Source: Parcubacteria group bacterium RIFCSPLOWO2_01_FULL_48_18
GTDB taxonomy: Bacteria > Patescibacteriota > Minisyncoccia > UBA6257 > WO2-01-48-18
Length of the DNA stretch: 51,155 nt
Assembly: GCA_001824435.1 (NCBI GenBank)
Contig: MHXH01000025.1
Location: 1 to 51,155, forward strand
Direction of reading: 5' to 3'
Both the position numbers and the translations under genes were made by a program. The notes under the pieces were generated by a model, which worked only from the letters and a program-made list of their open reading frames with translations, was not told the DNA's origin and made no database searches. Positions 1-51,155 of the stretch are shown here, piece by piece (position 1 is the stretch's first letter; each line of letters starts with the position of its first letter).

Positions 1-1
1 A

Positions 2-157
2 TTTACAGTGGATTCTATTAAAAAACTCCATAGCTCTAGGGCTTCATGGAGTCCAATATGTATCTGGCATTATGCAAATAACGTGGGTTATCAAATGTTT
101 ACCCCTGCGACGAACGATTCTAACCTGTATAAAAAGACAACGATGATCGAGGAATGA
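2..157 (+). CDS. possible 3' end of a plus-strand gene (partial)
   Basis: One frame is open from base 2 to a TGA at 155-157, about 51 codons, and is cut by the left edge of the window. The composition is protein-like, with a WSPICIWHYANNVGYQMF stretch, but I recognise no family. It would converge on the minus-strand VWA gene, with only 12 bases between the two stops. The alternative is a chance open frame, since 50 codons is not long. Confidence is low and no function is offered. Confidence 0.3.
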   Translation, partial: FTVDSIKKLHSSRASWSPICIWHYANNVGYQMFTPATNDSNLYKKTTMIEE

Positions 158-169
158 AAGTAGAGTTAA

Positions 170-3100
170 CTACTGTTGCATCTTGGTCTTAAGATACTCC
201 TCTAAATCCTCATCGAACTTATCCATGCTTTTTTCGATGAGTTCATCGAAGTCGGGGGCAACGTTAGTGTGCTCATCACCAAAGATTTCCGCCAATTCAC
301 GACGCTGGGATTCATTGCCAAGCAAAATAGCAGAGTACATGTGTTCTCCAAAACCGCGCTCAGTCTCGTTTATCGATAGGAAGTTCCTAATGTTTGTTGC
401 ATTCCCATAAGTATCTCCGCCATCTCCCACGAAATAAAATGCGGAGGCGTAATCCGGATATTCCTCGACCTCTTTATTAAGTTCGCCGGCGGCCTTTTTA
501 ATACCATCAAGCATATTAGTGCCGCCTTGAGTAGTGAGCTTTTGCATGAGACGCACCTTGACCGTTGAATGCGTGCCATCTTCAAAGTCATAACGCTCGG
601 GCGAATCATAATCTTGCCTGAACCCCTTTATTTCGTTTACCGAATCGGAAAAAATATCCACAGAAAAACGAATATATCCAAATACTGCGGAGATTCTACT
701 GAACAGTTCGGAGTAAAAAATAAGAAGCTTTCTGGCGTTCTTTAATTTTTCTCCTGCCATAGAACTGGACACGTCTACCAGAATTGAAGCCATAAATCGT
801 GGTTTTATAGACGGTTTAATTTCCCTGGGATTTTTTACCATACCGAAAAGCAGGTTTCTTGGTTTCATCACCGACCTGCGATTAAATGCCCCTTGTCTTG
901 TTAATGAGTCTTCGTCAAATCCAACTTCTTCTTGTCTTGGTAGGCGTTCGGCAAAGTATTTAAACCACTTATCTACAAGAGGCATGATTTCCTCACGGAT
1001 ATCCTCGTATTCGTTATAGAGTCTATTTTCCTGCTCAACTTCTTTTTGAATACGATCAAGTTCCTCAAGTTTTCTTTGTTCAAGTTTTTCTAAAATTTCA
1101 TCTCTTTGCTTTTCGTCCATAAAACCGTCTTCGACCATTTTATCGAGTTCATCTTTGATTTTGCCTTTCATTTGTTCTTCTTTTGCCTCCAATTTATCCT
1201 GAAGTTCTTTTTTCAGATCGTCGAAAAGATCACTTTGCTCTATCTCTCTTTGTAATTCTGCAATATCCTTAAATTTTTCTGCGGTTTCAGCTTTTTGCTC
1301 CAGCTGCTGTTTTTGCTGTGTAATTTTATCCATTTGCTCCTTTGCCTGCTGTAGTTGTGATTCGGCCTGTTGCAAATCCTCTTCCGAGGCATCAGACATT
1401 TGTTCTAGAGGATTCCCAGGCTTGGTGGATTGCTGCTTTTGTCCTTTTTTTGGTTTTTGTTGTTTGCCATCTTGCTGTTTTCCTTCTTGCTTATCTTGCT
1501 TGTCCCGTTTCTCTTGTAGACTATCTATACCGCCATCTTGCGCTTCTTTTGCCTGTTCCTTTTTTGATTTTTCAGTATCCTTGTCGGGTTCTTTTTGATC
1601 CTCGGGTTTCGGACTCGGAGTGGCGTCAAAGCGTCGCCATGCTTTCCCATCCCAGATTTCTGACCATGCGTGACCGGTATTTTGCGTAATGGCAGATTTT
1701 CCGTCTTTGGCTCCTTCTACTTTGTGCCCGATAACTAAACGGGCTGGCACGCCAGCTTTACGCATCATTGCAATAAACTTAGTATTGGCGGAGTAACACT
1801 CGAGATATTCCGACTTATCAATACTCTGCAAATAATTATCGCCCGTTGATTCACTGCGTAGCTTATGCTGCAACGTTTGGGCGGTTTGCAAGTCTCCGCC
1901 ACCCGGGTAAAAGTGATTGGCTAAGATATATTGCCTTGCCTGTTCGGCTTTTTGCAAAGGCGATCCTATGAGTTTAGAAATCGTTGACTCCGTTTTTTTT
2001 GATAGCGACCCACGATAAAGAGGCGCGGTATCTTCCGGGATAACGCGCCCAAGAAAAGGATTTTGCTCCGGCAGGAAATCTACTGTAAACGACCCAGTCC
2101 CGTTGACTTCAAAATAAAAACATCCATTCTGATCGCGCTTGACTTCTATATTAACCCCCTTAGCTTTTAGAGAAGACATATCTAATGCATAGCCATTTGG
2201 AAGAGGGAGGGATTTAATTCCATTATCCAAAGTTCCTGAGATAGTAGATCGTTCTTTGCCTGCGATAGAAACATTATATGGAGAGAGCTGCTTTTTCTTA
2301 CTCCATGTCTTCGTATCTACGTCAAAATAACTTTTTCTGCCACTCGCATAATATCCGCCAAGCGCGGGGTCAATTTCAAAAATTGGCCGTTCCTGCATTT
2401 TTTCTTTTGATTCTCCAGGTGCAGGCGGCGGCGTATGATATTCGTCCCTATCCTCAGAGGGTATTGCCTTATCTTCCGGGGTGCCTGGCGGAACGGCCTG
2501 GTCCATAAATGGTTCAAGCTCTTTGGCGAGTTCTTGCATGCTCTCGCTCGGCTGCCCGCTTTCAATTTGTTTTTGTATTTTTGGAAAATCCTCTTGTATA
2601 GCCTTGGTCAGTTCTTTATAAGCGTTCTCGTCTCCTCGTTGTATGTATTCACGATAAGAGCTCTGCAGGCTCTCAAGAACTTTTCTCTCGTCCCCGGAAA
2701 GTTCCGAAATGATGCGGAGACACTCCTCGGAAGCAACGAGTCCTAGTTCCTCGTACATCCAATTAACTTTCAACGCTTTTAGCACTTTTTGCGATCTGGG
2801 GAGGTTTTGTATCCCTTGAACTACATTGTCAGCTTCATTACGCAAGGCGCTCTCTATCTGTTTTTTACCCGTATATCCATAGGCGTCCATTACTTTCTTC
2901 TGAACCCGCGCCTGTGTAATTTCAGTATAGAGTCTGTCCAGCTCCTCAATCGGAATACTCCGTCCGCGCATACTCTCTACGAATCGCGCGAATCGAGGGT
3001 AGTCGTAGTGGGTAATAAAGGCGGATAGGTCTCGCACTCTTGCGCTTACGCTTTCCAATCCCTGTTTTTCTATATCCTCGGCATTATAAAAAAGCGCATC

Positions 3101-3346
3101 GGGTTTTATGTCATGCGCTACTTCTTCGGCGGTATATCTGCCATCCAGTAGCCCTTGAAGTTTTTCAGCTCGAGAATGCTCATCAGCAGGGTGATGTAGC
3201 GCCCACTCCCCTCCGGGAAGAACTTTTAATCTGCCTTCGGCCGCTTGTTCTGCCAAAAACAACATCTCCCGTGTTAGTTTCGGCGGCGGTGTTTTTTCTT
3301 TAGTTTGAGACGGCGATTCTATAATTTCATCATGAGGTCGTTCCAT
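170..3346 (-). CDS. transglutaminase-like + VWA domain protein, partner of the AAA+ gene
   Basis: A 1058-residue cytoplasmic-looking protein without a signal peptide. A transglutaminase-like core holds a complete triad: Cys517 in LECYSANTK, His559 in TGHAW and Asp574 in RRFDATP. A long Lys/Gln/Glu-rich coiled-coil stretch follows (about 580-780). A C-terminal VWA domain has an intact MIDAS: DVSSS from Asp858, GGTN, and a later Asp in FVGDGGD. VWA proteins encoded beside MoxR-type ATPases usually act as substrate adaptors or insertion partners (CobT, ViaA and BatA-like cases); that role is inferred here. The gene begins 25 bases after the stop of the AAA+ gene and is surely co-transcribed with it. 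No Shine-Dalgarno is visible. Both proteins begin MERP. The transglutaminase fold could act as a protease or crosslinker, or be purely structural. The domain calls are firm; the biological role is unknown. Confidence 0.85.
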   Translation of the reverse strand: MERPHDEIIESPSQTKEKTPPPKLTREMLFLAEQAAEGRLKVLPGGEWALHHPADEHSRAEKLQGLLDGRYTAEEVAHDIKPDALFYNAEDIEKQGLESVSARVRDLSAFITHYDYPRFARFVESMRGRSIPIEELDRLYTEITQARVQKKVMDAYGYTGKKQIESALRNEADNVVQGIQNLPRSQKVLKALKVNWMYEELGLVASEECLRIISELSGDERKVLESLQSSYREYIQRGDENAYKELTKAIQEDFPKIQKQIESGQPSESMQELAKELEPFMDQAVPPGTPEDKAIPSEDRDEYHTPPPAPGESKEKMQERPIFEIDPALGGYYASGRKSYFDVDTKTWSKKKQLSPYNVSIAGKERSTISGTLDNGIKSLPLPNGYALDMSSLKAKGVNIEVKRDQNGCFYFEVNGTGSFTVDFLPEQNPFLGRVIPEDTAPLYRGSLSKKTESTISKLIGSPLQKAEQARQYILANHFYPGGGDLQTAQTLQHKLRSESTGDNYLQSIDKSEYLECYSANTKFIAMMRKAGVPARLVIGHKVEGAKDGKSAITQNTGHAWSEIWDGKAWRRFDATPSPKPEDQKEPDKDTEKSKKEQAKEAQDGGIDSLQEKRDKQDKQEGKQQDGKQQKPKKGQKQQSTKPGNPLEQMSDASEEDLQQAESQLQQAKEQMDKITQQKQQLEQKAETAEKFKDIAELQREIEQSDLFDDLKKELQDKLEAKEEQMKGKIKDELDKMVEDGFMDEKQRDEILEKLEQRKLEELDRIQKEVEQENRLYNEYEDIREEIMPLVDKWFKYFAERLPRQEEVGFDEDSLTRQGAFNRRSVMKPRNLLFGMVKNPREIKPSIKPRFMASILVDVSSSMAGEKLKNARKLLIFYSELFSRISAVFGYIRFSVDIFSDSVNEIKGFRQDYDSPERYDFEDGTHSTVKVRLMQKLTTQGGTNMLDGIKKAAGELNKEVEEYPDYASAFYFVGDGGDTYGNATNIRNFLSINETERGFGEHMYSAILLGNESQRRELAEIFGDEHTNVAPDFDELIEKSMDKFDEDLEEYLKTKMQQ

Positions 3347-3371
3347 AGTTCGACAAGCTCACTACAAGTAA

Positions 3372-6300
3372 CTATGCTCTTACCCGCTTCTTGGAAGTCC
3401 AAGTACCCATCGCGGTTCGAATCTTATCCTGATCCTCCTTCTTATCAATATGGGTCAAGAAATATGTATCAAGAAGGGTTCGGGCAACAACTTCTGGATT
3501 TGCCGTTGCTTTCTCTTCCGGTGTCATTTTGCTCAAGGCATAAGCGCATCGACGCAGTTCCCGACCGGTAATAGGCTGGCTAACGGGCAACGCGTTACGG
3601 GCCTCACGGCTCTTTTCAAAAATTTTAATAAAGTTCTCGCGGAGATTATTAGCGAATTGGACCAATGCCAATATGGTATCTATATCAAACTTTTGAGTAC
3701 CCGTTGGTTCCGGTACGCCATTTTCGATACCATTCACATACCTATCCCACATTTTTACAAATTCATTACGCTCAATGCTGGCCTCATAGGTAAGATCGGA
3801 AAGAGAATCAACGCCACGAGCAACACGAAGAGCTTCGGAGGCATCGTATGGAGGATTTGGATTACGATCTCCTGTCTCTGGTTTACGAATAGATGGCGGG
3901 TAGCCGATTTCCAGAGAAACCCTTCTGCTTTTTGTTGCGAATTGCGGCTCAAATGTTCCGGGATAACCCGGGTTTTCGGAACTTGCCAGAAGAACGCTCC
4001 CAAGGGCCCGTTTAGTCTTCCCAGAACTTGTTTTCAAAGTAAGAGACCGTTTTTCATCCATGAGAGCATGCAAGAAAATTTGCGCCTGTTCCGGCATTGC
4101 TGTAAATTCATTAAAGTAAACTATTGCCCCGGGAGTGGTAATGCCGTTCAAGACCGCTGATGGAACCTTTACGGTGCGCGAAGCACCGTCCTCGGCTTCA
4201 AGCACCACGTCCTCAGAAAGTTCGAATTCCGTTGTCCATTTAGTACAGTCCGTAGCAAAGTAAGGCCGATTCGTACGGGCGGCAAACATTTTTAAGTCCA
4301 CATCTTTTCCTGTACCCGCGTGTCCCTTGAGATTCAATATCCCCTCTTGTAAATCAAGCTGCATTTTGAATATACGCGCCATTTCTTCAAGGTTATGCTC
4401 GGTTTGGGGATCCGAAACCCAGTGGCTTTGCCATTCTGGTACAAAACCCCTGCCATTAGTAAATTCGATTTCCGGCTCTTCCTTGATTTTGTCGATCCGA
4501 CGGAGCAATACAATGTGATGTTCGGAAACAAATGTTGAGTATTCTTTCAACTTCTCCCTATATTCGTTTTTCCACGCCTCATCGATTTCTGCAGTTCTTT
4601 CTCCTACCCCTTGCCTTCTCGCATAAATTTCTCGCAATGCATTTCGTTTTTCTTCAAGTTCTACACGCAAACTTGATTTTTCTCCCCTTATCCAGTCGGA
4701 ATAGTCTTTTTTAACCGTTTTGAATTCGGCCGCGCTAAGATAAGATGGCGGAATTGCCCCTCCTCGATAACTTAAAAGACCGAATCTCCACTCGTTCTCA
4801 TCTTGATATCCTTCATAAAGCCGGGCTTTTGATACTGAACCATCCGGGTTCTTTATAGAAACCGCGACATCGCCAAGAACGTCCCCAGCTTTTACCCCGG
4901 GCCCGTGAGTCTTTGCGTCTTCTTCAAATCCTAAGTCAACCTTGCGCTCTGATTTCTCTTTAACTTTTGCCTCCCACTTTGGGAAAGCGGTTTCTCCGAA
5001 CATAATCATTTGCTGACCGGTTTCTGCAACCTGCGTAAGTGCGCCGCGTTCAATTTCGGTAAGAGTATTGGATAGCCTGACTTTAAGTGCGCGCTCCAGC
5101 TCTTTTGCGACATCAGGATTTTGAGAAGATAAAGCTGCAATTTCTGCCTCTAATGTTTTCTTGGCCTCGCTCAAATTTAGATAGTCTTCTGCTGCTCTGC
5201 GGTCGGTAAAGGCTTTTCCGCGCAGTCTATCGACAAGACCCTCGATATCTGACCCAAGGGTATCGACAACCCCCTCCATTCGCTCAACGGCTTTTTCGCG
5301 GATTTTTGCGTATTCGCGTTTAAACTTCTCTTCGAATGAGGTCGCGATCTCGGCAAGATCGGTACGAGCTGCTACGATCGCTTTATACGCCTCATCTGCC
5401 TCTAGTGGGCAGTCATGAGCCAAAGAACCTAGTCGTGATTTGAGCTGCGGGTATCTGAACTCCAACCAATCATCCATTTGCGACTTGCCGGTAAAAGCTT
5501 CGAGGTCTCGCTTTGTCCTTTCAACAAGCCCATGCACATCTTTGATAATTTCCCCGCCTCGCTGACGAAATAGCTCAAGAGATTTTTCTTCCAATTCTCG
5601 CGTAACTTCTCGTATTTCCCGGCGAGTTGTATCGTCAAGAAGCCCCTCCGATGCTTTTACGGCATCTAAGGCTGTACGCGCTTCTGACACAGAAGCAATA
5701 GAGAGACCGCTTGCAAGACGAGATTGCACGGCCACTAGCGCTTCTGCCGCGCCCTTAGAGGCAAACTCTTTTTCTTTGACAACGATGGGGGCTTCAAGAC
5801 CCTCGAGGATAAAGGCAGCTTCGTTTGGCTTCAATCCTTGCCCGCGCAGCGCATCGCGCATTTTATTGAATCCGTCCCGAAGTTGACGGACTCCTTCCTG
5901 TGTGGTTATTTTTGCGAGTATCTGATTAAATTGCTCTCCGTACTGCGCGCGCAGAGGCTCTAAATACTCGAGTGTTTCGATTTTTTTCCTAGCTTCTTCT
6001 TTTCTCGCTGCCTCCAAATCAAAAATGTCAGCGACCTTAATACCTGCTGCCAATTTGGCAACTCTTCTTTTATCAAGCTCTTGCGCTAGCTCTCCAAAGT
6101 TAGGTTCATAAACCACCAAATGCCCATCTTTATCAACTGCTCGTATTCGTCCTTGACCGTCAAAATTTACTTGGGTAAGTTGCGGTACTCTTTTTACTTC
6201 TTCTAATCCGTCTTTGGTGGTCATCACCAGGTCTTCTTTGGAATAAAATAGAAAGAAGTTGCCGGAAGGATCAAGTTGCAGGTTGCTAACACTTTCATAT

Positions 6301-7232
6301 TTTTGTGGAAGCTCGGCTGAAATTACTCCCCAAGTATTTGGTTCTGCGCTGAGATCAATTCTCCTAATATTTCTAGGATTACTACTTTGACAGTAGTAAA
6401 TAATGTTAGGATTTGTTGGGTCAACTGTAACATTTCTTTCTACTGATGGAATAAGTTCAGAAAAAACCGGTGCTCCCTTAGCGTTTTCATTTTTAACGAT
6501 ATTGATACCTACGTCCGTAATTAAGGCTGTGTACCGATCGTTCAATGGCTTGTAACCTTCAAAATTTAAACTCAGTGCCTCTGCATATTTTTCTAATTCT
6601 TCAGGAATCTTCTTATGCGATAAAAAGTAAGCAGGATCTATCTTGACCCAATTCTTAGGAGCTAGAACTACTCCTTTTTCACTTTGAGTTAGAAAAGCGA
6701 AATATGAACCGTCTTTATCATTAAAAACTATGTACTTACCGCCTTCGATGATCTGAAAATCAGTAGTTACTAAATTATCTTGACCTCCTTCAGCTACTCT
6801 AAAATACCCTGAGCTAGTACCCGCCAGCTTTTTTCTAGCTGGACCCCTTAAAATTGATGGTAATTTAGAAACCTGAAAATCATTGCCTGTATTATTGTCT
6901 ACTCCAATATATTCTTTGTTATCTACAAATTGCTTAGCCCCAGACCAAGTGACTGCAATCTTCTTGCTATTTAGAGGTGGCTTAAAATCTTGGATTTGTT
7001 TTGTTTCTTCATCAAAAATTCGAATCTCATCTGAACCTTCAAGGGTGACAATTGTATAATTGTTCCAAGGACGAACAGCCTCTATCTTTAACTTCTTATC
7101 TTCTACTTCATTAATAGGCTTCTCCGATTTGAGTAATTCGGTTAATTGCAATTCCGGCAAGGCTTCCTGGCCTTCTTCTGGTCGGTGTTCTTGTGCTGGC
7201 ATCTGCCCTTTTTCTATAGGTGGCCTTTCCAT
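3372..7232 (-). CDS. giant AAA+ (MoxR/CobS-like) ATPase with propeller-like N-terminus
   Basis: About 1286 residues from the ATG at 7232. The frame opens upstream at a GTG at 7289, but that start would translate a poly-G tract, and MERP matches the start of the partner gene. Residues about 50-410 look like repeated beta-strand blades (propeller-like, inferred). Residues about 420-800 are coiled coil. A small beta domain follows, then a C-terminal AAA+ module. The Walker A motif is GHAGTGKD (residues 970-977), so the usual Ser/Thr after Lys is Asp. The Walker B motif is IVYFNEF, so the usual Asp before Glu is Asn. Sensor 1 looks like LLASSENP. It probably works with the downstream VWA/transglutaminase protein in a MoxR-VWA style machine. 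Whether it still hydrolyses ATP is open. No membrane segment is seen. Confidence 0.85.
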   Translation of the reverse strand: MERPPIEKGQMPAQEHRPEEGQEALPELQLTELLKSEKPINEVEDKKLKIEAVRPWNNYTIVTLEGSDEIRIFDEETKQIQDFKPPLNSKKIAVTWSGAKQFVDNKEYIGVDNNTGNDFQVSKLPSILRGPARKKLAGTSSGYFRVAEGGQDNLVTTDFQIIEGGKYIVFNDKDGSYFAFLTQSEKGVVLAPKNWVKIDPAYFLSHKKIPEELEKYAEALSLNFEGYKPLNDRYTALITDVGINIVKNENAKGAPVFSELIPSVERNVTVDPTNPNIIYYCQSSNPRNIRRIDLSAEPNTWGVISAELPQKYESVSNLQLDPSGNFFLFYSKEDLVMTTKDGLEEVKRVPQLTQVNFDGQGRIRAVDKDGHLVVYEPNFGELAQELDKRRVAKLAAGIKVADIFDLEAARKEEARKKIETLEYLEPLRAQYGEQFNQILAKITTQEGVRQLRDGFNKMRDALRGQGLKPNEAAFILEGLEAPIVVKEKEFASKGAAEALVAVQSRLASGLSIASVSEARTALDAVKASEGLLDDTTRREIREVTRELEEKSLELFRQRGGEIIKDVHGLVERTKRDLEAFTGKSQMDDWLEFRYPQLKSRLGSLAHDCPLEADEAYKAIVAARTDLAEIATSFEEKFKREYAKIREKAVERMEGVVDTLGSDIEGLVDRLRGKAFTDRRAAEDYLNLSEAKKTLEAEIAALSSQNPDVAKELERALKVRLSNTLTEIERGALTQVAETGQQMIMFGETAFPKWEAKVKEKSERKVDLGFEEDAKTHGPGVKAGDVLGDVAVSIKNPDGSVSKARLYEGYQDENEWRFGLLSYRGGAIPPSYLSAAEFKTVKKDYSDWIRGEKSSLRVELEEKRNALREIYARRQGVGERTAEIDEAWKNEYREKLKEYSTFVSEHHIVLLRRIDKIKEEPEIEFTNGRGFVPEWQSHWVSDPQTEHNLEEMARIFKMQLDLQEGILNLKGHAGTGKDVDLKMFAARTNRPYFATDCTKWTTEFELSEDVVLEAEDGASRTVKVPSAVLNGITTPGAIVYFNEFTAMPEQAQIFLHALMDEKRSLTLKTSSGKTKRALGSVLLASSENPGYPGTFEPQFATKSRRVSLEIGYPPSIRKPETGDRNPNPPYDASEALRVARGVDSLSDLTYEASIERNEFVKMWDRYVNGIENGVPEPTGTQKFDIDTILALVQFANNLRENFIKIFEKSREARNALPVSQPITGRELRRCAYALSKMTPEEKATANPEVVARTLLDTYFLTHIDKKEDQDKIRTAMGTWTSKKRVRA

Positions 7233-7278
7233 ATGATATATGCATAGTTTAACACTTTTTACATAATTAGTAAACACA

Positions 7279-7302
7279 CCCCCCCCCACCTATGCATAGG
7301 TG
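7279..7302. repeat. C9 homopolymer joined to a 16-bp palindrome upstream of the AAA+ gene
   Basis: Nine consecutive C (7279-7287) are followed directly by the perfect palindrome CACCTATGCATAGGTG (7287-7302, sharing one base). It lies 47-70 bases upstream of the AAA+ start, where a promoter or operator would be expected. Homopolymers of this length can slip. No promoter hexamers are convincing. Confidence 0.6.
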
Positions 7303-7316
7303 TGGAGGCAAAGCCC

Positions 7317-7338
7317 ATGAGACACTGCGTTGTCTCAT
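7317..7338. terminator. hairpin after the truncated HAD gene
   Basis: ATGAGACA and TGTCTCAT form an 8-bp stem with a 6-base loop, starting 3 bases after the HAD stop codon. On the minus strand no T-run follows. On the plus strand TTTTCTATC follows. It may terminate or stabilise the HAD message. Confidence 0.35.
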
Positions 7339-7341
7339 TTT

Positions 7342-8028
7342 CTATCTTTTCTCAATTGAATATACAACATCCTTCCTTTCAACTACCATCTTCCATCCGA
7401 CGCGCTTTGCATACTGGTATAACTTGAGGTTTGGGTTGAAGCTACTTGGGTTTTCTACCATCTTCAGAAAAGCGATATCGCTCTCTGTATCTCCCACACC
7501 AACAGAGCCTTTTAAGTTCAAATGTGCTTTTTCCACTGCACGCTTCAGAATTCTTGCTTTATCGGATATCAAATCTTCATGCAAGCCTTTCCCTGTAAAC
7601 CTTCCGTCCTTCCCCACCTCGTACATCCTCGCGTAGACCTTATCAAAACCTAGCTTTATGCAAAAAGGCCCGACAATTTCGCGGGGCGAATTGGAAATAG
7701 CGAGGATATAATAACTTTTTCTCCGGAGATCTTTAACAAGACTCCTAGTGTAGTGATACGTGCGATTTTGCTGATCTTTAATAACCGCTTTGGCAATACG
7801 CAAAACGGCATTACGTGATTTGCCTTTGATATTTAGTTCGAACGCCCTAATCACCGCACCGATATACTTTTCGTACGAACCACGTCGATCAACCCAACTT
7901 TTATATGCGGCCATATATACCCGTCGTACCTTGGATGGGAAAACACCTGATGTTATTAGTTTTTCGATTACAATCACAAAACACGCTCTATGGCGTGTTT
8001 TGTGATTTGGAGAAAGCTCGGGTCGCAA
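7342..8028 (-). pseudogene. HAD-superfamily (IB) phosphatase lacking motif I, 5'-truncated
   Basis: The open frame encodes 228 residues with HAD motif II (AISNSP), a motif III Lys region and motif IV (GVGDTESDIAFL). From IEKLITSGVFP onward it resembles the SerB-like HAD-IB proteins common in Patescibacteria. The N-terminal DxDGT motif I, which carries the nucleophilic Asp, is absent. In its place the frame runs through a 15-bp perfect hairpin (7972-8007) and the start of a dispersed repeat. I looked for DxDGT in the other frames up to 8060 and found none. The enzyme would be catalytically dead, so I call a 5'-truncated remnant created at a rearrangement junction. The long undamaged remainder says the event is recent or the product keeps a binding role. 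No start codon is convincing. Confidence 0.65.
7972..8007. repeat. perfect 15-bp inverted repeat at the HAD truncation point
   Basis: AATCACAAAACACGC and its exact complement flank the 6-base loop TCTATG. No T-run follows on either strand, so a plain terminator is unlikely. It occupies the place where the phosphatase motif I should be. Confidence 0.8.
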
Positions 8029-8036
8029 GGTGTAAG

Positions 8037-8067
8037 GGATGAGGCATCTCGGACTCTGAACCTCTCA
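8037..8067. repeat. degenerate copy of the 35-bp CTCGGACTCCGAACC repeat
   Basis: It shares the CTCGGACTC(T/C)GAACCT core with the near-identical copies at 16820-16854 and 22087-22121. In the RNA sense (minus) it starts 5 bases after the CCA of the tRNA 3' half at 8073, the same position as at 22.1 kb. Confidence 0.6.
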
Positions 8068-8072
8068 CAAGT

Positions 8073-8126
8073 TGGCAGTCCCAACGGGATTCGAACCCGT
8101 GTTTTCAGGATGACCCCGCACTGAAA
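8073..8126 (-). other. tRNA 3' half (T arm, acceptor strand, encoded CCA)
   Basis: In the minus sense a 5-bp T stem, the TTCGAAT loop, acceptor strand TGGGACT, discriminator G and CCA are all present. The acceptor strand pairs over 7 positions (two G-U) with GGTCCTA at 8354-8360. GTGCGGG here pairs with CCCGCAC at 8326-8332. The matching 5' half therefore lies on the other side of tRNA-Glu(CTC). The region between the anticodon side and the T stem is about 15 nt, too long for a normal class I variable loop, so this may be a relic. Confidence 0.5.
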
Positions 8127-8237
8127 ATTTAAAGTGCTCCCAACCGGAATCGAACCGGTGTTTCGTGGATGAGAACCACGTGTCCTAGGCCACTAGACGA
8201 TGGGAGCATGCATGCATTATGGTTTAAATTTTAGTGC
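8118..8237. repeat. inverted repeat enclosing tRNA-Glu(CTC)
   Basis: The arms are GCACTGAAAATTTAAA (8118-8133) and TTTAAATTTTAGTGC (8223-8237). In the transcript they form a stem of roughly 16-18 bp around the tRNA, counting G-U pairs and one bulge. Confidence 0.7.
8135..8207 (-). tRNA. tRNA-Glu(CTC)
   Basis: A complete 73-nt cloverleaf without encoded CCA. The acceptor strands are GCTCCCA/TGGGAGC with discriminator A. The anticodon stem is CGTGG/CCACG with loop TTCTCAT, giving anticodon CTC. The T arm contains GGTTCGATTCC. It is flanked closely by an inverted repeat and by the two halves of another tRNA. Confidence 0.93.
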
Positions 8238-8260
8238 AGGATAAGGAACCTGGCGCCTGT

Positions 8261-8332
8261 CCCGTCACCAAAAGAGCATTATTTAACTCGCTCCGCCGGT
8301 AGGCGAAGAGCGCAATGCTATTTTGGTGCGGG
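8261..8332. repeat. 72-bp imperfect palindrome
   Basis: Outer arms CCCGTCACCAAAAGAGCATT and the near complement ending ACCAAAATAGCATT-type pair across a GC-rich centre (CTCCGCC/GGCGAAGAG). Its right end overlaps the anticodon stem of the tRNA 5' half at 8326-8360, as if a palindromic element inserted there. Confidence 0.6.
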
Positions 8333-8360
8333 ATCCTAGACTGGACTAGACGATAGGACC
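8326..8360 (-). other. tRNA 5' half (acceptor, D arm, anticodon 5' strand)
   Basis: The minus sense reads GGTCCTA, then TCGTCTAG and AGGAT of a Glu/Gln-like D arm, then CCCGCAC. These pair with the 3' half at 8073-8126. The sequence then passes into the 72-bp palindrome instead of an anticodon loop. Confidence 0.5.
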
Positions 8361-8372
8361 TATGGAATTTGG

Positions 8373-8388
8373 TCCGCCAGCTGGCGGA
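8373..8388. repeat. short palindrome TCCGCCAGCTGGCGGA
   Basis: A perfect 16-bp palindrome 7 bases beyond the murF stop codon. A close relative lies inside the L10 leader at 23597-23612. Iterated short palindromes of this kind are common in Patescibacteria. Confidence 0.7.
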
Positions 8389-8394
8389 TGGAAA

Positions 8395-9651
8395 TTAGAA
8401 ATTCTCCAAGGGGTTTTTCAGCTCCTCCACCACTTTCTCCAGATGGATCGCTCGGGAGGCTTTCACCAGGATTAAATCGCCCGATTGGGTCAGCTGACGA
8501 ATTGGCTTGAGCGAGTCTTCCGCCGAATCGAAATTTAGAATATTTTTGCGGCTGAATCCATTTTTTACGGCGCCCTCGGCGATAAATTTAGCCCGCGGTC
8601 CGACGGTAACAAGCATATCGCAGCAGCGGGAAACCAATCTCCCTACCTGTTCATGCGCCTCAAGAGCGTATTTTCCGATTTCCAGCATGTCGCCCAACAC
8701 AGCAATTTTTCGTTTCGCCGGCAAATCGCAGAGCGTATCAAGCGCCGCATGCATGGAAAGCGGAGCCGCATTATATGAATCATCAAGGACGAGTATGTCT
8801 TTAAGCCCTTTCATCAGTTTCATTCTGCCCCAAGGAGCCCGATAGTGATTGCCCAAAGCTTCAGAAATGGTAACCAAATTCATGCGGTGCATCAAGCCCA
8901 CTGACGCAGCGGCGGCTGCCGCATACGCCTGCGCTTTCCCGAACGTATCCGCAATACGCACCGGCATTGATGTGCCGCCGTATTGGAGCTTGAATGAGAT
9001 GCCGGCAGGAACGCCGCGCTCCAATCGATGGGAAAAATTTGTTATCCGTACGTCGGCGCCTTCGCCGAATCCAAAGGTAACAACGCCTGCCCTCGACAAT
9101 TCCTTCATTTCAAGAACGGTGAGATCGTCAAAGTTAAGCGCCGCCCTGCCATCCGCGGGCAATGCCTCAACAAGAGAAGACTTTTCCTTTGCGATCGCTT
9201 GAGGGCCTGCAAAAAACTCCACGTGCACGGGTATCTCGCCAATTGCCGTAACCACGCCGACATTCGGTCGCGCAATGGAAAGCAGCCGCTTAATGTCACC
9301 CGGCCGATCCGCTCCGTATTCCAATACGAGCACGCGCGGATACGCAGCTGATGTAAAAACAAGGTTCTTAACGGCTGAAAAAATCACATTCGGCCAAAAG
9401 AAGAAAACCGGCTGCTCAATCTCCGCCTTATCGCTGATCACCGAAAGCGGCAAACCAATCTCATTATTAAAATTCGCCGGACTGGACCTAACCGTTCTGC
9501 CGCTTCTTAATACAACAGAAATTGCTTCTTTCGTAGAAGTCTTGCCGACACTGCCGGTAACGCCGACAACGCTCGGCCGATACCGTGAAATAGTCATCCG
9601 CGCCAATAGCCGCAAAACGTATTTTAGAAAGTCGATACAAATGTTACGCAT
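8395..9651 (-). CDS. murF: UDP-MurNAc-tripeptide--D-Ala-D-Ala ligase
   Basis: This ATP-dependent Mur ligase adds D-Ala-D-Ala to the UDP-MurNAc peptide, the last cytoplasmic step of the precursor. The P-loop is GSVGKT (residues 33-38). The family signature NFNNEIGLPLS follows. Further on are the substrate-site stretches VLEYGADRPGDI and DDSYNAAPLSM, then LGDMLEIG at the start of the C-terminal domain. The N-terminal UDP-binding domain of classical MurF is replaced by a short hydrophobic leader (residues 1-28), giving 418 residues against about 450 usually. It is the last gene of the mraZ-rsmH-ftsL-ftsI-murF run and lies 50 bases after ftsI, in a gap made of an AGAATCTGGAAT-type simple repeat. 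murE-like paralogues share the P-loop, but the D-Ala-D-Ala ligase motifs favour MurF. Confidence 0.93.
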   Translation of the reverse strand: MRNICIDFLKYVLRLLARMTISRYRPSVVGVTGSVGKTSTKEAISVVLRSGRTVRSSPANFNNEIGLPLSVISDKAEIEQPVFFFWPNVIFSAVKNLVFTSAAYPRVLVLEYGADRPGDIKRLLSIARPNVGVVTAIGEIPVHVEFFAGPQAIAKEKSSLVEALPADGRAALNFDDLTVLEMKELSRAGVVTFGFGEGADVRITNFSHRLERGVPAGISFKLQYGGTSMPVRIADTFGKAQAYAAAAAASVGLMHRMNLVTISEALGNHYRAPWGRMKLMKGLKDILVLDDSYNAAPLSMHAALDTLCDLPAKRKIAVLGDMLEIGKYALEAHEQVGRLVSRCCDMLVTVGPRAKFIAEGAVKNGFSRKNILNFDSAEDSLKPIRQLTQSGDLILVKASRAIHLEKVVEELKNPLENF

Positions 9652-9701
9652 TGTTTCAATAAAAAGGTTTCTCCAAAAAATTCCAGATTCTAGATTCCAG
9701 A

Positions 9702-11396
9702 TTAGAGACTATCCGGCGGTATCTCATAATAGTTGAGAATGAATTCAGCCAATTCACGAAACGCCGGCACGACAGTTTGCCCTGCAAGCGGCGCCCCCAA
9801 CGGCTTGTCCAATTTAATAAGTATCACGAATCTCGGATTCGTTGCCGGCGCAAAACCTGTATAACTGTTAATGACTTGATCTTCATAATAGCCCCCTCCG
9901 GCTAAATTTGGCACTTGGGCAGTGCCGGTTTTTCCGGCCACTTCATACGACGGAATATCGGCGATGATATTCGTCCGTACCGCGGCAACCATCATATCAA
10001 TCACCTGTTCTGCGGTTCTTTCGCCGATTACCCGCCGGATAAATTCCGGCTTACGTTCTTCAATAATCCCTCCTTCGGCGTTCACGATGCGCTCAACAAT
10101 ATACGGCCGCATCAAAATCCCCCTATTCGCAATCGCGGCAATCGCGTTAGTAAGCGAGATCGGGGTCACCGATACGCCCTGGCCGAACGAAGCAGTCGCA
10201 AAATTAATGTCGCGCTGGGTACGGAGATTCGCAAGACTCCCCTTTAATTCTCCGGGCAAATCAATGCCCGTAGGTTCATTGAAACCGAACGAAATAAGAT
10301 AATTATAGAACAAATCGTGGCCGATGAGCCGCTCCGCGAATACCGCGCCGGTATTAACAGAATGTTCCAGCACCTGCGCCATAGTCAGCTCGCCTCTTGT
10401 CTTAAGATCCCAGTTTCTAATCGTCCGGCCGTCAAACGTCACGTATCCCTTATCCACATACGTAGTGTCAGGGGTAAGTTTTCCGGTTTCAATTCCAATC
10501 GCCATCGTCATCACCTTAAAAACGGACCCCGGCTCATATATGCTCTGTGCAACTGGATTGATGAACGTCGCAATGCTGTAATGAGAATACTCGTTCGGAT
10601 CAAATGTCGGGTGACTCGCCATGGCAAGTATCCTTCCGGTTTGAGGATCTTCGACAATCACCGATCCGCCGCCGGCGCCGTGCTTCTCGACCAATGCCCT
10701 CAACACCGCTTCTGCTTTGCGCTGAATAGTGTAATCAACAGTAAGGATCAGATTACTTCCGTTTGTCGGCGGCTTGATTAAATTATCTTCGCTAAACTCT
10801 CCCCCCAGCCCCCGAAGTTCCTCTTCGTAAAAAAGCTCCAGCCCGTAACGGCCCTTTGCTTCTTCGTCTTCTGCGGCAGGACCGACAAATCCCAACGCGT
10901 GAGCGAACATGGAACCGAGCGGATAAAATCGGTTGGGCTCCTCATCGATATAAATGCCTCCAAGTTTCAGTTTTTTGATCGCGTCAACAACTGCATCAGA
11001 AACCTTCTTGGCAATCGGCTCATACGGGTCGTCTCCTTTCGAAAGAATCCTCACAAGTTCGTCTTCATCCGTCCCGGGAATCGTTTGTGCAAGCGCCATG
11101 GCGGTTTCTTGAGGAGTTCCTATTTCCTTAGGAACCGCAAACACGGCAGGCATTTCTTTCATGATTGCCGCTTGGATCAACGTTCCGTTTTTATCCTGAA
11201 AAAAAATATTGCCCCGCTGGGCATTTAAAAAACCGGCCAAACGATACTGCGATTGCGCTCGTGCCGAATAGTACGGCCGCTGTTCTACCTGAATCGAATA
11301 CAAATGACCCACCAACACCAGATACAAAAGAGAAAATGATCCCACAACGGCCATCAGTCTCCACTGCGCAAGAAATCTCCTTACCCGCCTCTGCAT
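9702..11396 (-). CDS. ftsI: septal penicillin-binding protein (transpeptidase, FtsI/PBP2 type)
   Basis: A D,D-transpeptidase that crosslinks septal peptidoglycan. I start at MQRRVRRF (ATG at 11396); the frame is open to 11501, but that would overlap the ftsL-like gene. One N-terminal membrane segment is followed by a PBP dimerisation domain. The transpeptidase domain has SVFK (active Ser about residue 291), SVN in LEHSVNTG, and KTGTA. No PASTA domain is present and the length is about 564 residues, a normal compact FtsI. Its place between ftsL-like and murF is the standard dcw order. PBP2/MrdA is the alternative, but the dcw location favours FtsI. Confidence 0.92.
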   Translation of the reverse strand: MQRRVRRFLAQWRLMAVVGSFSLLYLVLVGHLYSIQVEQRPYYSARAQSQYRLAGFLNAQRGNIFFQDKNGTLIQAAIMKEMPAVFAVPKEIGTPQETAMALAQTIPGTDEDELVRILSKGDDPYEPIAKKVSDAVVDAIKKLKLGGIYIDEEPNRFYPLGSMFAHALGFVGPAAEDEEAKGRYGLELFYEEELRGLGGEFSEDNLIKPPTNGSNLILTVDYTIQRKAEAVLRALVEKHGAGGGSVIVEDPQTGRILAMASHPTFDPNEYSHYSIATFINPVAQSIYEPGSVFKVMTMAIGIETGKLTPDTTYVDKGYVTFDGRTIRNWDLKTRGELTMAQVLEHSVNTGAVFAERLIGHDLFYNYLISFGFNEPTGIDLPGELKGSLANLRTQRDINFATASFGQGVSVTPISLTNAIAAIANRGILMRPYIVERIVNAEGGIIEERKPEFIRRVIGERTAEQVIDMMVAAVRTNIIADIPSYEVAGKTGTAQVPNLAGGGYYEDQVINSYTGFAPATNPRFVILIKLDKPLGAPLAGQTVVPAFRELAEFILNYYEIPPDSL

Positions 11397-11466
11397 AAAG
11401 AACGCCACCGGGCATGGGGCATGAAACATGAAACCCATGCATGCTGCATATCCCCTGCCGAATGCT

Positions 11467-11784
11467 CTATTGCGCGCGCACCACCAAATCGCCCGTTTCA
11501 AACAGATATCGCGGACGCAACTCCTTCACCAGTCCTGACCCGCGGCTTACCCGCTCCAGTTCTTCCGGAGATACAAGATTATATAATTTCGCCTTATATC
11601 CGGCGTTCGATAACAAAAGTTCTTCAACGGTTTTTTTAGCGGTGTCGATTTCGAATTTAGTATCTACCGCTTTATTATACTCATAGACGAACCACCCGGA
11701 CAACACAAGAACTGCCGCGATGAGTCCGGCAAGGAAAAAATTTATGTACGGATGGTTTCTTTGGCTTAAATTGATAACAGTCAT
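11467..11784 (-). CDS. FtsL-like small bitopic division protein
   Basis: 105 residues with a short cytoplasmic N-terminus, one membrane helix (about 14-34) and a predicted coiled coil through AKKTVEELLLSN. The sequence has no strong family signature, as is usual for FtsL. Its position between rsmH and ftsI, its size and its topology match FtsL or the related DivIC, which form the FtsQLB complex at the septum. The role is inferred from context. The gap to rsmH holds a GGAATTTAGAATCTGGAAT simple repeat. Confidence 0.7.
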   Translation of the reverse strand: MTVINLSQRNHPYINFFLAGLIAAVLVLSGWFVYEYNKAVDTKFEIDTAKKTVEELLLSNAGYKAKLYNLVSPEELERVSRGSGLVKELRPRYLFETGDLVVRAQ

Positions 11785-11824
11785 AGAATAATACTCTGGA
11801 ATTTAGAATCTGGAATATATTTTC

Positions 11825-12712
11825 TCAAATGCGGGCGACGCGTAATTTTGCCGATCGCGCGCGAGAATTATTTCGTATCTCTTCTTCGCCAGGGATGAGC
11901 GGTTTTTTGGTCATCGCCACAAATCTTCCCTCTTTCTGTTTCTGCCTGAATGCATCTTTAACCAATTTGTCCTCAAGCGACTGAAAGGAAATAATCGCAA
12001 CTCTTCCGCCGGGTTTTACTATTGCCTCGAGACGGGCCAGCAGCCGAGTGAGATTTTCCAATTCGTTGTTAACCGCGATTCGCAAGGCCAGAAACGTCCG
12101 TGTTGCCGGATGGATTCTGCCACGTTCATACCGCTCTGGAACGGAACGAATAATTATATCAACAAGCTCCTTCGTGGTAATAATCTTTCTCGCCTTCCGC
12201 CGAACAACAATGTTCTTCGCGATTCTGGCTGCATAACGCTCGTTGCTGTATCTCTGTATAAGTTCGCCTAATTCCTTCTCCGTATAGCCGTTGACAATTG
12301 CTGCGGCCGTGCACGAAGAATGTATATCGTATGCCATCAGAAGCGGCTCGTCTTTCAAAAAAGTAAACCCTCTACCGCTTGCCTCAATCTGGTCGGAAGA
12401 AAAACCCAAATCCGCAATCAAACCATCTGCGCGCGGAAAATGATTCTGTCCCATGAGTTCCGGCAAATCGGCAAAGTTCCCCTGCTGCACAATAACTCTG
12501 GGCGCCCATTCCGTTGCCGTTATGTACCGTTCAAAATGCGCTACGGCGTTTTCATCCAAATCCACCGCGAACAATTTTCCTTGAGGCGCAGTCCGAGCCA
12601 AAATTTCTTTTGCATATCCCCCTGCGCCGAGCGTCGCATCAACAAAACACTCATTCGGCTTTGGATCCAACAATGTAATTGCTTCGTGTAAAAGAACAGG
12701 AACGTGAACCAA
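11825..12712 (-). CDS. rsmH: 16S rRNA (cytosine-1402-N4) methyltransferase
   Basis: RsmH (MraW) methylates N4 of C1402 in the ribosomal P site. The N-terminal HVPVLLHEAI and the SAM-binding ATLGAGGYAKEIL motifs are diagnostic, followed by DLGFSSDQIE and the C-terminal SFQSLEDKLVK. I choose a TTG start at 12712. An upstream TTG at 12733 would add seven residues that are only the translation of an intergenic ATTGGATATTGGAA tandem repeat. Length is about 295 residues, slightly short. It lies between mraZ and ftsL-like in normal dcw order. Confidence 0.93.
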   Translation of the reverse strand: MVHVPVLLHEAITLLDPKPNECFVDATLGAGGYAKEILARTAPQGKLFAVDLDENAVAHFERYITATEWAPRVIVQQGNFADLPELMGQNHFPRADGLIADLGFSSDQIEASGRGFTFLKDEPLLMAYDIHSSCTAAAIVNGYTEKELGELIQRYSNERYAARIAKNIVVRRKARKIITTKELVDIIIRSVPERYERGRIHPATRTFLALRIAVNNELENLTRLLARLEAIVKPGGRVAIISFQSLEDKLVKDAFRQKQKEGRFVAMTKKPLIPGEEEIRNNSRARSAKLRVARI

Positions 12713-12744
12713 CTTCCAATATCCAATTTCCAATATCCAATTCC
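12709..12744. repeat. tandem TTGGATATTGGAA simple repeat
   Basis: Roughly two and a half units of CCAATATCCAATTT sit between mraZ and rsmH. Related A/T-rich units occur in several other gaps here and inside atpH. Confidence 0.7.
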
Positions 12745-12803
12745 GATCTCTTGTTCAATTCAATTAAAACTTTATCGGGAATTGGTAATTGGGAATTAGG
12801 AAT

Positions 12804-13244
12804 TTATATTCCGAGCTCTCTCATTTTCTCCGCAATTTCATCGGATTCCTTTTCGGTCTTCAATTTATATTCTTGCCATCTTTTCTCGTTCCATACCTCA
12901 ATCCGGTTATAGAGGCCTGCCAGTACTGCTTTTTTTGATACTCCCGCATACGGACGCAGATAGTCCGGAATCAAAATTCTTCCTTGCGCATCAAGCTGAA
13001 CATCCATTGCTCCCGCAAGCATCAGTCTTGCAAAGGCCCTTGAATTCGACTGGCTGATTGGAAGCGCAACCAATTTCTGCGCGAGCACTTCCCAATCCTT
13101 CTGCGTATACAAAAACAGGCACCGATCAAGGCCGTGTGTAATAACGGCTCCTCCGGAGAGATGTGCTCTGAATTTTACCGGAATTGCCAGCCGCCCTTTC
13201 TGATCTACATTGTGCGTATATTCGCCGATAAACAATTTACCCAA
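12804..13244 (-). CDS. mraZ: MraZ transcriptional regulator
   Basis: 146 residues with two SpoVT/AbrB-type MraZ half-domains. The first begins FIGEYTHNVDQKGRLAIPVKF; the second contains the matching AMDVQLDAQGRILIPDYLR. MraZ is a ring-forming DNA-binding protein that represses its own dcw operon in characterised bacteria. Here it is the first gene of the dcw run. Upstream are a good promoter and TGGGG repeats with 10-bp period, its expected operator. Length is typical. Confidence 0.95.
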   Translation of the reverse strand: MGKLFIGEYTHNVDQKGRLAIPVKFRAHLSGGAVITHGLDRCLFLYTQKDWEVLAQKLVALPISQSNSRAFARLMLAGAMDVQLDAQGRILIPDYLRPYAGVSKKAVLAGLYNRIEVWNEKRWQEYKLKTEKESDEIAEKMRELGI

Positions 13245-13296
13245 GATAAGAAATAAGGAAAGCGTCTAGCGAAAAATCAATATTGTATCGACTTTT

Positions 13297-13341
13297 CCCC
13301 AAAGATTCGCACTTATCCCCATACTTATCCACATTTCCCCA
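13297..13341 (-). promoter_or_regulatory. MraZ operator: TGGGG repeats with 10-bp period
   Basis: Reading the minus strand, TGGGG boxes start at 13341, 13321 and 13301. Degenerate TGGAT (13331) and TGCGA (13311) fill the intermediate 10-bp steps. This matches the known TGGGN plus 5-bp spacer operator of MraZ. A further TGGGG at 13362 is one base out of phase. The boxes lie just downstream of the -10, consistent with repression. Confidence 0.8.
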
Positions 13342-13351
13342 TTACTATTTT

Positions 13352-13381
13352 ATTCTACCCCACTTCAAAACACTTAATCAA
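13352..13381 (-). promoter_or_regulatory. dcw operon promoter
   Basis: -35 TTGATT (13381-13376), an 18-bp spacer and -10 TAGAAT (13357-13352), immediately upstream of the MraZ boxes. Confidence 0.65.
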
Positions 13382-13430
13382 TAAGGGGTGTTTTCGGTAA
13401 AACTTCTCCGCGCGTAACTTTCCTTAATGA

Positions 13431-13457
13431 AAAAAACCGCATTTTATGCGGTTTTTT
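13431..13457. terminator. bidirectional Rho-independent terminator
   Basis: A 12-bp stem AAAAAACCGCAT / ATGCGGTTTTTT with a 3-base loop. It ends the PLP-enzyme transcript and separates it from the dcw promoter. From 13458 to 13650 I see no gene or clear signal. Confidence 0.85.
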
Positions 13458-13650
13458 CGATTTTGAACGCTTCGTTCAGTAGATTTTTCCACAGTTTATC
13501 AACAGTTTCTGATACCGGTACGATAAACAATACAGATTCTATATTTCATGGAGTATGGAGTTTTAAAATTCGATTACGAATCAATTTATTCAAAAGGGCC
13601 TTCCGGCATAAATTGATTTCATAACTCAAAAGGCATTGCACATAACAACG

Positions 13651-14799
13651 CTAAGAAACTTTCTCAAGCGCTTGTGCCAAATCGGCGATAATATCGTCCG
13701 CGTCTTCAATTCCGACTGACAATCGTACCAAACCGTCTGTAAGTCCTCGAGCAAGACGCGCTTCCCTCGGTACACTTGCATGCGTCATGGTAGCCGGATG
13801 AGTAATCATGGTTTCTACTGAGCCAAGGCTTTCCGCAAGTAAACAAAGTTTAACGTTATTCATCACTGTTTTCGCCGCAGGAATTCTTCCTTTAAGTTCA
13901 AATGAAATCATTCCCCCAAATCCGGACATCTGCCGCTTTACAGTTTCGTGAAGCGGATGCGACGGCAATCCCGGATACATCACGCGCGAAACCTTTGGAT
14001 GCTGCGATAAAAAATCTGCAACGCACCGCCCGTTCTCGTCATGGCGCTTCATGCGCACCGCAAGCGTTTTCACGCCGAGAAGAGTAAGCCAGCAATCGAA
14101 AGGCGACGGCACTGCGCCGATGGATTTCTGAATGAATTTCATTTGATCGAAAATGTCCTTGCGGTTAGTTATCAGCGCCCCCCCGATAAGCTGGTTATGA
14201 CCGCTTATGTACTTTGTCGTACTATGCACCACTATGTCCGCGCCGTACTCCAAGGGCCTTAAAAATACGGGCGTGGCAAAAGTGGAATCCACGACATAGT
14301 ATAATTTATTCGTCCTCGCAATCTCGGCCATTGCTTCCAGGTCGGTAATTTTAAGAAGCGGATTAGTGGGCGTTTCAATCCAAAGCAGCCTGGTTTCCTT
14401 CCGTACGGCATCTTTTACTTTCTGCGGATCCGCAGTGTCAACATAGGTAAATGAAAGATTATAATTAGCCAGAATCTGATTGAAAAGCCTTGATATGCCG
14501 CCATATACGTCATCTGTGCAGACAACATGATCCCCGGCTTTCAACAACTTCAGCGCAGCGTCCACTGCGGACATGCCACTTGCAAAGCAGACGCCGTATT
14601 TCCCGCCTTCGATGGCCGCCAAATATTCTTCCAGCACCCGCCGCGTGGGATTAGCCGCACGGCTATAATCAAATCCCTTATCCTTTCCCACTTCTTCCAG
14701 CACGTACGTTGCCACCTGATAAATGGGAGGAATAATCGCGCCGGTCGTTGGATCCGGTTTCATAGCCGCCCGCACCACTTTTGTATTAAATTTGCCCAT
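13651..14799 (-). CDS. Cys/Met metabolism PLP-dependent enzyme (cystathionine gamma-synthase/lyase family)
   Basis: A fold-type I trans-sulfuration enzyme of about 382 residues. I start at MGKFNTKVVRAAM, since the frame's first Met lacks support. The PLP Lys lies in HSTTKYISGHN (about residue 196). SGMSAVDAAL and IETPTNPLLK, which contact PLP phosphate and substrate, are intact. Family members act as cystathionine gamma-synthase, beta- or gamma-lyase, or methionine gamma-lyase, and sequence alone does not decide which. Homocysteine or cysteine interconversion is the likely role. It appears monocistronic, with its own terminator at 13431. Confidence 0.88.
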   Translation of the reverse strand: MGKFNTKVVRAAMKPDPTTGAIIPPIYQVATYVLEEVGKDKGFDYSRAANPTRRVLEEYLAAIEGGKYGVCFASGMSAVDAALKLLKAGDHVVCTDDVYGGISRLFNQILANYNLSFTYVDTADPQKVKDAVRKETRLLWIETPTNPLLKITDLEAMAEIARTNKLYYVVDSTFATPVFLRPLEYGADIVVHSTTKYISGHNQLIGGALITNRKDIFDQMKFIQKSIGAVPSPFDCWLTLLGVKTLAVRMKRHDENGRCVADFLSQHPKVSRVMYPGLPSHPLHETVKRQMSGFGGMISFELKGRIPAAKTVMNNVKLCLLAESLGSVETMITHPATMTHASVPREARLARGLTDGLVRLSVGIEDADDIIADLAQALEKVS

Positions 14800-14941
14800 T
14801 ATCCACACTATACTTTCTTTTCATCCTATCCACAAGACGCTTATATTAATTCGCAACGCTCGCCATGGCGCGAAACGAGGCATTGATTTCGTGCTACACC
14901 CCGCCCGAGATTAAAAGTCGGCAGGATATTCATTATTTCGC

Positions 14942-14969
14942 TAGACAAGCACGTTGCATCTGCTACAAT
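14942..14969 (+). promoter_or_regulatory. promoter of the 84-codon plus-strand gene
   Basis: TAGACA (14942-14947), a 16-bp spacer and TACAAT (14964-14969), 44 bases before the GTG start. Confidence 0.6.
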
Positions 14970-15013
14970 GAAACTGGTCCGTAAAAAATGAACCATACGA
15001 AAAAGAGGAAACG

Positions 15014-15268
15014 GTGTGTGAAATCGAAGGTGGACCCCCAAGGTCGCCGGAACAAGTCGAATTTTTAACCCGGATAACAAATTGTCTTTCCGGAACGTAT
15101 AATAGCAAGGGTATTCTCGAATGGTTCTTCAGGGCAAGAGAAGAATTAAAAGGAAAATCGCCCGCAGACATACTCTTTGCAAATTCAGACTGGAAACCGG
15201 AAAATCCCGAGCCACAACTTATACTACAGCTTGCTCAATCATTATGCGGTCCGGGGGATTCGACCTGA
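15014..15268 (+). CDS. small hypothetical protein (84 aa), possibly related to antitoxin C-terminal domains
   Basis: This is the only complete plus-strand gene that I support. It has a promoter, a GAGGA ribosome site 4 bases before a GTG start, and a strong terminator directly downstream. It is acidic and helix-rich. The stretch WFFRAREELKGKSPADILF is loosely like the C-terminal Xre/MbcA/ParS antitoxin domain (a GGxxPxxLL-type motif), but that is only a resemblance. No toxin gene lies next to it, which weakens the antitoxin reading. Function is unknown. Confidence 0.7.
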   Translation: MCEIEGGPPRSPEQVEFLTRITNCLSGTYNSKGILEWFFRAREELKGKSPADILFANSDWKPENPEPQLILQLAQSLCGPGDST

Positions 15269-15300
15269 ACCGCTCCAATCCTTCATGCAAACCCCTCGCT

Positions 15301-15332
15301 AAAAAACCACGAAGACTCTTCGTGGTTTTTTT
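15301..15332 (+). terminator. Rho-independent terminator
   Basis: AAAAAACCACGAAGA and TCTTCGTGGTTTTTT form a near-perfect stem followed by T, 32 bases after the small plus-strand gene. From 15333 to 15641 I see only a short TTGAGGCCC direct duplication (near 15435 and 15450). Confidence 0.88.
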
Positions 15333-15641
15333 CAAAAAAAGAATTAATTTATATCACTCCGTAACCCCTACTTCGTCGAGTCGAGTGGGGCATATAAGCC
15401 TAGAACCAAATCCTGGCAAATCATTGCAACATTCTTGAGGCCCACGATTTTGAGGCCCGTAGGTCGGGTCGAAAAATCTGAAATTTAATTAAAGTCACAA
15501 AATCCTGGACACTTGGGTCACTCGATAAAAAGTATTTACTGCTGACCACTCGGGTTTAGTACGAATTCCGGTGAGGCCGTTGAGGAATTATTTGGACGCT
15601 TTCAGTATAGCAGATCGAGGCAGTCGGGTCGGCCACGCGCA

Positions 15642-16448
15642 TCAATTATCGCGCTTGCTAATCTCATCATGAACATACTTCGATATAACCATAACAACTT
15701 GGTCTATTTGCTCCCGACGCAATATATCAGGACGCGGATCTATCCACTTACCGAAAGCTTTAGGATTAAGCATTAGTATCTCATGTTCATTTTCCACAGC
15801 AGCGGTCGCTGATGGTTTAACAAACCAACTGGGAAAAAGAAGTACCGGATAAACCCACATCTTTTCACCGGTATATCCTAAAAGATCACTAAGATATTTC
15901 GCATTGCTTTTTATTTGCCTAATTGCATTACTGCTATCATAGCTTTTCCCAATGAGCAGCCGTCCATTTTTATAGTCAATGCTTTCATTGGTTCCAATAT
16001 GTTTCCGAGCTTTTGTTTCAACCGCAAAAACTCCCTTTGGCCCCACAAGAACATGATCGATATTAAATCGTTTTCCACCAATTTCGCATGGCACATTATG
16101 AATTGGAACAATTCCTTTCACGCGAAGTCCTTCTAAAATCTGCCCTACAAAAACCTCCCCTTCATAACCAAGACGATGGTTGTGGGCCATTTTTCTCACC
16201 TTCTTAGAATACAGAAAAGCGCCTAGACCTATAAGGAATGCCGCAATAGTGGCAAGCCATGGATGTCGCGGTTCATGGAGCAAAAAACTTAGCCATTCCA
16301 GCACTGCAAATCCCGCAGCCATAGTAGCTACAGCTATGACCGGGAAAAATCGCCCGCTCAATAAATCATCCAGTTCATTTCGTGAATAATCACCTGGCAA
16401 AGGCAACAATTCTTCTTTCAGCGGTGATTCTTCTTTAAGTTTATCCAT
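15642..16448 (-). CDS. NERD-domain membrane protein
   Basis: 268 residues. Two hydrophobic helices (about 35-55 and 63-80) are followed by a NERD (nuclease-related) domain. GYEGEVFVGQIL, NIDHVLVGPKGVFAVE and TKAR carry the conserved D...ExK pattern of this restriction-fold family. NERD proteins are presumed nucleases or DNA-processing proteins; substrates are generally unknown. The domain faces the cytoplasm if the pair of helices forms a hairpin anchor. It stands alone, with non-coding sequence on both sides. Confidence 0.85.
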   Translation of the reverse strand: MDKLKEESPLKEELLPLPGDYSRNELDDLLSGRFFPVIAVATMAAGFAVLEWLSFLLHEPRHPWLATIAAFLIGLGAFLYSKKVRKMAHNHRLGYEGEVFVGQILEGLRVKGIVPIHNVPCEIGGKRFNIDHVLVGPKGVFAVETKARKHIGTNESIDYKNGRLLIGKSYDSSNAIRQIKSNAKYLSDLLGYTGEKMWVYPVLLFPSWFVKPSATAAVENEHEILMLNPKAFGKWIDPRPDILRREQIDQVVMVISKYVHDEISKRDN

Positions 16449-16665
16449 GATTAGATGTTATAAAACTGCTGTGGCTAAAATTAGGACGTATTTACCACTC
16501 GCATAATGCGCGAACCGCACCATCAACTTGTTGGCCTCTTTGAGCTAGAACCGTGGTGGGTCAAGCCCTGTAAGGCGATTTCGAACTAATTTTACTTTAT
16601 TTCTGGACGGGTCTCGAGCGTATCAAAAAGTGACAAAAGTGACACAGGAACGAGATATCGGCACG

Positions 16666-16812
16666 TCACTTTATTTTCTTCTCACTCGATTTTTTCACCG
16701 AAGCTTTCATTTTGGTCACAACTTCCTCACCCATGCCTTTTGCGGCAATCTCATAAATTTTCTTCAAACCATCGAACAGACGCTCAATTCTGCAGGGGCG
16801 AGAGGATTTGAA
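16666..16812 (-). pseudogene. 3' fragment of an unidentified gene fused to a tRNA-like 3' end
   Basis: Forty-eight codons end at a TGA (16666-16668). They encode a helical, basic tail including RLFDGLKKIYEIAAKGMGEE. No ATG or GTG precedes the conserved-looking part. Upstream the frame passes through the tRNA-Leu-like 3' end at 16791-16812 and meets a stop. It reads as the end of a gene cut off by a recombination at a tRNA 3' end. The family was not recognised. The rest of 16449-16889 holds nothing else that I can support besides the two elements listed next. Confidence 0.4.
16791..16812 (-). other. tRNA-Leu-like 3' end fragment (possible attachment-site relic)
   Basis: The minus sense reads TTCAAATCCTCTCGCCCC followed by TGCA, which looks like the T loop, T stem 3' strand and acceptor strand of a tRNA-Leu. 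The rest of the tRNA is missing. Integrases often target such 3' ends. Confidence 0.4.
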
Positions 16813-16819
16813 TTATTTG

Positions 16820-16854
16820 GAATCCGAGGCACCTCGGACTCCGAACCTATCTCA
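16820..16854. repeat. 35-bp repeat, left copy of the FecR cassette
   Basis: It is identical to 22087-22121 at 34 of 35 positions and contains CCGAGGCACCTCGG, a self-complementary hairpin. With the 22.1-kb copy it brackets the FecR/DUF2207/LemA/FecR segment in direct orientation. Confidence 0.8.
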
Positions 16855-16889
16855 GAATAACTGAGACGGTCGTTCTGTCACTGAAAAAC

Positions 16890-18215
16890 TCATTTTCCTG
16901 ATAATTTCTTGCGGTAGAAAATCAATCCGACACCGATGGCAAGTACAAAACCGACAACAGCCAACGCCCAAAACGCTAAAGGCGTCTTTTTTTCTTTGCT
17001 TTCGCTGCTCGCCTGTTTTTGCCGCGCTTGCCACTCATCTTTCGGAGTGGCAGTCTTATAGACAAATTCGCCGCTTTTTGGAATTTCAACGCGCTTAATG
17101 GGTTTATCGTAAGACGACGAAAGAACAACGGTTTTGCCGGTTTTTTCGCTCGTCACTCTGATTGTTCCGTCGTAGATCTCATAAACGGCAACATCGGTGT
17201 CGGGATTGTACGCAACCCCAAAGTGCGTTCCTTGAACACTCCCGCTATTGTTTCCTGCCCTAATCTGCACATCAGCAGAGAATGTGCCCGGGTTGACGTC
17301 TAGGTTCATGTCGCCCAGGTGCACATCCAGAACCATCGCCGCCTTGGCCTCGGGGCGGTTCTTGATGAAGTTCTCGATCCCCACCTGGGTAAGTTCCTCG
17401 ACCTTGACCACCGCAATGCCCTCGAAATCCAGGACGAGCGTGGAATCAAAGTCGGTCTGGATGATCGACCCGTGCCGGATCTTCATACCCACGGTGGCGT
17501 CCTTCCAGTCCTTCTGGCTACGAAGCTGGAACTTCACGCTGCCGGTCAGCTCCTTGACCACGGCGTAGTCCAATCCCTTGGGCGGATGATCCCAATTAAG
17601 CTGCTCCCGTTCGCTCTCTAAAAAATCATCTTGGTAGGACGTTGCTTTTTCCGGTTTGGTGCCCGCAAGCGATTCCGTTTCTTCAATAAATTCGGCGTCA
17701 TCGACGGTATGAACGGTCTGTTCGTCTGCTGTCGGCGGGTTTGACGACTCCCCATCGCCGCCTTCCTCCTTCAAAGACTTCGTAATGGGATCTTCAACAA
17801 CATCAATATCGCGGGTATCCGATGGTGGCGGAGATGACGATTTCGAAGCATCTGGCGGGCATGTCGTTTTGGTTCGGCATTCCTGTTGGGCGGCCGAAGA
17901 GCAGGCGTTTACACAATTCATGTCAGAACCGTAGCAGGTGGCCCCCGGAGGATCGCCGGGCTGGCAAGGTTTTTCTACTACAGGACATGCCGCGCTGCAC
18001 GCGTTAAGTTCGGAAGTTTTTCCTTCCATGCAGGCGCGAAACTCATCTTCGCCGCATGCCGCGCTCGCGCCACCGGGCATTACACCCAGAATCTCTTCCG
18101 CTTGGACTGGCGCGAGTTCTAAGAATTGATTGTTCAGTACCCCGACCGCAAATGCCGCAACGAGCAGCGCGCCGAAAAATAGCGAGATTATTTTTATTGG
18201 CACATTGTTTCTCAT
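16890..18215 (-). CDS. FecR-domain exported protein with C-terminal membrane anchor (copy 1)
   Basis: 441 residues with a signal peptide or anchor (about 5-30), then a Cys-rich segment with repeated C..AC spacing (CGEDEFRACMEGKT onward) that suggests disulfides outside the cytoplasm. An acidic Ser/Pro linker follows, then a FecR-like beta domain (about 225-360, including GDMNLDVNPGTFSAD and GTIRVTSEKTGK). The C-terminus has a membrane helix with basic residues after it. It is a paralogue of the gene at 20740. Ends are near-identical, but the centre (about residues 215-320) differs, and in this copy the codons there are strikingly GC-rich. FecR domains elsewhere sense or bind at the cell surface; the partner here is unknown. 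The gene lies 32 bases after the DUF2207 stop. Confidence 0.82.
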   Translation of the reverse strand: MRNNVPIKIISLFFGALLVAAFAVGVLNNQFLELAPVQAEEILGVMPGGASAACGEDEFRACMEGKTSELNACSAACPVVEKPCQPGDPPGATCYGSDMNCVNACSSAAQQECRTKTTCPPDASKSSSPPPSDTRDIDVVEDPITKSLKEEGGDGESSNPPTADEQTVHTVDDAEFIEETESLAGTKPEKATSYQDDFLESEREQLNWDHPPKGLDYAVVKELTGSVKFQLRSQKDWKDATVGMKIRHGSIIQTDFDSTLVLDFEGIAVVKVEELTQVGIENFIKNRPEAKAAMVLDVHLGDMNLDVNPGTFSADVQIRAGNNSGSVQGTHFGVAYNPDTDVAVYEIYDGTIRVTSEKTGKTVVLSSSYDKPIKRVEIPKSGEFVYKTATPKDEWQARQKQASSESKEKKTPLAFWALAVVGFVLAIGVGLIFYRKKLSGK

Positions 18216-18247
18216 ATACAGTTATAATACTATCTAACTAAAGAATT

Positions 18248-20065
18248 TTACCAGCTTCCGCCGCCGCCTCCTCCGGATCCACCGCCGGAGGAACCTCCGC
18301 CGCCAAAACCGCTGCTTGAACTTGAAGAAGGAATACTGAGAACTTGGTTGAAGGAGCTGTTAAACAGAGCCAGGTTGCGCGCGAAAACATAACTGTCAAA
18401 ACTGGCCGCCGTCGGGTCTTCGTACCAATCCGGAGTCGCGTTATAGATGCCCTCAAACTTTTGAGCCCACTTCTCCTCAACGCCCAAAACCATCGCGTAC
18501 GGTAAAAATCTTTCAAACATTTCCGGTTGTAGTTCGGGGGCGTTAAGAATGCGAAGTTTATCTTTGTCGGTTAACTGCAAAAATTCTTTAAATCCCAAAA
18601 TTTTCCCAAGCGCAACAATTCCTTGCGGCGTGAGTTTATTGGCCAGTCGCACGAGCATTACGGAAACAACTACGACGGTTCCCGCAAATCCCGCAAACAA
18701 AACAATGAATATAAATCCAAATCCGCTTGGAAAAGTTATGAACAAAAAAGTTCCGATGAATAAAGTAGCGGTTGCAATCCATAAATACGTTTTCAATTTT
18801 TTTGACCTATCTTTTGCCGCTTGACCAAAATATCCTTTGTCGCGCAGATATTGTTCCGTGTCTTCCTGGATTTTTTTAATTTGTGCCTGAAAATCAGTTT
18901 TTTGTTCTTTCAGGTCGCTTAGCTTTACGCTGCCGCGACCCTTAAATAATAATTTAAAAATTATTTTATCCGCGGGGTGGACCAGATCAGTGCCGTCTTT
19001 GCGTTTGATAAGCTCAAAGTCTTTTTTATCTGGCCAAAACCGGATTTCCTGAACCGTGTAGCGAATTTTGATGTAACCCCTGACGGCCAAGTCCATAATG
19101 ACCGAGGAGATGTCGGTAATATCCACTCGGCGATCCAAAAGCGCGCCTATGTCAATCGGGGATAAATTATCAGGAGGATTGTATTCTGGAACTACCGGCC
19201 GACCTCGTAGCTCGCTGGGAATAATCGGTTTTGGCTTAGCGGCCTTGGCTCGCCACGCAAATAAAATCACTAGTGCAAAAATGAAGATTATGAAAAGGCC
19301 CAAAAAGATCCCAAAAATAAAATTACTACTTGAGGTTGACGTATTAGATGAAGGGTAAATTTCTTGTGAAGGAACGTAAGTATTCTGTATATATCCCAGA
19401 GGCATTCCCAGAACGAGAGTTAGACCTTCATCCGCATTGAGAGGTTGCGTCGCCCAATAATTAAGACTTGGATCGGCTTGAGTAAAAATACAATTTTTTT
19501 GAGTGTCGCCCTGCAATCCAGTAAAACAATCCATTTCGACATTTGGTATAGGCGAATCCGGTAGGGTCACTGAAGCCTTCGCGTTTTGAATCGCTACCGG
19601 CCACTGATTTCCGGTAACGTTCCAGTACAACTCTTCATGGTTATTAAATGTCCGGATGGCATTATAAACCTGGTAACTGATGATATAAGTTTTAATGCCG
19701 GCGACAAACACGTTTGGATCGCCGATTTTAATTCGTAAAACATTATTTGTAATTGAAGCGGTATATTGATAAGGCTGTCCAATTTCATTGCTTACACCGG
19801 AGACGTTGATATTCAACTGCGGCCCATTAACGGCCGTGAGAGGAATGTCTCTAAAAATTCCATGCTTCTGATTTGAGCCGAAATTGTAAATAATATTTTC
19901 GGAAACAAAAACAGAGCCGTCTTTTTGAATGGCTATGTCGGCGTTAAAATTATTTATTATTTCCGTTTCTGCCCGGACTATTTGATGAAAACCAAAAAGC
20001 GTCAGCAAAACGCCGACAATGACAAAACTCCCGATGGCATTGCTTCGCTTAATTTTCATATCCAA
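18248..20065 (-). CDS. DUF2207 membrane protein
   Basis: 605 residues. A signal helix (about 10-30) leads into a DUF2207 extracytoplasmic domain that begins ETEIINNFNADIAIQKDGS and includes HGIFRDIPL. A membrane helix lies near 250-270. A cytoplasmic part has a winged-helix-like region (LLDRRVDITDISSVIMDLA). Two further helices lie around 430-470. A low-complexity Ser/Gly tail ends in GGGGGGSW. DUF2207 proteins are typically encoded next to LemA, as here (2-bp gap to lemA), and are of uncertain function. A second start three codons in (MKIKRS) is equally possible. Confidence 0.88.
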   Translation of the reverse strand: MDMKIKRSNAIGSFVIVGVLLTLFGFHQIVRAETEIINNFNADIAIQKDGSVFVSENIIYNFGSNQKHGIFRDIPLTAVNGPQLNINVSGVSNEIGQPYQYTASITNNVLRIKIGDPNVFVAGIKTYIISYQVYNAIRTFNNHEELYWNVTGNQWPVAIQNAKASVTLPDSPIPNVEMDCFTGLQGDTQKNCIFTQADPSLNYWATQPLNADEGLTLVLGMPLGYIQNTYVPSQEIYPSSNTSTSSSNFIFGIFLGLFIIFIFALVILFAWRAKAAKPKPIIPSELRGRPVVPEYNPPDNLSPIDIGALLDRRVDITDISSVIMDLAVRGYIKIRYTVQEIRFWPDKKDFELIKRKDGTDLVHPADKIIFKLLFKGRGSVKLSDLKEQKTDFQAQIKKIQEDTEQYLRDKGYFGQAAKDRSKKLKTYLWIATATLFIGTFLFITFPSGFGFIFIVLFAGFAGTVVVVSVMLVRLANKLTPQGIVALGKILGFKEFLQLTDKDKLRILNAPELQPEMFERFLPYAMVLGVEEKWAQKFEGIYNATPDWYEDPTAASFDSYVFARNLALFNSSFNQVLSIPSSSSSSGFGGGGSSGGGSGGGGGGSW

Positions 20066-20067
20066 TC

Positions 20068-20619
20068 TTAAAACGACACTTTCGCCGCGCCCTTCTCGCT
20101 CTCGTCTGTGCCAAAAAACTCGGACTGCTTAAAGCCGAAAACTCCGGCGGCAATACTGGCCGGAAAAACTTGAACCGCGTTGTTTAATTCTCTCACCGAG
20201 GCGTTGTAATAGCGTCTTGCTGACTGGATGTCGTTTTCAAGAGAGGAAAGCTGATCCTGGAGCTTTTGAAAATTTTCCGATGCTCGTAATTGAGGATAGT
20301 TCTCAGCGACGGCAAATAGACTTTTCAAAGCGCCCGACAACATATTTTCAGCTTGGGCTTTACCGTCCACACTGCTTTGATTCATCGCGCTGGTCCTCGC
20401 CTTGGTAACGTTTTCGAGAACCGAGGCCTCGTATCCTTTGTAGCCCTTTACGGTTTCTACTAAATTCGGAACTAAATCGTAACGGCGCTTGAGCTGAACA
20501 TCTATGTCTGACCACGCGTTTTTGACACGATTTCTTTTCCCAACCAAAGAATTAAAGACCGCAATGATCCAAATGAGCAGAACTGCTCCGACTCCAATCG
20601 CTATCCACGAATAAGGCAT
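20068..20619 (-). CDS. lemA: LemA family protein
   Basis: 183 residues with an N-terminal membrane helix (about 4-24) and the LemA helical core. Signatures are KNAWSDIDVQLKRRYDLVPNL, YPQLRASENFQKLQDQL, and RRYYNASVRELNNAVQVFP. LemA proteins are membrane-anchored with an outward or periplasm-facing helical domain; the cellular role is poorly known. It is directly upstream of DUF2207 and between the two FecR-like genes, suggesting one envelope module. Confidence 0.93.
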   Translation of the reverse strand: MPYSWIAIGVGAVLLIWIIAVFNSLVGKRNRVKNAWSDIDVQLKRRYDLVPNLVETVKGYKGYEASVLENVTKARTSAMNQSSVDGKAQAENMLSGALKSLFAVAENYPQLRASENFQKLQDQLSSLENDIQSARRYYNASVRELNNAVQVFPASIAAGVFGFKQSEFFGTDESEKGAAKVSF

Positions 20620-20739
20620 GATAATTTAGGATTATTTAATCATGTTTCGACCTTATAGATATTATTACATTATCCGCATTCCGCACACAACAAGTATGTC
20701 GTGGCGGGAAAAGTTCTTGAGTGAATTTTTGAGAATCTG

Positions 20740-22053
20740 TTATTGAGAAACTCGCCTTTCCAATGATTTCCTGCGATAGAGTACCAATCCGACACCGGCA
20801 GCAAGGGCAAAACCAACAACAGCGAACGCCCAAAACGCCAAGGGCGTCTTTTTTTCTTCGCTTTCGCCGCCCGCTTGTTCCTGCCGCTTTTGCCACTCAT
20901 CCCCAGGAATAGCAGTTTTATAAACAAATTCACCGTCTTTTCCAATTTCAACGCGCTTAATAGGTTTATCGTAAGACGATGAAAGAGCGACGGTTTTGCC
21001 GGTTTTTTCGCTCGTCACTCTAATTGTTCCGTCATAGATTTCGAAAACGGCAAAATCAGCTTCGGGATCATACGCGGCTCCAAAATGGGTTCCTCGAACG
21101 CCTGTCACGATATTGCCCGCACGAATCTGCGTGTCGGCCGAGAAAGTACCCGGATTTACATCAAGGTTCATATCGCCAAGTTTAAGCTCGAGATTAGCAC
21201 CCAGGGGCCTCGGCCTGAGATCGAGTTGAACTTGACTCAATTCACCTATTGTAACTATACTACCGTCCGGCATAACGAGGGTTACTTCTGTATCAAAATC
21301 AGTCTGAATATAACCACCCGTTTCGGGAATGATGTCGCCTCCACTGACACCGATCCAATCCTTTCTGCCTTCAGTCTGAACCTCAACCCCCTTACCGTCA
21401 CCGTCAATGGCTAACACGTACACCGGCCAGTCATTACCTTTCGGAGGAGGCCGCAACGCGCGAAGTCGTTCCCATTCTTCCTTAAACGGACCTATTTTTT
21501 GTGGTTTGGTGTCCGCAAGCGATTCTGTTTCTTCAATAAATTCAGAATCGTCAACGGTGTGAACGGTCTGGTCGGGCGATAGTGTTCCTTTTATTCTTAG
21601 CGGCGCGTCTTCCATTATCTCTTGCGACGATGGCAATCCAATCATTGTTTGTGGCGGCGGGGATGACGATTTCGGAACGTCTGGCGGACAAGTCGTTTTG
21701 ATTCGGCACGTCTGTTCAGCGGCCGAAGAACAGGCATTTAAACAACCCACGTCATAACCGTAACATGTGGCCCCCGGAGGATCGCCGGGCAAGCAAGGTT
21801 TTACCCCCTGCGGACACCCCCGACCGCAGGCATTGACTTCGGAAGTTTTTCCTTCCATGCAGGCGCGGAATTCATCTTCGCCGCATGCCGCGCTCGCACC
21901 ACCGGGCATCACACCCGGAATCTCTTTTGGAATCTCTTCCGCTTGGGCTAGCGCGGATTCTAAAAATTGAATTTCCATTACCCCAACCGCAAATGCCGCG
22001 ACGAGCAACGCGGAGAAAAATAACGCGGGGGGAAATAGCGAAATCGTTTTCAT
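20740..22053 (-). CDS. FecR-domain exported protein with C-terminal membrane anchor (copy 2)
   Basis: Paralogue of the 16890 gene: signal helix, Cys-rich segment, linker, FecR-like domain (QIRAGNIVTGVRGTHFG, GTIRVTSEKTGK) and C-terminal membrane helix followed by RRKSLERR. I start at MKTISLF (ATG at 22053). The longer frame to 22068 would translate a TATAAT box that reads as the -10, leaving an almost leaderless message. Codon use is even along this copy, unlike copy 1. About 437 residues. It ends 121 bases before lemA, and probably all four genes form one transcription unit. Confidence 0.82.
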   Translation of the reverse strand: MKTISLFPPALFFSALLVAAFAVGVMEIQFLESALAQAEEIPKEIPGVMPGGASAACGEDEFRACMEGKTSEVNACGRGCPQGVKPCLPGDPPGATCYGYDVGCLNACSSAAEQTCRIKTTCPPDVPKSSSPPPQTMIGLPSSQEIMEDAPLRIKGTLSPDQTVHTVDDSEFIEETESLADTKPQKIGPFKEEWERLRALRPPPKGNDWPVYVLAIDGDGKGVEVQTEGRKDWIGVSGGDIIPETGGYIQTDFDTEVTLVMPDGSIVTIGELSQVQLDLRPRPLGANLELKLGDMNLDVNPGTFSADTQIRAGNIVTGVRGTHFGAAYDPEADFAVFEIYDGTIRVTSEKTGKTVALSSSYDKPIKRVEIGKDGEFVYKTAIPGDEWQKRQEQAGGESEEKKTPLAFWAFAVVGFALAAGVGLVLYRRKSLERRVSQ

Positions 22054-22086
22054 TGGCATATTATACACTATCGGCGGTTTTTCTAC

Positions 22087-22121
22087 GAATCCGATGCACC
22101 TCGGACTCCGAACCTATCTCA
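22087..22121. repeat. 35-bp repeat, right copy of the FecR cassette
   Basis: It matches 16820-16854 at 34 of 35 positions. In the minus sense it follows, after 3 bases, the CCA end of the tRNA 3' half at 22125. It can form an 8-bp hairpin (GAGTCCGA/TCGGATTC, with one G-U). Confidence 0.8.
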
Positions 22122-22124
22122 AGG

Positions 22125-22168
22125 TGGCTGGCGGTACAAGGTTCGAACCTGTGGCCCCTGCAATGCTT
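22125..22168 (-). other. tRNA 3' half (anticodon 3' strand, T arm, acceptor, CCA)
   Basis: The minus sense reads TGCAG, variable GGGCC, T arm ACAGG-TTCGAAC-CTTGT, acceptor ACCGCCA, discriminator G and CCA. The acceptor pairs with GGGCGGT of the 5' half at 22303-22309 at six of seven positions (G1:A72 is the mismatch). TGCAG pairs with TCGCA with one mismatch and one G-U. Confidence 0.6.
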
Positions 22169-22274
22169 ACCCCGTTAAATTCTTGGTGCGCGATGCAGGG
22201 ATTGAACCTGCGGCCTTACGGATGTGAACCGTACGCTCTACCACTGAGCTAATCGCGCATGAATCTAACGGGGT
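22169..22274. repeat. inverted repeat tightly enclosing tRNA-Val
   Basis: Arms ACCCCGTTAAATTC (22169-22182) and GAATCTAACGGGGT (22261-22274) pair over 14 bp, with one G-U in RNA. Beyond this stem, CTT/AAG and GCA/TGC pairs separated by small bulges continue into the outer tRNA halves. Confidence 0.8.
22184..22258 (-). tRNA. tRNA-Val(CAC)
   Basis: A complete 75-nt tRNA with encoded CCA. Acceptor GCGCGAT; D arm TAGCTCAGTGGTAGAGC; anticodon stem TACGG/CCGTA around TTCACAT, anticodon CAC; T arm GCAGGTTCAATCCCTGC. It lies only 1-2 bases inside a 14-bp inverted repeat and between the halves of another tRNA. Confidence 0.95.
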
Positions 22275-22310
22275 GAAAGTGCGATACCCTACCGCTGAAC
22301 TAACCGCCCC
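22273..22310 (-). other. tRNA 5' half (acceptor, D arm, anticodon loop with TTC)
   Basis: The minus sense is GGGGCGGT, TA, D arm GTTC-AGCGGTA-GGGT, A, TCGCA and CTTTCAC. The last is a typical tRNA-Glu(TTC) anticodon loop. Instead of the 3' anticodon strand it runs into the inverted repeat enclosing tRNA-Val. The corresponding 3' half is at 22125-22168. Confidence 0.6.
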
Positions 22311-22410
22311 AAAATGCTCCTCTTCTTTTATCTCTAAAACCATTGTATATCAGATTTTGTTGGCGCTCAACTCATTTTTTTATCCTCATTTTTTCTTCTC
22401 CTCAAGCGTC

Positions 22411-22439
22411 AAAGACCCGCATTTCTGCGAGTCTTTTTT
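22411..22439. terminator. terminator downstream of rplL
   Basis: AAAGACCCGCA / TGCGAGTCTTT with a short loop. The plus side ends in T6. The minus side, where rplJ-rplL transcription arrives, has a weaker T run. It probably ends the ribosomal protein transcript and shields the tRNA locus. Confidence 0.65.
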
Positions 22440-22521
22440 ATCCCTCCTTCATTTTCCTTACAAAAAAATGAAATGATTATGAGTCGGAGTGGGGTTGTAT
22501 CAAGCAAGGGGGCACCTATAA

Positions 22522-22893
22522 TCATTTCAACTCCGCCGTAGCTCCTGCTGCTTCCAATCTTTTCTTCAACTCTTCCGCCTCCTCTTTTTTCATCTCCCCT
22601 TTCACCAATTTCGGCGCGCTTTCGACAATCGCTTTCGCCTCCATCAGTCCGATACCAAGCGCATCTTTGATTACTTTAATGACCTGCACTTTCTGCCCTC
22701 CGGCTCCGGTCAACATCACGTCAAATGACGTCTTTACCTCTGCGGCATCGCCGGCTCCTCCCGCAGCAGGAACGGCTGCAACCATCGCGGCAGCAGACAC
22801 GCCGAACTTTTCTTCAAGCGCTTTCACGAATTCATTCAATTCAACAACCGTCATTGATTCAATTTTCGTTATAAGATCTTGATAGTTACTCAT
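22522..22893 (-). CDS. rplL: ribosomal protein bL12 (L7/L12)
   Basis: 123 residues of the stalk protein that recruits translation GTPases. The N-terminal dimerisation domain ([20 protein letters not shown]), Ala-rich hinge ([14 protein letters not shown]) and C-terminal domain ([30 protein letters not shown]) are complete. It lies 66 bases downstream of rplJ. The gap holds an 11-bp AGCGTTTAGGG inverted repeat. Confidence 0.97.
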
Positions 22894-22918
22894 GATGAGC
22901 GTTTAACGTATAGCGGTC

Positions 22919-22961
22919 AGCGTTTAGGGCATAAATTTATTCTCATAATTCCCTAAACGCT
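22919..22961. repeat. AGCGTTTAGGG inverted repeat between rplJ and rplL
   Basis: AGCGTTTAGGG (22919-22929) and CCCTAAACGCT (22951-22961) enclose an AT-rich loop. The right arm overlaps the rplJ stop codon. Further partial AGCGTTTA units lie nearby. Confidence 0.75.
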
Positions 22962-23454
22962 AAACCCTATTTTTTGCTATTTGATCGACCACATATGCCA
23001 ATTTCCGCATTGGCGATGATAAAACGTATACAAGCTGCGTAAGAAGATCTTGTCGCGGCGGCAATTTTGCCAGCGCGATGACTTCTTTGCTTTCCACCCA
23101 TTGTTTCTGCGTAAAATCAAACGCATTGAGGATTTTGAAGTTTTTCTCTTTCCTTGAAAATTCATACAGCACTTTAGCCGTAGCCGGCAGATCAGAGAGA
23201 AAAAATACCATGCCCATCGATGTTTTTACCAATTGATCCGCCGCATCAACACCTGTCTTTTTAAATGTAATCCTTACAAGCGTCCGTTTTGTCGCCTGAT
23301 AGGTCGCCCCGATTTCTTTTAATGAACGGCGCAGCCTGCGGATCGACTCGACGCCGACGCCGGTGAAATCAGTGAAAATGACGCCGTTCGATTTCTTCAA
23401 CAATTCGACGGTTTGAGAAACAATATCTTCTTTTTGCTGGCGAGTTAAAGGCAT
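22960..23454 (-). CDS. rplJ: ribosomal protein uL10
   Basis: 164 residues. Starts MPLTRQQKEDIVSQTVELL, followed by NGVIFTDFTGV and the rRNA-binding core LRRSLKEIGATYQATKRTLV. The C-terminal helix binds L12 dimers. Anchors the stalk at the L11-L10 site of 23S rRNA. The 5' leader carries an L10-binding autoregulatory structure and an attenuator; the complex represses its own operon in other bacteria. rplK and rplA are not upstream in this window. Confidence 0.96.
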   Translation of the reverse strand: MPLTRQQKEDIVSQTVELLKKSNGVIFTDFTGVGVESIRRLRRSLKEIGATYQATKRTLVRITFKKTGVDAADQLVKTSMGMVFFLSDLPATAKVLYEFSRKEKNFKILNAFDFTQKQWVESKEVIALAKLPPRQDLLTQLVYVLSSPMRKLAYVVDQIAKNRV

Positions 23455-23496
23455 AGACTAGTTTGTAGTTTGTAGCTTTTTAGTACAACCTCTTTT

Positions 23497-23525
23497 TCAA
23501 AAAAATAAAGCGGATATCTATCCGC
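23497..23525 (-). terminator. attenuator hairpin in the rplJ leader
   Basis: In the minus sense GCGGATAGATATCCGC is followed by TTTATTTTTTTG. This is a terminator between the L10-binding core and rplJ, as expected for attenuation. A further GTAAAC/GTTTAC stem (23541-23572) may be part of a competing fold. Confidence 0.75.
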
Positions 23526-23574
23526 AGCGAATCCTATTAGTAAACCATCATCTATAAGATAATAAGTTTACCGA

Positions 23575-23635
23575 ATTCCTCGGCAGGATTTATGCCTCCG
23601 CCAGCTGACGGACGACAACCTGCTGTCTGCGGATA
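23575..23635 (-). ncRNA. L10 ribosomal protein leader
   Basis: The minus sense carries the conserved core: CAGACAGCAGG near 23619-23631 and, after a variable stem, CCTGCCGAGG at 23578-23587. The variable arm between them is built from a TCCGTCAGCTGGCGGA palindrome. It lies between a TTGACA promoter and the attenuator and should bind L10-L12. Confidence 0.85.
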
Positions 23636-23642
23636 TATAATA

Positions 23643-23670
23643 AGCATATCAAATGCCAACATGATGTCAA
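23643..23670 (-). promoter_or_regulatory. rplJ-rplL promoter
   Basis: -35 TTGACA (23670-23665), a 16-bp spacer and -10 TATGCT (23648-23643). It is directly upstream of the L10 leader. Confidence 0.7.
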
Positions 23671-23754
23671 GGGTGTCGGTATATGCATGAAATTTACAGG
23701 TCCTGAAATAGTTACAGCCCCGTACAAGCATGGGGCTGTGGATACAGAGAAACC

Positions 23755-24057
23755 TTAAGAACGAGGGTTGTCTCGGACGAGCCGCAAGCCTTGTCGTCGC
23801 AAAACGTCTTGAACGGCTTCTTTTATCCAATCATCCTTCAGAGTTTCAGCGGTCACTTCCATGAGGGTATTTCCCGCCAAAATGTAGAGCGCCGGGTAGT
23901 CCGCATGACGCGTCCCCATGGTTTTCATGAGATTACCACGCTCCTCATCCTGAAGGCAATTCATGGCACCAAGAACTGCCTCTGCTACTTCCCGCGGATT
24001 TCCCCTCAACACATCCGCAGCATCGTTACGGAACATAACCACGGTGTTGAAGCCCAT
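23755..24057 (-). CDS. hypothetical protein (100 aa)
   Basis: A good AGGAGG-type ribosome site (AAGGAGGGGTCAT before ATG) supports translation. This is stronger than most genes here. The protein is soluble and alpha/beta-like. It begins GFNTVVMFRNDAADVL and contains MGTRHADYPALYILAGNTLM. No membrane segment or known motif is recognised. It lies alone between a hypothetical membrane-anchored gene and the L10 promoter. Function is unknown. Confidence 0.75.
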   Translation of the reverse strand: MGFNTVVMFRNDAADVLRGNPREVAEAVLGAMNCLQDEERGNLMKTMGTRHADYPALYILAGNTLMEVTAETLKDDWIKEAVQDVLRRQGLRLVRDNPRS

Positions 24058-24119
24058 ATGACCCCTCCTTGCTGGTTAGTGTGGTACGAACGCATACTAC
24101 GAATACCAGGTTCATCATA

Positions 24120-24908
24120 TCATACAATATATGCTCTGTCAAAGGGAGTCTTTAGGCCGATCAGCGCTTCTACTGTTTTCGTACCAAAATCGATTTTAAA
24201 AATGCCGGCTGGATTATTGATGTCTGCGCCGAAAATGAAATTCAATACATTGATGTCGCGAGGTATATAGGCAATAACCGTTTTTGTATCGGTAGACAGT
24301 TCAGGTATTTCGATATAGTCCGTATTGCCAAGGCTTGCTATTCTGGGGACATAAAAATTCTTTTCGTTGATTAATCGCATTTGTTTGGCAGGATCTATGG
24401 CAACGGCCCCCACGCGGTTTGAGTTGGTAAACTCGAAGTCGATCGCAATGAGCGACTGGTTTCGCGTTATCGGCCAGCCCGAACTCGTCTCACCGCACGT
24501 TCCCCTCTCGCAAACAGGAACATCTGCCGTGACACGCACGCTTTGATCTCCAATGACGTATTTCGCAACCCGCAGAATTTTCGTATCAAGCATCACCGTT
24601 CTTTGCGCTCCCGCTTCGTAAATATAGTGTGGAATCTTAAAAGTTAAATCCGGCGGCGAAACAACAATTTCGCGTACGGCCGTCTCTTTGCCTTTTCTAC
24701 TATCCTCCGAAGACGGCGACCCATCAACCGGCATAGATTCCAATATCAACTTCGGCGGCTCCCGATGAGAAACCGAGACAGCAGCATTATTGGTATTAAT
24801 ATGTTCCAATACCTCAAGCACTTCGTTGGTCACCAGAAAATGGTAGATAAAAATACCTGTCGCAGTTATGGATAGTGAGATAATTACCGCTATGAGTTTA
24901 TCATTCAT
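24120..24908 (-). CDS. membrane-anchored exoprotein, DUF4352-like
   Basis: About 262 residues. I start at MNDKLIAVI (24908), which has AAGGAA upstream, rather than 11 codons earlier. One N-terminal membrane helix (about 4-25) is followed by a polar linker and a beta-rich domain. IAIDFEFTNSNRVGAV and the later RLINEKNFYVPRI resemble the DUF4352 Ig-like fold of exported lipoproteins. Two Cys (CERGTC) could form a disulfide. Function is unknown. The DUF4352 match is by pattern only. Confidence 0.7.
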   Translation of the reverse strand: MNDKLIAVIISLSITATGIFIYHFLVTNEVLEVLEHINTNNAAVSVSHREPPKLILESMPVDGSPSSEDSRKGKETAVREIVVSPPDLTFKIPHYIYEAGAQRTVMLDTKILRVAKYVIGDQSVRVTADVPVCERGTCGETSSGWPITRNQSLIAIDFEFTNSNRVGAVAIDPAKQMRLINEKNFYVPRIASLGNTDYIEIPELSTDTKTVIAYIPRDINVLNFIFGADINNPAGIFKIDFGTKTVEALIGLKTPFDRAYIV

Positions 24909-24975
24909 GGTGGATTCCTTAATGATACCACGATATTCCAATCAATCAGCCAAGGTCGACTTCCAGGGCGGGAGA

Positions 24976-25080
24976 TTTACCCCGTACCAGAAAGTCCCAG
25001 ACTCCTGTCCGGGAATGAAGATGCCAAGCCCGAAGGGCTTTCGGTGCGGGGTTTCGCTCCACACCGAATCGAAAGAAGCC
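24976..25080. repeat. about 105-bp structured repeat, copy A (inverse of copy at 45.5 kb)
   Basis: It is the reverse complement of 45475-45578 with scattered differences. It contains two tetraloop-type hairpins (AAGCCC..GGGCTT and CCCAGACTCC..GGG) enclosed by CCCCG(C/T)ACC-type arms, giving a three-way junction fold. Confidence 0.75.
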
Positions 25081-25203
25081 CAGACCGTCCGAGAATACCA
25101 AAATTTATTCTTCGAGCTTGTCGAGAAGCATAAATTTTGGCTTAAAATATGTGTTTAGTTCTCGACAAGTTTAAACAATAACGAGTTTTCGAACGGTCTG
25201 GGA
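25079..25203. repeat. nested inverted repeats next to repeat copy A
   Basis: The outer arms are CCCAGACCGTCCGAGAA (near 25079) and TTTTCGAACGGTCTGGG (near 25187). Inside, CCAAAATTTAT and ATAAATTTTGG enclose a CTTCGAGC..GTCGAGAAG core. This large imperfect palindrome contains no gene. Confidence 0.65.
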
Positions 25204-25229
25204 GTTTCACTTCCAATTCATATTTTCAT

Positions 25230-25273
25230 ATTTAACCATCCTCCGATTCGCGCGAATCGGATGATGGTTAAAT
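25230..25273. repeat. 44-bp near-perfect palindrome
   Basis: ATTTAACCATC plus TCCGATTCG on each side of a CG centre, with a single C/T mismatch pair. No T-run follows, so it is not an obvious terminator. From 25274 to 25400 there are further short GAC/GTC-rich inverted repeats (GACCAGC ... GCTGGTC) and no gene. Confidence 0.8.
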
Positions 25274-25400
25274 CCTGACCGCGTGCTATATACTATTTTA
25301 ACTAAATTCCGACCAGCCCATTCGGGTCTGAGACCCTCAGGTCGTTCTGACTCTGAGAGTCATCAGACTCGATGAGGTCGAAGACTTGCTGGTCTGAGGT

Positions 25401-26036
25401 TCATTCCCGTATAAGCGGCACGAAGCTGAATCCAAAATAATCTTTCTCCGTGAACGTTCTGTCGGAATTACGTTCTATCAGCACTATGCTCATATCTACC
25501 GGCGCAACAATCCGTCCGCCTACCGCCAATTGTTCTTTCCACGCCTGGGGAATCTGACCGAACGCCGCCGCGCCGGCTAAAATGCGGTCGTACGGAGCTC
25601 CGGCGGGATACCCCCTCGAACCATCGGCACACAAAAACTCCACAATCCCCTTATCAATGAAGTCAAATTTTGCCACGTTTATTTTTCCGAATTCCGCCAA
25701 CTCTTGAACCCTCTCAACCGCTAATACCTTACCTTTTACACCTACTATATGCGCGAGCAAAGCAGTCGTCCACCCCGATCCTGCTCCCACATCGAGCACG
25801 CGATGCCCTGATTCAGGCTGAAGCAATTCAAACATAAAGGCAACCGTCAGCGGCTGCGATATTGTTTGTCCGTGACCGATCGGAAGCGGAGCATTCACGT
25901 ACGCTCCATTCTTAAGCGCATCGGGTACAAAATGAACACGATCAATGGTGCGGAATGCTTCGACGATATGCGAAGTATGCAGATACCCATCCTTTATAAG
26001 CGACTGTACAAGCGCAAGATGCTCTTTTGATGCCAT
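25401..26036 (-). CDS. pcm: protein-L-isoaspartate O-methyltransferase
   Basis: 211 residues. This SAM-dependent enzyme repairs isoaspartyl residues in damaged proteins. It has an N-terminal substrate-binding part (FVPDALKNGAYVNAPLPIG, GHGQTISQP), SAM motif I VLDVGAGSGWTTALLAHI, and the later YDRILAGAAAFGQIP. Length is normal for the family. It stands alone, flanked by palindrome-rich DNA on one side and a small gene cluster on the other. Confidence 0.93.
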   Translation of the reverse strand: MASKEHLALVQSLIKDGYLHTSHIVEAFRTIDRVHFVPDALKNGAYVNAPLPIGHGQTISQPLTVAFMFELLQPESGHRVLDVGAGSGWTTALLAHIVGVKGKVLAVERVQELAEFGKINVAKFDFIDKGIVEFLCADGSRGYPAGAPYDRILAGAAAFGQIPQAWKEQLAVGGRIVAPVDMSIVLIERNSDRTFTEKDYFGFSFVPLIRE

Positions 26037-26222
26037 ATGAATGTATAAAACTGGCTATCCTTTCCTTGATGATGGGCCTCCATTGCTTCCATGACCTGGG
26101 CGATGTTTACGGTTGCTCTTATCCCGTTATAAATAATATCTCGTTATCGTATTATGCGGATTGCCCCAGCGCGAGATAGTTCTCGAGGAAATATAAATAC
26201 TCAGCAGGAATTTCTAACGGAA

Positions 26223-26252
26223 TTTATTCGTTTCTGATCGATCGGGCGGAGG
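26223..26252. repeat. 30-bp direct repeat, copy 1 of 3
   Basis: Core TTTATTCGTTTCTGATCGAT then CGGGCGGAGG. Copies at 26682-26711 and 27670-27699 have the same orientation. It sits after the 119-aa gene. Confidence 0.7.
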
Positions 26253-26291
26253 GTATACGACTAAAATTTAGAATAATGTAGAAAATAGAAA

Positions 26292-26651
26292 TTAGTGATT
26301 CGACGGTGATTTTACTCCTTTAATTTTTTGGTAAATAAATATAGTGGCGCAGGAGAGCAGGTATAAATAAGCGAGTTCGGCTGATAAAACGATCAAAATC
26401 GTTACTATGTCTCCCAATATCGGTTGGACGTGAGTGTTTACCCAAGTTCCTAAAACGACTGGCAAAGCAAATACGTACAAAACTTTTTCGGCGCTTTCCG
26501 CAATAATATTTCTTTTATAAGTGCAGTTGCCTATGCAAACATCACTGCTATTTGTACCAGCGATAATAGTAGTAATAATTGTAAGCGTGATTAATAAAAC
26601 AAAGATCAGTATTTTTCCGCGACTGGGTTTTAAAAATTCCTTTAAATTCAT
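26292..26651 (-). CDS. small membrane protein (119 aa)
   Basis: Three probable membrane helices: about 13-31, 56-73 and 79-107. A short loop with two Cys (DVCIGNCTYKR) lies between helices 1 and 2. Such small polytopic proteins of unknown function are common in Patescibacteria. No family is recognised. It is bounded on both sides by copies of the 30-bp repeat. Confidence 0.65.
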   Translation of the reverse strand: MNLKEFLKPSRGKILIFVLLITLTIITTIIAGTNSSDVCIGNCTYKRNIIAESAEKVLYVFALPVVLGTWVNTHVQPILGDIVTILIVLSAELAYLYLLSCATIFIYQKIKGVKSPSNH

Positions 26652-26681
26652 ATCTTGTTAAAATAATTTTTACCGAAATCT

Positions 26682-26711
26682 TTTATTGTTTTTTGATTGA
26701 TCAGGCGGAGG
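26682..26711. repeat. 30-bp direct repeat, copy 2 of 3
   Basis: TTTATTGTTTTTTGATTGAT then CAGGCGGAGG. Followed, as in copy 1, by a TACGA and AGAATTTAGAAT-type tail. Confidence 0.7.
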
Positions 26712-26755
26712 GCGTACGAGTAGAATTTAGAATATAGAATTTTGGGGGGCCAGTT

Positions 26756-27106
26756 TTAAAATTTGGAATTCTTTCGAGCTATAAGCGCAAAGTAGTAGAA
26801 GTATCGGTCAAGGTCTTGGGGGGTGCTTTGATACTCTTTTCCGTCATTTAAGAACGTATCACAGAATACTTCCCGCGCCCTCGCGATTTCACGGAGGCGT
26901 CCGCCTCGCCACCTAGGATCCGCAAGCGTTAAATCAAAAAGCTCAAGCGCCCTGTCTATCGCGCCTTGAAACAATTTTTCATCTTTATTTTTCCAACGCA
27001 TTGCGCGACTTGCTTCACTCCCAATATTTCCAAGCTGTTCGGCAAGTGAAAACGCGCGCCATCTTCCAGCTGCAAGCTCTTTATGTATGATTGTTGTTTG
27101 GTTCAT
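26756..27106 (-). CDS. conserved hypothetical helical protein (116 aa)
   Basis: It is all-alpha and rich in Arg and Glu: LAEQLGNIGSEASRAMRWK, then RALELFDLTLADPRWRG and YFYYFALIARK. I recall this pattern as a recurrent unannotated Patescibacteria family, probably a four-helix bundle; no function is known. Its start overlaps the end of the DUF5674 gene by 26 bases, so the two are translated from one message. Confidence 0.75.
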   Translation of the reverse strand: MNQTTIIHKELAAGRWRAFSLAEQLGNIGSEASRAMRWKNKDEKLFQGAIDRALELFDLTLADPRWRGGRLREIARAREVFCDTFLNDGKEYQSTPQDLDRYFYYFALIARKNSKF

Positions 27107-27449
27107 GGATCAGTTTGCGCACAACACGTTTGATTTTTTCTTTTATTACGACGTCGTCTACGCCGCGGGAGCGATTTCCAAATGATGGCTTGATGTTTAT
27201 CATGGAATCAAATTCGATCCAATCATCACCTCCCTTTTCAGGATACAAATTAATACCCCATGTATGTTCACGCTTTGTCCCTTGTTCCATCAACAATACT
27301 TCCTCGTCGGCATGAAGTTCTCCGCCAATCGCCATAATTTCATGCTCTATATCGATTACTGCCTTCACCAAATCACTGCCTTGAGTTTTTATGATATCGT
27401 GAAGTTCTTTCTTATTGATGGGTTTTTTAATAATTTTTATTTGGTCCAT
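27081..27449 (-). CDS. DUF5674 family protein
   Basis: About 122 residues from MDQIKIIKKPI. The frame continues upstream, but the homologous part begins here. GGELHADEEVLLMEQGTKRE, LWGIN-type TWGINLYPEK and DDWIEFDSMINIKP are the family hallmarks. Members are widespread in Patescibacteria and of unknown function. Coupled to the downstream 116-aa gene by a 26-bp overlap. Confidence 0.8.
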   Translation of the reverse strand: MDQIKIIKKPINKKELHDIIKTQGSDLVKAVIDIEHEIMAIGGELHADEEVLLMEQGTKREHTWGINLYPEKGGDDWIEFDSMINIKPSFGNRSRGVDDVVIKEKIKRVVRKLIHEPNNNHT

Positions 27450-27535
27450 GAGTATTTCTGCCTCATAGGGCATGTCTGAAAAAACCCCCCTTTCCTGTTG
27501 CAATTGCTCCTGTTCGGTTGCGGCATCGTTGCTCC

Positions 27536-27555
27536 CCTGCCTGCCGGCAGGCAGG
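27536..27555. repeat. perfect 20-bp palindrome CCTGCCTGCCGGCAGGCAGG
   Basis: It is fully self-complementary and lies in the gap between DUF5674 and the broken GIY-YIG gene. It belongs to the same class of short GC-rich palindromes as 8373 and 23597. Confidence 0.8.
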
Positions 27556-27669
27556 TCCTTGGCGTATATTCCGTATACAACCTCGTCGTCGCTCCTTGCC
27601 TCACTCGAACAGGAGCAATTTCACGACGGAAAAGGATTTTTAGACATACTCTAGGTATTTTCTGTGGAC

Positions 27670-27699
27670 TTTATTCGTTTTTGATTGAGCGGGCGGAGG
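27670..27699. repeat. 30-bp direct repeat, copy 3 of 3
   Basis: TTTATTCGTTTTTGATTGAG then CGGGCGGAGG. The tail after it differs from copies 1 and 2. Confidence 0.65.
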
Positions 27700-27745
27700 T
27701 ATTGTTGTTTTTATCCTTCGGGCGAGCGAAACGAGTCGAGAAGCT

Positions 27746-28012
27746 TTACCATTTACCCCACTCGCCTTTGATTAATTTCTCTTTTTTATTTCTATTCCAA
27801 TCTTTAATTTGCTTTTCTCGATTTCTCGCTACTTCCAAGTCTTCATATTCTTCAAGATATACTAATTTCTTAGCGCCGTGGGTTGATGTATATCTTGATC
27901 CGAATTTTGATAGACGTTGCTCATTTCTTATCTATGGATCCCTTGTCAGGCCTGTATAGTATGTATTATCTCTACACTGAATTATGTATACATACCATTT
28001 CCATGAATCCAT
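27746..28012 (-). pseudogene. GIY-YIG endonuclease with an internal stop
   Basis: The frame from ATG at 28012 encodes WYVYIIQCRDNTYYTGLTRDP, the GIY-YIG motif region. An in-frame TAG follows at codon 27 (27932-27934). After it the same frame continues with family sequence (SKFGSRYTSTHGAKKLVYLE, then VARNREKQIKDWNR) to a TAA at 27746. This is a single nonsense change in an otherwise intact 88-codon gene, so it is recent. Family members are UvrC-like small nucleases of unclear role. The stop would leave a 26-residue peptide. Confidence 0.85.
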
Positions 28013-28047
28013 GATTATATAATTCTCGACAAGCTCGAACAATATGA

Positions 28048-29589
28048 TTATTCGTTGGCCTTCCCGAAATAATTCTTGCTGAAGTCTTCTGTGGTAGAAC
28101 GGAGTCTTTTATCTAGCTCCTCGGATAAATCCCCTGTTCCGCGGACTTTGTCGAGAATTTCTTTGTGTCGCTCATGAAGAAATTTGAGGAATTTCTTTTC
28201 AAATTCCTGGATGCGTTCGACGGGGACGGCGTCCATAAAACCGTTTACTGCGGCGAAGATCGAGCATACTTGATCCTCGAACGGCATGGGGGCAAATTGC
28301 GATTGTTTTAATAGTTCGGTGAGGCGTTTTCCGCGTTCGATCTGTTTCTTTGTCGCCTCATCAAGGTCTTGTCCGAATTGCGCGAATGCGGCAAGCTCTC
28401 TGAATTGCGCAAGTTCAAGCCGTAAACGCCCTGCGACTTTTTTCATCGCTTTGGTCTGTGCCGCTGAACCGACGCGTGAAACCGAGAGGCCGACGTTTAA
28501 CGCCGGACGCACACCTTGATAAAATAGTTCAGGCTCAAGATAGATTTGACCATCGGTAATCGAAATGACATTCGTGGGAATATAAGCCGAGATGTCGGCT
28601 AATTGCGTTTCAATAATGGGGAGCGCGGTTAAAGATCCTCCGCCGTGATCTTTATTCATTTTTGCGGCGCGTTCAAGGAGCCGCGAGTGAAGATAAAACA
28701 CGTCTCCAGGATACGCTTCTCGTCCGGGCGGCCGCTTCAAAAGCAACGAAATCTGCCGATATGCCCATGCGTGTTTCGTAAGATCATCATATATCACCAA
28801 TGCGTCTCCGCCTTTATCCATGAAATACTCTCCGACCGCACAGCCAGCGTAAGGCGCGAGATATTGAAGCGGCGCAGGAGATGATGCGGAAGCCAATACT
28901 ACAATTGTATAATCCATGGCCCCGTATCTTTTAAGGTCTTGAACGAGCTTCGCAATCTTCGATTCCTTTTGTCCGATTGCGACGTAAATACACACCGGCG
29001 TTTTGTATCGAGGATCCCTGCCGAGATTAATAATGGTGTCGGTGACAAGGACGGTTTTTCCGATCTGCCGGTCGCCGATGATAAGCTCCCGTTGGCCACG
29101 GCCTATCGGAATCATAGCGTCAATGGCCTTGATACCCGTATGGAGCGGTGTGTTTACCGACTCTCGCGTGATGACGCCGGATGCGATTTTCTCGACCGGA
29201 TAATATGCGGCTTTTTCGCGGTGAAGCGGAGGACCGCCGTCTAAGGGTTCCCCTAAAGGATTAATCACGCGCCCCAACAGTTCCTCGGAAGCGGGTATCG
29301 AAAGTACTTTTTCGGTTCCTTTTACGGTTTGCCCTTCTTTGATGTTCCTAAAATCACCCAAAATGATTGCGCCGACCGAATCTTCAAGGAGATTCAGAGC
29401 GAGGCCGTAGACCTTCTCTTTTTCTGTTTGAAATTCTAACATCTCCGAGTACATCACATTTGAGAGCCCATGAATTTCCGCAACGCCATCGCCAACTTTA
29501 AAAACCGTGCCGACATTTTCGATCTGCAATTCTCGTTTTATTTGAAGAATTTCATCTTTTAGTTGTTGAAGAATCTGGTCTTTGTTCAT
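28048..29589 (-). CDS. atpA: F1F0 ATP synthase subunit alpha
   Basis: 513 residues. The P-loop is GDRQIGKT (172-179). VSRVGSAAQ carries the arginine finger, and [16 protein letters not shown] and [14 protein letters not shown] are typical. With beta it forms the F1 hexamer that makes or hydrolyses ATP on the cytoplasmic face. It is the last gene of the atp run here: atpG, atpD and atpC do not follow, and the next gene is the broken GIY-YIG nuclease. It starts 6 bases after atpH. Confidence 0.97.
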
Positions 29590-29595
29590 TAAAAT

Positions 29596-29985
29596 TTAGG
29601 ATAATGCTTCTTTTAATTTTTCTAGCCGCGAACGGATGGTGTTGTTAATCATCCGATCCCCAATCTTTATTCTAATCCCACCGATTAACGATGAGTCCTT
29701 TTGGGCAACAATTTCGGCGCTCTTTTTGAATGTTTTTTGGAAATTGGAAGTTGGAAGTTGGAAATTACCATCTGCGGTGGTTATTTCAACTCTTTCAATC
29801 CCCTTTTGCTGATAATAATATTTCTCAAATTCCTCGGCAATTTGCTTCCATAGCGAAAGATCTTTGTTCTTTGCCAAAAACAAAACAAGCTTCTTAATAA
29901 CTATTTTCTTTTCGCTATCCGTCTTTCCCTCCAAGAGTTCATATAAAATTTCTGCATGTTGTTTCGGAGAAAATTTCATGATCAA
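29596..29985 (-). CDS. atpH: F1F0 ATP synthase subunit delta
   Basis: 129 residues against about 180 in most bacteria. The C-terminal SSLIGGIRIKIGDRMINNTIRS motif of the delta/OSCP family is clear, while the N-terminal helical domain is shortened. The stretch NFQLPTSNFQ is encoded by a GGAAGTTGGAAGTTGGAAAT-type simple repeat like those between genes here, so a repeat appears to have been absorbed into the coding frame. The start overlaps the preceding small gene by 4 bases (ATGA). Confidence 0.9.
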   Translation of the reverse strand: MIMKFSPKQHAEILYELLEGKTDSEKKIVIKKLVLFLAKNKDLSLWKQIAEEFEKYYYQQKGIERVEITTADGNFQLPTSNFQKTFKKSAEIVAQKDSSLIGGIRIKIGDRMINNTIRSRLEKLKEALS

Positions 29986-30386
29986 GAGGTTATTTCTTTA
30001 TGAAAAGCAAGTATGTCGTCTTTTACGCTGTCGATTACTGTTTCTACTTCCTCGCGCGCTTCAGGTCTGGATTTATAACTCACCGCTGCGCGCACTGATA
30101 GCTTTAAAAGATCTTCCGCTACGGCAGCAATAATATCACGTAATCTCAAGGCGTCTCCGAAACGGGCATTTTCCATCTTACTTATAATGCTTTTGAACGT
30201 CATTTTAAAATCACCGTGAATACGGGATCCGTCAATAATAGAATTCCACAATTCAGCCCGCTCGCCGATTCGTTCATAATAGCGCTTTTCGTTTTCGGTT
30301 TCTCTGTCAAGTTGTTTGGAGCGCGCCAACTCATCTTCCGTCAATTCCGTCCTCGGTGGCATTTTTTCTTCTTTGCCGTTAATCAT
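29982..30386 (-). CDS. uncharacterised helical protein inside the atp operon (134 aa)
   Basis: It is located between atpF and atpH and overlaps both by 4 bases, so it is translated with them. It is acidic to mixed-charge, almost entirely helical, with no membrane segment. ELARSKQLDRETENEKRYYE begins a probable coiled coil and DALRLRDIIAAVAEDLLK follows. No ATP synthase subunit occupies this slot in standard operons. It could be a peripheral-stalk or regulatory factor, or be derived from a b/delta-type N-terminal domain. The start may be 8 codons in (MPPRTEL). Confidence 0.7.
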   Translation of the reverse strand: MINGKEEKMPPRTELTEDELARSKQLDRETENEKRYYERIGERAELWNSIIDGSRIHGDFKMTFKSIISKMENARFGDALRLRDIIAAVAEDLLKLSVRAAVSYKSRPEAREEVETVIDSVKDDILAFHKEITS

Positions 30387-30895
30387 ATTATTTTTTCGGC
30401 TCGTACAACCCGAAGCGCTTCTTCGGTCATTCGCGCCTGTGCCCCCTCGTCGAAGACGTCGCCTACCGTTTTTTCAACCGCAAGCGTAACAACCGTAGCA
30501 ACCCCTGCCTTGACCTCTTGGACCAGTTTTTCCCGCTCTGCCCCGATTTTTTTCTCCGCCTCTTTCAATAACCGCTCTGATCTTTCATGAGTTTCTTTCA
30601 GAATATTTTCCTGTACCTCTTGAGCAGCTTCTTCGGCGGCTTTTAAAATACTCTCCGATTCTTTTCTCGCTTGATCTAAAACCTGCTGTTTTAGCGTTTC
30701 AATTTCCTGCATCCGCAGGTCAACGCTTTTTGACCTTTCAATTGCCTCTTCTATTTTCTGTCTTCGTTCGTTGAGAATCTTTAGAATCGGTTTATATGCG
30801 AATTTCTTGAGCAAAAACAAAAGAATCGCAAAATTCACAATTTGCGCGATAAGAACTTTCCAGTCAATGCCTAAATTGTGAATTAATTCAGACAT
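30383..30895 (-). CDS. atpF: F1F0 ATP synthase subunit b
   Basis: 170 residues. One N-terminal membrane helix (about 13-31; WKVLIAQIVNFAILLFLL) and a long charged coiled coil typical of the peripheral stalk. The conserved region after the helix, FAYKPILKILNERR, matches subunit b. It begins within the stop of the toxin gene (1-bp overlap), so the toxin-antitoxin pair is transcribed on into atpF. Confidence 0.93.
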   Translation of the reverse strand: MSELIHNLGIDWKVLIAQIVNFAILLFLLKKFAYKPILKILNERRQKIEEAIERSKSVDLRMQEIETLKQQVLDQARKESESILKAAEEAAQEVQENILKETHERSERLLKEAEKKIGAEREKLVQEVKAGVATVVTLAVEKTVGDVFDEGAQARMTEEALRVVRAEKII

Positions 30896-31158
30896 TATTT
30901 ATATACATCGTGATCGCCCACCTCAAGGAAAACGATTTTGCCTTTTTCGACAAGAAAGACGATACGATATTTATTGTCAATTGAAAAACTCCACAAATCT
31001 TTTAAGCGTCCGTGGAGTTTGTGAGTATTCAGCCTTTTATCAAAAACCTTCTGTCTAAATATCGCCTCTTGCTTTATAGCCTTTTCTTTAATTATCTGCG
31101 GCAACGTTTTGAACGATTTGGAAAAGTTCGGATGGTAATAAATATTATCCGCTCGCAT
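30895..31158 (-). CDS. RelE/ParE-family toxin
   Basis: 87 residues with the compact RelE/ParE fold. The HPNFSKSFKTLP start, the KLHGRLKDLWSFSIDNKYRI core and the IVFLEVGDHDVYK end are typical of the YafQ/RelE branch. The latter usually includes mRNA-cleaving ribosome-dependent toxins; ParE gyrase poisons are the alternative. The gene overlaps the antitoxin by 1 bp upstream and atpF by 1 bp downstream. Confidence 0.85.
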   Translation of the reverse strand: MRADNIYYHPNFSKSFKTLPQIIKEKAIKQEAIFRQKVFDKRLNTHKLHGRLKDLWSFSIDNKYRIVFLVEKGKIVFLEVGDHDVYK

Positions 31159-31361
31159 TATAATTCGGCCAGTGATCGCAGCTTCGGAAGCTTGTTTCTT
31201 TTTAACAATCTTTTGCTTTCCTTGGCCAATTCTAAAAGTCGTTCTTCGGCGAGACTAGAATCAAGCAGTTCTTCATATAATTTTTTAGGTATTACAACAA
31301 GTTCCTCTCCTTTCGAAACTCGAGAAGGAATTGTCACAATAGATTGCGCCCTGCTAATCAT
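31158..31361 (-). CDS. cognate antitoxin (Phd/YefM- or AbrB-like)
   Basis: 67 residues: a short beta N-terminal DNA-binding-like part (VTIPSRVSKGEELVVIPKK) then a charged helix that would wrap the toxin. The family is not certain. Its own promoter and a perfect palindrome overlapping the start codon imply autoregulation. It precedes the toxin with 1-bp overlap, as in type II systems. Confidence 0.8.
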   Translation of the reverse strand: MISRAQSIVTIPSRVSKGEELVVIPKKLYEELLDSSLAEERLLELAKESKRLLKRNKLPKLRSLAEL

Positions 31362-31375
31362 AATAGAATTATGAT
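31357..31375 (-). promoter_or_regulatory. antitoxin operator palindrome
   Basis: ATCATAAT-AGA-ATTATGAT, an 8-bp perfect inverted repeat with a 3-base centre. It covers the antitoxin ATG and most of the -10, the expected place for autorepression. Confidence 0.7.
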
Positions 31376-31399
31376 ACCGCGAATAAAAGTAAATTACAA
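31371..31399 (-). promoter_or_regulatory. toxin-antitoxin promoter
   Basis: -35 TTGTAA (31399-31394), 17-bp spacer, -10 TATCAT (31376-31371). The predicted start is within a few bases of the antitoxin ATG, so the message is nearly leaderless. It could also drive atpF onwards. Confidence 0.6.
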
Positions 31400-31438
31400 C
31401 GTGTTGTCTCCTAAAATAACCAGTTGTATTTCTGGTAT

Positions 31439-31669
<231 letters not shown>

Positions 31670-31670
31670 T

Positions 31671-31704
31671 TAGCTTTTTAGCTTTTTAGCTTTTTAGCTT
31701 TTTA
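31671..31704. repeat. tandem TAGCTTTT repeat between atpB and atpE
   Basis: Four or so units of AGCTTTTT fill the gap just upstream of atpE. Slippage there could change atpE translation or spacing. Confidence 0.8.
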
Positions 31705-31743
31705 GTCTTTCTTCTAATAAGCTAAGAAGCTGCTGGCTAAGAG

Positions 31744-32502
31744 CTAGTACTGGTGTTTCGTTGCGACCACAAGAAACATCATTGTTAATACTGCGAATAT
31801 TAATGCTTGGATAAAACCGACGAACAGTTCCAGTCCGTAAAATGGAACAGGGGCAATTACCGGCGCCAAAAATGTAATAATTACTAACAGTACTTCTCCT
31901 GCAAAAACATTACCAAACAATCGAAAGCTGAATGAAATTATTTTAGCAAATTCGCTGATAAATTCAAGTAGTCCCACAAAGAAATTGATGGGATTTCTGA
32001 AGTTAAAAAACTTTCCGGCATGACGGAAGGCTCCCAATGCGCCAACGCCGAAATAATGACTAAGGGTCACCGCAATAAGCGCGAGCGCCAATGTCATGTT
32101 GAGATCGGAGTTCACGGACCGGAAAAATGGCACAAATGTTCGCTGCGCTTCACCATGCTCCTCTCGAATAGCCTCTTCATAAAAACCGATGCTTCCGACG
32201 CCGGGCAAAATACCTGCCCAATTCGCAAGAAGAACGAAAATGAAAATCGTCGCAACAATCGGGAAAAATCGTTCGGCGTCCTTTCGATTGCCGGCAATGG
32301 TAGTCATAAAATTCAGCAACCCGTCAATTGCCATCTCGGAAAAGTTCTGTGAACCGGCAGGTAAAACCGCGAGTCGCCTGCTTAACATATACGCCCCTAA
32401 AATTAAAAACGCCATCACGAGCCATGAAGTCAGCAGTGTATTCGTGATCGGGAATCCGAAAAGTTCTACGATTTTTTCTGCGGAAAGAGAAATGTGAACC
32501 AT
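31744..32502 (-). CDS. atpB: F1F0 ATP synthase subunit a
   Basis: 252 residues, five to six membrane helices. The essential Arg is in ISFSFRLFGNVFAGE, and the last helix has FVGFIQALIFAVLTMMFLV. It forms the ion half-channels with the c-ring. It follows atpZ by 12 bases. Confidence 0.96.
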   Translation of the reverse strand: MVHISLSAEKIVELFGFPITNTLLTSWLVMAFLILGAYMLSRRLAVLPAGSQNFSEMAIDGLLNFMTTIAGNRKDAERFFPIVATIFIFVLLANWAGILPGVGSIGFYEEAIREEHGEAQRTFVPFFRSVNSDLNMTLALALIAVTLSHYFGVGALGAFRHAGKFFNFRNPINFFVGLLEFISEFAKIISFSFRLFGNVFAGEVLLVIITFLAPVIAPVPFYGLELFVGFIQALIFAVLTMMFLVVATKHQY

Positions 32503-32514
32503 AAAAATCAGAAT

Positions 32515-32763
32515 CTAGAATTTGGAATTTAGAATATTGACTACCTTTTTGTAGATTAAGTAGCTTGATGTCAAAATTGAGAGAAAAATTCCTACCAGAA
32601 GCAATATGGGCGATGTATTGAAATATGAATCCGCAACTCGACCGAGAAGCGCTAAACCCACAATTGGAATCGCAATCGTATAACCCAATTCCCATGCCAG
32701 GACAAGGGGGGCAACGCGCAGCTTTGACGGAGTACCGCTTTCTTGATCCTGATTATCCTCCAT
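32515..32763 (-). CDS. AtpZ/AtpI-like ATP synthase accessory membrane protein
   Basis: About 82 residues from the ATG at 32763. The frame is open to 32802, but that covers the promoter. Two membrane helices: LVLAWELGYTIAIPIVGLAL and ILLLVGIFLSILTSSYLIY. AtpI/AtpZ helps c-ring assembly or ion supply in other bacteria. It is first in the operon, as usual. Confidence 0.85.
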   Translation of the reverse strand: MEDNQDQESGTPSKLRVAPLVLAWELGYTIAIPIVGLALLGRVADSYFNTSPILLLVGIFLSILTSSYLIYKKVVNILNSKF

Positions 32764-32773
32764 CTTAGGAGTA

Positions 32774-32802
32774 ATTATAAAAGAACGGGGGCAAACGGTC
32801 AA
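32774..32802 (-). promoter_or_regulatory. atp operon promoter
   Basis: -35 TTGACC (32802-32797), 17-bp spacer and consensus -10 TATAAT (32779-32774). The expected start point is about 4 bases before the ATG at 32763, so the transcript is nearly leaderless. Confidence 0.8.
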
Positions 32803-32840
32803 TTTTTAAATGAACTCCCTTTATCAGGATACTTCGCGCT

Positions 32841-32870
32841 TTAAAGCGGCGTTCAGAGGCGCCGCTTTAA
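32841..32870. terminator. hairpin after the Cys-repeat protein gene
   Basis: TTAAAGCGGCG / CGCCGCTTTAA, an 11-bp perfect stem with an 8-base loop. No long T-run on the minus side. Probably separates the 218-aa gene from the atp operon. Confidence 0.6.
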
Positions 32871-32896
32871 TATCCATACAGTTGGAATCAAGATGT

Positions 32897-33553
32897 CTAT
32901 CGGCCGACATTGGATTTGCAGCTTTGCTTCGTTTGGCTATTAGTAATTTTGTCGCACAGCGATGGATCGCGGTAGGCCTGATTCATGTAGCAGTTGTCGC
33001 GGCCGTTTGCGGTGGTAATTTTCTTGCAACCTTCAACATCTCCGGTTCGCGAAACGTAATTTGTGATGCAATTCTCTTTCTCGTTCACTGAACGAATTTT
33101 CTCGCAAGCAGAAACATCGCCGGTCTGCTGGGCAATCGATAAATAACAACGATCGCGAGCCTCAAAAGCCGCTCCTTCGCATACGGTTTCATCCCCGGTT
33201 TTAGACGCAATAAGCGAATAACACATGCCATGCACCTCGGCCGGACCCTTCAAACTCTTGCAAATTTCAACGCTGCTCTTATCAACCGCAAAGGCAAGCC
33301 TGCATACATCTTGAGCAACATTCGGATATAAACCACTCAAGCTCCCATCGCCGAATGAACCGGTGTATATCGGTATTTGATCGCACAGTTTTTCATCTGA
33401 CGGCGCGCTGGCCGCCGGCACTTCTTTTATAACCTCCTTAATTACTTCCTTTACCTCGGCTGGCGCCGAACCTTTCTGGTAGGAATATATTCCAAAGCCA
33501 AGACTTACGACCAGCAAAATTGAGAGAATGACAATGATTACAGTTTTGTCCAT
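32897..33553 (-). CDS. membrane-anchored protein with repeated Cys-pair units
   Basis: 218 residues. An N-terminal helix (about 4-24), then a charged VKEVIKEVIKEVP segment, then an exported part with about five units of roughly 28 residues. The units carry a Cys-x-x-Ile/Leu element and a second Cys before Tyr/Ile (CEKIRSVNEKENC, CKKITTANGRDNC, CDKITNSQTKQSC). Each pair probably forms a disulfide or a small helical hairpin. The repeat family is not recognised. It lies upstream of the giant surface gene's end and could be co-exported. Confidence 0.7.
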   Translation of the reverse strand: MDKTVIIVILSILLVVSLGFGIYSYQKGSAPAEVKEVIKEVIKEVPAASAPSDEKLCDQIPIYTGSFGDGSLSGLYPNVAQDVCRLAFAVDKSSVEICKSLKGPAEVHGMCYSLIASKTGDETVCEGAAFEARDRCYLSIAQQTGDVSACEKIRSVNEKENCITNYVSRTGDVEGCKKITTANGRDNCYMNQAYRDPSLCDKITNSQTKQSCKSNVGR

Positions 33554-33608
33554 AGTTTCATTTAATTAACATTTCATCGGTCGACCTTTATCCCCATGGT
33601 TTCTAATG

Positions 33609-36600
33609 TTAGATTCCAAGAAGCGCATTAACCTTCTTTCTGGTGGATGGACCAACAAAGCCATTTCCGGTATTCAATCCGACGGGTAACAAAATTTCTG
33701 ACGCGTATTTTTCTTGGAATTGAAGGACTGCTTGTTTAGTGAGATCGCCGAAAAAGCCGGTGATCAAACCCTCCGGATAGACCCCCTCTTTAATAAGCAG
33801 TTCTTGAAGCATTGTCACGTCCTCTCCAATTGCTCCGCGAGCAAGGTTGCGGAGGATTTCTTTTTTTGTTGCCTGCCCTGGAGATAAACCCGCAATGCCG
33901 CGGTCAAGAATTTCATTTATTTTTTTCCGGGTTGAAGGACCAACAAAGCCGTTACCGCCGGTCAAGCCGCTGGGAACAAGAATATCAGTAGTATACTTCT
34001 CCTGAAAACGGATCACGGCTTGCTTGGTCAAATCTCCGAAGAAGCCCGTAACGAGGCCTTCGGGGTAAACGCCTTCTTTAACCAACAATTCTTGAAGAGT
34101 TTTTACGTCATCGCCAAGGGAACCAAGGTTCAAATTTCGTAAAACCTCGAGTTTTCTAGTCTGGCCGGGCGGCAAATCTTTCTCTTTTGCAGCTGTCCCA
34201 ACCGCTTTCACGCTTACCTGGTCAGAGTTCACCGACTCGTTGCCGGCCGGATCAATGGCGCGGACGGAATAATAGTATACCGTGCCGTCAACAACGGTAC
34301 TGTCTATAAATTCTGCTCCGGGAATTTCTGCGGCAACAGCCGCACCAAGAACACCGGAAACATCCGATCTATACACCTTCGCGTGCCGGAAATCCGCTGT
34401 TGGGTTACGCCAGGTTACCCTAATCTTGCCCGAGCCGATAGCGGAGACGCTTACATTAGTCGGCCCCAGTGACGGAGTAATGTCTGCCGCAGAAACAATT
34501 GCAAAACGAGTAAGATGCTTAACTCTGGCAATAACGACATTCTTTTCTTTGTCGATGGTGAAATTATCAACTTTCATCCACGCTTGCGCCACTTCATCAA
34601 AAAAGCTCGGCACGATTGAATCTTCGCTCATCCCCTGCCGTTTCAGCTCGGCTTCATCATACGGAAGGCTTATTTCTACTTCTTGCTGAAAGTCTTTAAC
34701 TTCTTTTCCGGCTTGATCCTTGATGGTGATGTCATACGCTGCGCCGAGAACTTTCGCGGCAGGCTGAACCGGCACTTCTACGGTTGGCGTCATTTGAACC
34801 GTGACATTGCCGCTCGCTGCGGCGCTTTTAGGCGGAATTACCACTTTCGCGCCATCTTCGTCTTGGGCTACAATGGATTGAATCGCACTCTTTACTACAT
34901 TTACCGGCTGGGGAAGCGGGCGCAGGCTAAAGACGGTGAGCGTAAGCTCAACCGGCGGTACTCCGGCCGCAGAAACGTCAATGATTACCTCCGAAGATTT
35001 ATGCGGGATATTGTTTATTTCTTTGCCGGCGCCCAAGTGCCACCGATCATCTATGGAGAGCTGGAAACTAAAGTTGCCGTCTATATCTGTCCTTGCTTGA
35101 TGAGACCTGCCTTTCTCCGACCAAGCCCACACCAATGCGTCAGATGGCGCGCCGTCAGCTAATCTTGTCGCGCCGACGATCACTGCGGTATTCGCCATTT
35201 CCGGTCTGCGGAATACAAGGGTAATCAGCCTTTCTTCTTTTGCCGTTAGTTCAAGCATTTGCTCTTCAGGATTTATATAACCGGCCTCGGAAGACAAAGA
35301 GGCCCTCACATAATATCTGCCCGGCGTTGTCAGAAAAACTGCGATGCCGGAGCCGTCCGATTTTCTAAATTCAGATGAAGGGGTAGTTGCTTGCGACGGC
35401 TGGGGATTTGCAGCACTCATTGCGTCCAAAACAATCGTGACGCCGCTTAAAGGATTGCCACTTTCGTCAAACACTCGCACGGTGATTTTAGCATCTGCTG
35501 CCGGAACGACAAAATTTGCTGTTATCGTTTCTGACTGCGGAGCATCTGTAAATTGGACTTCTTGGAATTGTCTCGGTTCTCGCCATTTTGCGACCGTGGG
35601 ATTTACAGGCCGAATGCCCACCAGCCACTTACCCGGACCCACGCGGAGTAAATACTTTCCCTGACTATCGGTAAGCGTACTTCTCCATTCGCCAGAACTT
35701 TGATTATAGGCGCCCACGTGGGCGTCGGATACCGGCTCGCCGTTTGTGAATGTTACGGCGCCCTTAATAATTTTTGCCGACAAGCCAAACGCTAGATTAA
35801 TCGTTTTTGTTTCGCCGCTTGAAAGAGAAAATTCAACCGGATCGGGTTTCAACAAATCGGTCATTCCCGAAGGCGCAAAAACTTCAATAAAATAGACTCC
35901 CGCCGGAAGGCTTACGCGATAAAATCCGTTCACGTTAGTCGTGGCCGTATGACTCAAGCTGAAGTCTTTTTTAAACATATGCACGCCAACACCGGAGAGA
36001 GGTGCTCCGAATGAATTGGTAACAGTTCCCTGAACATAACTTGGGGACACGGGCGGCGGAAGCGGCAAAATCTCCGTTTGGGCGAATGAAACTTTTTTCT
36101 CAAGCGTATTATTGGCTTCGTTAGATTCTTCAATCGCATTATTCGGATCAATCGTTGCCTTTATTCTATGTTCGCCTGACAAATATTGCGGCTGACCTAC
36201 GGTTACGCCTCCGGGAAAAAGAAAAGACTGATTAGAAAACGTGCTTAAGCTGTATGTCCATTTCAACTGGTCATCTATCCAAATGTAAAGATGTCCGACG
36301 CCGCTTGGCGAGCTTGCTTCTCCGATATTGCCGATTTTTACCGAGAGCTTTCCGTTATCATCGTAAATATCGAGAACGGTTAAATCCGGCTTGGAAGGGG
36401 GAGGCGGGGGCGGCGACGCCAGCACGGTAGAACTTACCCAAAAAACAGTAGTTGCAGCCGGCATGGACATAACCGGCATTCCCGAAAGCGAACCATATCC
36501 CCAGATATTGACTACATATTTTTTATTCGGATCCAGCGCAGGGCCGTCATACACATACGGCGGCGAGCCGATTTGATACCATTTTTGCCAGACAATAGAA

Positions 36601-39600
36601 GACGCCCCTTGGCTCAACAAAGATTGATCAGCCACTACAATATTATAGGGTCTGGAGCCTTGAGCCCATCCGCTTATCGAAGTCCAATTGAAAGTTGGAA
36701 TAAGTGGCGCGGGAGATTGATCTTGGGTCGGGCTTTGAATAGTGAGGTGCGGGAGCAGACGATGAGTGGTGATTGCGGACAGCGTGCCTTCGTTGCCGGA
36801 AAAATCAACCGCAACTAGATAAAAACTGTGATCGCCTACGGCAAAATAAGAGGATGGTTGAACCTCTTTGGTTATAATAACCCAATTATCCGGATCGTTA
36901 GTGGGGCTTACTCCCCATTCGCCGGAAGAGCCAAATTTCGGCCCCGAAGCAGTTTCGAGTTTCTCAAATTCTGCAACGCGGCTAAAACTTGTCCAGCCTG
37001 GTTTTTTGTGATACAGACGAAGTTCGGCCGTACTGGTGTTATTGACCAACGAGTACCGAAATGAAACTGACTGCGAAAAAAGACCGATGCGCGGCGGCTG
37101 GCTAATGCCCCAATTCGCCAGCATTTCAGTGGGAGCGGGTAAAATGACTGATGGCAAGGTAGACGTAGAAGCCGCGACTGTTGAAGAAGCAACCCAGAAC
37201 GTGGTAGTGGCGAAATTCATCGAAATATACGCTCTCTTATCTGTGGTTGCGGCAGAACCGGCACGGATATAGACGGTGTACGATTTTCCGGGCTCAAAAG
37301 CAGAACCGGTATATGTTTTTGAATACTCGGTAATACCGGAAACATTGTACGAAACAAATGTATCCCACCTCACGCTTGTCGCGTCGTACACTTTAATAGT
37401 TGCGTATAAATTATTGTACGGCCATCCGCTGGGCACGGTCCACATAAATATCGGCGTTGGCGAAACAGGAGAAACGGCCGCAGTTGGACTTTTAATAACC
37501 GTTCTGTCCAAGGCGTAGTGATACGCAAGGGCCGAGGCCGACCCTTCAACTCCGGAAGAGTCAACCGTAGTCAAGTATGATTGGTATTCTCCTACGGGAA
37601 ATTGCGAAGAGGATCCGTTATTACTACCAGCAGTCCAGAAACCAACCGCGCAAAACGCAAGGGTCCATGAGCCGGAACGCAAATTACCGTTGCAAGAACC
37701 GCCCGTAGGATAAGGCGTGAGAAGCGAAGTGGGATTAGAGAACGTCGCGACAGCCGTGAACGCCGATTCTCCGGGCTTTTTCTGATACAGCCGGAAGGCG
37801 CTCACATTTGACATACTGCTCGTCGGATAGGTAAATCTCACATGTTGGCTATATATGCCTACATATGCCGGCGACGTTCCTCCGGCTCCCCACGTCGCTT
37901 CAATATTTATCGGGGCGACAACAGAAGACGAAGACGGAGACGGCGGCGGAGAAGTACTCGGAGTCGACGTAACATCCACATACACCGTATCGGCTGCTGA
38001 ACCGTATGCATTCGAACACGTAAGAGTGTAAGTTTTCAGCCCCGTCACCGTAACGCCTATAAAATTCCAAGTTCCGGAAGGAACGCCTTTATCTCCCGAA
38101 CCTGCCCACGTGCCTCCGGGAGTGCACGTAGTCGGGCTGTTCGTAGTAGTCCATGTCAAAGTGTAAGAGGCCGGAGCCGTGCGAAGTACCGTACCATCAA
38201 CATTATCCACCTTCAAGTCTATGGTGGGCGATGATCCGGATGGCGGAGGAGGCGGCGGAGGTGGAGGCGGAGGTGGAGGCGGAGAAAAACCTCCATTCGT
38301 CAACACTTCGCTCGCGCTCAAGGCGCGATTGTAAATCCTCAAGTTATCTATATCGGTATCAACTGCCGAATCTCCAATAATAATATCGTTTGCGGGTGTT
38401 CTTACCGAACCAGAGTACTCCGGATACTGCGTAAGGCTAAGAGAATGGGTGAGGGCACCATCAAGGTAATACGCGGCTTCGCTGGAATTTCTTGTATAGG
38501 CCACATGATGCCATGCACCGTGAGACAGTTGATTAGGATTTGAAGTTTGACTCCAGTAGCCGGTATTCACGGCAGTATAGCCTGTGATAATGGGTCCAAA
38601 ATTGTATTGATTCCACAGCTGCCGAAATACCCTGAAATTGTAATTATTCGTGGGGGATCCTTTATACACGAGGTCCTGCAAAAAGCTCCGGTCGGCTCGT
38701 TGGCGGAACCAAAACTCAACGGTGAATGAAGTGGGAAGATCATAGACGCCATTATAAGGAATTTTTACGTAGTCGCTTGCCGATGGAATATACGCATAAC
38801 CGCCTAACTTTCCTCCGCTGGAATTAAATACGGCACTTCCTATTGTTACGGCGTTCGGTTTTCCGGAAATCTCGTTATTGCCGTTTCCGTCGAATTTCCA
38901 GTAACCGATCAACGACGAATCACCGCTTCCGCTCGGGGTTGTTACAGATATCTGCGAGCTCTGCGAAGATTCATTGTTATTTCCGTCAAGTGCCGATACG
39001 GCATAGGTATAGGTCGTAGCCGGTGAAACAAGCGTGTCGGTCACAGAAAGGCTGGGAGAAAAAACGTACGCGAAAAACGATCCGCTCTTGAAAACCCTAT
39101 ATGACGTGACTCCAACATTATCGCTTGCCGCATTCCAGGATAAAGAAACCGAATTGGACAAGACCGACGTTGCGGTTAAACCGGTAGGAGCTGTCGGCGG
39201 CTGAGTGTCTGCGCCGCCCGGCATCGTAACAGTCGGCTGATTAGAACTCAAGGAACAACCTGTTGCGGTACAAGCATTGACCCTATATTTATAGGTCCCG
39301 TTTGCAACTCCGCTATGGACCCAGGAGGTCGCGTTGGCCGCAAGATTGAATCCTACTTGAGCCAAAACGCTCCCGTCGGCGGCCAATTGGTAGACACTGT
39401 AATGTGTTTCATTCGTGGCGTTATCCGTCCAGGTCAAATTCACATTTGAACCGCTCGCTATGGCAGTGAGGTTTGTGGGGCTTGCCGCGAAGGTAGTTGC
39501 GGCGTAAGCGACAGAAACGACATTGGAATCGGTGGATGAACCGTAAGAATTAACCGCATTAAGTTTGTATTCGTACGTTCCGGGCATTATGCCGTAATCG

Positions 39601-41459
39601 GTAATGCCCATCTGTGTTGAATTCGCGGAAAAATCAGATTGCGTTACTCTTCGCCACGTCGTAATTCCTTGCACCCTCGTATATAGGGTGAAGCCGGTTT
39701 CATTGCTCGATGTATCCGACCAGGTGAAATTCGTGCTCACGCCATTACCTCCGTATAAATAGCCAGATAAGCTTGAAGGCGCAGTCGGCACATTGGAAGC
39801 GCCCTGCGTCGTCGCGCTCACCGAACCGCTCTGCGGTGAAACATTGCTGGTAGTGTTATAGCCGGCAACGGTATAGCTGTAAGAAGTGTTGGCCGACAAA
39901 CCGGTGTCGCTATAAGAATTAGAAGTTGTATTCGTAAGGAATGAGCCGTTTCTATAAATCTTGTAGCCTACATTATTTATTGAAGCGTTCCAGGAAAGAT
40001 TAATTTGCGAGGAAGAGATGGCTGAAGCAGAAAATCCGGAAGGGGTTAAAGGAGGAACAGCAGCTGACACCGACATCGGAGTAGACCATGTTGACTCTGC
40101 CCCTGCTCCGAAGTTGTCGCGTGCTTGCGCCTTTATATAGTACGTTCCTGCCGCGGTCCATGTGTGCGAAACCGAAACTGCCGTCCCGCCCGCTTGAGGC
40201 GTAATAAAAGGCGATGACGAGAAAGTCGAACCATCTCCCCAGTCAAAAACCGCCTGCACTTGATCGCCATCATTATCGGGGGAAAGATAGGTTGAGTACT
40301 CGTATGAAGTTTGCGTGTTTACGTTTTGAGGCCCGGTCGGTGTCGCGGGGGCAGGCGGCGAATTATTCGTGGTATCGGCAACATTCGCGTACGCGCTCGT
40401 GGACCAACCTGATTCCCGGCCCGTCACATCTCTTGCTTTGGTTCGCACCGTGTAGGATCCTGCCGAACTCCACGCATGCGAGGCAACGACGTCAAAACCA
40501 CCGGCAGTAACCGTATAGAATGGGCTCTCAAAAGAAGTTCCATCGCCCCAGTCAAAAATTATTTTAAGCTGATCGCCGTCCGGGTCTGGCGCAAGACGAG
40601 AAAGATAACTGTAGGTTGAGTTCGTTCTCACGGACGAAAGACCGGCTGGCCATCCTGGAGCTGGCGGAGGGCTACTCACTTCTATGGTTCCCGTAACCGT
40701 GTTGGAGTTGGGCGAGCAACCGTAGGTATTGCACGCCTGAACATAATAGTCATAGGTGCCGTTTGCAAGCGTCTGATCCATATAAAAATTCCACATCCGC
40801 GACGGTTCGCGAAGCTCCCAGCTCCCACCATTGAACCGGCGGTACAGCTTGAAAAAACTCGTATCGACTATGACGTTCCAATACAGCGTATGCGAAGTCG
40901 GGTTCGGCGACACGGCATTTATCGTCACAGTGGGCGCAGCGGTGGGAGCAGCGGCGGGAGAAAAAGGCACAACAGGGATCGTCAGGTTTCCCGCGTTCAC
41001 CGGCGCGCTATATGTCACATTGAGTACGTTCGAAATGTCGTTGGTCGCTTCCGCCCAAAAACGGTAATACCAACCGGTTTGGGGATTTCCCAAGGCCCAC
41101 TGCGCATTATTCGTAGACACCTGGAGAAACGTCTTTGAGGAGGAACAATCCGATGGCAATGGAGACGAAGAATAACAGAAATATATCGTAACGTTCCCGC
41201 TGTTCAAATTGGTATTCGTATAGGTTCCGCCCCAAATCTCCGAAGTCCATCCGTGATAGGCATACGCCGAAGGAATTGATAAAAGATTCTGAAGCGACAA
41301 GAACAACTTTTGAAACCGGGTAAGGTAGTTCGAAAGTAACGCCAATTGTTCTTGAGTCTGAACATCAGTCGTTATCGCTGCGTGAGTAACTGGAGCAATA
41401 ACAAAAAGACCTATAGCAAGAAAAGTAATCGTGAAAACAACCCAATTATCTTTTTTCAT
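33609..41459 (-). CDS. giant multidomain surface protein (PKD/FN3/LamG/CARDB/carboxypeptidase-regulatory/PG-binding)
   Basis: 2616 residues. A signal peptide (1-28) is followed by PKD-like domains (about 260-460, with DWGDGTSF and DWGDGSTF) and FN3 domains (460-840). A LamG/concanavalin-like domain (about 845-1055) is followed by a run of 14 Pro. Then come repeated bacterial Ig/FN3-like units (about 1170-1680), CARDB (about 1690-1800) and several carboxypeptidase-regulatory-like domains (1806-2160). A ZU5-like region (about 2190-2320) and FN3 precede two tandem peptidoglycan-binding domains (2433-2616, GFFGDLTKQAV twice). It is probably anchored to peptidoglycan by its C-terminus and presents adhesive domains outward. 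Residues about 2130-2420 are shared with the 765-aa neighbour. The role in host contact or biofilm is inferred. Confidence 0.88.
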   Translation of the reverse strand: MKKDNWVVFTITFLAIGLFVIAPVTHAAITTDVQTQEQLALLSNYLTRFQKLFLSLQNLLSIPSAYAYHGWTSEIWGGTYTNTNLNSGNVTIYFCYSSSPLPSDCSSSKTFLQVSTNNAQWALGNPQTGWYYRFWAEATNDISNVLNVTYSAPVNAGNLTIPVVPFSPAAAPTAAPTVTINAVSPNPTSHTLYWNVIVDTSFFKLYRRFNGGSWELREPSRMWNFYMDQTLANGTYDYYVQACNTYGCSPNSNTVTGTIEVSSPPPAPGWPAGLSSVRTNSTYSYLSRLAPDPDGDQLKIIFDWGDGTSFESPFYTVTAGGFDVVASHAWSSAGSYTVRTKARDVTGRESGWSTSAYANVADTTNNSPPAPATPTGPQNVNTQTSYEYSTYLSPDNDGDQVQAVFDWGDGSTFSSSPFITPQAGGTAVSVSHTWTAAGTYYIKAQARDNFGAGAESTWSTPMSVSAAVPPLTPSGFSASAISSSQINLSWNASINNVGYKIYRNGSFLTNTTSNSYSDTGLSANTSYSYTVAGYNTTSNVSPQSGSVSATTQGASNVPTAPSSLSGYLYGGNGVSTNFTWSDTSSNETGFTLYTRVQGITTWRRVTQSDFSANSTQMGITDYGIMPGTYEYKLNAVNSYGSSTDSNVVSVAYAATTFAASPTNLTAIASGSNVNLTWTDNATNETHYSVYQLAADGSVLAQVGFNLAANATSWVHSGVANGTYKYRVNACTATGCSLSSNQPTVTMPGGADTQPPTAPTGLTATSVLSNSVSLSWNAASDNVGVTSYRVFKSGSFFAYVFSPSLSVTDTLVSPATTYTYAVSALDGNNNESSQSSQISVTTPSGSGDSSLIGYWKFDGNGNNEISGKPNAVTIGSAVFNSSGGKLGGYAYIPSASDYVKIPYNGVYDLPTSFTVEFWFRQRADRSFLQDLVYKGSPTNNYNFRVFRQLWNQYNFGPIITGYTAVNTGYWSQTSNPNQLSHGAWHHVAYTRNSSEAAYYLDGALTHSLSLTQYPEYSGSVRTPANDIIIGDSAVDTDIDNLRIYNRALSASEVLTNGGFSPPPPPPPPPPPPPPSGSSPTIDLKVDNVDGTVLRTAPASYTLTWTTTNSPTTCTPGGTWAGSGDKGVPSGTWNFIGVTVTGLKTYTLTCSNAYGSAADTVYVDVTSTPSTSPPPSPSSSSVVAPINIEATWGAGGTSPAYVGIYSQHVRFTYPTSSMSNVSAFRLYQKKPGESAFTAVATFSNPTSLLTPYPTGGSCNGNLRSGSWTLAFCAVGFWTAGSNNGSSSQFPVGEYQSYLTTVDSSGVEGSASALAYHYALDRTVIKSPTAAVSPVSPTPIFMWTVPSGWPYNNLYATIKVYDATSVRWDTFVSYNVSGITEYSKTYTGSAFEPGKSYTVYIRAGSAATTDKRAYISMNFATTTFWVASSTVAASTSTLPSVILPAPTEMLANWGISQPPRIGLFSQSVSFRYSLVNNTSTAELRLYHKKPGWTSFSRVAEFEKLETASGPKFGSSGEWGVSPTNDPDNWVIITKEVQPSSYFAVGDHSFYLVAVDFSGNEGTLSAITTHRLLPHLTIQSPTQDQSPAPLIPTFNWTSISGWAQGSRPYNIVVADQSLLSQGASSIVWQKWYQIGSPPYVYDGPALDPNKKYVVNIWGYGSLSGMPVMSMPAATTVFWVSSTVLASPPPPPPSKPDLTVLDIYDDNGKLSVKIGNIGEASSPSGVGHLYIWIDDQLKWTYSLSTFSNQSFLFPGGVTVGQPQYLSGEHRIKATIDPNNAIEESNEANNTLEKKVSFAQTEILPLPPPVSPSYVQGTVTNSFGAPLSGVGVHMFKKDFSLSHTATTNVNGFYRVSLPAGVYFIEVFAPSGMTDLLKPDPVEFSLSSGETKTINLAFGLSAKIIKGAVTFTNGEPVSDAHVGAYNQSSGEWRSTLTDSQGKYLLRVGPGKWLVGIRPVNPTVAKWREPRQFQEVQFTDAPQSETITANFVVPAADAKITVRVFDESGNPLSGVTIVLDAMSAANPQPSQATTPSSEFRKSDGSGIAVFLTTPGRYYVRASLSSEAGYINPEEQMLELTAKEERLITLVFRRPEMANTAVIVGATRLADGAPSDALVWAWSEKGRSHQARTDIDGNFSFQLSIDDRWHLGAGKEINNIPHKSSEVIIDVSAAGVPPVELTLTVFSLRPLPQPVNVVKSAIQSIVAQDEDGAKVVIPPKSAAASGNVTVQMTPTVEVPVQPAAKVLGAAYDITIKDQAGKEVKDFQQEVEISLPYDEAELKRQGMSEDSIVPSFFDEVAQAWMKVDNFTIDKEKNVVIARVKHLTRFAIVSAADITPSLGPTNVSVSAIGSGKIRVTWRNPTADFRHAKVYRSDVSGVLGAAVAAEIPGAEFIDSTVVDGTVYYYSVRAIDPAGNESVNSDQVSVKAVGTAAKEKDLPPGQTRKLEVLRNLNLGSLGDDVKTLQELLVKEGVYPEGLVTGFFGDLTKQAVIRFQEKYTTDILVPSGLTGGNGFVGPSTRKKINEILDRGIAGLSPGQATKKEILRNLARGAIGEDVTMLQELLIKEGVYPEGLITGFFGDLTKQAVLQFQEKYASEILLPVGLNTGNGFVGPSTRKKVNALLGI

Positions 41460-41476
41460 AAAAATACCTCGGCGCG

Positions 41477-41759
41477 TTAAGGATTATTAAATGTTGCGGC
41501 AAGAGAAAAACTGGCTTCTCCGGGTTTTTTCTGATACAGCCGAAACGCGCTTACGCTTGCAATGCTGCTTGAGGGATACTTAAACTAATTATGGTCGTGC
41601 AATCCGACATATCCCCGGCGCATGCCCTCCGGCAGCCCACAGCGCTTCAACGTTTGTCGACGCCGGCAAATGGTTTGGCGCATCGGCAACAGAAACACCG
41701 GCAATCGCGAAAGTGGCTGCACAAAGAAAAATTATAGGAAAATAGCTACGAATAAGAAT
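41477..41759 (-). pseudogene. remnant of a related secreted protein gene
   Basis: Translation gives a signal-peptide-like start (YFPIIFLCAATFAIAGVSVADA), then NVEALWAAGGHAPG. After a frameshift near a GGGG run it continues HN-stop-FKYPSSSIASVSAFRLY and QKKPGEASFSLAATFNNP before TAA. The giant protein has the matching TYPTSSMSNVSAFRLYQKKP. The start codon is ATT behind a good GGAG. So it has no ATG, one frameshift, one amber codon and early truncation. Confidence 0.75.
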
Positions 41760-41815
41760 CTATTCTCCAATCTTACCAAAACTGCTCTGTTCCAGCTTTA
41801 GAGTTGTCCACACCA

Positions 41816-44113
41816 TCAAAATATCTTCTGAAATAGGTTTTTGAAGAAAGAAACAATCGCCTGCCACAGTCGCGAGAAAAAGCCGCGGCGCGGTTCAGGG
41901 GCCGGCGGTTGAATTTCTAATTCGGGTTCGGGTTTCAGTGCTGGGGGTTCAATTTGCAAAATTGTGGTAGTCGCCTCTGTGCTCGTAGTCATAGAAGACG
42001 TCGCCAAGGGTTGTATTTCAGGCTCCGGCTCTTCTGGCGGTATGGTATTTACTTTAAGCTGAATCGTATTTACCGACTCATTCCCTCCGGGATCTACCGC
42101 ACGAATGAGATAGTAATAGGTTGTTCCGGCAGTAAGCCTTGAATCTATCACCGCGGTCGAAGTTATGTTGTCAAAGACAACTTGTCCGAATTTTCCCTGC
42201 GTTTGCGATCGGTAGATTCTTACATGCCGGAAGTCGGTTGCGGGATTGGTCCACGAAAGCTTCACCTTTCCTCCTTCAAGCGCTACAGCTTTCTTATTGG
42301 TCGGGGCTTCAGGCGGAATAATATCAGCTGCAGAAATGATAGCGAATCGGGTAAGGTGTTTTACCCTTGCTTTGATTTCATTTTTCTCCTTATCTTTGGT
42401 GTGATTTTCTATTGTTTTCCATTCTCCTTCGTCTTCATCGTATGAAGCAGGAACAAGATCATCTTCCTTTACGCCATGAGTTTTTACGTCTTCGTCTTTG
42501 TACGGAAGGGTTATTTCAATTTCTTGCTGCAACTCCTGGACCTTTTGGCCGGCTTGATCCTGCAGAGTGATATCGTACACAGTGCTTATTACCTTTGCCT
42601 GGCGCTGGGAAGGCGCTTCGGTGGTTGGTGTTATTTCCACGGTAATGGTCGGGCTGGTCGGGACAGCGGCAGGAGGAACCACTACTCTTGCGGTATCCTG
42701 AAGTTCAATAACGATCTGCTCGGCAGACGATTTTGTAACGAGCACGGGTTGGGGCAGGGGTTCGGTACGCGCCTTCCTCAAAACAAGCTCAATGGATTCT
42801 GACGCTTGAGCAGTAACGGAAATAACTATTTCAAAAGAGCGGTACGGAAATCCGTCGATGTCTCTGGCAGCGCCAATGTGCCATCTCTCTCCGCGATCTA
42901 GAGCCATTTCAAATTTGCCGTCAAAACCTGCTTTCGCGGCGCGCGATCTTCCGCCTTCTGACCACGCCCAAACAAACGCATCAACCGGCTTGCCGTCTTC
43001 AAGTTTTGCCGCGCCGCGCACAACCGTCATTGTAGGAGAGGCATAAGAAACGGTCGTGGGCGCCGGTTGGCCGCCGGGACAGTTGTTTGAAATGGTAAAG
43101 TAATCGTCGTTTATGTCATAAATTTCGGTTATTCCCCAATAAGGTTTATTGTCTGCGTCATAAAAGTGCACCATGATGCCGGCCTTGCTCGTCTCGACAT
43201 TGGGCACGGTCCAAGAGTACGCGTTCGACCCGCGTTCGTAGGGAGTCTGGCCTGGCCCGCTGTTAAAAAACCAACCGGGCTGCGGCAGCGTATCGCGATC
43301 CTTATGAAACGTAAGCGTGATATGGTCAACGTCTGTTCCCTGATTCCAGCGAACCGTCACCTTGGTTCCCGGCGCAAAGCACTCGCCGCCGTTCGGATAA
43401 ACCAATTGCACATAGTTTGCGTACGAAAGCGTAGTGAATGCAAATTCTTTCACGTTTCCTTCGTTTCCGGCGCGATCTTTGGAAATTACCCGATAGTAAT
43501 ACTTTGTATTCGGAAGAAGGTTAGAAAGAGTGATGGCATGGTTTGTCCCGTACGCAGCGGTCCATGGAGAAGCATACTGGTAAACTTCTTGCGTATAAGC
43601 CGACGGCTGGAGCCCGAATTCAACTTTCGAAATTGCGGGCTCGTTGGTAGTCCAGCCAATCTGCGCTCCGGTCAAAAAAATCGGCCAGGCGGATACCCCG
43701 CTAAACGTGGGCGGCTTCGTGTCGCTTGCGCCGCAATCTGCTTTAATGGTGAAATCCTGATCAGAGACGTCTTCTCCGAGAATCTCGCCGGACGCATTCC
43801 GGGCAATGAGTTTCACGCGCACCCGGCTTGACTCAGTATTCGGCGCAACCCAGCTGTAACCCGTGTTCGTTCCGGGAAGATTTTCGGCAATTTTGGAATA
43901 ATTGGTGCCATCAGCAGTATATTCCAGAGAAAACTTGTCTATGCCGCTTATATCGGTATTCCAAAGTAACGTAATACTCGTTCCTCTCGAAACGCATTCT
44001 GCCGGCTGGGGTCCGAGTAAAGAAAGAAAAGCGGCATCTGCCGTAGAAATGCCGCTAAATAAAAAAATAGGTGCTGCAAGCAAACTGCCTGAAACGACGA
44101 ACAGCTTTTTCAT
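41816..44113 (-). CDS. secreted/anchored FN3-type surface protein, paralogue of the giant
   Basis: 765 residues. Signal peptide (about 1-27), Ig-like domain with AECVSRGTSITLLW, an FN3-like domain (about 130-230), a second Ig-like domain, then a module shared with the giant: carboxypeptidase-regulatory unit (DAFVWAWSEGGRSRAAKAG), ZU5-like region (VVVPPAAVPTS, YDITLQDQAG), RVKHLTRFAIISAADI and an FN3 (SWTNPATDFRHVRIYRS). A Thr/Pro/Glu linker leads to a basic, aromatic tail (FFSRLWQAIVSFFKNLF) that may insert into a membrane. It lacks the peptidoglycan-binding domains of the giant. Function is probably structural or adhesive. Confidence 0.85.
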   Translation of the reverse strand: MKKLFVVSGSLLAAPIFLFSGISTADAAFLSLLGPQPAECVSRGTSITLLWNTDISGIDKFSLEYTADGTNYSKIAENLPGTNTGYSWVAPNTESSRVRVKLIARNASGEILGEDVSDQDFTIKADCGASDTKPPTFSGVSAWPIFLTGAQIGWTTNEPAISKVEFGLQPSAYTQEVYQYASPWTAAYGTNHAITLSNLLPNTKYYYRVISKDRAGNEGNVKEFAFTTLSYANYVQLVYPNGGECFAPGTKVTVRWNQGTDVDHITLTFHKDRDTLPQPGWFFNSGPGQTPYERGSNAYSWTVPNVETSKAGIMVHFYDADNKPYWGITEIYDINDDYFTISNNCPGGQPAPTTVSYASPTMTVVRGAAKLEDGKPVDAFVWAWSEGGRSRAAKAGFDGKFEMALDRGERWHIGAARDIDGFPYRSFEIVISVTAQASESIELVLRKARTEPLPQPVLVTKSSAEQIVIELQDTARVVVPPAAVPTSPTITVEITPTTEAPSQRQAKVISTVYDITLQDQAGQKVQELQQEIEITLPYKDEDVKTHGVKEDDLVPASYDEDEGEWKTIENHTKDKEKNEIKARVKHLTRFAIISAADIIPPEAPTNKKAVALEGGKVKLSWTNPATDFRHVRIYRSQTQGKFGQVVFDNITSTAVIDSRLTAGTTYYYLIRAVDPGGNESVNTIQLKVNTIPPEEPEPEIQPLATSSMTTSTEATTTILQIEPPALKPEPELEIQPPAPEPRRGFFSRLWQAIVSFFKNLFQKIF

Positions 44114-44183
44114 GGGTATGCTATTGCGAATCCAAGCGACCTATGCATTATGGCGCCAAAGGTTCCTCATAGGAAGGAAATTC

Positions 44184-45395
44184 CTATCGATATACTTCCG
44201 GCGTTTGGCGAGGAACCGACGAAAACGGCAGACCAAATCCGCCGAGAAACGGAGAAAGATCAAACTCTTTGGCATCGGCTGGAGCATCAATCGCGATCGG
44301 CTGATTATGCTTGCTGAACGTAAGGGTGAGCGTGAAATTTTTAACCGGTTTGTCTTTAAGCAAGGCAGTGAGGTCCGGCTGAATTTGATAGAGATTGCTG
44401 TCTTTAGTCCCTACCCACAGATGCACCGAAACTTCCGGAAGTTTCCCCACTGCTTTTTCCGCCTCCGAGCGAATCGAGCTCACATCCGGCTTATTCGCTG
44501 AAGCTCCGGGCATGATCAAGTTTGAATAATCTGAGGCCAACTCGACCCATCCAACCAAGAAATCCACCAATGCTTGTTTATTCACCATTCGCTTCACATG
44601 ATATGTAGAAACGCCGTCAATGTCTTCCGCGCCGATTTTTTCAACACCGGTAAAGAACTTGGTCTTCGCAATAAGTTCGGAAACCTTCCCCGCTATTTCC
44701 TGAAATTGCTGAGTCTGCGTTGAATACACGCTCCGCGGCTGTTGGGGGGTGAGATATTGTTCAGCCTGTTGCCTCTGGTCAGTCGGGAGTAAGTCAAACT
44801 GCTTCTTCATCACTTCCAATTGTTTTTCTTGCGCCTCGCGGATTTTCTTCACATCAAAACTCCACCACGGTCCTACATATTGAAACGCCTCTGCTGGCAG
44901 TATCGGCGGCACGTCGGTAACTCTCGCATACAGCGCATCTCCAAGATTCTTTACCTCGCCTTTCACGGTCATTGAACCTTCTTCTCCGGTCGCAGTAAAA
45001 TGGAGGGTTGCTTGTGACTTTATATTTTTCGGGTCCGTGCGATCAAAATCTCCCTCCACTGCAACCAAAAGCTTTCCGCCAGCGGCAAAAAGACCGAGAG
45101 GCCCTTGCATTTGCATTTGCTGGCGCCCATAGTCATCAAACGAGGGACCCCCAAGCGGTTGCGAGGGTTTTGGAATTTCTGTTTCGAATGCCAGCCGCGT
45201 ATGAAGCGTTGTCGATTTAAATAAATTCTCAAACGCTGCATCCACCTTTTCCTCCGGATTCAGATAGAACGTAATGACATTACGCTGTGTCCAGCCGCCG
45301 ACTCCGACTATCGCAATTACGATCAATACCAAAATAATCGGCACGATTGCCGCAAAACCAGACCGCGCGTAGCGTATACTCAATATCATTTTCAT
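44184..45395 (-). CDS. membrane-anchored exoprotein, LolA/LppX-like by size and pattern
   Basis: 403 residues. One N-terminal helix (about 12-34), then a long extracytoplasmic domain of alternating strands with a Gln-rich central stretch (QQAEQYLTPQQPRSVYSTQT). VDGVSTYHVKRMV-type and YQIQPDLTALLKDKP-type segments recall LolA/LppX-fold proteins, but I claim only a resemblance. A TATAAT box lies 9 bases before the ATG. Function is unknown. Confidence 0.75.
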   Translation of the reverse strand: MKMILSIRYARSGFAAIVPIILVLIVIAIVGVGGWTQRNVITFYLNPEEKVDAAFENLFKSTTLHTRLAFETEIPKPSQPLGGPSFDDYGRQQMQMQGPLGLFAAGGKLLVAVEGDFDRTDPKNIKSQATLHFTATGEEGSMTVKGEVKNLGDALYARVTDVPPILPAEAFQYVGPWWSFDVKKIREAQEKQLEVMKKQFDLLPTDQRQQAEQYLTPQQPRSVYSTQTQQFQEIAGKVSELIAKTKFFTGVEKIGAEDIDGVSTYHVKRMVNKQALVDFLVGWVELASDYSNLIMPGASANKPDVSSIRSEAEKAVGKLPEVSVHLWVGTKDSNLYQIQPDLTALLKDKPVKNFTLTLTFSKHNQPIAIDAPADAKEFDLSPFLGGFGLPFSSVPRQTPEVYR

Positions 45396-45403
45396 TGCTT
45401 CTT

Positions 45404-45409
45404 ATTATA
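45404..45409 (-). promoter_or_regulatory. -10 box of the 403-aa gene
   Basis: TATAAT with a TGG just before it, 8 bases from the ATG. The -35 is not convincing. It implies a very short leader. Confidence 0.5.
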
Positions 45410-45474
45410 CCAAATGTGATAAGACACCGCAGCGTGCATGTGGATAAGTGAAGCTCCGCCGACAGGAGTCGGCG

Positions 45475-45578
45475 GCTTCTTTCGATTCGGCGCGGAGCGA
45501 AACCCCGCACCGAAAGCCCTTCGGGCTTAGCACCTTCATCCCCAGACAGGAGTCTGGGGCTTTCTGGTGCGGGGTAAA
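45475..45578. repeat. about 105-bp structured repeat, copy B
   Basis: It is the reverse complement of copy A (24976-25080). Outer CCCCGCACC/GGTGCGGGG enclose hairpins AAGCCC-TTCG-GGGCTT and CCCCAGAC-AGGA-GTCTGGGG. Just before it, CCGCCGAC-AGGA-GTCGGCGG forms a third hairpin with the same loop. Confidence 0.78.
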
Positions 45579-45601
45579 AAACGGCTCTGCTTAAAGATTT
45601 G

Positions 45602-45629
45602 AAACAAAACCCCCAAAAAACAGGGGGTA
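45602..45629 (-). terminator. ftsH terminator
   Basis: In the minus sense ACCCCC-TGTTTTTT-GGGGGT then TTTGTTT. It lies 147 bases after the ftsH stop. Between it and ftsH there are only CTCAGG/CCTGAG-type short inverted repeats (45656-45740). Confidence 0.65.
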
Positions 45630-45775
45630 TACATAACACACATGCCAGATGCATAAAGAAACCCTTCGACTCTCCCTCGATACTCTCGGGATCGCTCAGG
45701 CCGTTCAGGCTCTGAGAGCCCTCAGGCTCAAAAAGGTATTGTTTCGTAACCGCATTCATGCGGACGAAACAATAA

Positions 45776-47647
45776 CTATACTCTCGGTGCGAGCGGCTTT
45801 CCTGCGACAAGAAGTTCCACATCCTCGCGGCCCAGCGTTTCCCATTCGAGAAGCGCACTCGCCATTCGGTCAAGTAAATCTCTGTTCTCCTCAAGAACCG
45901 CCTTCGCTCGGCTATATGCTTCGTTCAAAATCTTCTGTACTTCTGTATCAACGTCCTCTGCCAGCCGTTCGGACACTTGATTACGCTGAGTAATTTCGCG
46001 GCCGAGAAAAATCTCTTGCTCTTTATCGCCGACGGCAATCGGACCGATTCGCTCGCTCATGCCGAATTGCGTTACCATTCGCCGGGCAAGCTCGGTTGCC
46101 TGCTGGATGTCCTGTGAAGCACCCGTCGTTACTTTCCCGGAGCCGAATACCATCTCTTCCGCGATCCTCCCGCCGTATGCCATGGCAAGACGGCCGAGAA
46201 TGAATTCTTTCGTATAATTATGGCGGTCTTCTTCCGGCAAAGAAAACGTGAGCCCGAGCGCGCGTCCGCGGGGAATAATCGTTACCTTATGAATAGGGTC
46301 AAGGCCGGGAATTTTAATACTCACTATAGCGTGTCCTGCCTCGTGATATGCAGTAAGACGCTTTTCCTCTCCGGAAAGGACCATGCTCTTTCGTTCAGGA
46401 CCGAGCATGACTTTATCTTTTGCGTCTTCCAGGTCTTTCGTATCAACTTTATCCTTGTTGCGCCTAACAGCCAAGATCGCGGCTTCGTTTATGATATTGG
46501 CCAGTTCTGCACCCGCAAGGCCTGGCGTACCCCTTGCGATCCTTTTCAGATCCGTATCCTCGGCAAGAGGAATTTTTCGGGCGTGCACGCGAAGAATCTG
46601 TTCTCTGCCATTAACATCCGGCATATCAACCACAACTTGCCGGTCAAATCTTCCGGGCCGCAGCAATGCCGGATCAAGAATATCCGGCCGGTTCGTCGCC
46701 GCGATCAGGATGACCCCTTCGTTAGACTCGAATCCATCCATTTCGACGAGCAGCTGATTAAGCGTCTGCTCGCGTTCATCGTGTCCGCCGCCAAGCCCTG
46801 CCCCGCGATGCCGACCGACCGCGTCAATTTCATCAATAAAGATAATGCTGGGGGGGTGGGCTTTCCCTTGCTCAAACAAATCGCGCACGCGAGAAGCGCC
46901 GACGCCGACATACATTTCCACGAAGTCAGAGCCGGACATGTAAAAGAACTGTCGCCCCGCTTCTCCGGCCACGGCCCTTGCAAGCAAGGTTTTGCCAGTA
47001 CCCGGAGGCCCTACCAACAAAACGCCCTTGGGAACTCGACCGCCAAGGCGGCTGAATTTGGCAGGATCTTTAAGGAATGCGATTACCTCTTGAAGTTCCT
47101 CTTTTGCCTCTTCGCATCCTGCCACATCTTGAAACGTCACTTTCGGGATTTCGGCTCCGGCCTGAACGCGTATTCCTTTCTTCAAGAATTGATTCATTCT
47201 CGCCTGTTGTTGTCCGCCGACTAATCTAAGCATGAAAAACACCAGGGCAAAGAAAAGCAGCCACGGCAGATACGATAACATAATCGAGAAACGCGACGGC
47301 GGCAATTTTTGAGTTTCAATATCCGTGACGCCTGCGGCAACTGTCTGGTTATATATGGCAACCCCTATTTCTTTCGGCACGTAGAGAATTCTTCCCTGTT
47401 TTCCGCCGGTCTCATGCCACTGCATCTCATAACCGCCATCGTATTTTTCTTTCAAGATTAGCTGCGTTACGCGCTTGTCGGTAAGCGCCTGATAGTACGG
47501 CTGGAGGGTTTTAACTTCAAGGGCCGGTTCTTTTTGCTCCTCATTTTTTCCTGCAGGTATTACAAATTGAGCTATCGCTGCTCCGATAAGCACCCAGAAC
47601 AGAAGATTGACGATTATACGAAACAGCGAAGCCCGTTTTCTGTCCAT
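45776..47647 (-). CDS. ftsH: ATP-dependent zinc metalloprotease FtsH
   Basis: 623 residues. Two membrane helices (about 8-28 and 120-140) flank a small extracytoplasmic domain. The AAA+ module has Walker A GPPGTGKT (213-220), Walker [12 protein letters not shown] and the SRH. The zinc motif HEAGH is at 435-439. It degrades misfolded membrane and regulatory proteins as a hexamer. It has its own promoter (below) and an AAAGG ribosome site 5 bases from ATG. Confidence 0.97.
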
Positions 47648-47679
47648 ACAGCCTTTCTCCCTATCAACGATCTATTTTG

Positions 47680-47708
47680 AGTATGAAGCAGGGAAAGAAA
47701 AATGTCAA
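47680..47708 (-). promoter_or_regulatory. ftsH promoter
   Basis: -35 TTGACA (47708-47703), 17-bp spacer, -10 CATACT (47685-47680), 33 bases upstream of the ftsH start. Confidence 0.7.
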
Positions 47709-47742
47709 AATCAGCGGGACTTGCAAACGAGAAACGAAAAGC

Positions 47743-50700
47743 TCAAGGCGAAAGAGCGTCTTGAACGGTTATGCCGAATGTTTTCTCATTCGTTCTTCCT
47801 TTCGCGTCGCTTATCCTGACTATAAACGTCGCGGTAGTGCTCGCAGACGGAATTCCTGAAATGACTCCCAGTGACGCCTCCAAAGACAACCCTAAAGGCA
47901 AAGAACCGGAGGCAACATCCCATGTGTACGGCCCCACTCCCCCGCTTGCAGCAAGCACGGCACTATACGCGCTACCGGAGGTCGCATTGAAAAGTTGAGC
48001 CGTCGTGATGACCAACGGATCATATATGGAAAGAGAGAGAGCTCTTGTGCTTGCCGTAGACCGGCTGTCAGTCAGCTGCAGGACAAAACTGAATGTTCCG
48101 GAAACTACTGGAATTCCTGAAATAACTCCGGAAGGGCTTACCGACAATCCCTGCGGCAGGTTGCCGGAACTAATACCCCAAGTATAAGCCGGCACTCCCC
48201 CGCTTCCGGAAAGAACGGCCCCGTATAAAATACCGCTGGTTCCGTCAGGAAGCAATGCGGCTTCAATCACGAGCGGAAGTGCGCGTATTTCAATCGCAAC
48301 TGTTTTTGTCTCGCTGGCGCCGGCCGCATCTTTAACCCTGAGGCTAAAATCAGATATGCCGGAGCGCGTCGGAGTACCTGATATTTCGGTGACAGAACTA
48401 AATGGGGAATAAAAGCGCAATCCCTCTGGCAACGCTCCGGTTTCAAGTTCCCACACATACGGCGACATTCCCCCTCGCGCGGCAAGCACGAATCCGTAAG
48501 GACTTCCTACGGTGCCCGGCGGAAACAGCACCGTCGCGATCGTCATCGGTTCTCTCATATCAATGGTAAAAGAGCTTGTTCTCTCACTGCCAATATTGTC
48601 GGTAACCGTCACCGCAAAAGAAAATGTTCCTGCGCTTACCGGCGTGCCGGAAATAACTCCTGTCGACTCGTCAAGAGTCAAACCGTCAGGCAATGTTCCC
48701 GAAGCAATGCTCCATGTAAAGGGAGGATATTTACCGGTAGCGGAAAGCGCTTTGCGGTAGACGTTTGCGATAATGCCGCTGGGCGTACTGGTAGTAGTAA
48801 TAACGGGCGGCTCAGAAACAAAGGTCGGCGGCAAAAAAGAAGATGGGACCGGCTGAGAACCTGCTGATGTGGCTGTCGGAGAAAACGGAAGGATCGGCGC
48901 TAACGGAGACAAAGGAGATTGGGGGTTGAACGGCGAAAGAGGAGAAGTAGGAGAGAGCACGGGAAGAGGAGAAAACGGCGCAAGCGCGTCGGGAGAAGGT
49001 AACCGGGAAACCGGCGAAGAGGTCGCGCCAGCGCCAACCGCGGCGCCGCTTCCAAATGCCGCGTCAACGGCGCCGGTTACGAGAGACCGTTTTTCAATAA
49101 TCCACGCATCCGTCAACTTGCTGCCACCGACATAGATACCGGCTAAATCCGAAAAAAGGATATTAGGAGCGGCGATAGAAGATTCAACAATACCGCGTCT
49201 TCCAAATTTGGTATCAAAAGCGCCGGTCGCGAGCGTTCGCTTCTCAATGCGGCTGCGCGCGCTTGTATTGGAGCTGCCGCCGATATAAAAATGGTTAGAA
49301 TCAAAGCTAATGGCATCTGCCGCATTGGCTTCTCCTGTTTCAGTCGCAATAACGCCGCCTTTTCCGAATGCAGGGTCAAGTCCGCCATCTGCCGCATAGC
49401 GCTTCTCGATCCGCCAGCTGTTATTCGCGCCTCCGACGGCGAAGAGATTTCCGGAATGTATCGCCATCGCATGAATCGATGATCCGGCCCCAAAATCTAC
49501 ATTCAAAGGGTCTGCTTCGCGAACAATGCCGCTCTTACCAAAACCTTGATCCAGCACGCCGGTTGATGCAAACCGCTTTTCAATACGCCATGGCGTGCCA
49601 TAATCACTTCCTCCAATATACAGGTAAGGACCGTCGACAATGATTGCAAAATCGATATTTGCATCCTGAGGATATCGCACGGTCGCATCTGACACAACCG
49701 ATCCGCCTGCGCCAAATGAAAAATCAGGCATACCGTTTAGAAGCAGCCGTTTTTCAATGCGCCAATTAAAATAACTGTCATAACCGGCAATATATATGAA
49801 GGTCGAATCAATCGTCATTGCCTTTGGTATCATGGTTTTTTCGTCTCCGGTGATAGCCCCTTTATTGCCGAAATTGCCATCCCGTTCGCCGGTGGCAATG
49901 GATCGCTTCTCAGTGCGCCATTTATGCGTAGGGCTATTGTCGCTTCCGACAACGTAGATGGAGGCCGCATCAACTGCAATTGACATATCGTCAGGAGGAC
50001 TGAAGAGATAGCCGTCCGCGGTTACAACGCCGTCAATGCCAAACACTTTTTCCAACACCCCGTTTGTAAGAGAACGTTTTTCTATTCTCCAGCGATTGCC
50101 GCTGTCACGCCCCACAAGATACATATGCGCGCCGTCGCGGACGGCGGCATATATGTTTTGGCCGCGAGTGGCCGGCGGAAGATCTTGCGGTTGAGGCGCG
50201 GCTTGTCGAGGGGGCGGCGGCATAAACTGAAATCGCGGCGCTGGTTGCTGCTGGCGCCGAAGCAGTTCCAGCTGATTTTCGAGATCAAGTCTTAACAAAT
50301 CGCTTGATGCCGTCTTGCTCTTGCTTTCAACGCTCAAGGCATACTCCACGCATTCACGCCTGAAATAACTTGCTCCACCGCAGTAATATTTCTGGAGCGC
50401 GATTCTGTCTTTTTTCCCGATCACGTCGGCTCGGCCCAACGCTTCAGAGCCGTCAGCGCCGAGTTCTTCTAAATAATACGCCGCCATTAACACTGCGTCA
50501 TTCAAATCCCACGGATTTTTGACGGATTCACCCTTTCCCCGAAGAAGCAACCACCATGTATTCGGCTCAAACTGGGTAAACCCCATCGCGCACGTTGAAG
50601 AAATCGGGATATTGCCCTTGTCGGCATTTCCTCGTTCATCGACAAACCCTAATCGCTTCAAAATGTCATCGAAAAATCGCGCATTGATATATTCTTTTTT

Positions 50701-51006
50701 GCAGTCGTGGCGTTTCCAGTTGCGGCAATCTTGGGTATTGCGATTCGCGCACAGCGCCCCCCACTGCGCATCGGTTTTCCCCAAATTCCTTCCGAATCCG
50801 GTTTCTTGCCCCAAGAGGCCGTACAGCAGGGCGGCGCGCACCCCGGTTTTCTTCGAAGCCGCGGTTACTGCTTTCGTAATTTCTTCGACGGTCGGCGGAC
50901 GGAGAGAAAATATCTTAGCCGCATTAAGTTTAGGCAGGAAAAAAAACAAAAAAACCGCGGCAAAAAGCGATCCGATTATTATATCTCTCAAAAATCTTCC
51001 CTTCAT
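47743..51006 (-). CDS. exported lysozyme-fold / delta-60-like repeat / Ig-repeat protein
   Basis: 1087 residues. An N-terminal membrane helix (about 8-28) is followed by a lysozyme-like domain (35-230) with GLLGQETGFGRNLG (likely catalytic Glu) and AMGFTQFEPNTWW, as in lytic transglycosylases. A Gln/Pro linker follows. Then come about seven beta repeats (290-640) of the W-RIEKR...G-FG--G type, like delta-60 repeats of propeller-like proteins. A Ser/Pro linker (SPLSPFNPQSPLSPLAP) leads to four putative Ig domains (700-1085), each with GLPxGL...G-ISGTP. It probably cleaves or remodels peptidoglycan while displaying adhesive repeats. The catalytic assignment is by motif only. Confidence 0.82.
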   Translation of the reverse strand: MKGRFLRDIIIGSLFAAVFLFFFLPKLNAAKIFSLRPPTVEEITKAVTAASKKTGVRAALLYGLLGQETGFGRNLGKTDAQWGALCANRNTQDCRNWKRHDCKKEYINARFFDDILKRLGFVDERGNADKGNIPISSTCAMGFTQFEPNTWWLLLRGKGESVKNPWDLNDAVLMAAYYLEELGADGSEALGRADVIGKKDRIALQKYYCGGASYFRRECVEYALSVESKSKTASSDLLRLDLENQLELLRRQQQPAPRFQFMPPPPRQAAPQPQDLPPATRGQNIYAAVRDGAHMYLVGRDSGNRWRIEKRSLTNGVLEKVFGIDGVVTADGYLFSPPDDMSIAVDAASIYVVGSDNSPTHKWRTEKRSIATGERDGNFGNKGAITGDEKTMIPKAMTIDSTFIYIAGYDSYFNWRIEKRLLLNGMPDFSFGAGGSVVSDATVRYPQDANIDFAIIVDGPYLYIGGSDYGTPWRIEKRFASTGVLDQGFGKSGIVREADPLNVDFGAGSSIHAMAIHSGNLFAVGGANNSWRIEKRYAADGGLDPAFGKGGVIATETGEANAADAISFDSNHFYIGGSSNTSARSRIEKRTLATGAFDTKFGRRGIVESSIAAPNILFSDLAGIYVGGSKLTDAWIIEKRSLVTGAVDAAFGSGAAVGAGATSSPVSRLPSPDALAPFSPLPVLSPTSPLSPFNPQSPLSPLAPILPFSPTATSAGSQPVPSSFLPPTFVSEPPVITTTSTPSGIIANVYRKALSATGKYPPFTWSIASGTLPDGLTLDESTGVISGTPVSAGTFSFAVTVTDNIGSERTSSFTIDMREPMTIATVLFPPGTVGSPYGFVLAARGGMSPYVWELETGALPEGLRFYSPFSSVTEISGTPTRSGISDFSLRVKDAAGASETKTVAIEIRALPLVIEAALLPDGTSGILYGAVLSGSGGVPAYTWGISSGNLPQGLSVSPSGVISGIPVVSGTFSFVLQLTDSRSTASTRALSLSIYDPLVITTAQLFNATSGSAYSAVLAASGGVGPYTWDVASGSLPLGLSLEASLGVISGIPSASTTATFIVRISDAKGRTNEKTFGITVQDALSP

Positions 51007-51070
51007 ATTAGTACGCCCTCACCGAGCCTTTACTCCATATCTACTCACAACTCCGAAAGTGCATCAGTAT

Positions 51071-51121
51071 CATGCCAAAAAGCAAAGAGCTTTTGGCGGT
51101 TTTTGAGGCCGTTTTGGCATG
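51071..51121. repeat. nested inverted repeat at the right edge
   Basis: CATGCCAAAA (51071-51080) and TTTTGGCATG (51112-51121) are exact complements. An inner GCCAAAA..TTTTGGC hairpin followed by TTTTT resembles a plus-strand terminator. No gene is seen in 51007-51155. Confidence 0.65.
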
Positions 51122-51155
51122 GTTCGAGCACTCAATTTTGCCAAGCGTCTTACGC

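Follow-up and report, generated by a model that had tools for sequence, protein, structure and literature searches.

Integrative elements such as tyrosine-recombinase islands and phages use tRNA genes as targets, keep the tRNA working by restoring one end of the target with an identical short segment, and carry an integrase. MITEs, REP/REPIN-like palindromes, and the palindromic elements of Rickettsia are short, non-coding inverted-repeat hairpins that are present in many copies and have also inserted at gene starts and in RNA genes. The intervening sequences of 23S rRNA are hairpins of about 100 nt at loops of the structural RNA, which are excised by RNase III and leave a working but fragmented rRNA. 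In archaea, the halves of split, permuted, and intron-bearing tRNAs are held by a stem at the anticodon loop. In bacteria of the CPR, a survey from 2024 (PMC11270868) found rRNA genes with insertions that code for GIY-YIG proteins and are introns of neither group I nor group II, and also short inserts without explanation, most insertions being located at the top or the base of stem-loops. This survey covers rRNA only and mentions no tRNA.

The locus presented here lies in a stretch of 51,155 nucleotides from the genome of Parcubacteria group bacterium RIFCSPLOWO2_01_FULL_48_18 (the window), and consists of a tRNA-Val gene nested in the anticodon loop of another tRNA gene. As in the integrative elements, a tRNA gene is the target and a tRNA is kept working. 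However, the insert is a complete, separate tRNA in a hairpin of about 104 nt, the target stays broken, and the insert has no ORF, no integrase gene, and no identical att repeat. With MITEs and the REP-like and Rickettsia palindromes the nest shares the hairpin format, but the family to which its stem belongs combines conserved CCCCGTTAGA ends with variable interiors, some of which are whole tRNA genes, and the larger members encode a GIY-YIG protein and not a DDE or Y1 transposase. In contrast to the intervening sequences of 23S rRNA, the nest carries a replacement tRNA. The insertions in rRNA occur in the same bacterial group and likewise comprise small GIY-YIG genes and short inserts that are not introns; by analogy, they may be the same phenomenon in rRNA.

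All features of the nest are on the minus strand, and the layout given in the preliminary description, a complete tRNA-Val within an inverted repeat with the halves of a split tRNA outside, was confirmed there. The outer 5' half (GGGCGGT TA GTTC AGCGGTA GGGT A TCGCA CT, 22309-22278) comprises the acceptor strand GGGCGGT, the D arm, the anticodon-stem strand TCGCA, and the loop bases CT. It is followed by the left boundary TTCA (22274..22277), which is conserved at nested loci of related genomes, the left arm CCCCGTTAGATTC of the inverted repeat (22273-22261), the intact inner tRNA-Val(CAC) with its CCA (22258-22184), the right arm GAATTTAACGGGG (22182-22170), and the right boundary TAAG (22166..22169), which reads CAAG or CAGG in relatives. 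The outer 3' half (CAT TGCAG GGGCC ACAGG TTCGAAC CTTGT ACCGCCA G CCA, 22165-22125) contains CAT, the anticodon-stem strand TGCAG, the T arm, the acceptor strand ACCGCCA, G, and CCA. The stem, previously counted as 14 bp, has 13 bp including one G-U pair, and reaches 14 bp only with the next A-T pair. The outer acceptor halves indeed pair at 6 of 7 positions, and in the outer anticodon stem, TCGCA and TGCAG pair with one mismatch and one G-U; the nested structure had been extended to 22087 and stops at 22125. The inner tRNA, which scores 72 bits, is the sole Val(CAC) gene found in the genome (an assembly of 29 contigs, for which the tRNA census combined searches with the reading of individual stretches). 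The nest region of 193 nt folds with z = -4.0, and none of 200 shuffles was equally stable. The upstream neighbour is rplL, the gene of ribosomal protein L7/L12 (22522..22893, minus strand).

The outer gene had been taken for a tRNA-Glu(TTC) with the anticodon loop CTTTCAC. Compared with a library of 423 tRNAs, however, the outer body best matches Val(CAC), followed by Val(GAC) and Val(TAC), and Glu is absent from the top five matches, which rules out a tRNA-Glu. Of the supposed loop, only CT are loop bases; TTCA is the boundary of the insertion, and the final C is the first of the stem. In addition, an intact Glu(TTC) gene is present elsewhere in the genome (G000:C29:39622), as is an intact Ala(TGC), so that both tRNAs that joined outer loops could have mimicked exist as ordinary genes, and the outer halves are decayed in relatives (L032, L092, L066, L091). 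The intact Glu gene and the decay together are the findings that the preliminary description had named as refuting its reading. What holds of it is the insertion of a tRNA into a tRNA gene, the host gene being Val and not Glu. The closest relative of the outer tRNA, with 88% identity, is the outer tRNA in a comparable nest on a Doudnabacteria contig (L100), and compared with this relative it is damaged: it has G1-A72, a mismatch at 28-42, and a D stem consisting mostly of wobble pairs. The best reading is that the outer gene is a Val remnant that is free to decay and to accept further insertions.

A tRNA that is split in its anticodon loop cannot decode. For the outer gene to function, the nested precursor would have to yield two tRNAs, with the outer halves joined by an undescribed bacterial step, possibly involving RtcB. 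The genome does contain an RtcB ligase, the stem would keep the halves together, and several outer tRNAs of other nests have full pairing. However, contiguous joins with a 7-nt loop, worked out by hand, give only TTC, TGC, or AGC in the window and only TAT, TAA, or CAA in L101, so that no splice restoring the Val anticodon exists in either locus and a joined, working outer tRNA in the window nest is unlikely. Furthermore, the isoacceptor in question already comes from the inner tRNA, many relatives have decayed or interrupted outer halves, the archaeal-type endonuclease (EndA, PF01974) had no match in the genome while the control matched all four archaea, and the element is found in both orientations relative to the transcript, unlike RNA splicing signals. 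We regard a precursor with two functional products, and with it the splicing step proposed earlier, as highly improbable. Given the RtcB ligase it is conceivable, but very unlikely, that both tRNAs of the nest are used, the outer one, once the inner tRNA has been excised, as a joined or two-piece tRNA held by the 13-bp stem, which would constitute a new route of tRNA maturation in bacteria.

The location in the anticodon loop could also point to a known intron, either of group I or of the archaeal bulge-helix-bulge type, with a tRNA inside it by coincidence, and the tRNA-Phe of this genome does have a group I intron (L238, C16; Rfam match), although that insertion looks quite different from the nest. 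The chance of this is negligible. The approximately 104 nt are filled by the stem and the tRNA and leave no room for a group I core, and no Rfam intron match (RF00028 core) was obtained in 22000-22400 even at E<=10, which excludes a group I intron. The junction had been said to recall an intron-processing structure, but the sequence of a 3-nt bulge, a 4-bp helix, and a 3-nt bulge is absent: TTCA and TAAG stand beside a continuous 13-bp stem. Together with the missing PF01974 gene this excludes an archaeal intron, and the nest further differs from the archaeal split tRNAs in the complete tRNA inside and in having no splice that would restore the anticodon.

The nested layout, which was to be looked for in related genomes, recurs in many of them. 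A DNA search of 60 relatives recovered the same stem enclosing a tRNA-Val with split tRNAs outside, and pattern searches of the order, of GTDB contigs, and of the phylum added further nested loci, bringing the layout to more than 20 loci in relatives and in more distant bacteria, at most three levels deep (triple nests L100, L121, and L120). Among the contig titles are Jorgensenbacteria, Liptonbacteria, Doudnabacteria, and a Spirochaetia MAG. Inner and outer tRNA have the same orientation in all nests, and the pairs comprise Val(CAC), Val(TAC), Val(GAC), Met, Ala(CGC), Ile(GAT), Arg(TCG), Arg(CCT), Thr(TGT), Pro(CGG), and Gln(CTG). The insertion site is the anticodon loop, the D loop (L074, L075, L097, L120), or the T loop (L193). 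The order shows a conserved arrangement in which tRNA-Val(CAC) follows rplL; the tRNA is plain in L050, L038, L057, L044, L037, and L035, whereas the window, L032, L033, L058, and L219 have it nested. Given 29 contigs, one might think of an assembly artefact, or of chance similarity, but many assemblies made independently show the layout, the neighbourhood with rplL is conserved, and the scores of the flank test described below have a clear upper tail; we give these explanations virtually no weight. A phage origin of the nest was also rejected. With blastn, phages returned only ordinary tRNA matches, and an inverted-repeat screen that followed the pattern scan of IMG/VR (53 contigs) listed no nested case among them.

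The state of the outer copies differs between loci. Decay or interruption affects the outer halves in L032, L092, L066, L091, L046, L088, and L252, but all inner genes are intact. In L033 and L092 little is left of the outer halves around a still perfect 13-bp stem, L032 has lost its outer 3' half, and L088 has a second hairpin in the outer T arm that its sister L089 does not have. Within tRNAs, insertions without a tRNA are found only in outer copies (L034, L088, L124, L225, L222, L223). This is consistent with an inner gene that is alive and an outer gene that is dead. However, outer tRNAs with a perfect fold also exist (L101, L089, L097, L217, and the outer Leu of L229), and these must either be young or under some constraint.

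How far the inner tRNA corresponds to the gene it interrupts was assessed by scoring the 130-nt flanks of 411 tRNAs against the 5' and 3' halves of 50 isoacceptors. With a score of at least 36 as cut-off (most other tRNAs stay below 28), 20 of the 411 have clear outer halves. These best match the amino acid of the inner tRNA in 18 and its isoacceptor in 14 of the 20 cases, the exceptions being L100, where Val(CAC) is second, and L121, a Met for which Thr comes first. Because the library is rich in Val, the non-Val cases and those with an intact outer anticodon weigh most. The outer anticodon can be read where the D or the T loop was the insertion site, and the unbroken outer anticodons equal the inner ones in L074 (Ile GAT), L075 (Arg TCG), L097 (Val TAC), L193 (Gln CTG), and L120 (Val CAC).

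Such agreement would follow directly if the nests arose by template switching during replication or by local duplication, a strand having switched at a loop, copied a second tRNA of the same kind with its flanks, and switched back. This would leave a complementary stem and require no mobile element, and the outer gene would still be a remnant. In line with this, inner and outer tRNA share long identical bodies in L120, L193, L074, and L121, different tRNAs have unrelated stems, and in L074 and L097 the first bases of the inner tRNA are still part of the stem, as expected of a copied arm. However, the CCCCGTTAGA stem and the boundaries TTCA/CAAG recur across genera and phyla and on many copies without a tRNA. 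Moreover, the acceptor and T stems of inner and outer tRNAs differ, and the inner tRNA-Val of the window, which is not identical to its own outer tRNA, is nearer to the plain genes of relatives than to the latter. We therefore consider template switching possible but rather unlikely. The near-identical bodies with changed acceptor stems in L120, L193, and L074 hint at replacements that might have been copied from the target. The body common to inner and outer Val(CAC) in L120 (G450:C21) is GAGCGTTGCATTCACATTGCAAAGGTCACTGGTTCGAGTCCAG, and the acceptor stems of the two are largely different.

Judged from its sequence, the window stem CCCCGTTAGA...TCTAACGGGG is a member of a widespread family of hairpin insertions. 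We define this CCCCGTTAGA family by an inverted repeat CCCCG...CGGGG of 12-15 bp, an interior of about 80 nt, and many copies per genome, and the window stem agrees with it in repeat and interior. The stem CCCCGTTAGAnnn...nnnTCTAACGGGG is not limited to tRNAs, most interiors being tRNA-free and about 80 nt long. Eight such pairs are present in the genome of the window and at least one in 53 of the 244 genomes of the order. About 12 of the 75 copies listed hold a tRNA, as read from the list, compared with well under 1% expected from the density of tRNA genes. The two arms covary, position 11 being paired in 81 of 84 elements, where all four Watson-Crick combinations occur. Direct repeats of 4 bp (TTCA, TTTA, TTGA, TCCA) border many tRNA-free copies, and the window nest has no such repeat at its flanks (TTCA versus TAAG). 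Anticodon-loop nests of the family mostly have TTCA (or TTTA) and CAAG (or CAGG, TAAG) as boundaries, and the boundaries of the D-loop nests are reverse-complemented, CTTG and TGAA. Therefore, the element has two distinguishable ends and inserts either way round. The enclosed tRNA always follows the direction of the transcript, whichever way the element lies; this speaks for an event at the level of DNA and against RNA splicing signals. The nested TTCA/CAAG boundaries differ from the direct flanks (TTCA/TTCA, TTTA/TTTA), and nested and tRNA-free forms may accordingly differ in mechanism. The Val anticodon loops TTCACAT, TTTACAC, and TTGACAT contain the TTNA preferred next to tRNA-free copies, a possible reason for the frequent insertions into Val. 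Nests with unrelated stems also exist (Glu and Ile of this genome, L220, L221, L223), so that one element family cannot account for all nests; the unrelated stems in this genome show that hairpins bringing a replacement tRNA extend beyond a single family.

Copies of the element also cover the starts of genes (L099, L102, L111, L094), the start codon being part of the hairpin and the right arm being read in frame as SNGV; in L099 the gene is uvrA. In two related copies of about 104 nt in the genome of the window (L106, L116) the right arm is in frame as YLTGF, which in L106 continues into an N-terminus resembling that of type IV pilins, FTAIELILVIAVLALL. The 20 element loci that were checked all lie outside rRNA, and L095 is in a 23S-5S spacer.

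The larger members of the family offer a candidate for how it moves. A GIY-YIG ORF is present in all eight non-composite copies of 263-282 nt that were recovered from the order, once with an in-frame stop, and the product of about 84 aa matches Pfam PF01541 (E=1.4e-14), with UPF0213 proteins as nearest solved relatives. The repeat arm encodes the C-terminal YLTG in four of the GIY-YIG copies. This suggests that the GIY-YIG nuclease may move the hairpin family. In the genome of the window we found no GIY-YIG gene bounded by the CCCCGTTAGA inverted repeat, and the nest insert has no GIY-YIG ORF between its repeats. Loci of the GIY-YIG element are L186 (339-593, minus strand), L188, L206-L208, L210, and L212-L214; the whole gene is located between the CCCCGTTAGA and TCTAACGGGG arms.

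We consider it probable that hairpins inserted in tRNA loops are retained if they bring a replacement of the same isoacceptor, and that the outer gene is a remnant. A hairpin unit with the stem CCCCG.../...CGGGG carrying a complete tRNA-Val(CAC) would have entered the anticodon loop of the resident tRNA-Val(CAC) and split the gene. The host would survive through the same tRNA supplied by the insert in the same transcriptional direction; since small genomes usually have one gene per isoacceptor, the insertion would be survivable only in this way. The inner tRNA would be released by ordinary RNase P cleavage and 3'-end trimming, and do the work, while the outer halves would decay or take further insertions. 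The GIY-YIG nuclease would move the family and the tRNA would travel as cargo, with selection as a filter for matching cargo, which would account for the identity and the common orientation of inner and outer tRNA.

Insertions into single-copy essential RNA genes should be lethal, and the nest would be a recurrent natural solution. Because the insert brings a full replacement, the new copy can itself be broken and replaced, as in the triple nests. This would explain the spread of hairpin elements through the streamlined genomes of Patescibacteria, and could be a source of tRNA turnover in which acceptor and T stems are swapped and the identity is kept. It also points to a minimal GIY-YIG element of about 270 nt that seems not to have been described outside rRNA. 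In open-access texts we found no description of nested tRNAs, of the repeat sequence, or of mobile GIY-YIG elements in CPR bacteria. What appears to be new is that tRNAs recurrently nest in their own kind and bring a replacement along, and that the stem of the nest is connected with a minimal GIY-YIG element. Since tRNA gene finders report only the inner gene, the nested layout is easily missed.

A T-arm pattern search and the flank test revealed at least five other tRNAs of the same genome that are nested likewise, namely Glu(CTC), Ile, Leu, Pro, and His. The Glu(CTC) nest is a second one within the window, spanning 8073-8260 on the minus strand. Its inner tRNA (8134..8207) lies between the left arm GCACTAAAATTTAAA (8223..8237) and the right arm TTTAAATTTTCAGTGC with one bulged base (8118..8133), a stem unrelated to that of the Val nest. 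The outer Glu(CTC)-like 3' half TCATCCTG...GGGACTGCCA is at 8073..8113, and its decayed 5' partner, ending in CAGGTTC, at about 8252-8246 (all minus strand). Ile(GAT) sits in Ile halves (L235), Leu(CAG) within a well-preserved outer Leu (L229), and His(GTG) within a decayed His (L236), and Pro(TGG) has two 5' halves upstream and has lost the 3' half (L252). An Asp-like tRNA (L237, C6) contains an insert of about 240 nt, similar in size to the Phe intron, for which Rfam gave no match. tRNA-Lys and tRNA-Asn were not found in the genome and may be missing from the assembly. The gaps at Lys, Phe, Asn, and Asp were considered as a sign of functional split tRNAs and dismissed, Phe having the group I intron and Asp the insert.

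Both nests of the window are followed by a similar repeat AGGTTC(A/G)GAGTCCGAG(A/G)TGC, at about 22085-22115 and 8045-8065 (minus strand), of which further copies are at G000:C25:16820 and 57341. Immediately downstream of the Val nest is the ORF 20740-22068, which has a paralog at 16890-18215 (both minus strand); both encode about 441 aa and, by eye, are FecR-like with a C-terminal membrane anchor. Finally, a palindrome of the CCTGCCTGCCGGCAGGCAGG type is found in tRNA loops and flanks of L046, L054, and L056, and is read as LPAGRQV in the window ORF 27498-27959.
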